Assembly (NCBI GenBank): GCA_003223245.1
Contig: QHYI01000122.1
Location: 1 to 43,003, forward strand
Source of the DNA: Acidobacteriota bacterium
GTDB lineage: Bacteria > Acidobacteriota > Terriglobia > Acidiferrales > UBA7541
Reading direction: 5' to 3'
DNA: 43,003 nucleotides
In this document: one piece after another, positions 1-43,003 of the stretch
Layout of the letters: the number at the start of each line of letters is the position of its first letter
Position numbering within the stretch: position 1 is the stretch's first letter
Program-made: the position numbers and the translations under genes
The notes under the pieces: generated by a model
Seen by the model: only the letters and a program-made list of their open reading frames with translations
Databases searched by the model: none
What the model was told of the DNA's origin: nothing

Positions 1-51
1 GAGGAGGACCGCGGGCGGGGAGTTGCGGTTGGGGACGACGTCGATGTACAT
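1..51 (-). CDS. IS1634-type transposase, N-terminal fragment cut by window edge
   Basis: The minus strand opens with an ATG at 49-51 and reads MYIDVVPNRNSPPAVLL to the window edge. From memory of the family, this start (a short beta strand followed by NRNSPPAVLLRE) is typical of IS1634/IS4-group DDE transposases. Only 17 codons are visible, so no catalytic residue can be checked. The roughly 70 bases upstream are AT-rich compared with the rest of the window, as expected for the end of an insertion sequence. I could not place the terminal inverted repeat or a target duplication. The element lies just downstream of the PilZ/HEAT gene and in the same orientation. It could also be a decayed copy. 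Confidence 0.6.
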   Translation of the reverse strand, partial: MYIDVVPNRNSPPAVLL

Positions 52-200
52 GGGTGCACTAGATCATAATACTTACACTTTGTAAAGCACAAACATGATT
101 AACTACATGGGTGTATATTGGAGGTCGCGCGACGGGACAATGCACACGTTTCCAACAGTTTATCCCCGGATTCAGCCTCTGTTATTGCTGGAACTTCGGA
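52..200. mobile_element. Probable outer end of the insertion sequence and junction
   Basis: This stretch lies between the transposase start and the stop codon of the PilZ/HEAT gene. Bases 60-120 are clearly AT-rich, unlike both flanks. ACATGGGTG occurs at the transposase start and again near 106-114, and a perfect 10-bp palindrome, GTCGCGCGAC, lies at 124-133. The exact end of the element cannot be fixed without the other end, so the span given is an outer limit. Confidence 0.3.
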
Positions 201-2915
201 TTAGAGCTCGAGGTGGCGCTGGACGAACTTGCGGAGGCGTTCGCGGTCTTCGTCGCCCATGTGTACGAACTCGACGCCCGTGCCGTCCGAGCTGATGTTG
301 CGGACCACGGCGGTGAAATTGATTTTGCGAAGCCCCGTGCGCACTTCGAGCTTGATGGAATCGCCCACGACGAGTTTTCGCGGAGACTCGAGGTAAGCGC
401 CGCCCAAGCTGATGGTCTTTATCAGGGCCAGTCCCGCAGGTGCTCCTTCAATCTGAGCGCGCAGCGGCGTCTCGAGCGGCACGCGCACGTAGCGGCGCGG
501 AATAAGATAGCCGGAACTCGCTTGGGCTGGCGCGCCAAACGCAGCTGCGGCCTGCTTGAACGAGGGACGATTCTCGATGAGGGCAAGCGCGTCTTGGGCC
601 GCAGCGCGCAGGCCAGCGGGCTCGGCATAGGCCAGGCCGTCCCGCTTTGTCGTGAGCGTGCGCAAGAGTTCGGCGGCGTCGGAGGAGCGCATGCGGCCGA
701 GAGCCTCAATGGCCTTGATGCGAACAAACTGGTCGCGCAACACTTCGTGCTCGCCGGCGGCGATTTCCAAAAGTTGTGCGACCGCGGTAGCTTCCTCGGC
801 CAATCCGATTTGGTCGATCATCATCGGCACAACCATGGGATGCGCTTCCGCGAGGATCGCGGAGAAGACGAAAGCGACGCTCTGCGCAGAGGCGGAATTG
901 GAAGGCCGCGAAAGCTCGCTTACGGCCAAATCCTGCAGGTTCCATTCCCAGCTTCCGATGGCGCGGGCCAGGCCGCGCAGCAAGCGTTCGGGATCGGCAA
1001 CGGCCAGCAGCTTAATCGCCGCCGTCACGCGTTGGCGGCGCGCTTCGTATAACCGCGTTTCCAGCAGGTTGAGGACAGGAACACCGATGGTCCGCAGGAG
1101 ACGAGCCATGGCCTGCAACATCTCCGCGCCGCGGGGTTCGGTGAGCAGCAGCGTCAAGCGGTCCAGCAATCGTTCTGGATCGCGCTGCAAGAGCCGCGGG
1201 AGAATGGGGTCCAGCGGCCGCTTGGCCAGCGAAGCGTCCACCAGCAAGAACCAGCGGTCTTGCGCAACCAGGCGCGTAGCGAGCGCGGCCATGTGATCGT
1301 GTTCTTTGTCGCGAGGCGCGCGTTCGAGACCGGTGAGGATGAATTCAAACCCCGCATAGTCGGCGCGAGTCAGTGCAATGCGCCCCAAAGCTTCCACAAA
1401 AGCGGCGAGCAGAGCAGCGGTTTCCGGGGCGGTTTCTTCCCCGAGAGCTTTCATCGCACAGCGGCTGAGCTCCTCCGGCAATTGGTTAGGCCACAGCGAC
1501 TCGAGGATGGGAACGAGCTCGTTGAGTCCCGCAGCGACCGAACGCCTTGTCGAGGCCTCGGGAAGTTCCAAACGTCGCAAATAATTCAGCACGATGTTCC
1601 GCGCTTCACGCCGCGGAGCGTCCGCGCCAGTGTCGACGAGTTGGCCGAGCGTCTGCTGCAGAGCGGCCACCGGAACGCACCAGACCTCCGGCCCACGCAC
1701 AACGGCCGATTTTTCCCGCGCGGGCAACTCCAGCCAAAAGCGGTCGATCAGTTGCTCGCGATGCTTGTCCGTTGCCCAGGTGAGCGCGAACGAAGAAAGG
1801 TGTTGCGAGGCATGAGGACCGTTGTAAGCACCGGACTCCACGAGCACGTCCGCGAGCCCGGTGAATGCCGGCCGGACCCCGGGAGGGTTTAGGGAGCCGC
1901 CGGCAAATTCGGCGCTGAGGAACTCGAGAATCATATCTTCCGAGAGGCGCAACAGGTAAGGAAGAGGCTGCTCGCCATCGCCCGGGGTGTACTGCAACAC
2001 GGAGTGCAGCAGCATGCGCACGCTCTCACGGCTGGCTTCCTCCATCGCGCCGTGGATCGCGCGCGCCGCTTCTTCCGGAGAGAGGCCGCGGGCGGTCTCA
2101 AGCGGCGGTGTGAGTCGCGCCAACAGCCGCAGCGTGGCCAGCAGGTCATCGAAGTTCGGCGCTTTGATCGGCGAATCCGCGGCTTCCTTCCCGACGTGGC
2201 CGCCATAGGCCACCAAGGCGCCCATCAGGCTGGCCAGCACGGTGTCCACTTTGCGATCGGTTTGTGTGTTAACCGAAATGCCTTCCACTCGATTCTCCAC
2301 AAGGCGGGAGGCCCACCACCCGTTACCGGCATCCCTTACCGGCCCGTCTAATTCTAGCAATGACTGTTTCATGAGTCGTGCCAGAGTGTCCAGTTCACCC
2401 ACGTGGAACTTCCGGGAAAAGACCAAGGACCAAATGCCCACACGGTGGAGATCTGCGGCGAGCGCCTCCATCTCGCCCTTGGTATCAGGCAGGTGCCCTT
2501 GGCCGATTTTGGGAACTACAATTCCGCCGCGCTCGAGGCGAATCTCCAGGCCCTCGAGGGAATCCGCGATTTGGCGCAGAGAATCGTAGGCGCTATCCAG
2601 GCTGTCGAGGCGGCTTGGGTGATTGTTTTCATAGAGCCGTTCGGAACGCAGGAGCAGATGGAAATTGCGAAGCGCGCGATGAACCTCAATGGCTTTGTGG
2701 TCCGTGCTCGGGGGATTGGCGGTAGAAATAGGGGCGACGGAGTTATGTCCGGCGGGGTTCGACGCGGGCTTGGCGGACGGCTTGGGCCAGGGTCCGCGTT
2801 GATCGTCACTGGTTGGCAATGTGGCTCGAAGAGCCAATGATTTCTCCCGAGAGGCTTTGCATTTGCCGGTTTCAAACCCCTCCCTTGAGGGGATCGACCG
2901 ATTGATCCACGGCAT
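201..2915 (-). CDS. HEAT-repeat protein with C-terminal PilZ domain
   Basis: A 904-residue protein of unknown role. The last roughly 105 residues (about 800-904) form a PilZ domain, the fold that binds cyclic di-GMP. The RxxxR motif is present as RRYVR at about 807-811. The second motif, normally D/NxSxxG, reads TISLGG at about 834-839, so its first position is substituted. Much of the rest is alpha-helical with HEAT-like units, for example around 'VRIKAIEALGRM'. No signal peptide or membrane segment is seen, so it is probably cytoplasmic. The first roughly 75 residues are low-complexity and rich in Pro and Ser, so the true start may lie downstream of the ATG used. It follows the Ser/Thr kinase gene on the same strand after about 200 bases. 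A role in cyclic-di-GMP-responsive scaffolding is an inference. Confidence 0.85.
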   Translation of the reverse strand: MPWINRSIPSREGFETGKCKASREKSLALRATLPTSDDQRGPWPKPSAKPASNPAGHNSVAPISTANPPSTDHKAIEVHRALRNFHLLLRSERLYENNHPSRLDSLDSAYDSLRQIADSLEGLEIRLERGGIVVPKIGQGHLPDTKGEMEALAADLHRVGIWSLVFSRKFHVGELDTLARLMKQSLLELDGPVRDAGNGWWASRLVENRVEGISVNTQTDRKVDTVLASLMGALVAYGGHVGKEAADSPIKAPNFDDLLATLRLLARLTPPLETARGLSPEEAARAIHGAMEEASRESVRMLLHSVLQYTPGDGEQPLPYLLRLSEDMILEFLSAEFAGGSLNPPGVRPAFTGLADVLVESGAYNGPHASQHLSSFALTWATDKHREQLIDRFWLELPAREKSAVVRGPEVWCVPVAALQQTLGQLVDTGADAPRREARNIVLNYLRRLELPEASTRRSVAAGLNELVPILESLWPNQLPEELSRCAMKALGEETAPETAALLAAFVEALGRIALTRADYAGFEFILTGLERAPRDKEHDHMAALATRLVAQDRWFLLVDASLAKRPLDPILPRLLQRDPERLLDRLTLLLTEPRGAEMLQAMARLLRTIGVPVLNLLETRLYEARRQRVTAAIKLLAVADPERLLRGLARAIGSWEWNLQDLAVSELSRPSNSASAQSVAFVFSAILAEAHPMVVPMMIDQIGLAEEATAVAQLLEIAAGEHEVLRDQFVRIKAIEALGRMRSSDAAELLRTLTTKRDGLAYAEPAGLRAAAQDALALIENRPSFKQAAAAFGAPAQASSGYLIPRRYVRVPLETPLRAQIEGAPAGLALIKTISLGGAYLESPRKLVVGDSIKLEVRTGLRKINFTAVVRNISSDGTGVEFVHMGDEDRERLRKFVQRHLEL

Positions 2916-3032
2916 GAAACCGGACAGCGCCTACCAAATAGGCATGCAACTGAGCATCCTGCGGTAGCGATAGCTAAGTCATTTAGATTCAACACGCAAT
3001 GCGCAAGCTGTGGAAGTAAAGATCCATCTAAG

Positions 3033-3047
3033 GTAACAAATTGTTAC
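3033..3047. promoter_or_regulatory. 15-bp palindrome upstream of the PilZ/HEAT gene
   Basis: GTAACAA, one central base, then TTGTTAC form a perfect 7+1+7 palindrome. It lies about 118 bases upstream of the PilZ/HEAT start codon, between that gene and the kinase stop codon. Perfect palindromes of this size in a short intergenic gap are typical of dimeric repressor sites. No run of T follows, which argues against a terminator. The regulator is unknown. Confidence 0.4.
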
Positions 3048-3112
3048 GGTTTGGGTAGGCTCCCTTGAGCGCTTTTTCTCGGTAGTGACCTACTTGCAGG
3101 CGGGAGCGGGGC

Positions 3113-5431
3113 TTATTTTTGCTGCAAAGTCAGGTTGACTGGAACGGTGCCGCCTTCGCTGGCTTCGACCGTCCGCTTTGCGACGTTGTACCCGTCGAGC
3201 TTAAGGGTGATCGTGTGCAAGCCCGAAGGGATCTGCAAGCGCGAGGGCGTGAATTGTCCGGTGGAGTTGCCGTCCACGATAATCTCCGCGCCCTTGGGAT
3301 TGCTGTTTACCTGAGCCCAAGCGACGTGCGTGGCCGATCTTTCCGTAAGAGAAATATTGAGCTTCGTTTGGCTGTCCGCCACTTGAATATTTCCGGAATA
3401 CGCTTCGTAGCCGGATAGTCGCAACACCAGGTTGTATTGCCCAGACGCAAGCGGCAGGGTGACGGGAGTTTGGCCGGATTGCTTCGCGCCATTGATGAAC
3501 ACCTCTGCACCGGGGGGATCCGTACTGATGAAGATGCCTTTGGCAAGAGGTTCGAGCTTCACCTTCTGGTCCTGCGCTTCGCCGCCCTTAATCTGCAGCG
3601 CGGTCTCGAGCGGCTGATAGCCCTCCTTTTGCACTTCCAGGCTGTAGCTTTCCGGCTTGAGGTTATTGAAGCTGCAGGGCGTCTCGCACTTGCTCAGAAC
3701 ACCGCCAGCCGACCCGTGGAGAGTGGCGGTCGCACCGATCACGTCGGTGATCACGTGAATCGCGCCGCGGCCTGCCCCCGGAACGGGATGGCTGCTGTCG
3801 TCCGAGCCGCCCGCCGCGCTCACCGTCGTATCGTCGTACTCGATATGATCGATGACATGTAGGCTTGACGGTAGATTGCGCAAGAATTTCAAAAGCTCGC
3901 CGTGCTCGGAGGGGCGAAGTTTGCCGACCAGAGTTAAAGTATTGCCGGTACCTTGTACTTTCGCGCGCCCGGCGAATCCTTTCTCGGAGATGGCTTCCTC
4001 GATGCGGTCCTTGTACTCTCTAGTTTTGGAGCCGAGCGGGTTGTCAGGTTTCCTTGGCGCGGATTTTTCGGGGGCGGGGTCTTCGGGTTTTGCTTCAGTG
4101 GCCGCGTCAGACGCGTCCGTCACAGGCTCGTTGGAACCCTGTGCGGCATCGCTTCCACCCGGGTCTGCGGCAGCGTTGTCTGGAGCGGACTGCGCAGTTG
4201 TTCCCGCGGACGCGGGGGAACTGGATTCTTTTACTTGCGCATCATGCAAAGCGCGGGCGGCTTGGAAAACCGGTTTGATTTTATTCGCGCCGTAGGCAAT
4301 GACGCCAAGAAGCAGCAAAGCCGCAAAAATCGTTCCAACCACGCTCTTTTTCTTTGCCGGCTCAACCGCGGACGGCGCGATGGTTCCCGTGCGGCGTATG
4401 ACCGGGGTTTGGCTTGGCGAAGCCGCGCGCGCGCTGAGTGAGCGGGCCGTGGCAATGACCGTGGGATCGTCGCTTGCAATGCCTGGCGCTGCAAGGGCAT
4501 GCCCTGTTAATCCGTGGCCGCCCACATTGCTGGTGGCCACCGTTGCCGCCGGGGAACCTCCGCCCATCACCATGGTCGCATGGGGATTGCTTCCGGCAAT
4601 GCCCTGCGCGCGATAATTGCGCAAATCTTCCAGCATCTCGCGGCAACACTGATAACGCTGCTCCGGCTCTTTCGCGAGCGCTCTCATCACCACCGCGCTG
4701 ATGCCAGGATGAATGGAAGGATCAATCTGGCGCGGCGGAACCGGCTCTTCGTTGACAATCTTATAGATCACCGTGGTGATGTTCTGGCCGGGAAAGGGTT
4801 TTTCCCCGGTGATCATTTCATAGAGCATTACGCCAAGCGAAAAAATATCGCTGCGGCCATCCACGGCGCGCCCTTTCACCTGCTCGGGAGACATGTAACT
4901 GGGCGTGCCCATGACGTGCGAGGTTTGCTGCGTGCTGCCGAACTGAAGAATTTTAGCCGTGCCGAAGTCGGTGATCTTGACGGTGTCGTCGGCAGTGAGC
5001 ATCAAGTTGGCAGGCTTGATGTCGCGGTGAACGACGTTGCGTTCATGGGCAAATTGCAGGGCGCTGCAGGTCTGATCCATGATCCGCAGGGTGCGAGGCA
5101 GGGGGAAAGAATGTCCGCCGTCAAGGCGAGCTTGCAAGCTCTTGCCCTCCACCAGCTCCATGGTGATGTAGTAGAGGCCGTCTTCTTCGCCGGCGTCGTA
5201 GACCACCACAATGTTGGGATGCGTCAGCAGGCCGGCGGCGCGCGCTTCGGTCTGGAACCGGGCCAGAAGTTCGGCGTGCTTGAGTCCGGTGCCCTCTTCG
5301 CTGAGGCGGATGGTTTTTACTGCGACGGTACGCCCTATGACGGGATCGACGGCCTTGTACACGATGCCCATGGCACCGCGGCCAAGTTCGCCGACGATCT
5401 CGTATCTTCCGGCTTTTGTTACCGTTTCCAT
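3113..5431 (-). CDS. Membrane Ser/Thr protein kinase with BON-like and three PEGA domains
   Basis: A 772-residue transmembrane kinase of the bacterial Hanks (PknB) type. The N-terminal kinase domain (about 9-273) has the glycine loop GRGAMG, the ATP-binding Lys39, the catalytic HRD at 135-137, DFG at 155-157 and SPE at 181-183, so it should be active. A Thr/Pro/Ala-rich juxtamembrane region leads to one membrane helix (about 364-381) and an acidic linker. A BON-like region (about 466-534) and three PEGA repeats (about 557-627, 632-697 and 705-770) follow, placed outside the membrane. PEGA domains are thought to bind cell-surface material, so sensing of envelope state is a fair inference. I chose the ATG at 5429-5431 because homology starts at residue 9. 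The upstream in-frame stretch is low-complexity and unlikely to be coding. No strong ribosome binding site is visible. Confidence 0.95.
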   Translation of the reverse strand: METVTKAGRYEIVGELGRGAMGIVYKAVDPVIGRTVAVKTIRLSEEGTGLKHAELLARFQTEARAAGLLTHPNIVVVYDAGEEDGLYYITMELVEGKSLQARLDGGHSFPLPRTLRIMDQTCSALQFAHERNVVHRDIKPANLMLTADDTVKITDFGTAKILQFGSTQQTSHVMGTPSYMSPEQVKGRAVDGRSDIFSLGVMLYEMITGEKPFPGQNITTVIYKIVNEEPVPPRQIDPSIHPGISAVVMRALAKEPEQRYQCCREMLEDLRNYRAQGIAGSNPHATMVMGGGSPAATVATSNVGGHGLTGHALAAPGIASDDPTVIATARSLSARAASPSQTPVIRRTGTIAPSAVEPAKKKSVVGTIFAALLLLGVIAYGANKIKPVFQAARALHDAQVKESSSPASAGTTAQSAPDNAAADPGGSDAAQGSNEPVTDASDAATEAKPEDPAPEKSAPRKPDNPLGSKTREYKDRIEEAISEKGFAGRAKVQGTGNTLTLVGKLRPSEHGELLKFLRNLPSSLHVIDHIEYDDTTVSAAGGSDDSSHPVPGAGRGAIHVITDVIGATATLHGSAGGVLSKCETPCSFNNLKPESYSLEVQKEGYQPLETALQIKGGEAQDQKVKLEPLAKGIFISTDPPGAEVFINGAKQSGQTPVTLPLASGQYNLVLRLSGYEAYSGNIQVADSQTKLNISLTERSATHVAWAQVNSNPKGAEIIVDGNSTGQFTPSRLQIPSGLHTITLKLDGYNVAKRTVEASEGGTVPVNLTLQQK

Positions 5432-5627
5432 CTGCAACGAGGCGCGCGTTTTGCCCACGCACGGCCTTCCCAAAAGTCCCCGAAGCCACCCGGGCGGACT
5501 GCGCCCGGTCGGGGGGCGAGGGCCTGTGCTGCTGGACCTTAGTATTCCTTTCGCCTGACGTTCTCTCAGCGTACCTACGTAGGCTCGCCTGCCGCACGCA
5601 GGCCGACACCCGGGCGCCCTACTTGGC

Positions 5628-5657
5628 ACAGTACCCAGCGGAATTTCTAGAGGTCAA
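5628..5657 (-). promoter_or_regulatory. Candidate sigma-70 promoter for the Ser/Thr kinase
   Basis: On the minus strand TTGACC (-35, 5 of 6 matches) at 5652-5657 is followed after 18 bases by TACTGT (-10, 3 of 6) at 5628-5633. Transcription would start near 5621 and leave a leader of about 190 bases before the ATG at 5431. The -10 box is weak, so this is tentative. Confidence 0.3.
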
Positions 5658-5700
5658 CGCTACGGGGGTACCAGTGTTTCGGACTCGATACCGGACCTAA

Positions 5701-5735
5701 GTGTTAGGTTGGGCGTTGTTGGTCAAACCTAACAC
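5701..5735. promoter_or_regulatory. 10-bp inverted repeat upstream of malic enzyme
   Basis: GTGTTAGGTT at 5701-5710 is matched perfectly by AACCTAACAC at 5726-5735, with a 15-base spacer. It lies about 120 bases upstream of the malic-enzyme ATG. No T run follows, so a terminator is unlikely. A two-half-site operator, or a leader hairpin, are the plausible readings. Confidence 0.4.
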
Positions 5736-5787
5736 GAAGCAACGTGATAGGCGTCACAGGGGCCAGCCTCAGTTGGTGCTACCGTTC

Positions 5788-5800
5788 GACCGCAGCGGTC
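5788..5800. promoter_or_regulatory. Short inverted repeat upstream of malic enzyme
   Basis: GACCGC, one base, GCGGTC form a perfect 6+1+6 palindrome about 55 bases upstream of the malic-enzyme ATG. In a GC-rich genome such a short site may arise by chance, so confidence is low. Confidence 0.2.
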
Positions 5801-5855
5801 TGGAGACGATTGCGTGCTCCTTCCTTTCGAGCGTCAACTGGTGTTGGAGGTTCCC

Positions 5856-7552
5856 ATGGCCGTTACCTATAATCCCGCGGCGCCTACCCGTCTTGCTCCA
5901 AATCTTCGGGGACACGCGCTGCTGGAAACGCCATCGCTCAATAAGGGTACGGCCTTCACCTTGCTCGAACGGCAGGCTTTGGGCTTGGATGGGCTCCTTC
6001 CTCCGGCGGTTGAAACCATAGAAGAGCAGTCTTTCCGGGCCTACAAAGCCTATCTTCGCAAGCCGGATGATTTGGAGCGTCACATTTACTTGCGGCAACT
6101 TCAGGACACCAACGAGGTCTTGTTCTATCGGCTGCTTTTGGATCACATCGACGAGATGCTGCCCATCGTCTATACGCCGGTGGTTGCAGAAGCATGCCAG
6201 GAATTCAGCCATATCTATCGCCGGCCGCGCGGCCTGATTATCTCGTATCCGCTACAAGACCAGATTGAAAGTCTGCTGCGCAATCGTCCCAACAAGGAAG
6301 TGAGCGTGATGGTGGTCACCGATGGAGAGCGCATTCTCGGAATCGGCGACCAGGGAGTCGGCGGCCTTGAATACCAATTGGCAAGCTGTCGCTCTACACG
6401 TTGATCGGTGGTGTTCCGCCGGCGCAAACTTTGCCCATCATTTTAGACCTGGGAACCAACAACGAACAGCGGCTCGCCGACCCGGAATATTTGGGATGGC
6501 GGCACGAACGCATCACGGGTGACGAATACGATGACTTCATTGATCGGTTTGTTCGTGCGGTGAAAAACGAGCTACCGGATACGTTGTTGCAGTGGGAAGA
6601 CTTTTCGAAGGCTCACGCGCGGCCGATCCTGGACCGGTATCGCGATCAGCTGGTTACGTTCAACGACGACATTCAAGGCACCGCGGCGGTCACCGCAGGC
6701 GCGATTTTCTCCGCGGTGCGCGTTTCCGGCAGACGGCTGCGCGATCAACACGTGGTGATGCTGGGCGCCGGCTCGGCGGGGATCGGTGTCGCTGATATGC
6801 TGCGCGAGGCTTTCCTTGCAGACGGATTGTCCGACGCCGAGGCGCGCACGCGTTTCTGGCTGATCAATACCGGCGGCCTGCTGCATTCCGGACGCACGGA
6901 TCTGTCCGAAGAGCAGCGCCAGTATGCTCAGCCCGTGGAGCGGCTCGCAGATTTCACACCCACGCTCGAAAACCACCGCATTCGATTGAGCGATGTGATT
7001 CACAAAGTCGACGCCACGATTCTTATCGGTTTGTCGACGCTGCCTGGCGCGTTCACGGAATCCATCGTTCGCGAAATGGCCCGCAAGGCTCAGCGGCCGA
7101 TCATCCTGCCGCTGTCCAATCCCACGTCCAAGTCGGAAGCGGTTGCCGAGGATTTGCTCAGCTGGACAGATGGCCGGGCATTGATCGCCACCGGCTCGCC
7201 GTTCCCCGCCGTCGAGTATAGGGGCAGCAAGGTACGCATCTCGCAATGCAACAATGTGTTCGTTTTTTCCGCTATGGGGCTAATGGTCTTGGCTACCCGT
7301 GCGCGGCGCGTCACCGACGGCATGTTTCTTGCAGCCGCGCGCGCTCTTGCCGGGCATTCTCCCGCTTTGTCCGACCCATCCGCGCCATTGTTGCCCGCGC
7401 TGACTGGGCTTCGCCGTGCAGCCGTTGATATTGCGTTTGCTGCGGGAGAACAAGCGCAGCGCGAAGGGCTATGCGTCAAGACTTCCAGGGAATCTTTGCG
7501 CAATGCGATCGTTTCCTCGCAATGGGCGCCCGTTTATCCCTCGTATCTGTAA
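5856..7552 (+). pseudogene. maeA: NAD-dependent malic enzyme, interrupted by a single-base frameshift
   Basis: Malic enzyme converts malate to pyruvate and CO2 with reduction of NAD. The gene begins at an ATG preceded by GGAGG five bases upstream. The first 171 codons give family motifs including the LPIVYTP segment and GDQGVGGL. At 6368-6370 the frame breaks: as written it runs into a stop at 6402. Adding one G there gives [11 protein letters not shown], the sequence the family has at this point, and the frame then continues through GTNN, FNDDIQGTAA and the nucleotide-binding GAGSAG to the stop at 7552. The repaired protein has 565 residues, exactly the length of Escherichia coli MaeA as I remember it. 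All motifs outside the break are intact, so the loss is either very recent or a sequencing error in a GG pair. As given, the enzyme would not be made whole. Confidence 0.9.
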
Positions 7553-7647
7553 GAGCAAAATCGTCAGGCTTAGCGGTTTAGACCTTCAATCATTCCTTGC
7601 GTGCACGCGCGCGTGTGAATCGTGAAAACAACTCAGCTGGCATGCCA

Positions 7648-8454
7648 TCAAGGCAGGAAGCGCAAGGTGGCCGGTGGTCTAGCCACAGCCGGTGTTGCGT
7701 TGGGACTCAGGCCCGGAGCGATCTTGGCGATGCGCAGGCTCCGGAAGATGGTCGGCCAATATTCCTTGACGACGTTGGTGCCGGCCGTGAAGCCGAGCCG
7801 CACGCCGTAGCGACGAAAGGTTTGCCCCGCGGCCTGCTGCGTTGCGGGGAGATAGCTATTCGCCAAGCTTTCCGCGAAGAGCGGCCCCAAGATTCCCGGC
7901 CAATTGGCGCCTTCGGTCCCCGCATCGGTACGCGCCACCACCAAACGGCTGACCCCATATCCGATGCGGCGCAAGGTGCCTCCGCGCAGACTGACGAGGT
8001 AGCGCGGGTCCCGGCGGAATAACGACGCGAACAGAAAGGTGCTGAAAAATTCCGTCGAAGCGCCCGTGGCCATAGAAGAGGCAAAGCGCTTGCTATACCC
8101 ACCGATTCCCCCACCGTAGGCTGGCACGGTATCTCGTGCCTGAGCAAGGCCCGCGCTCAGAGCGGAGGAAACAAGGCGCGAGGGCGCAATGCTCTTGCCC
8201 GCGAAGAGCTCCAGCTTTTCTTTGCTGCTTAGCGGGCCCGGGCTGGCTGCCAAATCTGGAAAGAAAATCGAACGCCGGCCCAGAACTTCAAAGGTCGACT
8301 GAAGGCGGCTGGTGTGCTTCTGCGGAGTCTGTTCTTGCTTGGGAGCGGGGGCTTCGGGGAGCTCGTTCGGCTTCGGTTCTTGGCGCCTAGCCGCGGCTGG
8401 GGCGGTAAGGATGAGGATCGCGCTGAGTCCTAGAGCCCAGGAGCCCCGGTTCAT
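7648..8454 (-). CDS. Secreted protein of unknown function
   Basis: A 268-residue protein that I do not recognise. The chosen ATG (8452-8454) opens a clear signal peptide: a short basic start, a hydrophobic stretch (SAILILTA) and an AAA-type cleavage region near residue 20. A Pro/Glu/Lys-rich stretch follows, then a compact part with many Gly, Ala and aromatic residues (YGGGIGGYSKRF, RRDPRYL). An in-frame start 40 codons upstream would hide the signal peptide, so it was rejected. It is the next gene downstream of the GH172-HEAT gene, with 177 bases between. The composition of the later half could suit a membrane-associated or outer-membrane protein, but no function can be assigned. Confidence 0.75.
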   Translation of the reverse strand: MNRGSWALGLSAILILTAPAAARRQEPKPNELPEAPAPKQEQTPQKHTSRLQSTFEVLGRRSIFFPDLAASPGPLSSKEKLELFAGKSIAPSRLVSSALSAGLAQARDTVPAYGGGIGGYSKRFASSMATGASTEFFSTFLFASLFRRDPRYLVSLRGGTLRRIGYGVSRLVVARTDAGTEGANWPGILGPLFAESLANSYLPATQQAAGQTFRRYGVRLGFTAGTNVVKEYWPTIFRSLRIAKIAPGLSPNATPAVARPPATLRFLP

Positions 8455-8631
8455 TCCGCCATGGTAGCACGCGGGCGATGCCTGTCCGGAGAAAGAATGC
8501 TGACACAGCTGACCCATGCGCTCGGTCTGCCGCGCACCGCCGAGGTTACCGACTTGAGCATTCATCCAATGCAAAAATCCGATTAGCTCCGCATGCGGGC
8601 GGACCGGCAGGTTGCGTCAAGCGCTGGCCTT

Positions 8632-10872
8632 TTAGTGGTACATGGGCACGGGCTTTCCTTCAAGTTGCAGAATCGCCTGGTGTGCGGGTGCCGTGAGGCG
8701 CGGACGGTGCGCGATTTCTTCCAGCGCGCTAATCGCATCTTTTGCATCAGGGCCAACCTTGCCAAGCGCATAGATCGCGCTGTCGAAGACGTAGTTCGGA
8801 CCGGGATCGCTCCTGAGCCGTTCCACCAACGCAGGCACAGCCGGACGGCTGGCTGGGCCTATAGCGCCTAATGCGTCCGCTGCGCCCGCGCGGACATAGG
8901 GAACGGGATCGCTCAAGGCTTGAGACAATTGCGGAACGGCCGCCGCCGATTTCGGGCCTATTGATTTCAGGGCCAAAGTAGCCTGGCACCGAACACGCGC
9001 CGAGGAATCGAGGAGCAGTTTGCCTAATTCTGAAACCGATTTTGCTGCCGCCGGACCGATCTCGGCTAATGCGTTTGCTGTAGCGCCGCGAATTTCAGGG
9101 TCAGCATCGGAAAGCAAAGCGATTAAAAGCTCGGTGGCAGAAGCGGCTTCTGGTCCGAAACTCCCGATCGCCCGTAGGAGGTCTGGCCGTTCGCCGGTTT
9201 CCGCGGATTTGAGACGAGCGGTATAGAACCTAAGCGGCCGGCCGCGATAAACCGGCGCGTTTGGAGTTGTGTTCCCTAGAACATTGCTCTTTGCCACTCG
9301 CGTTTCCTCGACCGGCGGCGCCGGCGTTGGTGGCACTTGCTCAAGATCCACTTCCTGTATCCCCCAATTGTATCCGGCCGAGCGCTGATCTTTCCCCGTG
9401 CATAGGAACGTGAGGATGTGGCGCCCTTTCGTCAACGGAAACATACCGAGTGCGCGATCCTTCGCGACGTATACTTCCGGAAGGTAGTTATGAAAAATCT
9501 CCGGCCCGGGAAAGGGAATTTCTGAAGTTGCCGGCTGGCGCGTGTCAAGATTCGTGGGTTGCCCGTCGAGCAATGCCAGGTAATCGCCATAGTCCGGCGC
9601 CTGCGCCATCATCACAATCATTTCGTATTGCCCTGTTTCCGGAATGTCGATGGGAATGCTGATTTTCGCTCCGGCACCCTTAGCTTCGAGAAACAGTAAA
9701 TCCTTCGCCCAATCCACTTCACGCTGCACGGAAGCCTTTCCGTTCTCGGCAGCGACCTCGGCCAGGGAGTCCTCGACGGCAATCTGCTTCACATTTCCGA
9801 AAGGCTGCCTCGCCGCGCCGTAAGGCGGTTCCGGCAGATCTTCCTGCACGCCTTTTTGGTACCAAAAGGCAACGCTCGAAAAATAATCGGGGCGTTCTTC
9901 AAAAGCAGAGCGAACCGATCCATCTTCGTTGACCGTCCATCCCGCGTGCTCGATTCCAGCCCACAAAGAAGTCTTGAACGCAATGGGATCGGGAACGTGC
10001 CAGCGGTAGGCGCTCCAGCGCGAGCCCCGGCGCTCGCCTTCCGCCATCGGCGTGCCGGTCCATGGCCCGTCGGAATCGCGCAGGCCCCAGGCGTCGTTGA
10101 AATAATCCTCAGAACCAGTACCGTAAATCTGAGGCTGCTTCGCTCCATCAATGTAGAAAAGATCGTCGCCCTCGCCGAACCACGAGAGCTGCGTTTGGAT
10201 CACGCCCATTACGGTGCCGACGTAATGGCCGGTACCTCGAATATTCAGAAATTCGTAATTGTGTCCGGCACGCGCGGGCCGTTCCTGGCGGTAGTACGCA
10301 TGAAAATAGGCAATATCCGAAGGCAGAGCCGCGTAGTTTCGATAATCCACGTGATAGTAAAACATGGAAACGATGCGGTCGCCTTCGTTGGTTACCGTGA
10401 TGCGGCAAGCTTTCCGGTAAGGCATTGGCCAGTAGCTGTTGCGCGCGCGTCCGAGCGAACTGTCGCGGATCATCATGGAGTTCAGGTCACGCTCGGAGCC
10501 GTGCGCGACTCCGAAGAAATCACCGAGCGGAGAATCGACGCTCGGTGTTTTGTGTCCGTCGTAATAAACACGCAAACGCAGCAGGCGCGGCCAGCCGAAT
10601 TCGTTGTTCGCAACCGTTATCCAGATGTGCGTGATCATTCCGGAGCCGGAAACATCCGCCATCACCAGAGTTTCGCCCGGAAGAATCCGCTTGCTGTCGT
10701 CGTTGCTGGCAACGTAGCGATTGCCGCTCGAAACTCGGTGGCTTGAATAACTCTTGAGCCGCGCCAAGCCAAGGCCGTCAAGAAAATCATCGGCCGCCCC
10801 TTGTGCGCGGCCAGTAGTCGCGGCGAAAAGCGGAAGCACAACGCTACAAACAAATATCACCAAAGGCTTCAT
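8632..10872 (-). CDS. Secreted DUF2961 (GH172) glycoside hydrolase with C-terminal HEAT repeats
   Basis: A 746-residue secreted protein. The ATG at 10870-10872 is preceded by GGAGGAGGT and opens a signal peptide of about 25 residues. Residues about 35-385 match DUF2961, now glycoside hydrolase family 172, whose known members act on fructose- or arabinofuranose-containing sugars. The two motifs carrying candidate catalytic glutamates are present: GEGDD (Glu234) and GTGSEDYF (Glu255), 21 residues apart. That spacing agrees with the pair I recall from the characterised difructose dianhydride I enzyme. A beta-rich middle part (about 400-540) precedes four or five HEAT-like repeats (about 575-735), built around units such as VRAGAADALGAIGP. 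HEAT repeats on a secreted sugar enzyme are unusual. The substrate is not known. The tRNA-Arg gene lies upstream on the same strand. Confidence 0.9.
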   Translation of the reverse strand: MKPLVIFVCSVVLPLFAATTGRAQGAADDFLDGLGLARLKSYSSHRVSSGNRYVASNDDSKRILPGETLVMADVSGSGMITHIWITVANNEFGWPRLLRLRVYYDGHKTPSVDSPLGDFFGVAHGSERDLNSMMIRDSSLGRARNSYWPMPYRKACRITVTNEGDRIVSMFYYHVDYRNYAALPSDIAYFHAYYRQERPARAGHNYEFLNIRGTGHYVGTVMGVIQTQLSWFGEGDDLFYIDGAKQPQIYGTGSEDYFNDAWGLRDSDGPWTGTPMAEGERRGSRWSAYRWHVPDPIAFKTSLWAGIEHAGWTVNEDGSVRSAFEERPDYFSSVAFWYQKGVQEDLPEPPYGAARQPFGNVKQIAVEDSLAEVAAENGKASVQREVDWAKDLLFLEAKGAGAKISIPIDIPETGQYEMIVMMAQAPDYGDYLALLDGQPTNLDTRQPATSEIPFPGPEIFHNYLPEVYVAKDRALGMFPLTKGRHILTFLCTGKDQRSAGYNWGIQEVDLEQVPPTPAPPVEETRVAKSNVLGNTTPNAPVYRGRPLRFYTARLKSAETGERPDLLRAIGSFGPEAASATELLIALLSDADPEIRGATANALAEIGPAAAKSVSELGKLLLDSSARVRCQATLALKSIGPKSAAAVPQLSQALSDPVPYVRAGAADALGAIGPASRPAVPALVERLRSDPGPNYVFDSAIYALGKVGPDAKDAISALEEIAHRPRLTAPAHQAILQLEGKPVPMYH

Positions 10873-10890
10873 GATGGCCGCACCTCCTCC

Positions 10891-10918
10891 AAAAAGTCCT
10901 CGGAGCATAACTGCTCCG
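10891..10918 (-). terminator. Hairpin with T run between tRNA-Arg and the GH172 gene
   Basis: On the minus strand CGGAGCA, loop GTTA, TGCTCCG form a perfect 7-bp stem (10901-10918), followed five bases later by TTTTT (10891-10895). It lies downstream of tRNA-Arg, so it probably ends that transcript. It could instead be a hairpin in the GH172 leader, because the T run sits just before the ribosome binding site. Confidence 0.45.
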
Positions 10919-10965
10919 CTTGTCGATGTCATTAGTCCTGAAGGATACGTCGATTCGAGGAAATC

Positions 10966-11042
10966 TGGTGGGGCTGGGGAGATTCGAACTCCCGACAGGC
11001 AGTTTAGGAAACTGCTGCTCTATCCATCTGAGCTACAGCCCC
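10966..11042 (-). tRNA. tRNA-Arg (anticodon CCU)
   Basis: The minus strand folds into a full cloverleaf. The acceptor stem is GGGGCTG paired with CAGCCCC, the D stem is GCTC/GAGC, and the anticodon stem GCAGT/ACTGC encloses loop TTCCTAA with anticodon CCT. The T stem GGGAG/CTCCC holds loop TTCGAAT. The discriminator base is A and the 3' CCA is encoded (10966-10968). The tRNA reads the rare AGG arginine codon. A TACAAT box on the minus strand (11052-11057) is suitably placed as the -10 element. Confidence 0.97.
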
Positions 11043-11185
11043 GCTAGGCCCATTGTAATACGTCCTGCCAGTTAAAGGGCGATGCGGAAAGCGAGCGATC
11101 CTGCGAATTGCAGCGGAGGGAGACGGCAGATTCGAGGAGCCCTTAAGCCTTAGATGTAACAGGGGGGACCAGCAAAAACCCGCTT

Positions 11186-11773
11186 CTACCAGTCCGCGTA
11201 GCGCGTGCCGTCGAGGGCGGTACCTTGTGACTTCGAGTGCACGTCGAAAACGTTGCCACCGCCCCAGGACGTAGAGTCCGGATCATCCTGGATGGATTGC
11301 AAATTCCACTCCGCGCGTCCGGTCATGGGATCCACGGGGATACGGCGCAGGAAACGGACCTTGCGATCGGAGCCGGGGCCGATCAGCACGCCTTTAACCA
11401 ACGTGTCCAGGTCCGGCGGATATCCCTCGCTTCCGGCTTCGACGCGGATCAAATTGCGATCCGCGTAGTCCTTATAGCGGTCGATGGCATTGCGAATTTC
11501 CCGCAATGCCTTATGAAGTTGTGCTTCCCTGGTCCTAACAATGGTTACACGAACGACGGGCATGGCGGCCGAAGCGAGGATAAGAAGAATGGAAGAAGCG
11601 ATGATAAGTTCGAGCAGAGTAACGCCTCTTTCGGAGCCCGTGCGTCGTCTAGGCGCGTCATACCGCGGCGCAATGTTCCTTCCGCGAGGAAAAGCTCGCC
11701 TCGCGTGATTTGCAATAAAATCCGCCCGAAAGTTCACGCTTTTAGGATACCGCAATTCTCGACTGTGCTGCAC
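11186..11773 (-). CDS. Type II secretion / type IV pilin-like pseudopilin (GspG-like)
   Basis: The product has a prepilin processing site, G|VTLLE, followed by a hydrophobic helix (LIIASSILLILASAAMPVV) and a soluble C-terminal domain, the layout of class III pseudopilins. The region after the helix (LREIRNAIDRYKDYAD) and the late PVDPMTG motif resemble GspG-like major pseudopilins. Such proteins are cut by prepilin peptidase and assembled into a short inner-membrane fibre. The start is uncertain. The outermost GTG gives a 50-residue leader, too long for this class, and sits on a palindrome. A GTG at 11735-11737 would shorten it, and an ATT at 11672-11674 preceded by GGAAGGAA would give a leader of 17 residues. 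No other secretion genes lie nearby, so it may be an orphan pilin-like protein. Confidence 0.8.
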   Translation of the reverse strand: MQHSRELRYPKSVNFRADFIANHARRAFPRGRNIAPRYDAPRRRTGSERGVTLLELIIASSILLILASAAMPVVRVTIVRTREAQLHKALREIRNAIDRYKDYADRNLIRVEAGSEGYPPDLDTLVKGVLIGPGSDRKVRFLRRIPVDPMTGRAEWNLQSIQDDPDSTSWGGGNVFDVHSKSQGTALDGTRYADW

Positions 11774-11782
11774 AACGTTGTG
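11771..11782. promoter_or_regulatory. 12-bp perfect palindrome in the pseudopilin/AsmA divergent region
   Basis: CACAACGTTGTG is a perfect 12-bp palindrome in the 173-base gap between two divergently transcribed genes. Its position suits a regulator of either or both. It overlaps the outermost possible start of the pseudopilin gene, which supports a start further downstream for that gene. Confidence 0.35.
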
Positions 11783-11845
11783 AAGGATTTTTATCTCTCC
11801 GCCGGTTTGCGGACCTTTGCGCCATGTACCAGCCGGCCAAGCCGG

Positions 11846-11872
11846 CTGAATCAGCTAAATCAGCTGAATCGC
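11846..11872. repeat. Three 9-bp tandem repeats
   Basis: CTGAATCAG, CTAAATCAG and CTGAATCGC follow one another without gaps. They are preceded by AGCCGG-CCAAG-CCGGCT, a 6-bp inverted repeat. The whole lies in the leader of the AsmA-like gene, 75-120 bases before its start. Confidence 0.6.
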
Positions 11873-11946
11873 GGAAGAGGCGACAGGAGCTTATGCTATG
11901 ATGCAGTTTCTCCATCCAAGCTATCCCTTCCATACTGGAGGCCCCT

Positions 11947-13671
11947 ATGGGCAGCAAGCTCCGCGTAGTGCTCATCCTAGTCGGTGTCTTGGTCGTTTTG
12001 ATTCTGGTGCTTCCGTTTTTGATTCCCGTGAACCAGTTTCGTCCCACGATTGAAGAAAAAGCTTCTGCGGCTCTAGGCCGCAAGGTGCAGCTGGGAAACC
12101 TGAGCCTTTCGCTTCTCAGCGGTTCGCTGTCCGCCGAAAACCTCTCCATCGGCGACGATCCCAAATTCAGCTCTTCGCCTTTTCTGACGGCCAAATCCCT
12201 GCAGGTGGGCGTGGAGCTCATGCCACTGATTTTTTCGAAGACTTTGAACATTACCGGCATCACCATCGACACGCCCCAGGTCACGCTGCTGCATAATTCT
12301 GCCGAGGTGTGGAATTTCTCTTCGCTCGGCGGCCAAACGGCAAAAGCCCAGGCCAAGCAGGCTCGTGAGGGAAAGACCTCTAATGCCGCCGCGGATCTTG
12401 CGGTCAAAAAACTTGAGCTGAAAAACGGGAAGATCATCGTAGGCCGGACGGAATCCAGAAAGCGCAGCACCTACGACAATCTCACGATCACCGCTTCCGA
12501 TTTCTCCCTGACCTCGCAGTTCCCTGTCACGGTGACCGCAGACCTTCCGAACGGCGGCAAGTTCAAGCTCGCGGGCGCCGCAGGCCCAATCGATCAAGAT
12601 GACAGTTCGCTAACGCCGCTCAACGCCACGCTTACGATTAGCTCTCTGAATCTCGCTTCCACAGGTTTTCTCGATTCCTCGGAAGGTCTTGGCGGCATTG
12701 TCGATTTGGACGGCAGGGTGACTTCGAGCGGGGGACAGGCAGAAACCAAAGGCACCGTGAAGCTTTCCAAAGCGCTTCTTGTTGCGGGTGGTTCGCCGGC
12801 AGGAGTGCCAGTCGATGTCGACTTCAGCACCAAATACAACCTGCGCAAGAATTCGGGCGTGCTGAACCCTTCGACTCTGAAGATTGGCAGCGCGGCTGCA
12901 CACTTGAATGGCAAGTACGACGCTTCGGGCGAAGCGACGGTGGTCAAAATCGACACGGATGCGAAAGATATGCCCGCCAAAGATTTGCAGGCGTTTCTCC
13001 CGGCGCTGGGCATCAAGCTGCCTAAAGGAGCTTCGCTCGCGGCGGGAACTCTCAACTCCGATCTCACGATCACGGGACCGACAAACAAGCTGGTGATTAC
13101 GGGGAACGTCGGCCTGTTCAATGGCAAGTTGGCGGGCTTCGATCTGGGTGCGAAAATGAGCGCCATTTCTGCGCTAGCCGGGCTTAAGACCGGTCAGGAC
13201 CTCGAGATAGAAAAACTCACAACCAATCTTCGCATGGCTCCTGAAGGTCTCAAGGCGGACAATTTCAGCGCAAGTGTTCCTGCCTTGGGCACTCTCATGG
13301 GGGCAGGTACCGTTGACGCGAAGAACCATCTGGATTTCAAGATGGTCGCCACAGTTTCCAAGAATCTTGGCAGCGGAACTACCGCACCGGCCAGCACGGG
13401 TGGCGGTGTTGCGGGCGTTCTCGGTGGATTGCTGGCCAAAGCGGCGGGCAGTAGCCCGGCTACCGCGGTTCAAGGCCTGCGCATCCCATTCCTTGTTCAA
13501 GGGACAACTTCCGATCCGAAATTCGTCCCTGATGTTTCCGGCCTCGCAAGCGAAATGCTTAAATCTCAACTGGGCGGCCCGGCGGCTCCCCATAACACAC
13601 AACCACAGCAGCAGAATCCCAGCAACCCGGTGGATGCCCTCAGCGGCCTGTTCAAGAAGAAAAAGCCCTAG
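11947..13671 (+). CDS. AsmA family protein
   Basis: A 574-residue envelope protein. The ATG follows GGAGG with a five-base gap. One membrane helix (about 5-27) is followed by the AsmA N-terminal region (VNQFRPTIEEKASAALGRKVQLG) and a long series of beta strands. The AsmA signature of a late conserved segment is also visible (ITGNVGLFNGKLAGFDLG and 'LKADNFSASVPALGTLMGAGTV'). Members of this family span the periplasm and are linked to outer-membrane assembly or phospholipid transport, from studies in Proteobacteria. The C-terminal tail is rich in Gln, Pro and Asn and ends in Lys. The gene stands alone, with a divergent pseudopilin gene upstream. The exact role in this organism is not known. Confidence 0.9.
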   Translation: MGSKLRVVLILVGVLVVLILVLPFLIPVNQFRPTIEEKASAALGRKVQLGNLSLSLLSGSLSAENLSIGDDPKFSSSPFLTAKSLQVGVELMPLIFSKTLNITGITIDTPQVTLLHNSAEVWNFSSLGGQTAKAQAKQAREGKTSNAAADLAVKKLELKNGKIIVGRTESRKRSTYDNLTITASDFSLTSQFPVTVTADLPNGGKFKLAGAAGPIDQDDSSLTPLNATLTISSLNLASTGFLDSSEGLGGIVDLDGRVTSSGGQAETKGTVKLSKALLVAGGSPAGVPVDVDFSTKYNLRKNSGVLNPSTLKIGSAAAHLNGKYDASGEATVVKIDTDAKDMPAKDLQAFLPALGIKLPKGASLAAGTLNSDLTITGPTNKLVITGNVGLFNGKLAGFDLGAKMSAISALAGLKTGQDLEIEKLTTNLRMAPEGLKADNFSASVPALGTLMGAGTVDAKNHLDFKMVATVSKNLGSGTTAPASTGGGVAGVLGGLLAKAAGSSPATAVQGLRIPFLVQGTTSDPKFVPDVSGLASEMLKSQLGGPAAPHNTQPQQQNPSNPVDALSGLFKKKKP

Positions 13672-13677
13672 CGTGTT

Positions 13678-13701
13678 TCTAGCTCTTTATCTAGCTCTTT
13701 A
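13678..13701. repeat. 12-bp tandem duplication
   Basis: TCTAGCTCTTTA occurs twice in direct succession just after the AsmA-like stop codon, and a third partial copy begins with TCTTGACTC. The third unit leads into the TTGACT of a candidate promoter. Confidence 0.6.
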
Positions 13702-13703
13702 TC

Positions 13704-13732
13704 TTGACTCTATGGAAACTTCGCACTAGCCT
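13704..13732 (+). promoter_or_regulatory. Weak candidate promoter of the amidohydrolase operon
   Basis: TTGACT (5 of 6) at 13704-13709 is followed after 17 bases by TAGCCT (3 of 6) at 13727-13732. It lies about 65 bases before the first amidohydrolase-like gene. The -10 box is poor, so the call rests mainly on the -35 box and position. Confidence 0.25.
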
Positions 13733-13795
13733 CGTGCGTCTATTCGAAGGTCGCTACCTTAGCGCCCTTCAAAGTCTTATGGCCGGGGGATTCGC

Positions 13796-15490
13796 ATGCG
13801 CTTGAAACTGCTCCGCGGGTGTGCGTCCGCGTTGTGCCTTGCTGCTCTCGGGCTTCTCTTTGTGTATCCACCGCTGGCTCATGGGCAGGGCGGCGAGCCG
13901 CAATACTTTGCCATTCGCGGCGCGAAAGTCGTGTCCGTTTCCGGACCGCCCCTTGAAGGCGCGACCGTTGTCGTTTCTCGCGGCGTGATCACCGCGGTTG
14001 CTAAGGATGTGACCATCCCACCGGAAGCTTGGGTGATCGACGGCAAAGGCTTGACCGTCTACCCCGGGCTTGTGGATGCTTTCAGCGACGTCGGCATACC
14101 GGCTGCGCCGCCCGCTGGCGGGGAAAACACCGCTCCTCGCCGTCCGCAACAGCAAGCCCGCGGTCCGGAGGATCGTCCGGCTTCCACTCCTTGGCGTAAC
14201 TGCGCGGACGAAGCGAGCCTTAGCGACAAGCGCATCGAAACCTGGCGCAACGGCGGCTTCACGACCGTCATTTGCGCGCCAAAGGGTGGCTTCTTTCCCG
14301 GGCAGGCTGCGGTACTTGACCTTGCGGGAGAACGCGTCGGCGATCTCGTGGTGAAATCGCCGGTTGCGATTCCGCTCTCTTTCCAAACCACGGGCGGATT
14401 TGGCAGTGGCTTCCCGGATTCTCTCCTCGGTGTGCTGGCCTACATTCATCAGGTTTGGCTCGACACCGCTTGGAGCATCAAGGCGCAGGCCATGTACGAG
14501 AACAATCCCCGCGGCGTAGCGCGGCCTCGATACGATCGCACCGAAGCTGCCCTTGCCGAAGCGCTCGAAGACCACGTCCTGGTTCTTGTGCCCGCAAACA
14601 ATACTGTCGAGCTCCGCCGCGCGTTCGAGCTTGTTGACCGCTGGCAGGTTAAGGGCGCGATTTACGGCGGCCAGATGGGCTACGAAGTCGCTCCGGAAAT
14701 TGCGGCAAAGAAGCTTCCCGTGCTCGTGGACCTGAAATGGCCGGAAGCGGAGAAGGATGCGGATCCGGAGTCGAGGCCGTCGCTCGGGACGCTGCGGTTC
14801 CGCGATCGCGCGCCTTCTACCCCTGCGGCCCTCGCCAAGGCAGGCGTGAAGTTTGCGTTTTATTCCGGAGGGATCACCGCCCCCAAGGACATCCTCAAAG
14901 CGGCGAAGAAGTCCATTGACGCCGGACTTGCGCCTGATGCCGCGTTGCGCGCGTTTACCCTTTCTCCCGCAGAAATTTTTGGCGTGGCCGATCGGCTTGG
15001 CTCCATCGAGAACGGCAAAATCGCCAATCTTGTGGTGACCGATGGCGACCTCTTCGAAGAAAAAACTAAAATCAAAATGATTTTCGTGGACGGCCAGCGG
15101 TTCGAAGCGCATGAGCCGGAAAAGCCCAAGGAACCGCCCAAGGGCGACATCACCGGAAAATGGAAGGTTTCCTACACCACGCCGGAAGGCCCCGAAGAAT
15201 CCACCGCCGACCTTACGATGGACAAGGACGGCACGATCTCCGGTTCGATCGCCAGCCCGCGCGGCAACGCAAGCATCATCAGCGGTTATCTGAGCGCAGA
15301 TAGGTTCAGCTTCACCATTAACATCATCCTCGACGAAGGCCCGACCGACGTGACCTTCTCCGGGACCTTTGATGGCACATCCTTGAAAGGTTCTATCAAC
15401 GTCGTCCGGCTGGCCCTAACGCTGGACTTCACCGGCGTAAGGTCCGCTCCGACGGGTTCCCGCGCAGTCAATTTCGGAGGTGCACAGTGA
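13796..15490 (+). CDS. Amidohydrolase-family protein lacking the metal site, secreted
   Basis: A 564-residue protein with a signal peptide (about 1-30). The N-terminal beta sandwich of amidohydrolases is clear (GAKVVSVSGPPLEGATVVV), and so is its C-terminal half (ADRLGSIENGKIANLVVTDGD). However, the segment that normally reads PGLIDxHxH reads YPGLVDAFSDVG (90-100), so both metal-binding histidines are missing, and I see no later candidates in the usual places. A family enzyme of this kind should therefore not bind the usual zinc pair. Residues about 445-560 add a beta-rich domain starting GDITGKWKVSY, unlike the next two genes. The ATG follows GGGGGA. The gene ends in a GTGA overlap with the next one, so the two are probably translated in step. 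Confidence 0.85.
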   Translation: MRLKLLRGCASALCLAALGLLFVYPPLAHGQGGEPQYFAIRGAKVVSVSGPPLEGATVVVSRGVITAVAKDVTIPPEAWVIDGKGLTVYPGLVDAFSDVGIPAAPPAGGENTAPRRPQQQARGPEDRPASTPWRNCADEASLSDKRIETWRNGGFTTVICAPKGGFFPGQAAVLDLAGERVGDLVVKSPVAIPLSFQTTGGFGSGFPDSLLGVLAYIHQVWLDTAWSIKAQAMYENNPRGVARPRYDRTEAALAEALEDHVLVLVPANNTVELRRAFELVDRWQVKGAIYGGQMGYEVAPEIAAKKLPVLVDLKWPEAEKDADPESRPSLGTLRFRDRAPSTPAALAKAGVKFAFYSGGITAPKDILKAAKKSIDAGLAPDAALRAFTLSPAEIFGVADRLGSIENGKIANLVVTDGDLFEEKTKIKMIFVDGQRFEAHEPEKPKEPPKGDITGKWKVSYTTPEGPEESTADLTMDKDGTISGSIASPRGNASIISGYLSADRFSFTINIILDEGPTDVTFSGTFDGTSLKGSINVVRLALTLDFTGVRSAPTGSRAVNFGGAQ

Positions 15491-16953
15491 GGCTTCGAGG
15501 GATACCCCAGAAAAAGCGCTCGCACATTCTGTTCCTTTACTTCCTCTCCCTCCTTTATCTCCTGTCCTTCTCCTTTTCTGCGGATGCCGCGACTCCGCCA
15601 GACGCGCCGCCCGTGATTCTGATTCAAGACGCCACGGTGATGACCGTTTCTCATGGCACGATCGAACACGGCTCCATCCTGATTAAGGATGGCAAAATCG
15701 CCGAAGTCGGCCAATCCATCAAAGCTCCTGCCGGCGCCCAGGTGATTGATGGGTCGGGGCAGTTTGTGATTCCAGGCATCATTGATTGCCATTCGCATAT
15801 CGCTGCTGAGGCCATCAACGAGGGCAGCGTCTCGGTTTCCTCGATGGTGAACATGGAAGAGGTTTTGGATCCCCAGGACATCGACATTTATCGCGACCTC
15901 GCGGGCGGCGTTACTGCCGCGAACATCCTTCATGGCTCCGCCAATTCCATTGGCGGACAGACTGTGGTCATCAAATTGCGGTGGGGCCAGCCGGCTTCGA
16001 AGCTTCCGTTCGAAGGCGCCATGCCCGGCATCAAATTCGCCCTCGGCGAAAATCCGAAGCGTTCGAACTTCAGCATTCCCGGCCAGCCCCGGCGTTATCC
16101 CGCCACACGCATGGGCGTTGAACAGACCATTCGCGCCGCATTCAGCGAGGCTCGCGATTACAAGAAAACCTGGGATGACTACAACAAACGCGTCGCCGCT
16201 GGCGAAAAAAGTCTTATCCCGCCGCGCCGCGACCTGAAACTCGAGCCGCTCGTTGAAGTGCTCGAAGGCAAGCGCTACGTGCACTCGCACTGCTATCGCG
16301 AAGATGAAATCCTGATGCTTCTCCGCGTGGCCAAGGAATTCGGCTTCAAAGTTCGCACCTTCCAGCACGTCCTCGAAGGCTACAAGATCGCCGACGAACT
16401 CGCCGCCGCCGGTGTGGGCGCCTCCACGTTTTCCGATTGGTGGGCCTACAAAGTCGAAGCCTACGACGCCATTCCCTACAACGCGGCGCTCATGACCCGC
16501 CGCGGGGTGATCGTTTCCATCAATTCCGACGATGCCGAAGAGGCCACGCACCTCAATCAGGAAGCGGCCAAGAGCATGAAATATGGCGGGCTCTCGCACG
16601 ACGAAGCGCTGAAGCTCGTCACCTTGAATCCGGCTATGCAACTCGGAATCGACAAGCGCGTGGGCACCATTGACGTCGGCAAGGACGCCGACCTTACGAT
16701 TTACAACCATGATCCGCTGAGCGCGTATGCCGTCGTCCAGAAGACCCTGATTGATGGCCGCGTGTACTTCGACCGCGAAAAAGACGTCGCCCATCGCGCG
16801 GAAATCGAGAAAGAGAAAAAAGCGCTCGCCGACAAACTGAAAAAAGCCGAGCAGAAACCGGAAGAAAAGAAGCCCGAAGAAAGGCCCAAGCCGCCCGCCC
16901 CCGCTCCTACACCCACGGCGCAAGGAGAAGCCGGTCAGGGAGGTGCGCAGTGA
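15487..16953 (+). CDS. Secreted amidohydrolase with intact metal site
   Basis: A 488-residue member of the amidohydrolase superfamily, in the imidazolonepropionase/prolidase-like branch. It has the HxH motif (CHSHI, His102 and His104) after PGIID, a central histidine in VHSHCY (about 266-268), a further one in FQHVLEGYK (His294) and the catalytic-type aspartate in NSDDAEE (about 348). These are the metal and proton-transfer positions of the family. A hydrophobic segment (about 14-33) looks like a signal or anchor. The C terminus is a Lys/Glu/Pro-rich tail. The GTG start overlaps the previous stop as GTGA and is preceded by GGAGG with a six-base gap. The substrate is unknown; peptides or cyclic amides are possible. 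Confidence 0.88.
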   Translation: MRLRGIPQKKRSHILFLYFLSLLYLLSFSFSADAATPPDAPPVILIQDATVMTVSHGTIEHGSILIKDGKIAEVGQSIKAPAGAQVIDGSGQFVIPGIIDCHSHIAAEAINEGSVSVSSMVNMEEVLDPQDIDIYRDLAGGVTAANILHGSANSIGGQTVVIKLRWGQPASKLPFEGAMPGIKFALGENPKRSNFSIPGQPRRYPATRMGVEQTIRAAFSEARDYKKTWDDYNKRVAAGEKSLIPPRRDLKLEPLVEVLEGKRYVHSHCYREDEILMLLRVAKEFGFKVRTFQHVLEGYKIADELAAAGVGASTFSDWWAYKVEAYDAIPYNAALMTRRGVIVSINSDDAEEATHLNQEAAKSMKYGGLSHDEALKLVTLNPAMQLGIDKRVGTIDVGKDADLTIYNHDPLSAYAVVQKTLIDGRVYFDREKDVAHRAEIEKEKKALADKLKKAEQKPEEKKPEERPKPPAPAPTPTAQGEAGQGGAQ

Positions 16954-18320
16954 GGAAAAAAAGGGCCAGCGGTCCGCGCAGCCCGCTTTGTCTTTTCAAT
17001 TTCCTTGTATTGCTTGGTCTCGTTTGCGCCCCTGCCGCGGGAGCGCAAACGCAGACTCCTTCAGTTTACGCGATCACACACGCAAAGATCTTCACGCTCG
17101 CGGGCTCTCCGATTGAAGACGGAACCCTGGTCATCCGCGACGGCAAGATTCGGGCGGTGGGAACGGCCGTGGAAGTGCCGGGCGGCGCCCAGGTGATTGA
17201 CGCGAAAGGGCTGCAAGTGTATCCCGGCTTGTTCGATGCGGTTACCCAGATGGGTTTGAGCGAAATCAGCGCCGTCAACTCTACCGTCGATACCACAGAA
17301 ACGGGAAACTACAACCCGGACGTTGTCGCCGCAACGGCCATCGCCCCATCGAGCGAGCATATTCCGGTTACCCGCGCTTCCGGTATCACCGAGGTCTTGG
17401 CGGTTCCGGCCAGCGGCGGATTTGATTCTGGCGGCGGCCGGGGAACTCTCGGCGGGCAAGCCTCCGCGATTCATCTTGCGGGATGGACCATCGATGAGAT
17501 GCTGATCAAAAAAAGCGCTGCGATGGTGCTCAAGTGGCCGCAAATCCAAACCCAGACTTTTGACTTCGCCACCTTTTCGCGCAAGGAAAAGCCGTACACC
17601 GAAGCCAAGCAGGAGTACGACAAGCAGGTCAATGAACTCAACGATTGGCTCGATCGCGCCCGCCACTACGCGCAGGCGATGGAGAAAGGTTCCGTATCGA
17701 AATACGACCGCGACCTGAAGCTCGAAGCTCTCGCGCCCGTCGTTCGCGGCGAACTTCCTGTCCTCGTTTTCGCTAATCGCGCGCGAGACATTCGCAACGC
17801 CGTCGCGTTTTGCGACAAGCAAAAGCTAAAAATGATCCTCGCGGGAGGCGAGGAAGCTTACAAAGTGAAGGACCTTCTTCGGTCGAAGGAGGTCCCCGTC
17901 GTTCTTCGTCCCATGCTCTCGCTTCCCCCGGAAGAAGACGATCCTTACGACCGCGAGCTCACCCAGCCCGCCGAGCTGGCGGCTGCCGGCGTGAAGATTG
18001 CCATCGCCAGCTTTGACAACTCGTTCGCGCGGCGCCTGGGACAAAATACTGCGAACGCCGTCGCGCACGGCTTGTCCTACGAAGAAGCGCTGCGCGCGGT
18101 CACGATGAATCCTGCGCAAATTTTTGGATTGGGAAGCCAGCTCGGCACCCTCGAGCAAGGCAAGATCGCCAACGTGATCGTCACCAACGGCGACCCCCTG
18201 GAATTGACCACTGAGGTGAAGTATCTGTTCATCAAAGGGCAGCTCACGTCGCTCGAAAACAAGCACCATCGCTTGTATGAGAAATATTCGAATCGGCCAA
18301 AGCCCTCAGCCGCTAATTAA
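16950..18320 (+). CDS. Second amidohydrolase-family protein lacking the metal site, secreted
   Basis: A 456-residue protein with a signal peptide (about 1-32). The fold ends are those of an amidohydrolase (AKIFTLAGSPIEDGTLVIRDG near the start and LGTLEQGKIANVIVTNGDP near the end). The expected HxH again is absent: the segment reads YPGLFDAVTQMG (91-102). The GTG start overlaps the previous stop as GTGA and follows GGAGGTG. It differs from the first gene by lacking the extra C-terminal beta domain. Together the three genes look like one active enzyme flanked by two catalytically altered relatives. It converges on the LLM oxidoreductase gene, with only seven bases between the two stop codons. 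Confidence 0.87.
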   Translation: MRKKRASGPRSPLCLFNFLVLLGLVCAPAAGAQTQTPSVYAITHAKIFTLAGSPIEDGTLVIRDGKIRAVGTAVEVPGGAQVIDAKGLQVYPGLFDAVTQMGLSEISAVNSTVDTTETGNYNPDVVAATAIAPSSEHIPVTRASGITEVLAVPASGGFDSGGGRGTLGGQASAIHLAGWTIDEMLIKKSAAMVLKWPQIQTQTFDFATFSRKEKPYTEAKQEYDKQVNELNDWLDRARHYAQAMEKGSVSKYDRDLKLEALAPVVRGELPVLVFANRARDIRNAVAFCDKQKLKMILAGGEEAYKVKDLLRSKEVPVVLRPMLSLPPEEDDPYDRELTQPAELAAAGVKIAIASFDNSFARRLGQNTANAVAHGLSYEEALRAVTMNPAQIFGLGSQLGTLEQGKIANVIVTNGDPLELTTEVKYLFIKGQLTSLENKHHRLYEKYSNRPKPSAAN

Positions 18321-18327
18321 GTGCAGC

Positions 18328-19245
18328 TCATCGAAGGGACTGCTTGTGGAGATCGAGAATCTCCCGGCTCAGCACGCGAAGCGCCTTTAAGCTTGTTTCC
18401 GGGTCGGGCATGGATTCGGGTTTTCCTTTGTAGGTATCAAGCAAAACGTATTCCGCTCCCAGGGACTGCAACTCCTGGAAATCCCGCCGGATTTGCTCGA
18501 TGTTGCCTTCGCCAGCCAGGCGCTGTTGTTCAGACAGCGGATGATCGGTTACCGTCATCATGATCCTCGGGCACAACCGAGGCAGGCGAGCTCCTTCTTC
18601 TTTCGCTAGCTTTTGCAATCGGGGCAATCCGACGTTCTTCAGCCAATCCATGCGAAACGGCAGCGGGTGCCAGGCATCTCCGAAACAGAGTGTGCGACGC
18701 AACGCTGCGTCGCTCATGCCGCCGATCCAAATCGGCGGATGCGGGGAGCGCACCGGCCGTGGTCCGGTATGCACGTTTTGAAACTTCATGGAACTTCCTT
18801 GGTGCGAAATTACATCATGGGTCCAGAAATCCCGGATAATCTTGAGGTATTCGTCGGTCAAGCGGCCGCGCTGGTGAAAAGGTATGCCTAGCGTCTCGAA
18901 CTCGTGTTGCGCCCAGCCGATTCCCACCGCAAAAATAAATCGTCCCCCGCTCAATTGGTCGATGTTGGCCGCCATCTTGGCCGTGTGCAGCGGATGGCGA
19001 TAGGGCACGATGGTTGCCGATGTGCCGAGTTCCAGTTTCCTGGTAATCCCTGAAAGCCACGCCAAAGTGACGAATGGGTCATAGAATGGCGCGGGGTAGC
19101 GACTGGCGACGTCCGGAGTGACCGCGACGTGGTCGGAAATCATCAAGAAGTGGTATCCGAGTTCTTCTACGCTTTGGGCAAGCCTCAGCAGCACGCTGGG
19201 GGTCGTGCCGCGGCCAAAGTTAAGCAGGTTGAACCCCACCTTCAT
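18328..19245 (-). CDS. LLM-class (luciferase-like) flavin/F420-type oxidoreductase
   Basis: A 305-residue TIM-barrel oxidoreductase of the luciferase-like monooxygenase superfamily, probably of the F420-dependent TIGR03619-like group. Motifs seen are MKVGFNLLNFGRG at the start, ISDHVAV, LELGTSATIVPYRHP, LSGGRFIFAVGIGW and PPIWIGGMSDAA. Such enzymes use reduced flavin or F420 and act on varied substrates, so nothing more precise can be said. The ATG at 19243-19245 follows GGAGG with a seven-base gap. The gene is divergent from the 511-residue secreted protein gene. Whether this organism makes F420 cannot be judged from this window. Confidence 0.88.
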   Translation of the reverse strand: MKVGFNLLNFGRGTTPSVLLRLAQSVEELGYHFLMISDHVAVTPDVASRYPAPFYDPFVTLAWLSGITRKLELGTSATIVPYRHPLHTAKMAANIDQLSGGRFIFAVGIGWAQHEFETLGIPFHQRGRLTDEYLKIIRDFWTHDVISHQGSSMKFQNVHTGPRPVRSPHPPIWIGGMSDAALRRTLCFGDAWHPLPFRMDWLKNVGLPRLQKLAKEEGARLPRLCPRIMMTVTDHPLSEQQRLAGEGNIEQIRRDFQELQSLGAEYVLLDTYKGKPESMPDPETSLKALRVLSREILDLHKQSLR

Positions 19246-19375
19246 GCGCGGTCCTCCGGAGTCTTTTTTTCAGGCCGGATTTCTGTGAGATGCCGCGGAG
19301 CGCAAATCGGGCATTTCTGCGCGCCGTCCGAAGAAAGCCAGATTTCTTGCAACTTTCGGCCTCCCTCTGCGTTTC

Positions 19376-19381
19376 TATAGT
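19376..19381 (+). promoter_or_regulatory. -10-like box abutting a start codon
   Basis: TATAGT (5 of 6 matches to the -10 consensus) ends seven bases before the ATG at 19389, and no ribosome binding site is visible. Transcription would start at or within a base or two of the ATG, making the mRNA leaderless. No good -35 box lies at the standard spacing, so the call is tentative. Confidence 0.3.
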
Positions 19382-19388
19382 TACAGCC

Positions 19389-20924
19389 ATGCGAACACGT
19401 GTTCTTGCCTGCCTTGTGGTCTTAACTCTTGGCCCCCTGCCCTTAGCCACTGCCGCGCAGCAGCCCGCGAAAATCGTTGAACAATATGTGAAGGCGGCGG
19501 GAGGAGGTCGCGCACTATCCAAAGTCCGCACCCTATCTTTGGAAGGCACCTTCACGACCGGCGAGGGAAAGTCCGGCACCTACACCCTCGATACCAAACT
19601 GCCTAACCGCTACTACGTGGAACTGCTCGTGGGCGACCAAAACTTGATTGAGGCGTATAACGGCAAGTCCGCATGGCACCGGGACGCCACCGGCGAGCTC
19701 GGCACGCTGGTCGGTGCGGATGGGATGCAACTGGAAGCGGCCGCCCAGTATTACAACTCGCGCCTCGTCAACCCAAAGAAGGAAAAAATGGCGCTGGCGA
19801 TTGTGGGTATCGCGCAAGTTCGCGGCCAAGAGGCCCTGGAACTTGAAGTAACTAGCGCCACCGGTATGAAGCGCCATGTGTTCTTCGACCGGCAAACTCA
19901 TTTGATCGTGAAGGAAGCCGCGGCCGTTGGCGGTGTCGAAGAAGAGATCCTTTACGACGACTACCGAGCAGTGGAAGGTGTCAAACTTCCCCACAGGATT
20001 GAGCTCGAACGCGGCGGCGCAAAGTACAACATCACTCTCACGCGCGCAACCATCAACGGCACCGTTGGCGAGCGCGTTTTCGATTTCCCGATCAAGTCCC
20101 AGGTCAAACTGCCCGACCTCAAGGCCCTCTTCAAAGAAATTGACGACAACCAGAAAGCCATCGACAAGATCAAAGAAAACTACGCCGGTACCGAAACGGA
20201 GGAAGAAACGGAATACGACGGAGAGGGAAAAGTGAAGAAGCACGAGGCGCGCGAATCCACCTTCTTCTACCTCGACGGCGATGAAATCACCACGCTGGTG
20301 AAAAAAGACGGCAAGCCGCTCGGTGAAAAGGAACAAGAAAAGGAAAATGAGCAGGTCCGGAAGCGCATCGAAGAACACGAGAAGCGCCAGGCCAAAAAAG
20401 AAGCCAAAGAGGAGAAGGCCGCCGAACACGGAAAAGACGACAGCAAAGACAAAGATGAGCCGGGCATCGAAGTCTTTTTGCGCGCCTGCCAGTTCGTGAA
20501 CCCACGCCGCGAGCGTTTTCGTGGCCAAGACGTTCTGGTTTTCGATTTTGAGCCGAATCCGGAGTTCAAGCCGCACACGCTGGTAGAAAAAATTGTCCAG
20601 AAACTTGCCGGTGTCATTTGGGTGGACGAAAAAGCCCATGATGTCGCGCGGCTGGAAGCTTATTTTGTCAGCGACGCGAGAATTGCGGGCGGCCTGCTCG
20701 CCAGTGTGCAGAAGGGTACGAGCTTTGTTTTCGAGCAAGCCTTTATCAACAACGAAGTGTGGCTTCCAACCTATATGGAGGGACACCTTGGTGCGCGGGT
20801 GTTGCTCGTGAAAGGGTTCAAGGTGAGCTTCGTGACGCGCTATTCCGACTACAAGAAATTCAATGTGCAAACGCTTTCCACGGTCGCCAAACCCAAAACC
20901 GCCGCGCCGCCTTCCCAGCCCTGA
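19389..20924 (+). CDS. Secreted two-lobed protein of unknown function (LolA-like)
   Basis: A 511-residue protein that I do not recognise. It starts with a signal peptide (RTRVLACLVVLTLGPLPLA), cleaved near AAQQ. The first lobe (about 25-245) looks like the beta-rich LolA/outer-membrane-lipoprotein-sorting fold: repeated strands after IVEQYVKAAGGGRALSKVRT and a line such as FFDRQTHLIVKEAA. A highly charged Lys/Glu/Asp linker (about 310-380) separates it from a second beta-rich lobe (about 390-490) with FFxGxx-type strands such as FRGQDVLVFDFEPN. The start was set at the ATG that opens the signal peptide; an in-frame start 33 codons upstream would hide it. The radical SAM gene follows after 60 bases on the same strand and may be co-transcribed. 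Confidence 0.8.
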   Translation: MRTRVLACLVVLTLGPLPLATAAQQPAKIVEQYVKAAGGGRALSKVRTLSLEGTFTTGEGKSGTYTLDTKLPNRYYVELLVGDQNLIEAYNGKSAWHRDATGELGTLVGADGMQLEAAAQYYNSRLVNPKKEKMALAIVGIAQVRGQEALELEVTSATGMKRHVFFDRQTHLIVKEAAAVGGVEEEILYDDYRAVEGVKLPHRIELERGGAKYNITLTRATINGTVGERVFDFPIKSQVKLPDLKALFKEIDDNQKAIDKIKENYAGTETEEETEYDGEGKVKKHEARESTFFYLDGDEITTLVKKDGKPLGEKEQEKENEQVRKRIEEHEKRQAKKEAKEEKAAEHGKDDSKDKDEPGIEVFLRACQFVNPRRERFRGQDVLVFDFEPNPEFKPHTLVEKIVQKLAGVIWVDEKAHDVARLEAYFVSDARIAGGLLASVQKGTSFVFEQAFINNEVWLPTYMEGHLGARVLLVKGFKVSFVTRYSDYKKFNVQTLSTVAKPKTAAPPSQP

Positions 20925-20984
20925 ACGCGGCGGCCAGGGTCTCGTGGCACAAAAAAGGGCAGGAATCCCAGGAGAGCAGCCGGC

Positions 20985-22085
20985 GTGCCTGCGTTTGCAT
21001 CCAAGAACATGTCCATGTCGGAACCAAATCCCAGTATGACCCCGCGCGAGCTCCTTCGCGCCTGGGGTAGGATCTTGCGCGGCAATTTGCCGATGCTCTC
21101 GATCGAGATCACACGGGAATGTCCTTTGAGTTGTCCCGGTTGTTATGCTTACGGCGAATCCCACCTGGCGGGCGGCTTGCAATTGCGCGACCTGAGCGAT
21201 GCCAGAGGCGACTCCCTGGTCCGCGGCGTGTTGCAGCTCGTGCGCAAACATCGGCCGATGCACGTGTCCCTGGTTGGGGGTGAGCCTCTGATCCGCCACC
21301 GCGAATTGAGCGCGATTCTGCCCGTGCTCAGCTCCGAAAACATCTTCACGCTGGTGGTAACCAGCGGCGTCATTCTTATTCCCCTCGAGTGGATGAAGCT
21401 GCCACGCGTACGCGTGGCGGTCTCCGTGGACGGACTTCCGGAGCATCATGATATCCGCCGAGCGCCTGCCACCTACGACCGCATTCTGAAGAACATTTCC
21501 GGACGCGAAGTGAATATTCATTGGGTGATTACCCGGCCCATGCTGGAGCGCCCCAACTACTTCGAGGAATACGTTTCCTTTTGGAGTGCCCGGCCGGAAG
21601 TGAACCGCATCTGGGTTAGTTTCTACACGCCGCAAAAGGACGAGCAGAGTGCCGAAATGCTCACGGTCGCGAATCGCGAGTCTGCTGTCGCGCAACTCAC
21701 GGAGCTCGCGAAACTGCACCCCAAACTGGTTTTCAATGCAGGGATCGCCCAAGCTTTCCTCCGCCCGCCGGAAAACCCTGACGACTGCCTTTTCGCAAAA
21801 ATGTCTGCAAACTACTCCGCGGATTTGCAGAGCCGCGTCGAGCCCTGCGTCTTTGGCGGAACTCCGGACTGTTCCCAGTGCGGCTGCATGGCCAGCACGG
21901 GTTTACATTGGGTCCGCGGCGTGAGGGTTGCCGGAGAGCTGAAGGTCGGCGATTTCGTGGCCGCTTCGATTCGAATCGGCTCGTTCATGAATCGACTCAG
22001 GCGGAAACCCGTTCACCCCTCGCGCTGGAGTCCTCGCGAACCACAGCTCTCAAGTCCTTCCGACCTGGTGCAAATTAAGACTTGA
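20985..22085 (+). CDS. Radical SAM protein with C-terminal cysteine cluster
   Basis: A 366-residue radical SAM enzyme. The cluster-binding CxxxCxxC motif is seen as ECPLSCPGCYAYGE near residues 45-58. The S-adenosylmethionine-binding GGEP motif follows (SLVGGEPLIRH). A second group of cysteines near the C terminus (CVFGGTPDC, SQCGC) suggests an extra iron-sulfur cluster, as in SPASM or twitch domains. Proteins of this kind modify peptides, cofactors or lipids. No substrate peptide or partner gene can be pointed to here. I used the GTG at 20985, which has GGAGAG eight or nine bases upstream; ATG codons at 21009 and 21015 are alternatives. Confidence 0.88.
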   Translation: MPAFASKNMSMSEPNPSMTPRELLRAWGRILRGNLPMLSIEITRECPLSCPGCYAYGESHLAGGLQLRDLSDARGDSLVRGVLQLVRKHRPMHVSLVGGEPLIRHRELSAILPVLSSENIFTLVVTSGVILIPLEWMKLPRVRVAVSVDGLPEHHDIRRAPATYDRILKNISGREVNIHWVITRPMLERPNYFEEYVSFWSARPEVNRIWVSFYTPQKDEQSAEMLTVANRESAVAQLTELAKLHPKLVFNAGIAQAFLRPPENPDDCLFAKMSANYSADLQSRVEPCVFGGTPDCSQCGCMASTGLHWVRGVRVAGELKVGDFVAASIRIGSFMNRLRRKPVHPSRWSPREPQLSSPSDLVQIKT

Positions 22086-22167
22086 TTTGCCTAACTTCTG
22101 GTCCCCGGTAACGGAAAATAGTGAAATAAGTAGCGGCCAATTTTCAGCACAAGCGGTTAGATCGTTC

Positions 22168-24621
22168 TCACTCTTCGCGCAGGATGCGAACGGGCTCGAT
22201 GCGCGTGGCGCGATACGCCGGAATGATGGTTGCCACGATGCCAACGAGCAGAAGAAGAAGAGCGACGGCCGCAAACGTGAGTGGGTCCGTGGCGCGAACG
22301 CCGAAAATGAGCGAAGAGACCACCCGGCTGAGCGCCAAAGCGGCGGCGAGACCAAGCGCGACACCGACGAGGATCGGTTTCAGTCCGTCCCTGAGAACCA
22401 TCCGAATGACGTCGTTGTTGGAGGCGCCAAGGGCCATGCGAATGCCGATTTCGCGGACGCGCCGACGAACCGTGTAAGAGAGCACGCTGTAGATGCCGAC
22501 AGCGGCAAGAATCAACGCGAGCCCTGCGAAGCTTGCGAGCAGAAGCATGTTGAACCGTTGAGGAGAAACAGACTTCGCCATCACGTCGTTCATGCTCATC
22601 ACGTCGACGATAGGAAGATCCGGGCCGACTTCGTGGATCGCCTTAGTCACGGAGGAAGCAGAATTCATCGGATCGGAACTGGTGCGGATGGCGAAGGTCA
22701 TGCCGAAGGAGCGCCAGGGCTCGCTCGGAGGAGCAGTGAGCTGCCCGAGCGCGTGGTAAATGGTTGCGGCTGGGCGAGTCTCGTCGAGAGCATCCTGTTT
22801 GGTATCCCCCACGATGCCGACAATTTCCCGAACGACATGGGGATAAAAAGTCAGCGTGAGATGCCGGCCAATGGGGTCTTCGTTGGGCCAGAAACGGCGA
22901 GCCAAAGAGTCGCTGATGAGCACTGCGCCGGGTCTCCCCGCAACGTCGGAGTCGGTGAGGTCGCGGCCTCGAACGATAGGAATGTGCATCGCGCGGAGGT
23001 AGCCGGGACTAATCACGCGAACGTCCACTTCGGGCTGGTCGGACATCTGCGCGACGGGGCGGCCCTCGATGGAAAACGGCTGAATCGAGCCGCCCCCGTT
23101 TAGCGGCAAGCTGTCGATGACGCCCGCGGAATCGACCCCGGGAAGAGCCCGGATTCGCGTCAGGACGTCCTGGAAAAAGCTAATTTGGCCGGCAGGAGAC
23201 GAATAACGGTTTGGCGGCAGCGGGACGGTCATGGTGAGCACATTGTGTGGATCAAAGCCAGGCTGGACTTTGCGAAGCTCCCAGAGGCTGCGGATCATGA
23301 GCCCGGCGCCGATGAGCAGCACTAAACAGAGTGCGACCTCGGAGACGACGAGAAGGCGGCGCGTTCGGCCGCCGCGGGCATGCGAGCTGCCGCGGCTCTG
23401 GCCTTGTTTGAGGGCTTCGTTGACATCCGCTTTCGTGAAGCGCACTGAGGGAATAAGGCCTGCCAAGACGCCGGCAACCACCCAAAGCAAGAGCGTAAAA
23501 GCGAGCACCGGAACATCCACAGTGATTTGCATAAACGCTGGAATGCGGTCGCCGAGGACCTTCACGATCAAGGCCATACCAAAGCGAGCAAGGAATAGGC
23601 CGAGCGCTCCGCCCACAACCGAGACAAGCACGGTTTCGGCAAGAATCTGACGCAGGACAACCAGGCGGCTGGCGCCAAGCGCAGTTCGAATCGCGATTTC
23701 CTTGCGCCGCGCGAGAGTCTTAGCCAGAACAAGATTCGCCACGTTCGCGCAAGCAATAAGCAAAACGAAAGCGACAGCGCCGAGCAGAACGAGCAGCGCC
23801 GGCCGCACATCGCCAACCAGCTGCTCCCGCAGAGGCACGATGATGGCGCCCCAGCCTTTATCATCTTCGGGATAAAGCTGTTCAAGGCGCGTCGAGATGG
23901 CGCTCAGTTCGGCCTGCGCCTGTCGCATGTCCACGCCTTTCTTCAACCGGGCGATGACGCCGTAGTTGTGATTGCCGCGAACGGCGCGAATTTCATTGGT
24001 CCAAGCGAGCGGAACCCAAATCTTGGCCCAACTGGGAAACTGCAGAGTCCCCGGCATCACGCCGACGACGGAATAGGTCACGCCGTCAAGTAGGATGCTG
24101 CGGCCAAGGACGTCAGGGTCGGAGGCAAAGTGATCGCGCCAGAAGTTGTAGCCAAGGACAACAACCCTGCCCTGTCCAGGGAGGTCTTCGGCGGGCGTGA
24201 AAGTGCGGCCCAGCAGCGGCCGGACGCGAAGTAGGGGAAAGAAGTCAGACGCCACGGCACCGGCCTGGATGTCTTCGGGCTGTTCCGTGCCGCCGACCGT
24301 GAATGACCGGAAGCCGTACGCCGCCATTTGTTCGAACGAAGAGCTTTGGCTCTTCCAGTCCAGATAGTTGGCGGGAGAAACCGCAAACCTAGTCAGGCCC
24401 GGGAAGCTCTTGGCCGGCGGAACGTGCCAGACCTGCATGATGCGCGAGGGATCGTCGAAGGGCAGGGGGCGGAGCAGCACGGCGTTGACGACGGAGAAAA
24501 TCGCGGTGTTGGCGCCAATGCCCAGAGCAAGCACGAGGATGGCGGCCGCCGAGAACGCTTTATTGCGCCGCAGGGTACGCAGGGAAAAACGCAAGTCGGA
24601 AAACAGGTTTCTCAGAGACAT
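22168..24621 (-). CDS. ABC transporter permease of the acidobacterial duplicated (ADOP) MacB-like type
   Basis: An 817-residue permease made of two halves of the MacB/FtsX type. An N-terminal helix (KAFSAAAILVLALGIGANTAIFS) is followed by a large periplasmic MacB core domain and three membrane helices (including LLGAVAFVLLIACANVANLVLA). The second half repeats the pattern and ends with three helices and the short RIEPVRILREE tail. No ATPase domain or ATPase gene is adjacent, which is usual for this family, hence 'orphan'. The family is very abundant in Acidobacteria, from established knowledge. The ATG at 24619-24621 follows GGAGGAG; an in-frame start 14 codons upstream lacks that signal. Likely roles are macrolide or lipoprotein-type export or envelope stress; the substrate is unknown. 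Confidence 0.94.
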   Translation of the reverse strand: MSLRNLFSDLRFSLRTLRRNKAFSAAAILVLALGIGANTAIFSVVNAVLLRPLPFDDPSRIMQVWHVPPAKSFPGLTRFAVSPANYLDWKSQSSSFEQMAAYGFRSFTVGGTEQPEDIQAGAVASDFFPLLRVRPLLGRTFTPAEDLPGQGRVVVLGYNFWRDHFASDPDVLGRSILLDGVTYSVVGVMPGTLQFPSWAKIWVPLAWTNEIRAVRGNHNYGVIARLKKGVDMRQAQAELSAISTRLEQLYPEDDKGWGAIIVPLREQLVGDVRPALLVLLGAVAFVLLIACANVANLVLAKTLARRKEIAIRTALGASRLVVLRQILAETVLVSVVGGALGLFLARFGMALIVKVLGDRIPAFMQITVDVPVLAFTLLLWVVAGVLAGLIPSVRFTKADVNEALKQGQSRGSSHARGGRTRRLLVVSEVALCLVLLIGAGLMIRSLWELRKVQPGFDPHNVLTMTVPLPPNRYSSPAGQISFFQDVLTRIRALPGVDSAGVIDSLPLNGGGSIQPFSIEGRPVAQMSDQPEVDVRVISPGYLRAMHIPIVRGRDLTDSDVAGRPGAVLISDSLARRFWPNEDPIGRHLTLTFYPHVVREIVGIVGDTKQDALDETRPAATIYHALGQLTAPPSEPWRSFGMTFAIRTSSDPMNSASSVTKAIHEVGPDLPIVDVMSMNDVMAKSVSPQRFNMLLLASFAGLALILAAVGIYSVLSYTVRRRVREIGIRMALGASNNDVIRMVLRDGLKPILVGVALGLAAALALSRVVSSLIFGVRATDPLTFAAVALLLLLVGIVATIIPAYRATRIEPVRILREE

Positions 24622-24684
24622 GAACTCCTCCGGTTGCTGGATGGGCCGCCAAGATGGTGACATTCACTAAAACGAGGAAAAGAG

Positions 24685-24712
24685 AAAATAGTTTCCTGAA
24701 AAATACGGTCAA
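24685..24712 (-). promoter_or_regulatory. Candidate promoter for the ABC permease
   Basis: On the minus strand TTGACC (5 of 6) at 24707-24712 is followed after 16 bases by TATTTT (4 of 6) at 24685-24690. It lies about 65 bases upstream of the permease ATG and is well placed for it. Confidence 0.45.
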
Positions 24713-24800
24713 CTGCCCCAGGCCGACGCGGGAGCGGCGGGGCCCGCGCTGCAAAAAAGCATGAGCGAGGTGAATGGGGGCGGACCGCGTGGCTAGTTTC

Positions 24801-24830
24801 TTGACGGGCGCGCGCCTGAGGGCATAGAGT
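24801..24830 (+). promoter_or_regulatory. Candidate promoter for the MFS transporter
   Basis: TTGACG (5 of 6) at 24801-24806 is followed after 18 bases by TAGAGT (4 of 6) at 24825-24830. The transporter ATG is about 58 bases downstream. This is one of the better promoter matches in the window. Confidence 0.45.
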
Positions 24831-24887
24831 TTTTGCAAACTTAGCCGGAATCTGTGCGCTGAACGCCTGCCGTCAGCGACACCCTGG

Positions 24888-26252
24888 ATGGAGCCTTTGG
24901 CGAGCAGAGAGCACACGGAAGCAATCGCAGGCCGCCTGGCGGGCAGCGCCGACTCCCTCGAAACCAGAACCATTCAGAAAGTGCAGATTCGGCTAATCCC
25001 TTTCCTGTTCCTGCTTTATGTAGTCGCGATGGTCGACCGCATCAATATCGGCTTTGCCGCGTTGACCATGAACAAGGACTTGCGTCTGAGCAGCCAGCAA
25101 TACTCCATTGCCGCGGGGATTTTCTTCATCGGGTATTTTCTTTTTGAAGTGCCCAGCAATTTGATCTTGCACAAGGTCGGGGCGCGGGTGTGGATTGCCC
25201 GCATTCTTTTGAGTTGGGGCTTGGTGGCCTCGCTGACCGGCCTGGTAGAGACTGTCCATCAGTTATACGCCGCGCGCGTTCTGCTGGGGTTTGCCGAAGC
25301 GGGGTATTTTCCGGGAATCGTGCTGTACATGACCTATTGGTTTCGCCAGCGGGAGCAAGCGCGAGCGCTGTCGCTGTTCCTGACCGGATATGCCGTTACC
25401 AACATCGTAGGCGCGCCGGTCTCGGGCTTTATTCTGGATCACGTAGATTGGCTGGGCATGGGAAGCTGGCGATGGCTCCTGATTCTCGAAGGAATTCCCG
25501 CCGTCGTTCTCGGCATCCTCACGCGGTTCATTCTGCCCAACCGTCCGAGCGAAGCAGAGTTTCTGACGACGGAAGAAAAGGAGTGGCTGAAAAAGGAATT
25601 AGACCAGGAAGAGCAGCAGAAATTGCAGCAAAGGCGGCATTCCGCGTGGCAAGGACTCACCAACGGGCGAGTGTGGCACCTCGTGGCCATCTATTTCGGA
25701 ATAATGATTGGCGCCTACACCATGAGCTTTTTCATGCCAAAGCTGGTGCAATCCCTGTCAAGCAAGTATTCCAACAGCCTGATCGGGTACCTGGTCATGA
25801 TTCCTTACCTGGCGGCGCTCGGCGGAATGATCCTGGTTGGCCGCAGCTCGGACCGCCGGATGGAGCGGCGCCATCACGCGGCGAGCGCTTTGCTTGTGGG
25901 AGGAATGGGATTTTTGTCGCTGACGGCGATGCACTCACCGGTTGTCACGATTGTTCTGCTTTCGCTTCTCATGGCTGGCTATTGCAGCGCGCTCAGCCCG
26001 TTTTGGGCGATGCCCAACGAGTTCTTGACGGGTTTCTCGGCTGCCAGCGGAATCGCGGTCATCAATTCGTTTGGAAACTTAGGGGGGTTTTTTGGACCCT
26101 CGGTCGTCGGGTTCATCACGCAAAAAACGGGCGCTTTTTACGGCGGCCTGGCCTTCGCGGGAATTTGCATGCTGCTTGCCGCCATTCTGGTATGGCTTCT
26201 TCCCCACAGGGCCACCGAGGCGAAGCCCGCAGGAGGGCAAGAGAATCGCTGA
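24888..26252 (+). CDS. MFS transporter, anion:cation symporter (ACS) family
   Basis: A 454-residue twelve-helix transporter of the major facilitator superfamily. The MVDRINIGFAALTMNKDL loop and the RxxxGxxxxG-type motif in RVLLGFAEAGYFPG mark it as the ACS family, whose members import organic anions such as tartrate, phthalate or sugar acids. The central loop is charged (EEKEWLKKELDQEEQQ). The next gene, a secreted M20-type amidohydrolase, starts 45 bases downstream, so the two are probably co-transcribed and handle one substrate class, for example a ureido or N-carbamoyl compound. That pairing is an inference. The ATG has no strong ribosome binding site. The substrate cannot be read from sequence. 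Confidence 0.9.
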   Translation: MEPLASREHTEAIAGRLAGSADSLETRTIQKVQIRLIPFLFLLYVVAMVDRINIGFAALTMNKDLRLSSQQYSIAAGIFFIGYFLFEVPSNLILHKVGARVWIARILLSWGLVASLTGLVETVHQLYAARVLLGFAEAGYFPGIVLYMTYWFRQREQARALSLFLTGYAVTNIVGAPVSGFILDHVDWLGMGSWRWLLILEGIPAVVLGILTRFILPNRPSEAEFLTTEEKEWLKKELDQEEQQKLQQRRHSAWQGLTNGRVWHLVAIYFGIMIGAYTMSFFMPKLVQSLSSKYSNSLIGYLVMIPYLAALGGMILVGRSSDRRMERRHHAASALLVGGMGFLSLTAMHSPVVTIVLLSLLMAGYCSALSPFWAMPNEFLTGFSAASGIAVINSFGNLGGFFGPSVVGFITQKTGAFYGGLAFAGICMLLAAILVWLLPHRATEAKPAGGQENR

Positions 26253-26297
26253 ACTGCAGTCGAAACGTCGCTTCATGAGGAACAGAGGAGCGGGATC

Positions 26298-27626
26298 ATG
26301 CGTGTAAATCGGCGGGAATTGCTCTACGGCGCGGCCCTTGCGTGCATGGGTTCTGCTGTGCCCGGGTTGTCCGGCGCCCAAGGCGAGCACTCCGCCTTGC
26401 GCATTGATGCGGCGCGACTCCGGCGCCGCCTTGAAGATCTCAGTGTCTACGGACGGCCCGCCGGAGGAACATTCGCCGATGGCGTAAGCCGCGTGGCCTA
26501 TTCGGATGCCGATGTTGGCGGCCGAAACTACGCGATGAATGCGATGCGTGAGGCCGGGCTCAAGCCGCGCATTGATCCGGCGGGAAACATCTTTGGAGCA
26601 CGCGCCGGTCGGGACGCGTCTTTGCCGCGCATCCTTTTTGGGTCGCACATCGATTCCGTGCCGAACGGCGGAAACTTTGACGGCGATGTCGGCTCGATGT
26701 CGGCGATCGAGGTAATGCAGACTTTCGAGGAACATCATGTGACGGCGAAGCATCCGCTAGAGATGGTTATCTGGTCGAACGAAGAGAACCTGGTGGGCAG
26801 TGCGCTAGCCGCTGGCGGACTGGACGAGAGGGTGCTCTCGCGGGTTTTCAACGCTATTCGCGTAGAAGACGGCCTTCGCAGGATTGGAGGCGATCCAACT
26901 ACGCTGGCGGAGGCGCGCATACCTCCGCATTCCTTTTGCTGCTATCTGGAGTTGCACATTGAGCAGGGCGGAACGCTCGATAAAGCCAAAATTCCCATTG
27001 GGGTGGTGGAAGGCATTGTCGGCATCGATGAGTACGAGGCAGAAATCCACGGCTTCGCGAACCACGCGGGCACCACACCTATGTCAGAGCGGCGCAACGC
27101 TCTGCTTGGGGCGGCCAAGCTGATTCAAGCCGTGCAAGACGTAGTGACAGGGGAGCCGGGTCGCCAAGTTGGGACGGTAGGACAGCTACAAGTTTTTCCC
27201 AATGCTCACAATGTGGTGCCTGGTTTGGTGAAGCTATCGATCGAGCTGCGCGATCTCTCTGCGGAGAAGATCGCGCGCCTGGGCGAGGAGATTCAGCGGC
27301 GGGCTCAGGAAATTGCACGCGAGACGAAGACGGACGTCCGGATCAAGACAGTAGATCACGATCCGCCGGCAACGGCCGACCCCGAAATTCAGGCGAAAAT
27401 CGAACAGGCCGCAGCCAGCTTAGGGTTGCAAACGATGCGCCTCCCGAGCGGGGCCGGTCATGACGCCCAATGGGTGGCGCGATTGGTACCGATGGGAATG
27501 ATCTTTGTTCCCAGCATCGCAGGCATCAGTCATTCGCCGAAAGAGCTTACCTCGTGGCAGGATTGCGCTGGCGGGGCCAATGTGCTTTTGCAGACGGTTC
27601 TTTCGCTCGACCGCCGTCATGGTTGA
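26298..27626 (+). CDS. M20-family Zn-dependent amidohydrolase (allantoate / N-carbamoyl amino acid type), secreted
   Basis: A 442-residue hydrolase of the AllC/HyuC group, which cleaves N-carbamoyl or ureido groups. All five expected metal ligands are visible: His117 (GSHIDSV), Asp128 (NFDGD), Glu163 (NEEN), His220 (ELHIEQG) and His412 (GISHSPKE). The dimerisation domain is marked by FANHAGTTPMSERRNAL (about 253-270). The N terminus carries a twin-arginine motif (NRREL) before a hydrophobic stretch, so export by the Tat route, folded with metal, is likely; most characterised relatives are cytoplasmic. The sequence after NEE is unusual: NEENLVG where most family members have NEEGxRF. The ATG is preceded by a GAGGAG-like signal. 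It is paired with the MFS gene. Confidence 0.9.
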   Translation: MRVNRRELLYGAALACMGSAVPGLSGAQGEHSALRIDAARLRRRLEDLSVYGRPAGGTFADGVSRVAYSDADVGGRNYAMNAMREAGLKPRIDPAGNIFGARAGRDASLPRILFGSHIDSVPNGGNFDGDVGSMSAIEVMQTFEEHHVTAKHPLEMVIWSNEENLVGSALAAGGLDERVLSRVFNAIRVEDGLRRIGGDPTTLAEARIPPHSFCCYLELHIEQGGTLDKAKIPIGVVEGIVGIDEYEAEIHGFANHAGTTPMSERRNALLGAAKLIQAVQDVVTGEPGRQVGTVGQLQVFPNAHNVVPGLVKLSIELRDLSAEKIARLGEEIQRRAQEIARETKTDVRIKTVDHDPPATADPEIQAKIEQAAASLGLQTMRLPSGAGHDAQWVARLVPMGMIFVPSIAGISHSPKELTSWQDCAGGANVLLQTVLSLDRRHG

Positions 27627-27791
27627 GACTCGGAACATTCGGAGCCCATATGGCCTTCTGCCAAGCAATCGTCATCCCGACACTCCCATAGGGTGTTCGA
27701 GCGCAACGCCTTTATCCACATCCCGCAAAAGCCGACTGGTCCAAAAACCGACTGGCCGTTGCCGCGTCTAAGGGTTCGGGAGGATCCTCGA

Positions 27792-28325
27792 ATGATGAAG
27801 CGGCTACCGAGTTGTGTGCTTTTGCTGTTAGCGGCTCCCGTTTTTGGGCAGGACAAAAAACCAACAACGCTAGGAGAGGTTTTGCTGGCGGAACTGAGGT
27901 CTACGCACGGCGCCGAAGAATGGTTTGTGCCCGCGAATGTTGCGGTGAAGGGTTTGACCGCGGAGCAGGCAAGCTGGACCGACGGCAAAGGCAATCACTC
28001 GGTCGGCCAGTTGGCGTATCACCTGGTGTATTGGAATCGGCGGAATCTGGCAAACCTGAAAGGGGAAAAGCTTGAAAAATTCAGCGGCAACAATGATGAG
28101 ACGTTCGACAAGTTCGACGCCAAGAAATGGAATGAAACCGTCCGGCAACTCGATGAAGTTATGAACGAGCTGGAAAAATGGGTGGAAACCGCCGACGAAG
28201 CCAAGTTGAAAGAGTCCGCCCAGGTATTTACGCACATCAGCACGCATAACGCGTACCACATCGGACAAATCATTTACGTTCGCAAAGAGCAACGCTCCTG
28301 GGACCCCAACAACGGCGTCCGATAA
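27792..28325 (+). CDS. Secreted DinB/YfiT-like four-helix protein
   Basis: A 177-residue DinB-superfamily protein. The fold is recognisable from HSVGQLAYHLVYWNRR (about 73-89) and the late HNAYHIGQI (about 158-166), which supply the three histidines that usually hold one metal ion. The ATG at 27792 follows GGGAGG and opens a signal peptide (LPSCVLLLLAAPVFG), so this member acts outside the cytoplasm, while many DinB-like thiol transferases are cytoplasmic. Starting further upstream would hide the signal peptide. Family members use bacillithiol, mycothiol or glutathione, or are uncharacterised, so the reaction is not known. A short hairpin overlaps the stop codon. Confidence 0.85.
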   Translation: MMKRLPSCVLLLLAAPVFGQDKKPTTLGEVLLAELRSTHGAEEWFVPANVAVKGLTAEQASWTDGKGNHSVGQLAYHLVYWNRRNLANLKGEKLEKFSGNNDETFDKFDAKKWNETVRQLDEVMNELEKWVETADEAKLKESAQVFTHISTHNAYHIGQIIYVRKEQRSWDPNNGVR

Positions 28326-28339
28326 GCCACTTGGCTTTT
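28324..28339 (+). terminator. Weak terminator-like hairpin after the DinB-like gene
   Basis: AAGCC, loop ACTT, GGCTT followed by TT forms a five-pair stem that begins inside the stop codon. The stem is short and the T run is only four bases counting the stem end, so it may not work alone. Confidence 0.25.
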
Positions 28340-28364
28340 ACTGCAAGCCTTTCGCAAGCTGCTT

Positions 28365-28393
28365 TTGTCGGTTCGCCCTTCGCGGTATATAGT
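28365..28393 (+). promoter_or_regulatory. Candidate promoter of the TPR-GAF-GGDEF gene
   Basis: TTGTCG (4 of 6) at 28365-28370 is followed after 17 bases by TATAGT (5 of 6) at 28388-28393. The -10 box ends five bases before the first ATG, so the transcript would begin at or just after that ATG. This suggests a leaderless mRNA or a true start at the ATG at 28477. Confidence 0.4.
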
Positions 28394-28398
28394 GGAAA

Positions 28399-31074
28399 AT
28401 GACCGCGCGGACCTCTCTTGGCGCGTGGCCGGGGCAAATTCAACAACAGCAGGCGCCGCAGAGGCAGTTCAAGCGAATGGCCGGAGACGTCAACAAGCAT
28501 TTGGAACGCGCCAAGCGCTTCCTGGAGAAGAATCGTGTGGCGGACGCCATTCAAGCATATCTGGCGGTCCTCGACGAAGCGCCGCAGCATCAGGAAGCCA
28601 CGCAAGCGCTGGGCGATTTGCACGCCCGCATCGATCAAGCCGACCGCGCGGCGGTGTACTACGGCATGCTGTTTGATTTGCTCGTTGACCCGAAGGACGA
28701 AAGCAAGGCGCTAGCGATTTACAACCGGTTTCTTCGTTCCATCCCGGCGCAGCAAGCCCCCGAGCGCGTGGCGCGCTATGCCTTTCTGCTGCAGCGGCAG
28801 AATCGCGCGGATGAAGCGGTGGAACAATACAACAAGGCCGGAGAGCTTTTTGTCGCGGCGGGACGCGATGAGGACGCGCTGTTTTGTTGGGAGAGAATCG
28901 CACAACTGGAGCCCGACAACCTGGCGCGGCAGATCAAGCTGGCGGAAGGCGCTGAGCGTCTGGGGAAAAATTCGCTCGCGGCGCGCGCGTTCCTGCGCGC
29001 GGGGCAATTGGCGGGCACCAAGGGCTCCTCGTCAGATGCCATGAATTTTCTGGGCCGGGCGCAAAAGCTGGCGCCGCAAGAACGCAGCGTGGCCCTGCTG
29101 TACGCGCAGGCGAATCTGCAAAGCGGAAATGCCGTGCGCGCGGTGTCGATTTTGGAGCCGTTCGCGGCTACGGAGAATGACGCAGCGTTCCTCCTGACCC
29201 TTTCCGAGGCGCTGATGGGCGCGGGGCAATTGGAGCGCGCCAGCGAAGTCCTGCAGAAACTGCTGCGCGAAAAAAATGAAGGCTTGCCACAACTTTTTGA
29301 CTTGGCAGAACGTCACGCGGCCGCCGGGCAAGATCAGCGGGCCACGGCCATCCTCGAAATGCTGAAGAAGCGGATGTTCGCCGACAAGCGGCAAAACGAT
29401 TTCGCGACGATGACGGACGGCTTGGGCGCAAAATTTCCGCACTCACAGGGCATTCTGGAATTCTGGGCCGCCATCCACAACGAACTGAACCGCGAGTCGC
29501 AGTATTTCGAAGTGATGATCAAGTTGTTCGACGTGTACCTCACCTCTGGAAACGTCAAGAAGGCCGCGGAGTCGCTCGAACGCCTCGTGGATATTGATCC
29601 GTACGATTACCGGAACCAAGAGCGTCTGGAAACGTTAGGTGGACGCGTAGACGACGCCTATGTGAACCGCCTATCCAGCCGAATGATGAAAGCGGGCCAG
29701 GCCACCGGGGGACACGCTCCGAGGTCGGGAGCATCGCCGGCAGCTTCCGGGCCGCTTGCTCCTCCAGAAGCGGGACGGCAAATGCAGGCCCTGGAAGATT
29801 TGATCGTACAGACGGAAATCTTTTTGCAATATTCGCTGCAGAGCAAAGCCTTGGAGCGTTTGCAAAAGATTGCGGCGATGTTCCCGGGGGAAGAGGTGCG
29901 AAACGCGCGGCTGGCGAGCTTGTATCAAACGGCGAATTGGTGGCCGGCGGGCGCGCAGAAGCCGAAAGACGAGCCTCGGTCGAAGGGTGCGCCGACAGCG
30001 GGGCCGTTCGCTGGGGAACCGCAAGCAGGGACCATTACCGGCAAGACGGGCGTGTATTCCGCAGAGACGCTGCGCGATTTGTCGAAAATTTCGGAAATTA
30101 ATCAGAAAATTTTCCGCCAGCAGACGCCGCGGGCGATGCTCAATACGGCCGTGAATGAAGTGGGAACGTATTTGCACGCGACGCGCGCTCTGGCCGTGGT
30201 GGGCGCACCGGGGCGGCCGCCGGAAATGGCGGCGGAATTTTGCGGAACCGGCGTGAAAGCGGCGCCCGGCGCGCAAGTGGTGTTGCTGCTCGCGCAGATG
30301 GAGATGGCCAAACCGGACGAGCTTGGCGGGCTGGTGGTGCAAGCTTCGGAAGGCTCGATTTTGCGTGACCTGGGCGTGGAAACCTCGCTCGGCGTCATGA
30401 TTCTGGACAAAGAGACGCAAACACCTGCAGGCATGTTGATTGCCGCGCATGCCGATCGCCACAAGTGGAAGCCCAACGAAGTGTATTTCTTGCAGGCCAT
30501 CGGCGACCAGATGCTGATGAGCGTGAGCCACACGCGGCTGCGCTCGCTGGTGCGGCGCATGGGCGTGTCGGACGAGCGCTCGGGGTTGCTCGGCCGAAGC
30601 TCTTATGTGATTTGTTTGCTGACCGAAGCGGACCGCGCGAAGTCACAGGGCACCCCGTTGTCACTGGCAGTTCTGCAGATTGACCGCGGAAGCGAAATTT
30701 TGCGGCAACAGGGCGAGCCGCCGCTCGAGCGCTTCCTCGAACAATTGGCCCGCGCGCTGCAGCCCATCGTGCGGCAAAACGACGTAGCGGTGAAGTACAC
30801 GGCGTGGTCGCTGGCGTTCATTTTGCCAGACACGACTTTGCGGGGAGCGCAGAACCTGGCCGATAAATTGCGGCGTGCGGCCCTGGGCCTGCGACCGCCG
30901 TGGGATTCCACGCAAATCACGCTGAGCGCGGGAATCGTCGAGGCCGTGCCGAAGCCGGATTACGACAGCGAAGACATTGTGACGGACTTGATCAATCGGG
31001 CGGAATTCTCCATCGAAGAAGCGCGCAAAAAGGGCGGCGACAGCATCATCGCGCTGGAAATACCAAAACCGTAG
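28399..31074 (+). CDS. TPR-repeat, GAF and degenerate GGDEF protein
   Basis: An 891-residue protein with no membrane helix. The first half is helical and made of TPR-like units (for example HLERAKRFLEKNRVADAIQAYL and later ERAAEVLQKLL-type helices). A low-complexity link (about 435-450 and 515-540) leads to a GAF-like domain (about 555-710) and a GGDEF-like domain (about 735-890). The GGDEF signature itself is lost: the place where it should be reads KYTAWSLAFILPD, while the downstream segments (LADKLRRAAL, ITLSAGIVE) are kept. It should not make cyclic di-GMP. An old enzyme turned into a binding or protein-contact module is the likely reading. The first ATG is nearly leaderless (see the promoter entry); the ATG at 28477 is an alternative. 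Confidence 0.88.
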   Translation: MTARTSLGAWPGQIQQQQAPQRQFKRMAGDVNKHLERAKRFLEKNRVADAIQAYLAVLDEAPQHQEATQALGDLHARIDQADRAAVYYGMLFDLLVDPKDESKALAIYNRFLRSIPAQQAPERVARYAFLLQRQNRADEAVEQYNKAGELFVAAGRDEDALFCWERIAQLEPDNLARQIKLAEGAERLGKNSLAARAFLRAGQLAGTKGSSSDAMNFLGRAQKLAPQERSVALLYAQANLQSGNAVRAVSILEPFAATENDAAFLLTLSEALMGAGQLERASEVLQKLLREKNEGLPQLFDLAERHAAAGQDQRATAILEMLKKRMFADKRQNDFATMTDGLGAKFPHSQGILEFWAAIHNELNRESQYFEVMIKLFDVYLTSGNVKKAAESLERLVDIDPYDYRNQERLETLGGRVDDAYVNRLSSRMMKAGQATGGHAPRSGASPAASGPLAPPEAGRQMQALEDLIVQTEIFLQYSLQSKALERLQKIAAMFPGEEVRNARLASLYQTANWWPAGAQKPKDEPRSKGAPTAGPFAGEPQAGTITGKTGVYSAETLRDLSKISEINQKIFRQQTPRAMLNTAVNEVGTYLHATRALAVVGAPGRPPEMAAEFCGTGVKAAPGAQVVLLLAQMEMAKPDELGGLVVQASEGSILRDLGVETSLGVMILDKETQTPAGMLIAAHADRHKWKPNEVYFLQAIGDQMLMSVSHTRLRSLVRRMGVSDERSGLLGRSSYVICLLTEADRAKSQGTPLSLAVLQIDRGSEILRQQGEPPLERFLEQLARALQPIVRQNDVAVKYTAWSLAFILPDTTLRGAQNLADKLRRAALGLRPPWDSTQITLSAGIVEAVPKPDYDSEDIVTDLINRAEFSIEEARKKGGDSIIALEIPKP

Positions 31075-31126
31075 ACAGCCGAACGCCGCTGCTCATGTGA
31101 GCCGCTCGGCCGCTGTTTGCTAGCGC

Positions 31127-31163
31127 CAGCCTCCCATTCAGCCTCCCATTTCAGCCTCCCATG
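31127..31163. repeat. Three near-identical 12-bp direct repeats
   Basis: CAGCCTCCCATT occurs at 31127-31138 and 31139-31150, and CAGCCTCCCATG at 31152-31163. They lie in the 230-base gap before the toxin-antitoxin genes. There are no spacers, so this is not a CRISPR array. Confidence 0.7.
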
Positions 31164-31180
31164 TACGTCACGTGGACGTA
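31164..31180. promoter_or_regulatory. Inverted repeat upstream of the toxin-antitoxin genes
   Basis: TACGTC and GACGTA are perfect 6-bp inverted arms around ACGTG. It adjoins the 12-bp direct repeats. It is 125 bases before the antitoxin gene, so it is less likely to be its operator than the site at 31265-31286. Confidence 0.3.
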
Positions 31181-31264
31181 TTGCGCACGCGTTTACCCAT
31201 TGCAGGTTCGGCAAAGAGAGGTTCTTGCATGACGCGTTGGGTTCCTGCACTGGCCATGGTAGGG

Positions 31265-31286
31265 ATAGTCATGCTAAGATGACTAT
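31265..31286. promoter_or_regulatory. Probable autoregulatory operator of the toxin-antitoxin pair
   Basis: Two perfect 8-bp arms, ATAGTCAT at 31265-31272 and ATGACTAT at 31279-31286, are separated by six bases. The site ends 18 bases before the antitoxin ATG and includes a TAAGAT -10-like box (31275-31280). Phd/YefM antitoxins repress their own genes by binding such palindromes, from established knowledge of the family, so this is the natural operator. Confidence 0.6.
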
Positions 31287-31304
31287 GGACAGGAAGAGGG
31301 TACC

Positions 31305-31541
31305 ATGAAGCAAATGCGAGCAAGCGTGTTTAAGTCCCGTTGCTTGAAGGTGATGGACCGCGTGCAGGCAACCGGGGAGCCCGTGATTGTCACGAAACGC
31401 GGGAAACCTGTGGTGAAGGTGATTCCCGCGGGCCCGGAAAAGGATGACTTGTTTGGGTTCATGAAGGGTAAGTTTGAAATTGTCGGCGACATTATTTCTC
31501 CTGTTGTGCCTCTCGATGATTGGGAGGCCCTAAAAGAGTGA
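31305..31541 (+). CDS. Antitoxin of the Phd/YefM family
   Basis: A 78-residue antitoxin. The start KQMRASVFKSRCLKVMDRV and the strand PVIVTKRGKPVVKVIP are the DNA-binding Phd/YefM fold (about 1-45). The tail (DLFGFMKGKFEIVGDI) is the part that normally wraps the toxin. The gene is preceded by GGAAGAGGG and a palindromic operator, and its TGA stop overlaps the toxin GTG start as GTGA. It would neutralise the toxin and repress the operon together with it. Confidence 0.92.
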   Translation: MKQMRASVFKSRCLKVMDRVQATGEPVIVTKRGKPVVKVIPAGPEKDDLFGFMKGKFEIVGDIISPVVPLDDWEALKE

Positions 31542-31921
31542 TCTTGCTGGATACGCATATTCTCCTTTGGCTGGCCCAGGAGCCCGCCAAGCTCTCGGCG
31601 AAAGCGGTCAAGGCCATTCGCGAATCGAAAGACGGACTGGCCATTTCGGATATGACCGTTTGGGAGCTCGCATTATTGGCGACCAGGGGACGCCTGAAGC
31701 TCACCGGGACCGTGGAAGCTTTTGTGGAAGAAATCATTTCACGGGCGGCCATTCTGCCGATCACTGCAAGAGTTGCGGCAATCGCAAGCCAATTTCCATC
31801 GAGCTATCCAAAAGATCCTGCTGACAGGCTGATTGGTGCGACGGCAGTTTCTGAAAGCATGCAACTTGTGAGCGCGGATACACATATTCAGCAAAGCGGC
31901 GTTGTGCGAACGATTTGGTAA
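31538..31921 (+). CDS. vapC: PIN-domain toxin VapC
   Basis: A 127-residue PIN-domain ribonuclease. The acidic metal-binding residues are visible: Asp5 in LLDTHILLW, the Glu in VWELA, and the Asp in DPADRLIGAT, followed by VSADTHI. VapC toxins cut tRNA or rRNA. The GTG at 31538 overlaps the antitoxin stop, and GGGAGG lies about a dozen bases upstream, so coupling is likely. A TTG further upstream inside the antitoxin frame would add MGGPKR and is less likely. The pair is a Phd-type antitoxin with a VapC-type toxin, a common mix. Confidence 0.92.
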   Translation: MILLDTHILLWLAQEPAKLSAKAVKAIRESKDGLAISDMTVWELALLATRGRLKLTGTVEAFVEEIISRAAILPITARVAAIASQFPSSYPKDPADRLIGATAVSESMQLVSADTHIQQSGVVRTIW

Positions 31922-32030
31922 ACGGAACGAAGATGGGCCATCCAGAGAACTGAGCTGTATATGGGCCCGTTCCTGCGGTGAGCAGCGAAGCGGTAGAATT
32001 GGATTCTGGAATACCCAAAAGTGAGGAAGC

Positions 32031-33218
32031 ATGTTTCCAACCGACGTGGTGATCGTAGCCGGGGCGCGGACGCCGATGGTGCGCTACACGGGCGCGTTTT
32101 CCGATGTCAGCGCGATTGATTTGGCAGCGCACGCTTCAAAAGAAGCAATTCGCCGCTCGGGTGTGGCCACAGACGGGTTCGATCACGTGATTTTTGGCAA
32201 CGTGATGCAGACTAGTGCCGATGCGATCTATGGCGCGCGGCACGTAGGGCTGAAAGCTGGCTTGAAACTCGAAACACCGGCGGTGACGGTGAACCGGCTT
32301 TGCGGCTCCGGTATCGAGGCCATTGCGCAAGCAGCGCAGCGGCTGCTTCTCGGCGAAGCGGCCATGGTGCTGGCGGGCGGCATGGAAAACATGACGCAGG
32401 CGCCGTTTGTGATTCGCGGGTTGCGCAACGGTTTGAAGCTTGGCGGCGGCGCGCTGGAAGATTCGCTGATGGTCGGTCTGACCGACACCTATTGCGGGTT
32501 GCCAATGGCCCTGACGGCGGAAAAACTGGCCGAGCAGCACGGAATCACGAGAAAAGATGCCGACGCCTACGCGCTGCGCAGCCAGCAAGCAGCCGACGCT
32601 GCGTACAAAGCGTGCCGCATCAGGGAGGAACTTGTGCCGGTGGAAGTGAAGCAAGGGAAAAAGACGATTGTAGTGAGCGAAGACGATCATCGACGGCCGG
32701 ACACGACCATGGAAAGTTTGGAAAAACTGCCGCCATCGTTCAAGAAAGATGGGATTGTGACGGCAGGAAACGCCAGCGGGATCGTAGACGGCGCTGCGGC
32801 CGTGGTCGTGACGCGCGAAAAAACCGCAAAAGATCGGGGCTTGAAGCCCGTCGGACGTATCGTGTCGTGGGCCGTGGCTGGTGTGGATCCGAGCATCATG
32901 GGCATTGGCCCGGTGCCGTCTTCTCAAGAAGCGCTGAGACTCGCTGGACTGACGCTGGATCAAATGGATCGCGTGGAAGTGAACGAGGCGTTCGCGGCGC
33001 AATACCTGGCGGTCGAAAAGGTGCTCGGCCTGAAGCGCGACAAAACCAACGTGAATGGCGGAGCGATTGCTCTGGGACATCCGCTCGGAGCCAGCGGCAC
33101 GCGCCTCGTGATTACAATTCTGAACGAGCTGCGGCGAAATGCCTTGCGTTATGGACTGGCGACCGCCTGCATTGGCGGCGGGCAGGGCATTGCGATGATC
33201 GTGGAAGCCATGAAGTAA
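32031..33218 (+). CDS. Acetyl-CoA C-acetyltransferase (thiolase)
   Basis: A 395-residue thiolase that condenses two acetyl-CoA to acetoacetyl-CoA or runs the reverse. The catalytic residues are all present: Cys91 in NRLCGSG, His350 in GHPLGASGTR and Cys380 in CIGGGQG. Length and motif positions are those of the biosynthetic type. The ATG follows GAGGAAG with a short gap. The next genes are the dehydrogenase and the hydratase of the same chain, so this is the first step of acetyl-CoA to crotonyl-CoA, or its reverse in short fatty acid use. A PHB role (PhaA) is possible but no PHB synthase is in the window. Confidence 0.95.
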   Translation: MFPTDVVIVAGARTPMVRYTGAFSDVSAIDLAAHASKEAIRRSGVATDGFDHVIFGNVMQTSADAIYGARHVGLKAGLKLETPAVTVNRLCGSGIEAIAQAAQRLLLGEAAMVLAGGMENMTQAPFVIRGLRNGLKLGGGALEDSLMVGLTDTYCGLPMALTAEKLAEQHGITRKDADAYALRSQQAADAAYKACRIREELVPVEVKQGKKTIVVSEDDHRRPDTTMESLEKLPPSFKKDGIVTAGNASGIVDGAAAVVVTREKTAKDRGLKPVGRIVSWAVAGVDPSIMGIGPVPSSQEALRLAGLTLDQMDRVEVNEAFAAQYLAVEKVLGLKRDKTNVNGGAIALGHPLGASGTRLVITILNELRRNALRYGLATACIGGGQGIAMIVEAMK

Positions 33219-33315
33219 AGGAAGTGGACGAGGTAAAGGAAATAAGAGGACAGAACCAAAAGGCCCGCTTGCGCGTTTTGCATGCTGCTGATGGAATTGG
33301 TGCCCGTTCACACCG

Positions 33316-33325
33316 CACTGCAGTG
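33316..33325. promoter_or_regulatory. 10-bp palindrome upstream of the hydroxyacyl-CoA dehydrogenase
   Basis: CACTGCAGTG is a perfect palindrome about 60 bases before the hydroxyacyl-CoA dehydrogenase ATG. It could be an operator of this part of the cluster. It is short, so chance cannot be ruled out. Confidence 0.25.
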
Positions 33326-33349
33326 AATTTCTGATAAACTTTCGGTTCC

Positions 33350-33367
33350 CGGACGAGCGTTCGTCCG
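33350..33367. promoter_or_regulatory. 7-bp hairpin in the leader of the hydroxyacyl-CoA dehydrogenase
   Basis: CGGACGA, loop GCGT, TCGTCCG form a perfect stem, ending about 20 bases before the start codon. Its place could affect translation, or it could be a protein site. No T run follows. Confidence 0.3.
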
Positions 33368-33387
33368 CGGTCTCAGCGAGGAAAAGC

Positions 33388-34269
33388 ATGGCGATTCAAA
33401 ACCTGGGTGTCGTGGGGTGTGGCCTGATGGGCTCGGGCATCGCGCAAGTTTGCGCGGCCGCAGGATTCCCCACATTAGTACGCGAGGTCAGCGCTGAGCT
33501 CGTCGACCAGGGGCTTAGGGGCATCGAGAAGAACCTGAGCCGCTTGGTCGAGAAGGGAACGATCACGGAAGCGGCGAAAGGTGAAATTCGCGGGCGGCTT
33601 AAAGGAACGACTTCGCTGGAGGATTTGAAGAGCGCTGATTTAATTATCGAAGCGATCATCGAGCAATTGCCTGCCAAGCGGGAGCTGTTTGCAGCCCTCG
33701 ACAAGATCTGTCCATCCTCAACGATTTTTGCCAGCAACACTTCTTCGCTGACGATCACGGAAATTGCCACCGCCACGAAGCGCCCGCAACGCTTCGTGGG
33801 GCTGCATTTTTTCAATCCCGTGCCGGTGATGAAGCTGGTGGAAGTGGTACGCACGATCGCAACCGAGGATTCCGCCTACAAAGAAGTCGTAGCGTTTGGC
33901 ACCAAGCTGGGCAAAACCGCAGTGCGCGCGAAAGACAGCACGGGCTTCATCGTGAATCGCTTGCTCGTGCCTTATCTCCTGGATGCAATCCGCGCGCTCG
34001 AAGAGGGCGTGGGCTCGATCGAGGACATCGACAATTCCATGAAACTCGGCTGCGGGCATCCGATGGGGCCGCTGACGCTGCTGGATTTTGTGGGTCTGGA
34101 CACGACGTACTACATTTCGCAGATCATGTTCGATGAATTCAAGGAAAAGCGGTTTGCCGCGCCGCCGCTATTGAAACGCATGGTCCTGGCCGGATGGAAC
34201 GGACGAAAGTCGGGGCGCGGATTTTACGATTACGCGGATCCGCAAAAGCCCAAAGCAATGAAATTCTAG
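33388..34269 (+). CDS. hbd: 3-hydroxybutyryl-CoA dehydrogenase
   Basis: A 293-residue NAD(P)-dependent enzyme that interconverts acetoacetyl-CoA and 3-hydroxybutyryl-CoA. The nucleotide-binding glycine motif is GCGLMGSG (10-17), the catalytic His is in HFFNP (His140), and the C-terminal domain is marked by GFIVNRLLVPYLLDA and GCGHPMGPL. The length fits the single-function enzyme of this family. The ATG follows GAGGAAAAG. It sits between the thiolase and the enoyl-CoA hydratase, which supports the short-chain CoA role. Confidence 0.95.
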   Translation: MAIQNLGVVGCGLMGSGIAQVCAAAGFPTLVREVSAELVDQGLRGIEKNLSRLVEKGTITEAAKGEIRGRLKGTTSLEDLKSADLIIEAIIEQLPAKRELFAALDKICPSSTIFASNTSSLTITEIATATKRPQRFVGLHFFNPVPVMKLVEVVRTIATEDSAYKEVVAFGTKLGKTAVRAKDSTGFIVNRLLVPYLLDAIRALEEGVGSIEDIDNSMKLGCGHPMGPLTLLDFVGLDTTYYISQIMFDEFKEKRFAAPPLLKRMVLAGWNGRKSGRGFYDYADPQKPKAMKF

Positions 34270-34345
34270 CGGCAGGCAGGGAAAGAAAAAAGCAAAAGAT
34301 AACGCAGAGACGCGAAGTTCGCAGGGGAACGCAGAGCAGAAAAGC

Positions 34346-35128
34346 ATGGCTTACGAAAACATTTTGTACGAGAAAAGAGACGGAATTGCGTACATCATAT
34401 TCAACCGGCCGAAAGTGCTGAATGCGCTGAATCGCAAAACGGTTGAGGAATTGCATCATGCCCTGCTGGATGCGCGCGATGACGCGAGCGTGCGCGTGCT
34501 GATTCTGACCGGCGCGGGCGAAAAATCGTTCGTTGCCGGCGCGGACATCAGCGAGCTGGCGCTGGAAACGCCGGTGAATGGCAAAGAGTTTTCGTTGTAC
34601 GGCCAGAGTGTTTTCCATTTGCTGGAGACCATGGGCAAACCCTCGATCTGCGCCATCAATGGATTCGCGCTCGGCGGCGGGTGCGAGCTGGCGCTTTCCT
34701 GCACGATTCGCATTGCCAGCAAGACTGCGAAGCTCGGCCAGCCCGAAGTGAAGCTCGGGATTCTTCCCGGCTACGGCGGCACGCAAAGATTGGCGCGGCT
34801 GTGCGGGAAGGGCGTGGCCCAGGAGCTTTGCCTGACCGGAGAAATGATCCTTGCCGACCAAGCGCTGCGCATCGGCTTGGTCAATCATGTTTACGAGCCT
34901 GCGGAACTCCTTCCCGCCGCGGAGGCCATGGGGAAAAAAATCATTGCGAACGCGCCGCTGGCGGTGAAATACGCCATGGAAGCGATCGAGCGCGGCGTGG
35001 AAATGCCGCAGGAAGAAGGCTTGTTCCTCGAGGCGACGCTCTTTGGTCTGGCGTGCTCAACCGAGGACATGCGCGAAGGAACGAAGGCGTTTTTGGAAAA
35101 GAGGCCGGCCCAATTCAGAGGCAAGTAA
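34346..35128 (+). CDS. Enoyl-CoA hydratase (crotonase)
   Basis: A 260-residue crotonase that hydrates crotonyl-CoA to 3-hydroxybutyryl-CoA or the reverse. The CoA-binding and oxyanion motifs are in place (EKSFVAGADISEL and NGFALGGGCELALS). The two catalytic glutamates, Glu114 and Glu134, are 20 residues apart, as in the well-studied rat enzyme. It completes the three-gene chain with the thiolase and the dehydrogenase. The start codon has GCAGAG-like bases upstream but no strong signal. A terminator hairpin follows the gene, so the cluster ends here. Confidence 0.94.
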   Translation: MAYENILYEKRDGIAYIIFNRPKVLNALNRKTVEELHHALLDARDDASVRVLILTGAGEKSFVAGADISELALETPVNGKEFSLYGQSVFHLLETMGKPSICAINGFALGGGCELALSCTIRIASKTAKLGQPEVKLGILPGYGGTQRLARLCGKGVAQELCLTGEMILADQALRIGLVNHVYEPAELLPAAEAMGKKIIANAPLAVKYAMEAIERGVEMPQEEGLFLEATLFGLACSTEDMREGTKAFLEKRPAQFRGK

Positions 35129-35139
35129 GGGAGTTGTAG

Positions 35140-35165
35140 CGCGGGGCGCGAGCCCCGCGGCTTTT
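35140..35165 (+). terminator. Intrinsic terminator after the acyl-CoA cluster
   Basis: CGCGGGGC, loop GCGA, GCCCCGCG form an 8-bp GC stem, followed by GGCTTTT. It lies 12 bases after the hydratase stop codon. It could also be a copy of a repetitive GC-rich hairpin, because the sequence is of a type often found between genes. Confidence 0.65.
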
Positions 35166-35228
35166 CTCCTAGATGAGCAAAGGAAGTATAGGTCAACGAC
35201 GACAGAGGATTGCGGCCGCTAATCAGCA

Positions 35229-35759
35229 ATGTCAGAGAAACTTCAGCCCGGCAAGATTCACGGCGAGCTCCGCGCCGAGGGTTTGCGTTTTGGCGTGGTC
35301 GTGAGCCGCTTCAACAGTTTCATCACCGACCGTTTGCTGGCCTCCGCAATGGATGCACTGGGACGGGCTGGCGCCGAAAGCAAGGACGTGGATGTGGTGC
35401 ACGTTCCCGGCTCCTTGGAACTGCCGCTAGCGGCAAAAAAACTTGCCGCCACGGGTAAGTACGGTGCTTTGATTGCCATTGGCTGCATTTTGCGCGGCGA
35501 GACCGCCCATTACGACTATGTCTGCTCGGAAACGGCGCGGGGTCTGCAGCTCGCCCAAATGGACAGCGGCTTGCCCATCATCTTCTGCGTGCTGACCTGC
35601 GACACCCTGGAGCAGGCCATTGATCGCGCCGGGCTAAAGGGCGGGAACAAAGGCTTTGAAGCAGGCCTGGCGGCCGTCGAAATGGCGCAACTTTCGCGAA
35701 AGCTTCGCGCTTCCGAAACAAGACCGGCCCCTTCATCCGAACCCCGGCGGCGTAAGTAA
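35229..35759 (+). CDS. ribH: 6,7-dimethyl-8-ribityllumazine synthase
   Basis: A 176-residue riboflavin-pathway enzyme that joins 5-amino-6-ribitylaminouracil and dihydroxybutanone phosphate to make the riboflavin precursor. Motifs seen are SRFNSFI, VPGSLELPLAAKKLA, CILRGETAHYDYV, which holds the catalytic His, and GLKGGNKG, which holds the phosphate site. Other riboflavin genes are not in the window. The C-terminal tail (about 155-176) is Arg/Pro-rich and longer than usual. nusB begins one base after the stop, so the two are probably one transcript, an arrangement common in bacteria. Confidence 0.97.
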   Translation: MSEKLQPGKIHGELRAEGLRFGVVVSRFNSFITDRLLASAMDALGRAGAESKDVDVVHVPGSLELPLAAKKLAATGKYGALIAIGCILRGETAHYDYVCSETARGLQLAQMDSGLPIIFCVLTCDTLEQAIDRAGLKGGNKGFEAGLAAVEMAQLSRKLRASETRPAPSSEPRRRK

Positions 35760-35760
35760 C

Positions 35761-36168
35761 GTGTCCCTCCGCAGCAAAGCGCGCGCATTTGCCATGCAAA
35801 TGCTCTTTCAGTGGGACATGAGCCAGCAGGAGCCCGCGAAACTCGCGGCCAAATTCTGGAAGAGCGCTAAGGCCGCAGACAAGACACGCGAGTTTGCCAA
35901 CCAACTTTTTGAAGGCGCCACCAAAGACGTTGTCGCCCTCGATGAAATCATCGGGAAACACTGCGAAAACTGGCGGTTCGAACGCCTCGCCGCCATCGAT
36001 CGCGCGATTCTCCGCCTGGCCATTCACGAGATGAGTTCGACCGATACTCCTGCCAAGGTGGTCTTGAACGAAGCGGTCGAATTGGCCAAGAAATTCTCCT
36101 CCGAGGAGTCCGGTGCTTTTGTGAACGGCGTGCTGGACTCTGTCCATAAATCATTGACCACACAGTAG
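35761..36168 (+). CDS. nusB: Transcription antitermination factor NusB
   Basis: A 135-residue all-helical protein that binds boxA RNA with NusE (ribosomal protein S10) and helps rRNA transcription. The Arg-rich start RSKARAFAMQMLFQWDMS and the late FVNGVLDSVHK are the standard family ends. The start is a GTG just one base after the ribH stop (36168 is the last base of the nusB stop). An upstream frame inside ribH gives a longer protein that lacks family similarity, so it was rejected. The GTG start and the tight junction suggest translational coupling with ribH. Confidence 0.95.
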   Translation: MSLRSKARAFAMQMLFQWDMSQQEPAKLAAKFWKSAKAADKTREFANQLFEGATKDVVALDEIIGKHCENWRFERLAAIDRAILRLAIHEMSSTDTPAKVVLNEAVELAKKFSSEESGAFVNGVLDSVHKSLTTQ

Positions 36169-36298
36169 TTATCGCAAGCTTCAAACATCCAAACCTCCAT
36201 TAGCCAGTTCGCTCGATCGGGTTGCAACTTTGCTGGGCCGCGGGTGTTTCATTCGATAAGTGTGGTGGATCCAGGAACGCTTTTACGGGGAGAAAAAA

Positions 36299-36682
36299 AT
36301 GAAAGTAGAACTCTTGGTGCGACGAGGCGTACTCACGTTCGCGTTGGCGGGCTTGCTTGCGGCGGGTGCTTATGCCCAGGACCCGAACCCTCAGCAACAG
36401 GACATGCAGAGCGACAAGAAAGACATTCGGCAGGATAAAAAAGACCTGGCGAAAGATCGCTTCGACCGCCATGCGGATCAGCGCGACATCAACCACGACA
36501 AAGTCGACCTGGCCAAGGACCGCAGAGACCGCAATGCCGACCAGCGCGACCTCAATCGCGATAAGAGGGATCTAGCGAAGGACCGCAAAGATCGCAGGAA
36601 AGATCAGCGCGACATCAACAAGGACAAGCGCGATCTGCATAAGGACCGCAAAGATCTGCGGGCAGACCGCCGCCATCGGTAA
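36299..36682 (+). CDS. Secreted heptad-repeat protein with regular Asp/Lys/Arg pattern
   Basis: A 127-residue protein. A signal peptide (1-26, ending AYA) is followed by a short Gln/Asn-rich linker, and from residue 39 to the end by about twelve heptads of form DxxDxxx. Asp falls at positions 1 and 4 of nearly every heptad. The heptads group into a 21-residue higher repeat: DKxDLAK, DRxDRxA, DQRDINx, read at residues 46, 67 and 88, with a last degenerate one at 109. This is not a normal coiled coil, because the repeat core positions are Asp, not hydrophobic. It may form a charged single helix, possibly binding cations or the cell wall. The ATG follows GGGGAG. I do not recognise a family and give no function. 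Confidence 0.85.
   Translation: MKVELLVRRGVLTFALAGLLAAGAYAQDPNPQQQDMQSDKKDIRQDKKDLAKDRFDRHADQRDINHDKVDLAKDRRDRNADQRDLNRDKRDLAKDRKDRRKDQRDINKDKRDLHKDRKDLRADRRHR
36413..36679 (+). repeat. 63-bp (21-codon) tandem repeat region inside the heptad protein
   Basis: The heptad-coding DNA is made of 21-base units within a 63-base higher period, about three and a half copies. The copies differ in third codon positions but keep the Asp and Arg pattern, which suggests selection on the protein. Confidence 0.7.
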
Positions 36683-36701
36683 AAGTCGATGCGAAACACA
36701 A

Positions 36702-36735
36702 AGGGCCGCCGGAGCGATTCCCGCGGCTCTTTTTC
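36702..36735. terminator. Bidirectional terminator between converging genes
   Basis: AGGGCCGCCGG, a seven-base loop and CCCGCGGCTCT form a stem with one mismatch and one wobble pair, followed on the plus strand by TTTTTCTTTCTTT. On the minus strand the same hairpin is followed by TTTGTGTTT. It ends the heptad-protein gene and may also end the phzF-like transcript from the other side. Confidence 0.7.
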
Positions 36736-36757
36736 TTTCTTTGCGCCAGGCCCCTTC

Positions 36758-37639
36758 TCAGACGCTAATCGTTCCCTCAAACACTTTGACCGCCGCGCCG
36801 CTCACGCGCGGAACGAGTTTCTTGCCTGACTGTGTGACTTCCACTTCGATGTGGCTCGGTCGCCCCATCTCCGCTCCTTGCAGGATGCTCAGCGTGTGAC
36901 CCGGCGCCAGCTTTCCGTGGCGCACAAGGTAGGCGCCCAGCGAGCCCGCTGCCGAACCCGTCGCCGCGTCTTCATAAAGTTCCCAGGGAAGCATGCCGCG
37001 CGAGCACACTTTTCCGTTGCCGTTTGGCGCGAAGCAGTAGGCCATCGTGGCGTTTTTGCCTTGCAACTTGCCCAGTTCCATCATGTTCATCGTGATTTTG
37101 CCGAGCGCGGCGCGATGGCGCAGCGGGACCATCAAGTTAAAGATGCCTGTGGAAACAAGCTCGGGTTCTAGTTTGGTATCGAAATCCTTGGGTGAAAGCC
37201 CCAGCGCGGAAGCCAGTTTCTTTTTGTCGATCTTTGCGGGCTTGAAGAGGGCTTCTTCTTGCGTCATGGTTACGCGGTTCGGGCGGCCATCCTTGAAGCG
37301 AATTTCCACCGGCAAAACTCCCGCACCCGTTTGCTGAAGAACATGTACGCCCCCTTCCTGCGCCGGAACGACGCCAAGCTCCGCGAGCAGAAACCACGTC
37401 CCGATGACCGGATGTCCCGCAAGCCGCAGCTCTTCTTTCGTTGTGAAAATGCGCAGGCGCGCGAGTGCTTCCTCATCCGTGGGCTTTTGCACGAAGACCG
37501 TCTCGGAAAGGTTCATCTCGCGGGCAATCGCCAGCATTTGATCGTCGGTGAGCTCGTCGCCATCGGTGAAAACGGCGAGTGGATTGCCGGCAAAGCGCGT
37601 GGTCGTGAAAACATCAAGCGTGTAGTAGCGGTGTTCCAT
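36758..37639 (-). CDS. PhzF-family isomerase/epimerase-like protein
   Basis: A 293-residue protein of the PhzF family, a fold related to diaminopimelate epimerase. Motifs are YYTLDVFTTTRFAGNPLAVF at the start, the catalytic-type Glu in NLSETVFV, GHPVIGTWFLL, and EDAATGSAAGSLGAYLV near the C terminus. The family name comes from phenazine synthesis but most members act on other substrates, so no pathway is assigned. It is the last gene of the minus-strand run that starts at the aminotransferase, 32 bases after the cupin gene. The ATG used (37637-37639) is chosen because family similarity begins at once; a TTG 12 codons upstream is possible. Confidence 0.9.
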   Translation of the reverse strand: MEHRYYTLDVFTTTRFAGNPLAVFTDGDELTDDQMLAIAREMNLSETVFVQKPTDEEALARLRIFTTKEELRLAGHPVIGTWFLLAELGVVPAQEGGVHVLQQTGAGVLPVEIRFKDGRPNRVTMTQEEALFKPAKIDKKKLASALGLSPKDFDTKLEPELVSTGIFNLMVPLRHRAALGKITMNMMELGKLQGKNATMAYCFAPNGNGKVCSRGMLPWELYEDAATGSAAGSLGAYLVRHGKLAPGHTLSILQGAEMGRPSHIEVEVTQSGKKLVPRVSGAAVKVFEGTISV

Positions 37640-37671
37640 GGAGGAGATTCCCGTGCGCGCAGCGGCGCGTT

Positions 37672-38031
37672 TCAAATGCGCTGGAGCCGGGCGACCGTCC
37701 TTTCGTTCACGATATTCCCGGTATTCAAAGTCGTTTTTGGTTCGATCAGCACGACGTGCACTTCCTCATCCGCAGTGGGGCAATGCTCAACGCCGCGCGG
37801 CACAAGGACGAATTCGCCTTCCCGCACCACCGCTTCGCGATCGCGGAACTTCATTCGCAGCGTGCCTTTGACCACCAGAAAGAGCTCGTCCTCGTTTTCA
37901 TGGTGATGCCAGACAAATTCTCCGGCGAATTTGACGGCTTTCAAATAGCAATCGTTCACTTCCCCCAGGATGCGTGGATTCCAGTGGTCTGAAAACTGCG
38001 CGAATTTCTCCTTGAGATTGACCGTGTCCAT
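37672..38031 (-). CDS. Small cupin-domain protein
   Basis: A 119-residue single-domain cupin. The metal-binding motif is clear: HHHENEDELFLVVKG, with the later GEFVLVPRGVEHCP supplying the last His. Small cupins of this type bind one metal and may be isomerases, dioxygenases or sensors. A mannose-type isomerase role would suit the neighbours but cannot be shown. It lies between the phosphohexomutase and PhzF-like genes on the same strand, with gaps of 28 and 32 bases, so it is probably in the same transcript. Confidence 0.9.
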   Translation of the reverse strand: MDTVNLKEKFAQFSDHWNPRILGEVNDCYLKAVKFAGEFVWHHHENEDELFLVVKGTLRMKFRDREAVVREGEFVLVPRGVEHCPTADEEVHVVLIEPKTTLNTGNIVNERTVARLQRI

Positions 38032-38059
38032 GAGCGCACCCCGCGCGCCACTGATTTAG

Positions 38060-39472
38060 CTACAGCTGGTGAACTGTTTCCTCTGCGGCTTCGAGAACGC
38101 GGCGCGTCGTTTCCGGCTCGGCAGTCTCGCAGTAAATGCGCAGCACGTTTTCCGTGCCTGACGCGCGCACCATCACCCAGCCCGTTTCTCCGAGATACAG
38201 TTTGATGCCGTCCAGATTCTCCCGTTGCACGACCGGAAAATCGAGCACACGGTTTAGCTTGCCGTCGGAAAAATGCTCCATGGCTTTTTCTTTTTGACCG
38301 GGCTTGAGCTCCAGGTCCACGCGCCCGTAATGATATTCGCCAAATTCCGCGTGCAGCGCAGCCAGCAGCTCGCCCAGCGATTTGCCGTGCCAGGCCAGCA
38401 ATTCCGCAAGGAACAGAGCGGAAACCGTGGCATCGCGTTCCGGAAGATAAAGGCTCGTGCCGATGCCGCCGCTTTCCTCGCCGCCGATCAAAATGTTTTG
38501 CTCCAGCATCAATTCGCAAATGTATTTGAAGCCGATGGGCACTTCGTGGAGTTTGCGGCCGAATTTGGCCGCGAGTTTGTCAATCAGCTTGGTGACAGAA
38601 AAGGTTTTCGCAATGTCTCCCGGAAGCTTGCGGGTTCCCGCCAGATGCCAAACGAGCAGCGCAAGGATTTGATGGGGAGTCACGAAGGCGCCGGCGCGGT
38701 CGATCGCGCCGATGCGGTCGCCGTCGCCATCGGCACAGAAGCCCGCGTCATATTTGCCTGCCCGCACCGCTTGCCGCAGCGCTTCGATGTGCGGCTCGAT
38801 GGGCTCGGGATGCACGCCGCCAAAGCGCGGGTCGCGTGTCCCGCGAATCTCGTCGCACGAAATACCGTTCCGGCGCAGCAGCTCCGGAAGCAAGCCCGCG
38901 GCGGCTCCGTGCATGGGATCGAAAATGAAGCGCAGCTTCGCTTCGCGCAAGCGTTTCCAGTCCACGAGTTTTTCGAGCGCCTCGAGATACGGCGCGCGAG
39001 GATCGAGCGACTGGATCAAATCCCTGCGCGGTGGCAGCGGCGGCACACCTTTTTCCAGCACCCCGGCAAGTTCCTTTTCGATTTGTGCGACGATCGATGG
39101 AAGCGCGCTGCTGCCGTAGCTTGCCTTATATTTGATCCCGTTCCAGCGGTATGGATTGTGGCTCGCGGTGATGACCATTCCGCCCGCAGCTTTCTGATGC
39201 CGCACCAAAAAGGAAACCGTGGGCGTGGGGCAGGGCTTGTCTGTAAGCCACACCGGAGTTCCCGATGCGCTGATGACTTCGGCGCCTGCGGCGGCCACGC
39301 GGTCCGAAGCATAGCGGTGATCATAGCCGACGATCACTCCTTTGCGAGCGTCTTCGCCGCGCACCACGTAACGCGCAATGGCGTGCGCCACGATGCGCGC
39401 GTTCGCAAAGGTAAAATCTTCCGCGATGACGCCGCGCCAGCCATCCGTGCCAAATTTGATTGCGGGAATCAT
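38060..39472 (-). CDS. Phosphohexomutase (phosphomannomutase/phosphoglucomutase)
   Basis: A 470-residue alpha-D-phosphohexomutase. It has the catalytic serine loop TASHNP (Ser104), the metal loop DGDGDR (Asp248, Asp250, Asp252), the sugar-recognition GGEESGG and the phosphate-binding RASGTENVLRIY. Neighbouring manA and manC argue that its main job is mannose 6-phosphate to mannose 1-phosphate; glucose phosphates are also possible, because the sugar loop is shared. I chose the ATG at 39470-39472, where family similarity begins; a TTG 13 codons upstream is less likely. The gene has its own promoter-like sequence just upstream, which may give it a separate, nearly leaderless transcript. Confidence 0.93.
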   Translation of the reverse strand: MIPAIKFGTDGWRGVIAEDFTFANARIVAHAIARYVVRGEDARKGVIVGYDHRYASDRVAAAGAEVISASGTPVWLTDKPCPTPTVSFLVRHQKAAGGMVITASHNPYRWNGIKYKASYGSSALPSIVAQIEKELAGVLEKGVPPLPPRRDLIQSLDPRAPYLEALEKLVDWKRLREAKLRFIFDPMHGAAAGLLPELLRRNGISCDEIRGTRDPRFGGVHPEPIEPHIEALRQAVRAGKYDAGFCADGDGDRIGAIDRAGAFVTPHQILALLVWHLAGTRKLPGDIAKTFSVTKLIDKLAAKFGRKLHEVPIGFKYICELMLEQNILIGGEESGGIGTSLYLPERDATVSALFLAELLAWHGKSLGELLAALHAEFGEYHYGRVDLELKPGQKEKAMEHFSDGKLNRVLDFPVVQRENLDGIKLYLGETGWVMVRASGTENVLRIYCETAEPETTRRVLEAAEETVHQL

Positions 39473-39483
39473 AAAAAACAAGA

Positions 39484-39511
39484 AGTATACGCGAACTGCA
39501 GTTCCCGCCAA
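39484..39511 (-). promoter_or_regulatory. Candidate internal promoter for the phosphohexomutase
   Basis: On the minus strand TTGGCG (4 of 6) at 39506-39511 is followed after 16 bases by TATACT (5 of 6) at 39484-39489. The -10 box ends 11 bases before the ATG, so the mRNA leader would be about five bases. No ribosome binding site is visible. Confidence 0.45.
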
Positions 39512-39529
39512 CAGCCGGATTGGCCTGTC

Positions 39530-40642
39530 CTAAAGCAGCTCTTTTCGCTTCTGTCTGTCGAGCTGTTTGACGACTTTGGCGACGTCCTGGGCGCGGTTGC
39601 GGGGGCAAATGAGCAGCGCGTCGGGCGTTTCTACCACGACCAGATCGCGCACACCGATGGCCGCCACGTATTTCGACGGGGCCCACAGAAAATTGCCTTC
39701 GGCGTCATCCGTATAGCCCGCGCCTGCAAGCACGTTGTCGCCATTTTTCTTGGCCAGCAGTTCGTACACTGCGGCCCAGGAGCCGATGTCACTCCAGCCG
39801 ATTTCCGCGGGAATGACGAACACGCGCGGCGGACCTTCTATGCGTGTGGCGGGTTCGAGCACGGCATAGTCCACCGAAGTGCTTTGCAACTTTTGATACA
39901 TCGCACGCAGGTGCCGCTTGTAGTCCCGCTTGCCAATAAAGCCCGAGAGCTCTTCGAGCGCCGCGTGCGTCTTTGGCAAAAAAGCTTTCAGATTCTCGAG
40001 GAACGTCGACACGCGCCAGAAAAACATGCCGGCGTTCCAGTGATACTTGCCGGAACTCACGTACTCCGTCGCGAGCGGCAGCGCCGGCTTTTCCGTGAAG
40101 CGTTTCACCGCAAAAACGGGGAACCCCTTGTCGGTAATCGGTTCGCCCATGCGTTCGATGTAGCCAAACCCCGTTTCGGGCCGCGTGGGCGGAATGCCCA
40201 GAACCACCATGCGTCCCGGCTCGCGAGCCACATCCAACGCCGCGGCGACGATCTCGCGATATTTCTGCGGCTGTGCGATGTAATGGTCCGCGGGCAACAC
40301 CGCGAGCAGCGCGTCGCCGCGCTCCACATGACGCGCATGAATGGCCGCTAGGCCAATGGCCGCCGCCGTGTTCAATCCCTTTGGCTCGATCAGTACGCGC
40401 TTGCGTGCGGCGGCGGGGACCTGCTTGCGAACGGCAGCAGCTTGCTCCGCGTTCGTGACGCTCCAGATGCGTTCGGCGGGAATCAGCGGGCGCAACCGCG
40501 AGACGGTCTGCTCCAGCATCGTCTCTTTGCCCACAATGTTCAGCAGTTGCTTCGGCGTGCGCGTCCGGCTTCGCGGCCAGAACCGCGTGCCTCGCCCTCC
40601 GGCCAGAATCACCGCATGTGTGACCAATGTTTCGCCGGGCAT
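39530..40642 (-). CDS. manC: Mannose-1-phosphate guanylyltransferase
   Basis: A 370-residue nucleotidyltransferase that makes GDP-mannose from mannose 1-phosphate and GTP. The signature LAGGRGTRFWPRSRTRTPKQ is at the start, followed by LPADHYI, TGFGYIE, FTEKP, WNAGMFFW and WSDIGSW. The protein is the short type without the fused isomerase domain seen in many bifunctional enzymes, which fits a separate manA next to it. The ATG overlaps no other gene; manA ends 12 bases upstream. An AGGA-like ribosome binding site is about 11 bases from the ATG. GDP-mannose feeds exopolysaccharide, O-antigen or glycan synthesis, but no glycosyltransferase is in the window. Confidence 0.95.
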   Translation of the reverse strand: MPGETLVTHAVILAGGRGTRFWPRSRTRTPKQLLNIVGKETMLEQTVSRLRPLIPAERIWSVTNAEQAAAVRKQVPAAARKRVLIEPKGLNTAAAIGLAAIHARHVERGDALLAVLPADHYIAQPQKYREIVAAALDVAREPGRMVVLGIPPTRPETGFGYIERMGEPITDKGFPVFAVKRFTEKPALPLATEYVSSGKYHWNAGMFFWRVSTFLENLKAFLPKTHAALEELSGFIGKRDYKRHLRAMYQKLQSTSVDYAVLEPATRIEGPPRVFVIPAEIGWSDIGSWAAVYELLAKKNGDNVLAGAGYTDDAEGNFLWAPSKYVAAIGVRDLVVVETPDALLICPRNRAQDVAKVVKQLDRQKRKELL

Positions 40643-40654
40643 CGAAGCTCTTTC

Positions 40655-41701
40655 CTAATCGAAAACCGTCTTCTCGATCTCTCGCCACGAATGTTCTTGC
40701 GCGAGACTGTCGCGCAACGCCTTCAAGTCGGGAACGTAGCTTCTCAGTAGTTTCGTAGGTTCCTTGGGATTTACCACAAATCGGGTCAGACTCGCGGGAA
40801 TCAACCAGCATTCACCGAATTGGTATTTTGCGGAGTCGCCGTTCCAGCGGAACTCGCCGCCGCCCGCCAAAATGACGTACAAATCAAAATGTCCGTCATT
40901 CGAGGCAGCTTCTACACCCGCCATGATTTTCCAGTGCTCGGTTGCGAAATGCTTGCAGGCCGCCAGCAGGGCTTTTTCTGACCCACCTGAAGCCAAAGGG
41001 AGCCGTGACACTTTACCGCCAATGGACCTCCCAAACTCGATTACGTCTAGAGCTTTTTGGATGTGCAGTTCTCTGGGCTTCCCATGGTCATCCACGCGGC
41101 CATAATCGTAGACGCGATAAGTCAGGTCGGAATACTCCTGGATTTCGCACAGCGTCATGCCGGGCCCAATGGTGTGCGGCGTGCCTGCGGGTACAAAAAA
41201 TGTGTCCCCAAGCTGCACCCGCCAATGAACAAACAGCTCCTCGAGCTCTTGAGTTTCGATGCCTTTCACGAATTTCTCCCGGTCGGCCCTTGGCACGAGG
41301 CCAAGGAGGACCTGCGCGCCAGGTTCGGCGGAGATGGCGTGCCACATTTCCGTCTTTCCGCGCCCACCCGCAGCTTGCTCGTGGGCCGCAGCATAATCAT
41401 CGTCGGGATGCACTTGGATGGAGAGTTTGTCATTGGGGAAAATGAATTTAATAAGGATGGGAAAATCGTCTGCCTCTTTGAATCCTGTTCCGCGCCACTC
41501 TGGCGACATCTCTCGCCACGCTTCTCCCAGGGTCTTACCGGCAAAGGGGCCGGTCGCAACTCTGCAATCGACACCGGTCAGCCAAACTTCGCCAATCGGC
41601 TCTGGCAGATCTGTTTTTTGAGGGAAAAGCGGCGCGAGCGAGCGCATTCCCCAGATGCGCTCTACAAATTTCGGCTGAATGCGAAACGGCTCGGGATTCA
41701 C
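40655..41701 (-). CDS. manA: Mannose-6-phosphate isomerase, class I
   Basis: A 348-residue zinc enzyme that interconverts fructose 6-phosphate and mannose 6-phosphate. The zinc ligands are visible: Gln96 and His98 in QVHPDD, Glu118 in KTEMWH and a further His in PAGTPHTIG (His176). The start is a GTG (41699-41701), three bases after the stop of the aminotransferase, so the two are probably read from one transcript. The next genes, manC and the phosphohexomutase, complete the route to GDP-mannose. Confidence 0.95.
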   Translation of the reverse strand: MNPEPFRIQPKFVERIWGMRSLAPLFPQKTDLPEPIGEVWLTGVDCRVATGPFAGKTLGEAWREMSPEWRGTGFKEADDFPILIKFIFPNDKLSIQVHPDDDYAAAHEQAAGGRGKTEMWHAISAEPGAQVLLGLVPRADREKFVKGIETQELEELFVHWRVQLGDTFFVPAGTPHTIGPGMTLCEIQEYSDLTYRVYDYGRVDDHGKPRELHIQKALDVIEFGRSIGGKVSRLPLASGGSEKALLAACKHFATEHWKIMAGVEAASNDGHFDLYVILAGGGEFRWNGDSAKYQFGECWLIPASLTRFVVNPKEPTKLLRSYVPDLKALRDSLAQEHSWREIEKTVFD

Positions 41702-41704
41702 GGT

Positions 41705-42907
41705 CTAGGCGGCGGCTTCCGCGCGCGCAAAGAAGCGTTCCAGGCGGCCGAGACCTTCCTCGATGCGCTCAATCGACGTGGCGTAAGACAGCCGCAAATA
41801 CCCGGGGGCGCCAAATGCTTCGCCGGGAACCACGGCAACATGCGCCCGATCCAGAAGCATCTTCGCAATTTCTGTGTCTGATTTTGCCAGGGCCTGTTTG
41901 CCTCCGCCATTGCGCAAATGCTCGGAAATGTTCGGGAAGGCATAAAATGCCCCTCCGGGCCATTCACAGGTCACGCCCGAAATCGCGCGCAGTCCTTCAA
42001 CAATCCGTTTGCGCCGCTTCGCGTACTCCGCAAGCATTACCGGAACCGTGTCCATGGTACCCGTCATGGCTTCGAGCGCCGCGTACTGCGCAATCGAAGT
42101 GGGGTTCGACGTGGACTGGCTCTGCAATTTGACGAGCGCCTGAATCAGCGCTTCCGGCCCCAGCGTGTAGCCGATGCGCCAGCCGGTCATAGCAAATGTT
42201 TTCGACATCGAGCCAATGATGATGACTTTCTCTTTTGCGCCGTGCGCGCTTGCGACCGAGTACGGCTTGTTCGGCGCGTAGGTAAAGTGCGAATAGCACT
42301 CGTCGCCCATTAGCCATACATTGTGTTTTTTGCAGACCGCGAGAATCCGCTCATACTCTTCGGGAGGAACAACGCCCCCCGTCGGATTGCACGGCGAGTT
42401 CACGATCAGAAGTTTCGTCTTCGGCGTAATGGCTTTTTCAATCGCGGAAGCCCGCACCGTAAAAGCGTCTTCGGGATGCGTTTGGACAAACACCGGTGTT
42501 CCTCCCGCGTACTTCACAATGTCCGGAAAACTGACCCAACAAGGGACCGGGATGATGACGTGATCGCCGTGCTGAATGAGCACGCTGATGACATTGAAGA
42601 TGGAATGCTTGCCGCCCACGCTGACCACGCATTCCTTCGCTTCGAACGACGAGTGCAATTCGCGCTTATGCCATGCGCAGATCGCCTCGCGCAGCGGCAG
42701 GATGCCTCCCGCAGGCGTGTATTTTGATTTGTTGCTCTCGATGGCCCGCATGGCGGCGTTCTTGATATGGTCCGGTGTCGGGAAATCCGGCTCGCCAGGG
42801 CCGAAGTCGGCGACGTCGACGCCTTTGGCTTTCAGCTTTTCCGCCTCGGCAAGAACTGCTGCGGTCGGCGAGATTTGGATACGGTTGATGCGGTCGGTGA
42901 ATTGCAC
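41705..42907 (-). CDS. PLP-dependent aspartate-type aminotransferase
   Basis: A 400-residue class I aminotransferase (fold type I), of the AspC-like branch common in Gram-positive and acidobacterial genomes. It has GPGEPDFPTP near the start, the Asn174 region NSPCNPTGG, Asp202 in GDECYSHF, the PLP-binding Lys236 in GSMSKTFAMTGWRIG, and the substrate Arg in YLRLSYA. Aspartate/glutamate to oxo acids is the most likely use; other amino acids cannot be excluded. The start is GTG, with AAGGAG eight bases upstream. It heads the minus-strand run with manA only three bases away, although its reaction is not part of GDP-mannose synthesis. Confidence 0.93.
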   Translation of the reverse strand: MQFTDRINRIQISPTAAVLAEAEKLKAKGVDVADFGPGEPDFPTPDHIKNAAMRAIESNKSKYTPAGGILPLREAICAWHKRELHSSFEAKECVVSVGGKHSIFNVISVLIQHGDHVIIPVPCWVSFPDIVKYAGGTPVFVQTHPEDAFTVRASAIEKAITPKTKLLIVNSPCNPTGGVVPPEEYERILAVCKKHNVWLMGDECYSHFTYAPNKPYSVASAHGAKEKVIIIGSMSKTFAMTGWRIGYTLGPEALIQALVKLQSQSTSNPTSIAQYAALEAMTGTMDTVPVMLAEYAKRRKRIVEGLRAISGVTCEWPGGAFYAFPNISEHLRNGGGKQALAKSDTEIAKMLLDRAHVAVVPGEAFGAPGYLRLSYATSIERIEEGLGRLERFFARAEAAA

Positions 42908-42961
42908 TTCTGGCTCCTTGGTTCAAGCTCGTTCGAAATGACGGGCAGGTCTACACTCCAC

Positions 42962-42990
42962 AGTTTACAAGCAGGAAGGAGAAGGGCCAA
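42962..42990 (-). promoter_or_regulatory. Candidate promoter of the aminotransferase-manA-manC run
   Basis: On the minus strand TTGGCC (4 of 6) at 42985-42990 is followed after 17 bases by TAAACT (4 of 6) at 42962-42967. This is about 55 bases upstream of the GTG start. The -35 box is also one arm of an inverted repeat. Confidence 0.35.
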
Positions 42991-43003
42991 CACCGAATTG
43001 GCC
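42985..43003. promoter_or_regulatory. Inverted repeat over the -35 box of the aminotransferase promoter
   Basis: GGCCAA at 42985-42990 and TTGGCC at 42998-43003 form a perfect 6-bp inverted repeat with a seven-base spacer. It overlaps the -35 box and is a plausible repressor site. It reaches the window edge, so longer arms could not be checked. Confidence 0.3.

Follow-up and report, generated by a model that had tools for sequence, protein, structure and literature searches.

The locus described here raises the question of what is encoded by an open reading frame that consists almost entirely of heptads marked by aspartate. The window, which is the whole stretch of DNA that was analysed (43,003 nucleotides, contig QHYI01000122.1 from an Acidobacteriota bacterium), was initially annotated as carrying a secreted protein of about twelve consecutive DxxDxxx heptads arranged in a 21-residue super-repeat and belonging to no recognised family. 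The position given for the gene was exact, and the coding region contains the following features:

36299 to 36682, + strand: open reading frame of the DxxDxxx heptad protein (127 amino acids, stop codon included)
36299 to 36376, + strand: Sec-type signal peptide spanning residues 1-26 (visual inspection places cleavage after AYA; a similar sequence is present in relatives)
36413 to 36679, + strand: heptad block from residue 39, with twelve DxxDxxx heptads and a terminal DRRHR, in 21-residue units (63 bp)

The signal peptide contains the stretch AGLLAAGAYAQ (recognised by eye) and would direct the protein to the periplasm. It is followed by a short QDPNPQQQ linker and then by heptads with Asp at positions 1 and 4. 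From residue 35 onward, all 26 Asp residues fall on heptad position 1 or 4, a register that was equalled by none of 200,000 composition-preserving shuffles (the best shuffle reached 17). The super-repeat is also real, as TRF reports a period of 63 bp (3.4 copies, 73% matches) at 36443-36654 and four 21-residue units can be aligned. The mature protein has a pI of 9.9 and a net charge of about +8, and it contains no Glu, Gly, Cys, or Trp. The view that no family is recognised was borne out, as the Pfam scan gave nothing above cut-off (DUF874 alone appeared, below its cut-off), the NCBIfam scan gave no model above cut-off, and the PDB sequence search returned nothing usable (best E-value 0.031). 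Ten relatives likewise matched no Pfam or NCBIfam model above the curated cut-offs, and among the papers listed by a literature search on the repeat, the family, and its analogues, nothing was seen on a DxxD heptad protein.

A search for the same heptads in other Acidobacteriota, as the initial annotation had proposed, recovered a family in Acidobacteria and, according to record titles, in other phyla. Matches at E <= 1e-3 were found in 40 of the 89 genomes of the window's GTDB family, and in 30 of the 50 with completeness of 90% or more and contamination of 5% or less. A genus set of 21 copies, including that of the window, was drawn from the 25 genus genomes with a DxxD match; the copy at L030 (genome G035), which is apparently eroded, and those in G013, G028, and G029 were left out. 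The genus copies are 127-289 amino acids long. A wider scan of genome contigs gave 68 DxxD loci, one of them (L060) false, and by their record titles these are mostly from Acidobacteria, many of them metagenome bins. The other titles name Bacteroidota, Ignavibacteriae, Gallionella and other Nitrosomonadales, Massilia, Nitrospirae, Rokubacteria, and a Deltaproteobacterium. Homology may extend beyond Acidobacteria, judging by the repeat, the hinge described below, and the gene neighbours in three loci; the alternative is convergence. The protein at L097 had no match in the plasmid collection. Two candidates were rejected as unrelated: L002 (E 0.138) and L060, an Asn-rich protein of pI 4.2. The latter comes from Inordinaticella fortuita and has many DINQDKL heptads, an acidic composition, and a C-terminal hydrophobic stretch; it represents a different heptad array.

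The place of the gene in the genome is conserved among relatives of the window. The neighbouring genes are:

35656 to 36168, + strand: nusB, conserved on the upstream side (its NusB domain starts near residue 40 of the reading frame)
36758 to 37675, - strand: phzF-family gene, the conserved downstream neighbour

In 30 fetched loci (L001 and L003-L031), nusB lies beside the DxxD gene in 27 and phzF in 25. Neither gene adjoins it in L025 and L031, and some of the fetched loci end early. After nusB in L030 (1480-1680), the copy at the conserved place is reduced to a few heptads, lacks an ATG, and has a changed signal peptide; it appears to have eroded. In the acidobacterial loci L052, L053, L057-L059, L064, and L070, a phosphoglucomutase/phosphomannomutase-like gene (called by tblastn, and by Pfam in L052 only) is encoded on the same strand, 0.4-1.3 kb downstream.

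The gene is flanked by signals that would make it a transcription unit of its own:

36225 to 36249, + strand: ECF-type promoter CAACTTT-N12-GTGTTT (AACTT-N15-GTT), ending 49 nt before the ATG
36700 to 36732, + strand: intrinsic terminator, a stem with a T run (the fold of 36694-36740 has -20.1 kcal/mol, z -3.4)

In alignments of the upstream regions, 20 of the 21 genus loci have (A/C)AACTT-N15-GTTT at a distance of 48-66 nt from the start codon. When the spacer was scanned from 5 to 30, AACTT-N15-GTT preceded all 21 genus genes (one locus also matched at spacer 10) and 18 of 22 other acidobacterial genes, where single matches occurred at spacers 18, 20, and 27; the corresponding shuffle means were 0.05 and 0.08. 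These counts omit L049 and L050, which are the same records as L009 and L015, as well as L060. The 22 loci exclude L078, whose contig starts inside the gene, and L091, L095, and L096, all four titled as Acidobacteriota; with them the count is 18 of 26. In the remaining 26 loci, in which those four are included, AAC[TC]T-N15-GT[TC] was found in two, which is no more than at spacer 16 and represents background. A scan for sigma-70 promoters gave nothing in 36100-36800. Downstream of the stop codon, 18 of 21 genus loci have a stem followed by a T-rich tail, and the consensus terminator scan does not list the stem of the window. Just past the promoter, the sequence AAGTGTGGTGG (window 36258-36268) is kept in many close relatives and perhaps lies near the transcript start.

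The promoter leads to a candidate regulator. Genes for an ECF sigma factor, a zf-HC2 protein, and a DUF3106 protein come after the DxxD gene in L093. In L083 and L097 (Rokubacteria according to the title) an ECF sigma gene is next to the DxxD gene and DUF3106-like matches, seen by tblastn only, lie beyond it. Such adjacency is found in these three of the 68 loci only (tblastn with two sigma queries), and L057 has a weak partial sigma match 6 kb from the DxxD gene. The window's own genome has 23 ECF-like places. The pattern [AC]AACTT-N15-GT[TC] occurs near three of them and directly before the sigma reading frame in one, L135, where the operon reads sigma - zf-HC2 - DUF3106; it is also the only one of the 23 with a DUF3106 match, within fetched flanks that are short. 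The L135 protein is only the third-best match to the L083 sigma (34%). It scores above threshold for the general ECF model and is similar to RpoE and SigW, at scores below the equivalog cut-offs of both. The candidate sigma is present in 33 of 36 genus genomes, and in the orthologues examined the promoter stands at spacer 15 in 29 of 30 and at spacer 16 in the last one. The DxxD gene and the sigma operon thus share a promoter at fixed spacing, and control of the DxxD gene by the L135-type sigma is what we infer from this. Close upstream of the candidate sigma gene, and on the same strand, is a gene for a ZIP-type metal transporter (PF02535; L135:2205-2972).

The shared promoter, together with the position of the DxxD gene directly before the sigma gene in L083, L093, and L097, would also fit a role within the circuit itself, in which the helical protein would attach to the anti-sigma factor on its periplasmic side and tune the release of sigma. 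CpxP and CnrX provide models for such a feedback or sensor role in sigma and stress circuits. We regard this role as quite improbable, because the DxxD gene is not beside the sigma gene in the window's own genome, a length that varies from 127 to 289 residues within the genus is unusual for a specific ligand, and several genomes keep the sigma and have no DxxD match. The latter include G004, G024, G025, G030, G032, and G034, which are 90-98% complete and have no match at E <= 1e-3.

The pattern MAACTTT-N12-GKGTTYGA, which was drawn from these same promoters, gave 49 matches over 36 genomes, all of them close relatives, and none in the reversed control. By their coordinates, 13 precede the DxxD gene, 23 precede the sigma operon, and 13 lie elsewhere; 43 of the 49 precede a sigma or an exported protein. 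The matches elsewhere are found before a gene for a secreted protein some 155 amino acids long (L192, L195, L221), before reading frames with a lipoprotein-like start as judged by eye (L205, L219, L222, the first two of which look alike), before a sigma relative (L211), at places with no assigned gene (L209, L214, L220), and at the start of a reading frame that we take to be cyclodeaminase-like (L130, L196, L208), where the recurrence probably stems from shared coding sequence. This pattern misses the window's own promoter (GTGTTTCA) and matches the sigma promoter of the same genome. A looser pattern showed no enrichment in that genome (21 matches against 46 in the control), and a form matching the window promoter gave 4 matches against 3. 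These four lie before the DxxD gene, the sigma gene, a gene for a secreted protein (L127), and one place with no assignment. The first pattern that was used (GAAACTTT...) missed the window's own genome because its copy reads CAACTTT. In 21 relatives the same pattern gave five matches and none in the control: before the DxxD genes of G012, G017, and G028, at a contig end in G015, and at a place with no assignment in G032.

The coding sequence bears the marks of selection. At 1012 register positions in the 21 genus copies there are 889 Asp and 9 Glu, with GAC used 562 times and GAT 327 times, and a change from GAY to GAR takes a single third-base substitution. Eight proteins encoded next to the window gene together contain 106 D and 170 E. 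The preference for Asp over Glu is therefore strong in the genus, yet it is no strict rule: the G028 copy (in L103), which has the same promoter, contains 16 D and 14 E, and in distant copies Glu makes up 3% of the residues at position 1 and 10% of those at position 4. Two copies of the genus depart from the pattern, the apparently eroded L030 and the Glu-rich G028. For the repeat region, dN/dS was 0.05-0.22 in 11 pairs of the same length, which are not independent of one another. All 21 genus copies keep the register and are free of internal stops, having been picked as open frames; neither the loss of register nor the frame-breaking changes that might have spoken against selection on the protein were seen.

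A repeat that expands by DNA slippage had also been suggested, and in its extreme form this reading makes the array low-complexity drift with no protein function. The 63-bp tandem repeat agrees with it, as do the length changes, since copies with the same N-terminus measure 127, 169, and 211 amino acids and units have therefore been lost or gained in register. That part of the suggestion stands. A recent expansion does not, as more than half of the silent sites differ between the four units in the window gene, which indicates that the array is old. Drift with no function is extremely improbable in light of the dN/dS values and the conservation of the promoter, terminator, and genome place.

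The usual member of the family consists of a heptad block, a hinge, and a second heptad block. The hinge reads KYGANSAQ in the genus and is often a G[ND] turn elsewhere. It is present in 19 of the 21 genus copies, the exceptions being the window copy and L009. When one register shift per protein was allowed, 1303 of 1354 Asp residues in 50 distant copies were in register (mean 652 in the shuffled control, 30 rounds), and visual inspection usually placed the best split at the hinge. L003, L004, and L005, the nearest relatives of the window copy, exceed it in length by 84 residues (4 x 21), so that the window copy is most simply explained by an in-register deletion that removed the hinge. AlphaFold2 models the window copy as one helix spanning residues 32-126, with 79 of 127 residues at pLDDT of at least 90, and the hinge-bearing L032 as two long helices (31-120 and 125-210) whose relative placement is uncertain (pTM 0.33). 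A fold search with the L032 model gave no match at E <= 0.001. The single charged helix proposed initially thus agrees with the model of the window copy and does not extend to the family as a rule. These models suggest that the protein is helical in solution.

The residues of this helix are arranged in stripes. On a heptad wheel of the window protein, clustering (R) was 0.90 for Asp, 0.69 for hydrophobic residues, and 0.40 for basic residues, values equalled in 0, 15, and 1 of 20,000 shuffles, respectively. Opposite-charge pairs are depleted at i+3 (10) and i+4 (11) relative to about 19 in shuffles, and acid-acid pairs are enriched (12 and 13, against 6.8 expected); opposite charges instead adjoin at i+1 (30 pairs) and i+2 (26). 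It is plausible, from the sequence, that the helix has the binding face that had been proposed, as Asp, hydrophobic, and basic residues each gather on one side, and a charge-striped helix would be expected to associate with a partner, with itself, or with a charged surface. Only heptad position 5 is mostly hydrophobic, and positions 1 and 4 are Asp, in contrast to a canonical coiled coil with two hydrophobic core positions per heptad.

ER/K single alpha-helices, described as Glu-Arg-Lys helices in the portion of PMC5347031 consulted, are one of the close comparisons. The window protein is also long, highly charged, and modelled as one continuous helix, and its relatives change length by whole units, as would be expected of a spacer whose role is length and stiffness only. 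The depletion of opposite-charge pairs at i/i+3 and i/i+4 shows that this is not an ER/K helix; it is, together with the lack of Glu, the reverse of the helices in that portion of PMC5347031. The DxxD protein also differs in having Asp in place of Glu, charge stripes, export, and a hinge in most genus members, and a canonical spacer helix is very unlikely. A charge-striped helix with few i+3 and i+4 salt bridges represents a different design.

The Asp stripe might act as a ladder that responds to cations or protons, binding Ca2+, Mg2+, or soil metals or being neutralised by acid, so that the protein folds or assembles and buffers the envelope. The preference for Asp in the 21 genus copies, the gathering of Asp on one face with its acid-acid pairs at i+3 and i+4, and the ZIP-type gene upstream of the candidate sigma are in line with this idea. 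We consider it unlikely, because the mature protein is net positive, as are all the listed relatives except the unrelated L060, and a positive charge disfavours strong cation affinity. The Glu in G028 and at position 4 of distant copies also weighs against it, and no metal-handling family was noticed among 28 Pfam-scanned neighbours of distant copies.

The DxxD protein is real and under selection, and it is most likely the exported output of an ECF sigma circuit. The best explanation, and one that we consider somewhat better than even, is that it is a periplasmic envelope-stress protein in an ECF sigma regulon, as read from the sequence. Several observations weigh against this reading: a sigma gene adjoins the DxxD gene in three of the 68 loci only, the promoter is at background level in the remaining 26 loci, looser patterns show no enrichment in the window's own genome, L135 ranks third in similarity to the L083 sigma, and six nearly complete genus genomes keep the sigma and give no DxxD match at E <= 1e-3. 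The sigma factor would be encoded elsewhere in the genome in the sigma - zf-HC2 anti-sigma - DUF3106 operon. Upon its release by the anti-sigma factor, the promoter at 36225-36249 would fire and give a one-gene transcript ending at the terminator after 36700. The mature product would be a long helix, or two with a hinge in most relatives, carrying stripes of Asp, of Lys/Arg, and a thin one of Leu/Ile. The like-charged stripes may pack on another helix, on charged envelope components, or on unfolded proteins instead of forming intrahelical salt bridges, and the Asp stripe could take up cations or protons. Such a protein may act as a non-enzymatic rod that guards the envelope. A bolder proposal, to which we give a low probability, is that aspartate-ladder helical hairpins form a widespread unnamed class of exported proteins with striped charge and Asp in preference to Glu, which would serve as an envelope shield switched by protons or cations and as the dedicated output, perhaps also the feedback ligand, of the sigma - zf-HC2 - DUF3106 circuit across several phyla.

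Several known systems share some of these properties. As in RpoE- and SigW-type regulons, the candidate sigma resembles RpoE and SigW and is paired with a zf-HC2 anti-sigma factor. RpoE promoters have a GTC-type -10 box; the DxxD promoter differs in that its -10 is mostly G[TG]GTT, and its target is an unnamed repeat protein. The (C/A)AACTT element resembles the -35 boxes GGAACTT of RpoE and ATTGAAACCTTT of SigW, as given in the consulted portion of PMC8103513. The searched literature contained no mention of DUF3106. Group 3 LEA proteins are hydrophilic, repetitive, and linked to stress, and Asr is an exported basic acid-shock protein; the DxxD protein is likewise hydrophilic and repetitive, and it would be linked to stress. 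Among the relatives, L086 alone matches the Asr model (E 0.09, below cut-off). Spy, CpxP, and Skp are exported helical periplasmic chaperones under envelope-stress control, a control that would apply here as well; unlike them, the window protein and ten relatives match no Pfam model above cut-off, and the L032 model gave no fold match. Braun-type lipoproteins have a lipobox Cys, and the DxxD protein has no Cys. The periods of 7 and 21 differ from the 11-mers that the consulted part of PMC12871917 gives for group 3 LEA proteins. RTX calcium-binding repeats are Gly- and Asp-rich nonapeptides in the part of PMC3034196 consulted, and Gly is absent from the mature DxxD protein.

Acidobacteria are common soil bacteria, and to our knowledge little is known of their envelope-stress responses. 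For a family without a name, the analysis defines an architecture (block, hinge, block) and a strong bias towards Asp at the expense of Glu, and in Acidobacteria it points to a regulator that can be tested; the sigma factor, its promoter, and several exported targets are open to direct testing. Among these candidate targets is the second secreted family, of about 155 amino acids, with members at L127:830-1285 (own genome, contig C210), L132:834-1301, L192, L195, and L221. Two members that were scanned had no Pfam match. The L127 protein is 45% identical to its counterpart L132 in G032, where the motif is also present. The same ECF-type promoter as that of the DxxD gene lies about 200 nt upstream of these genes, and the family is perhaps a third unit of the regulon.
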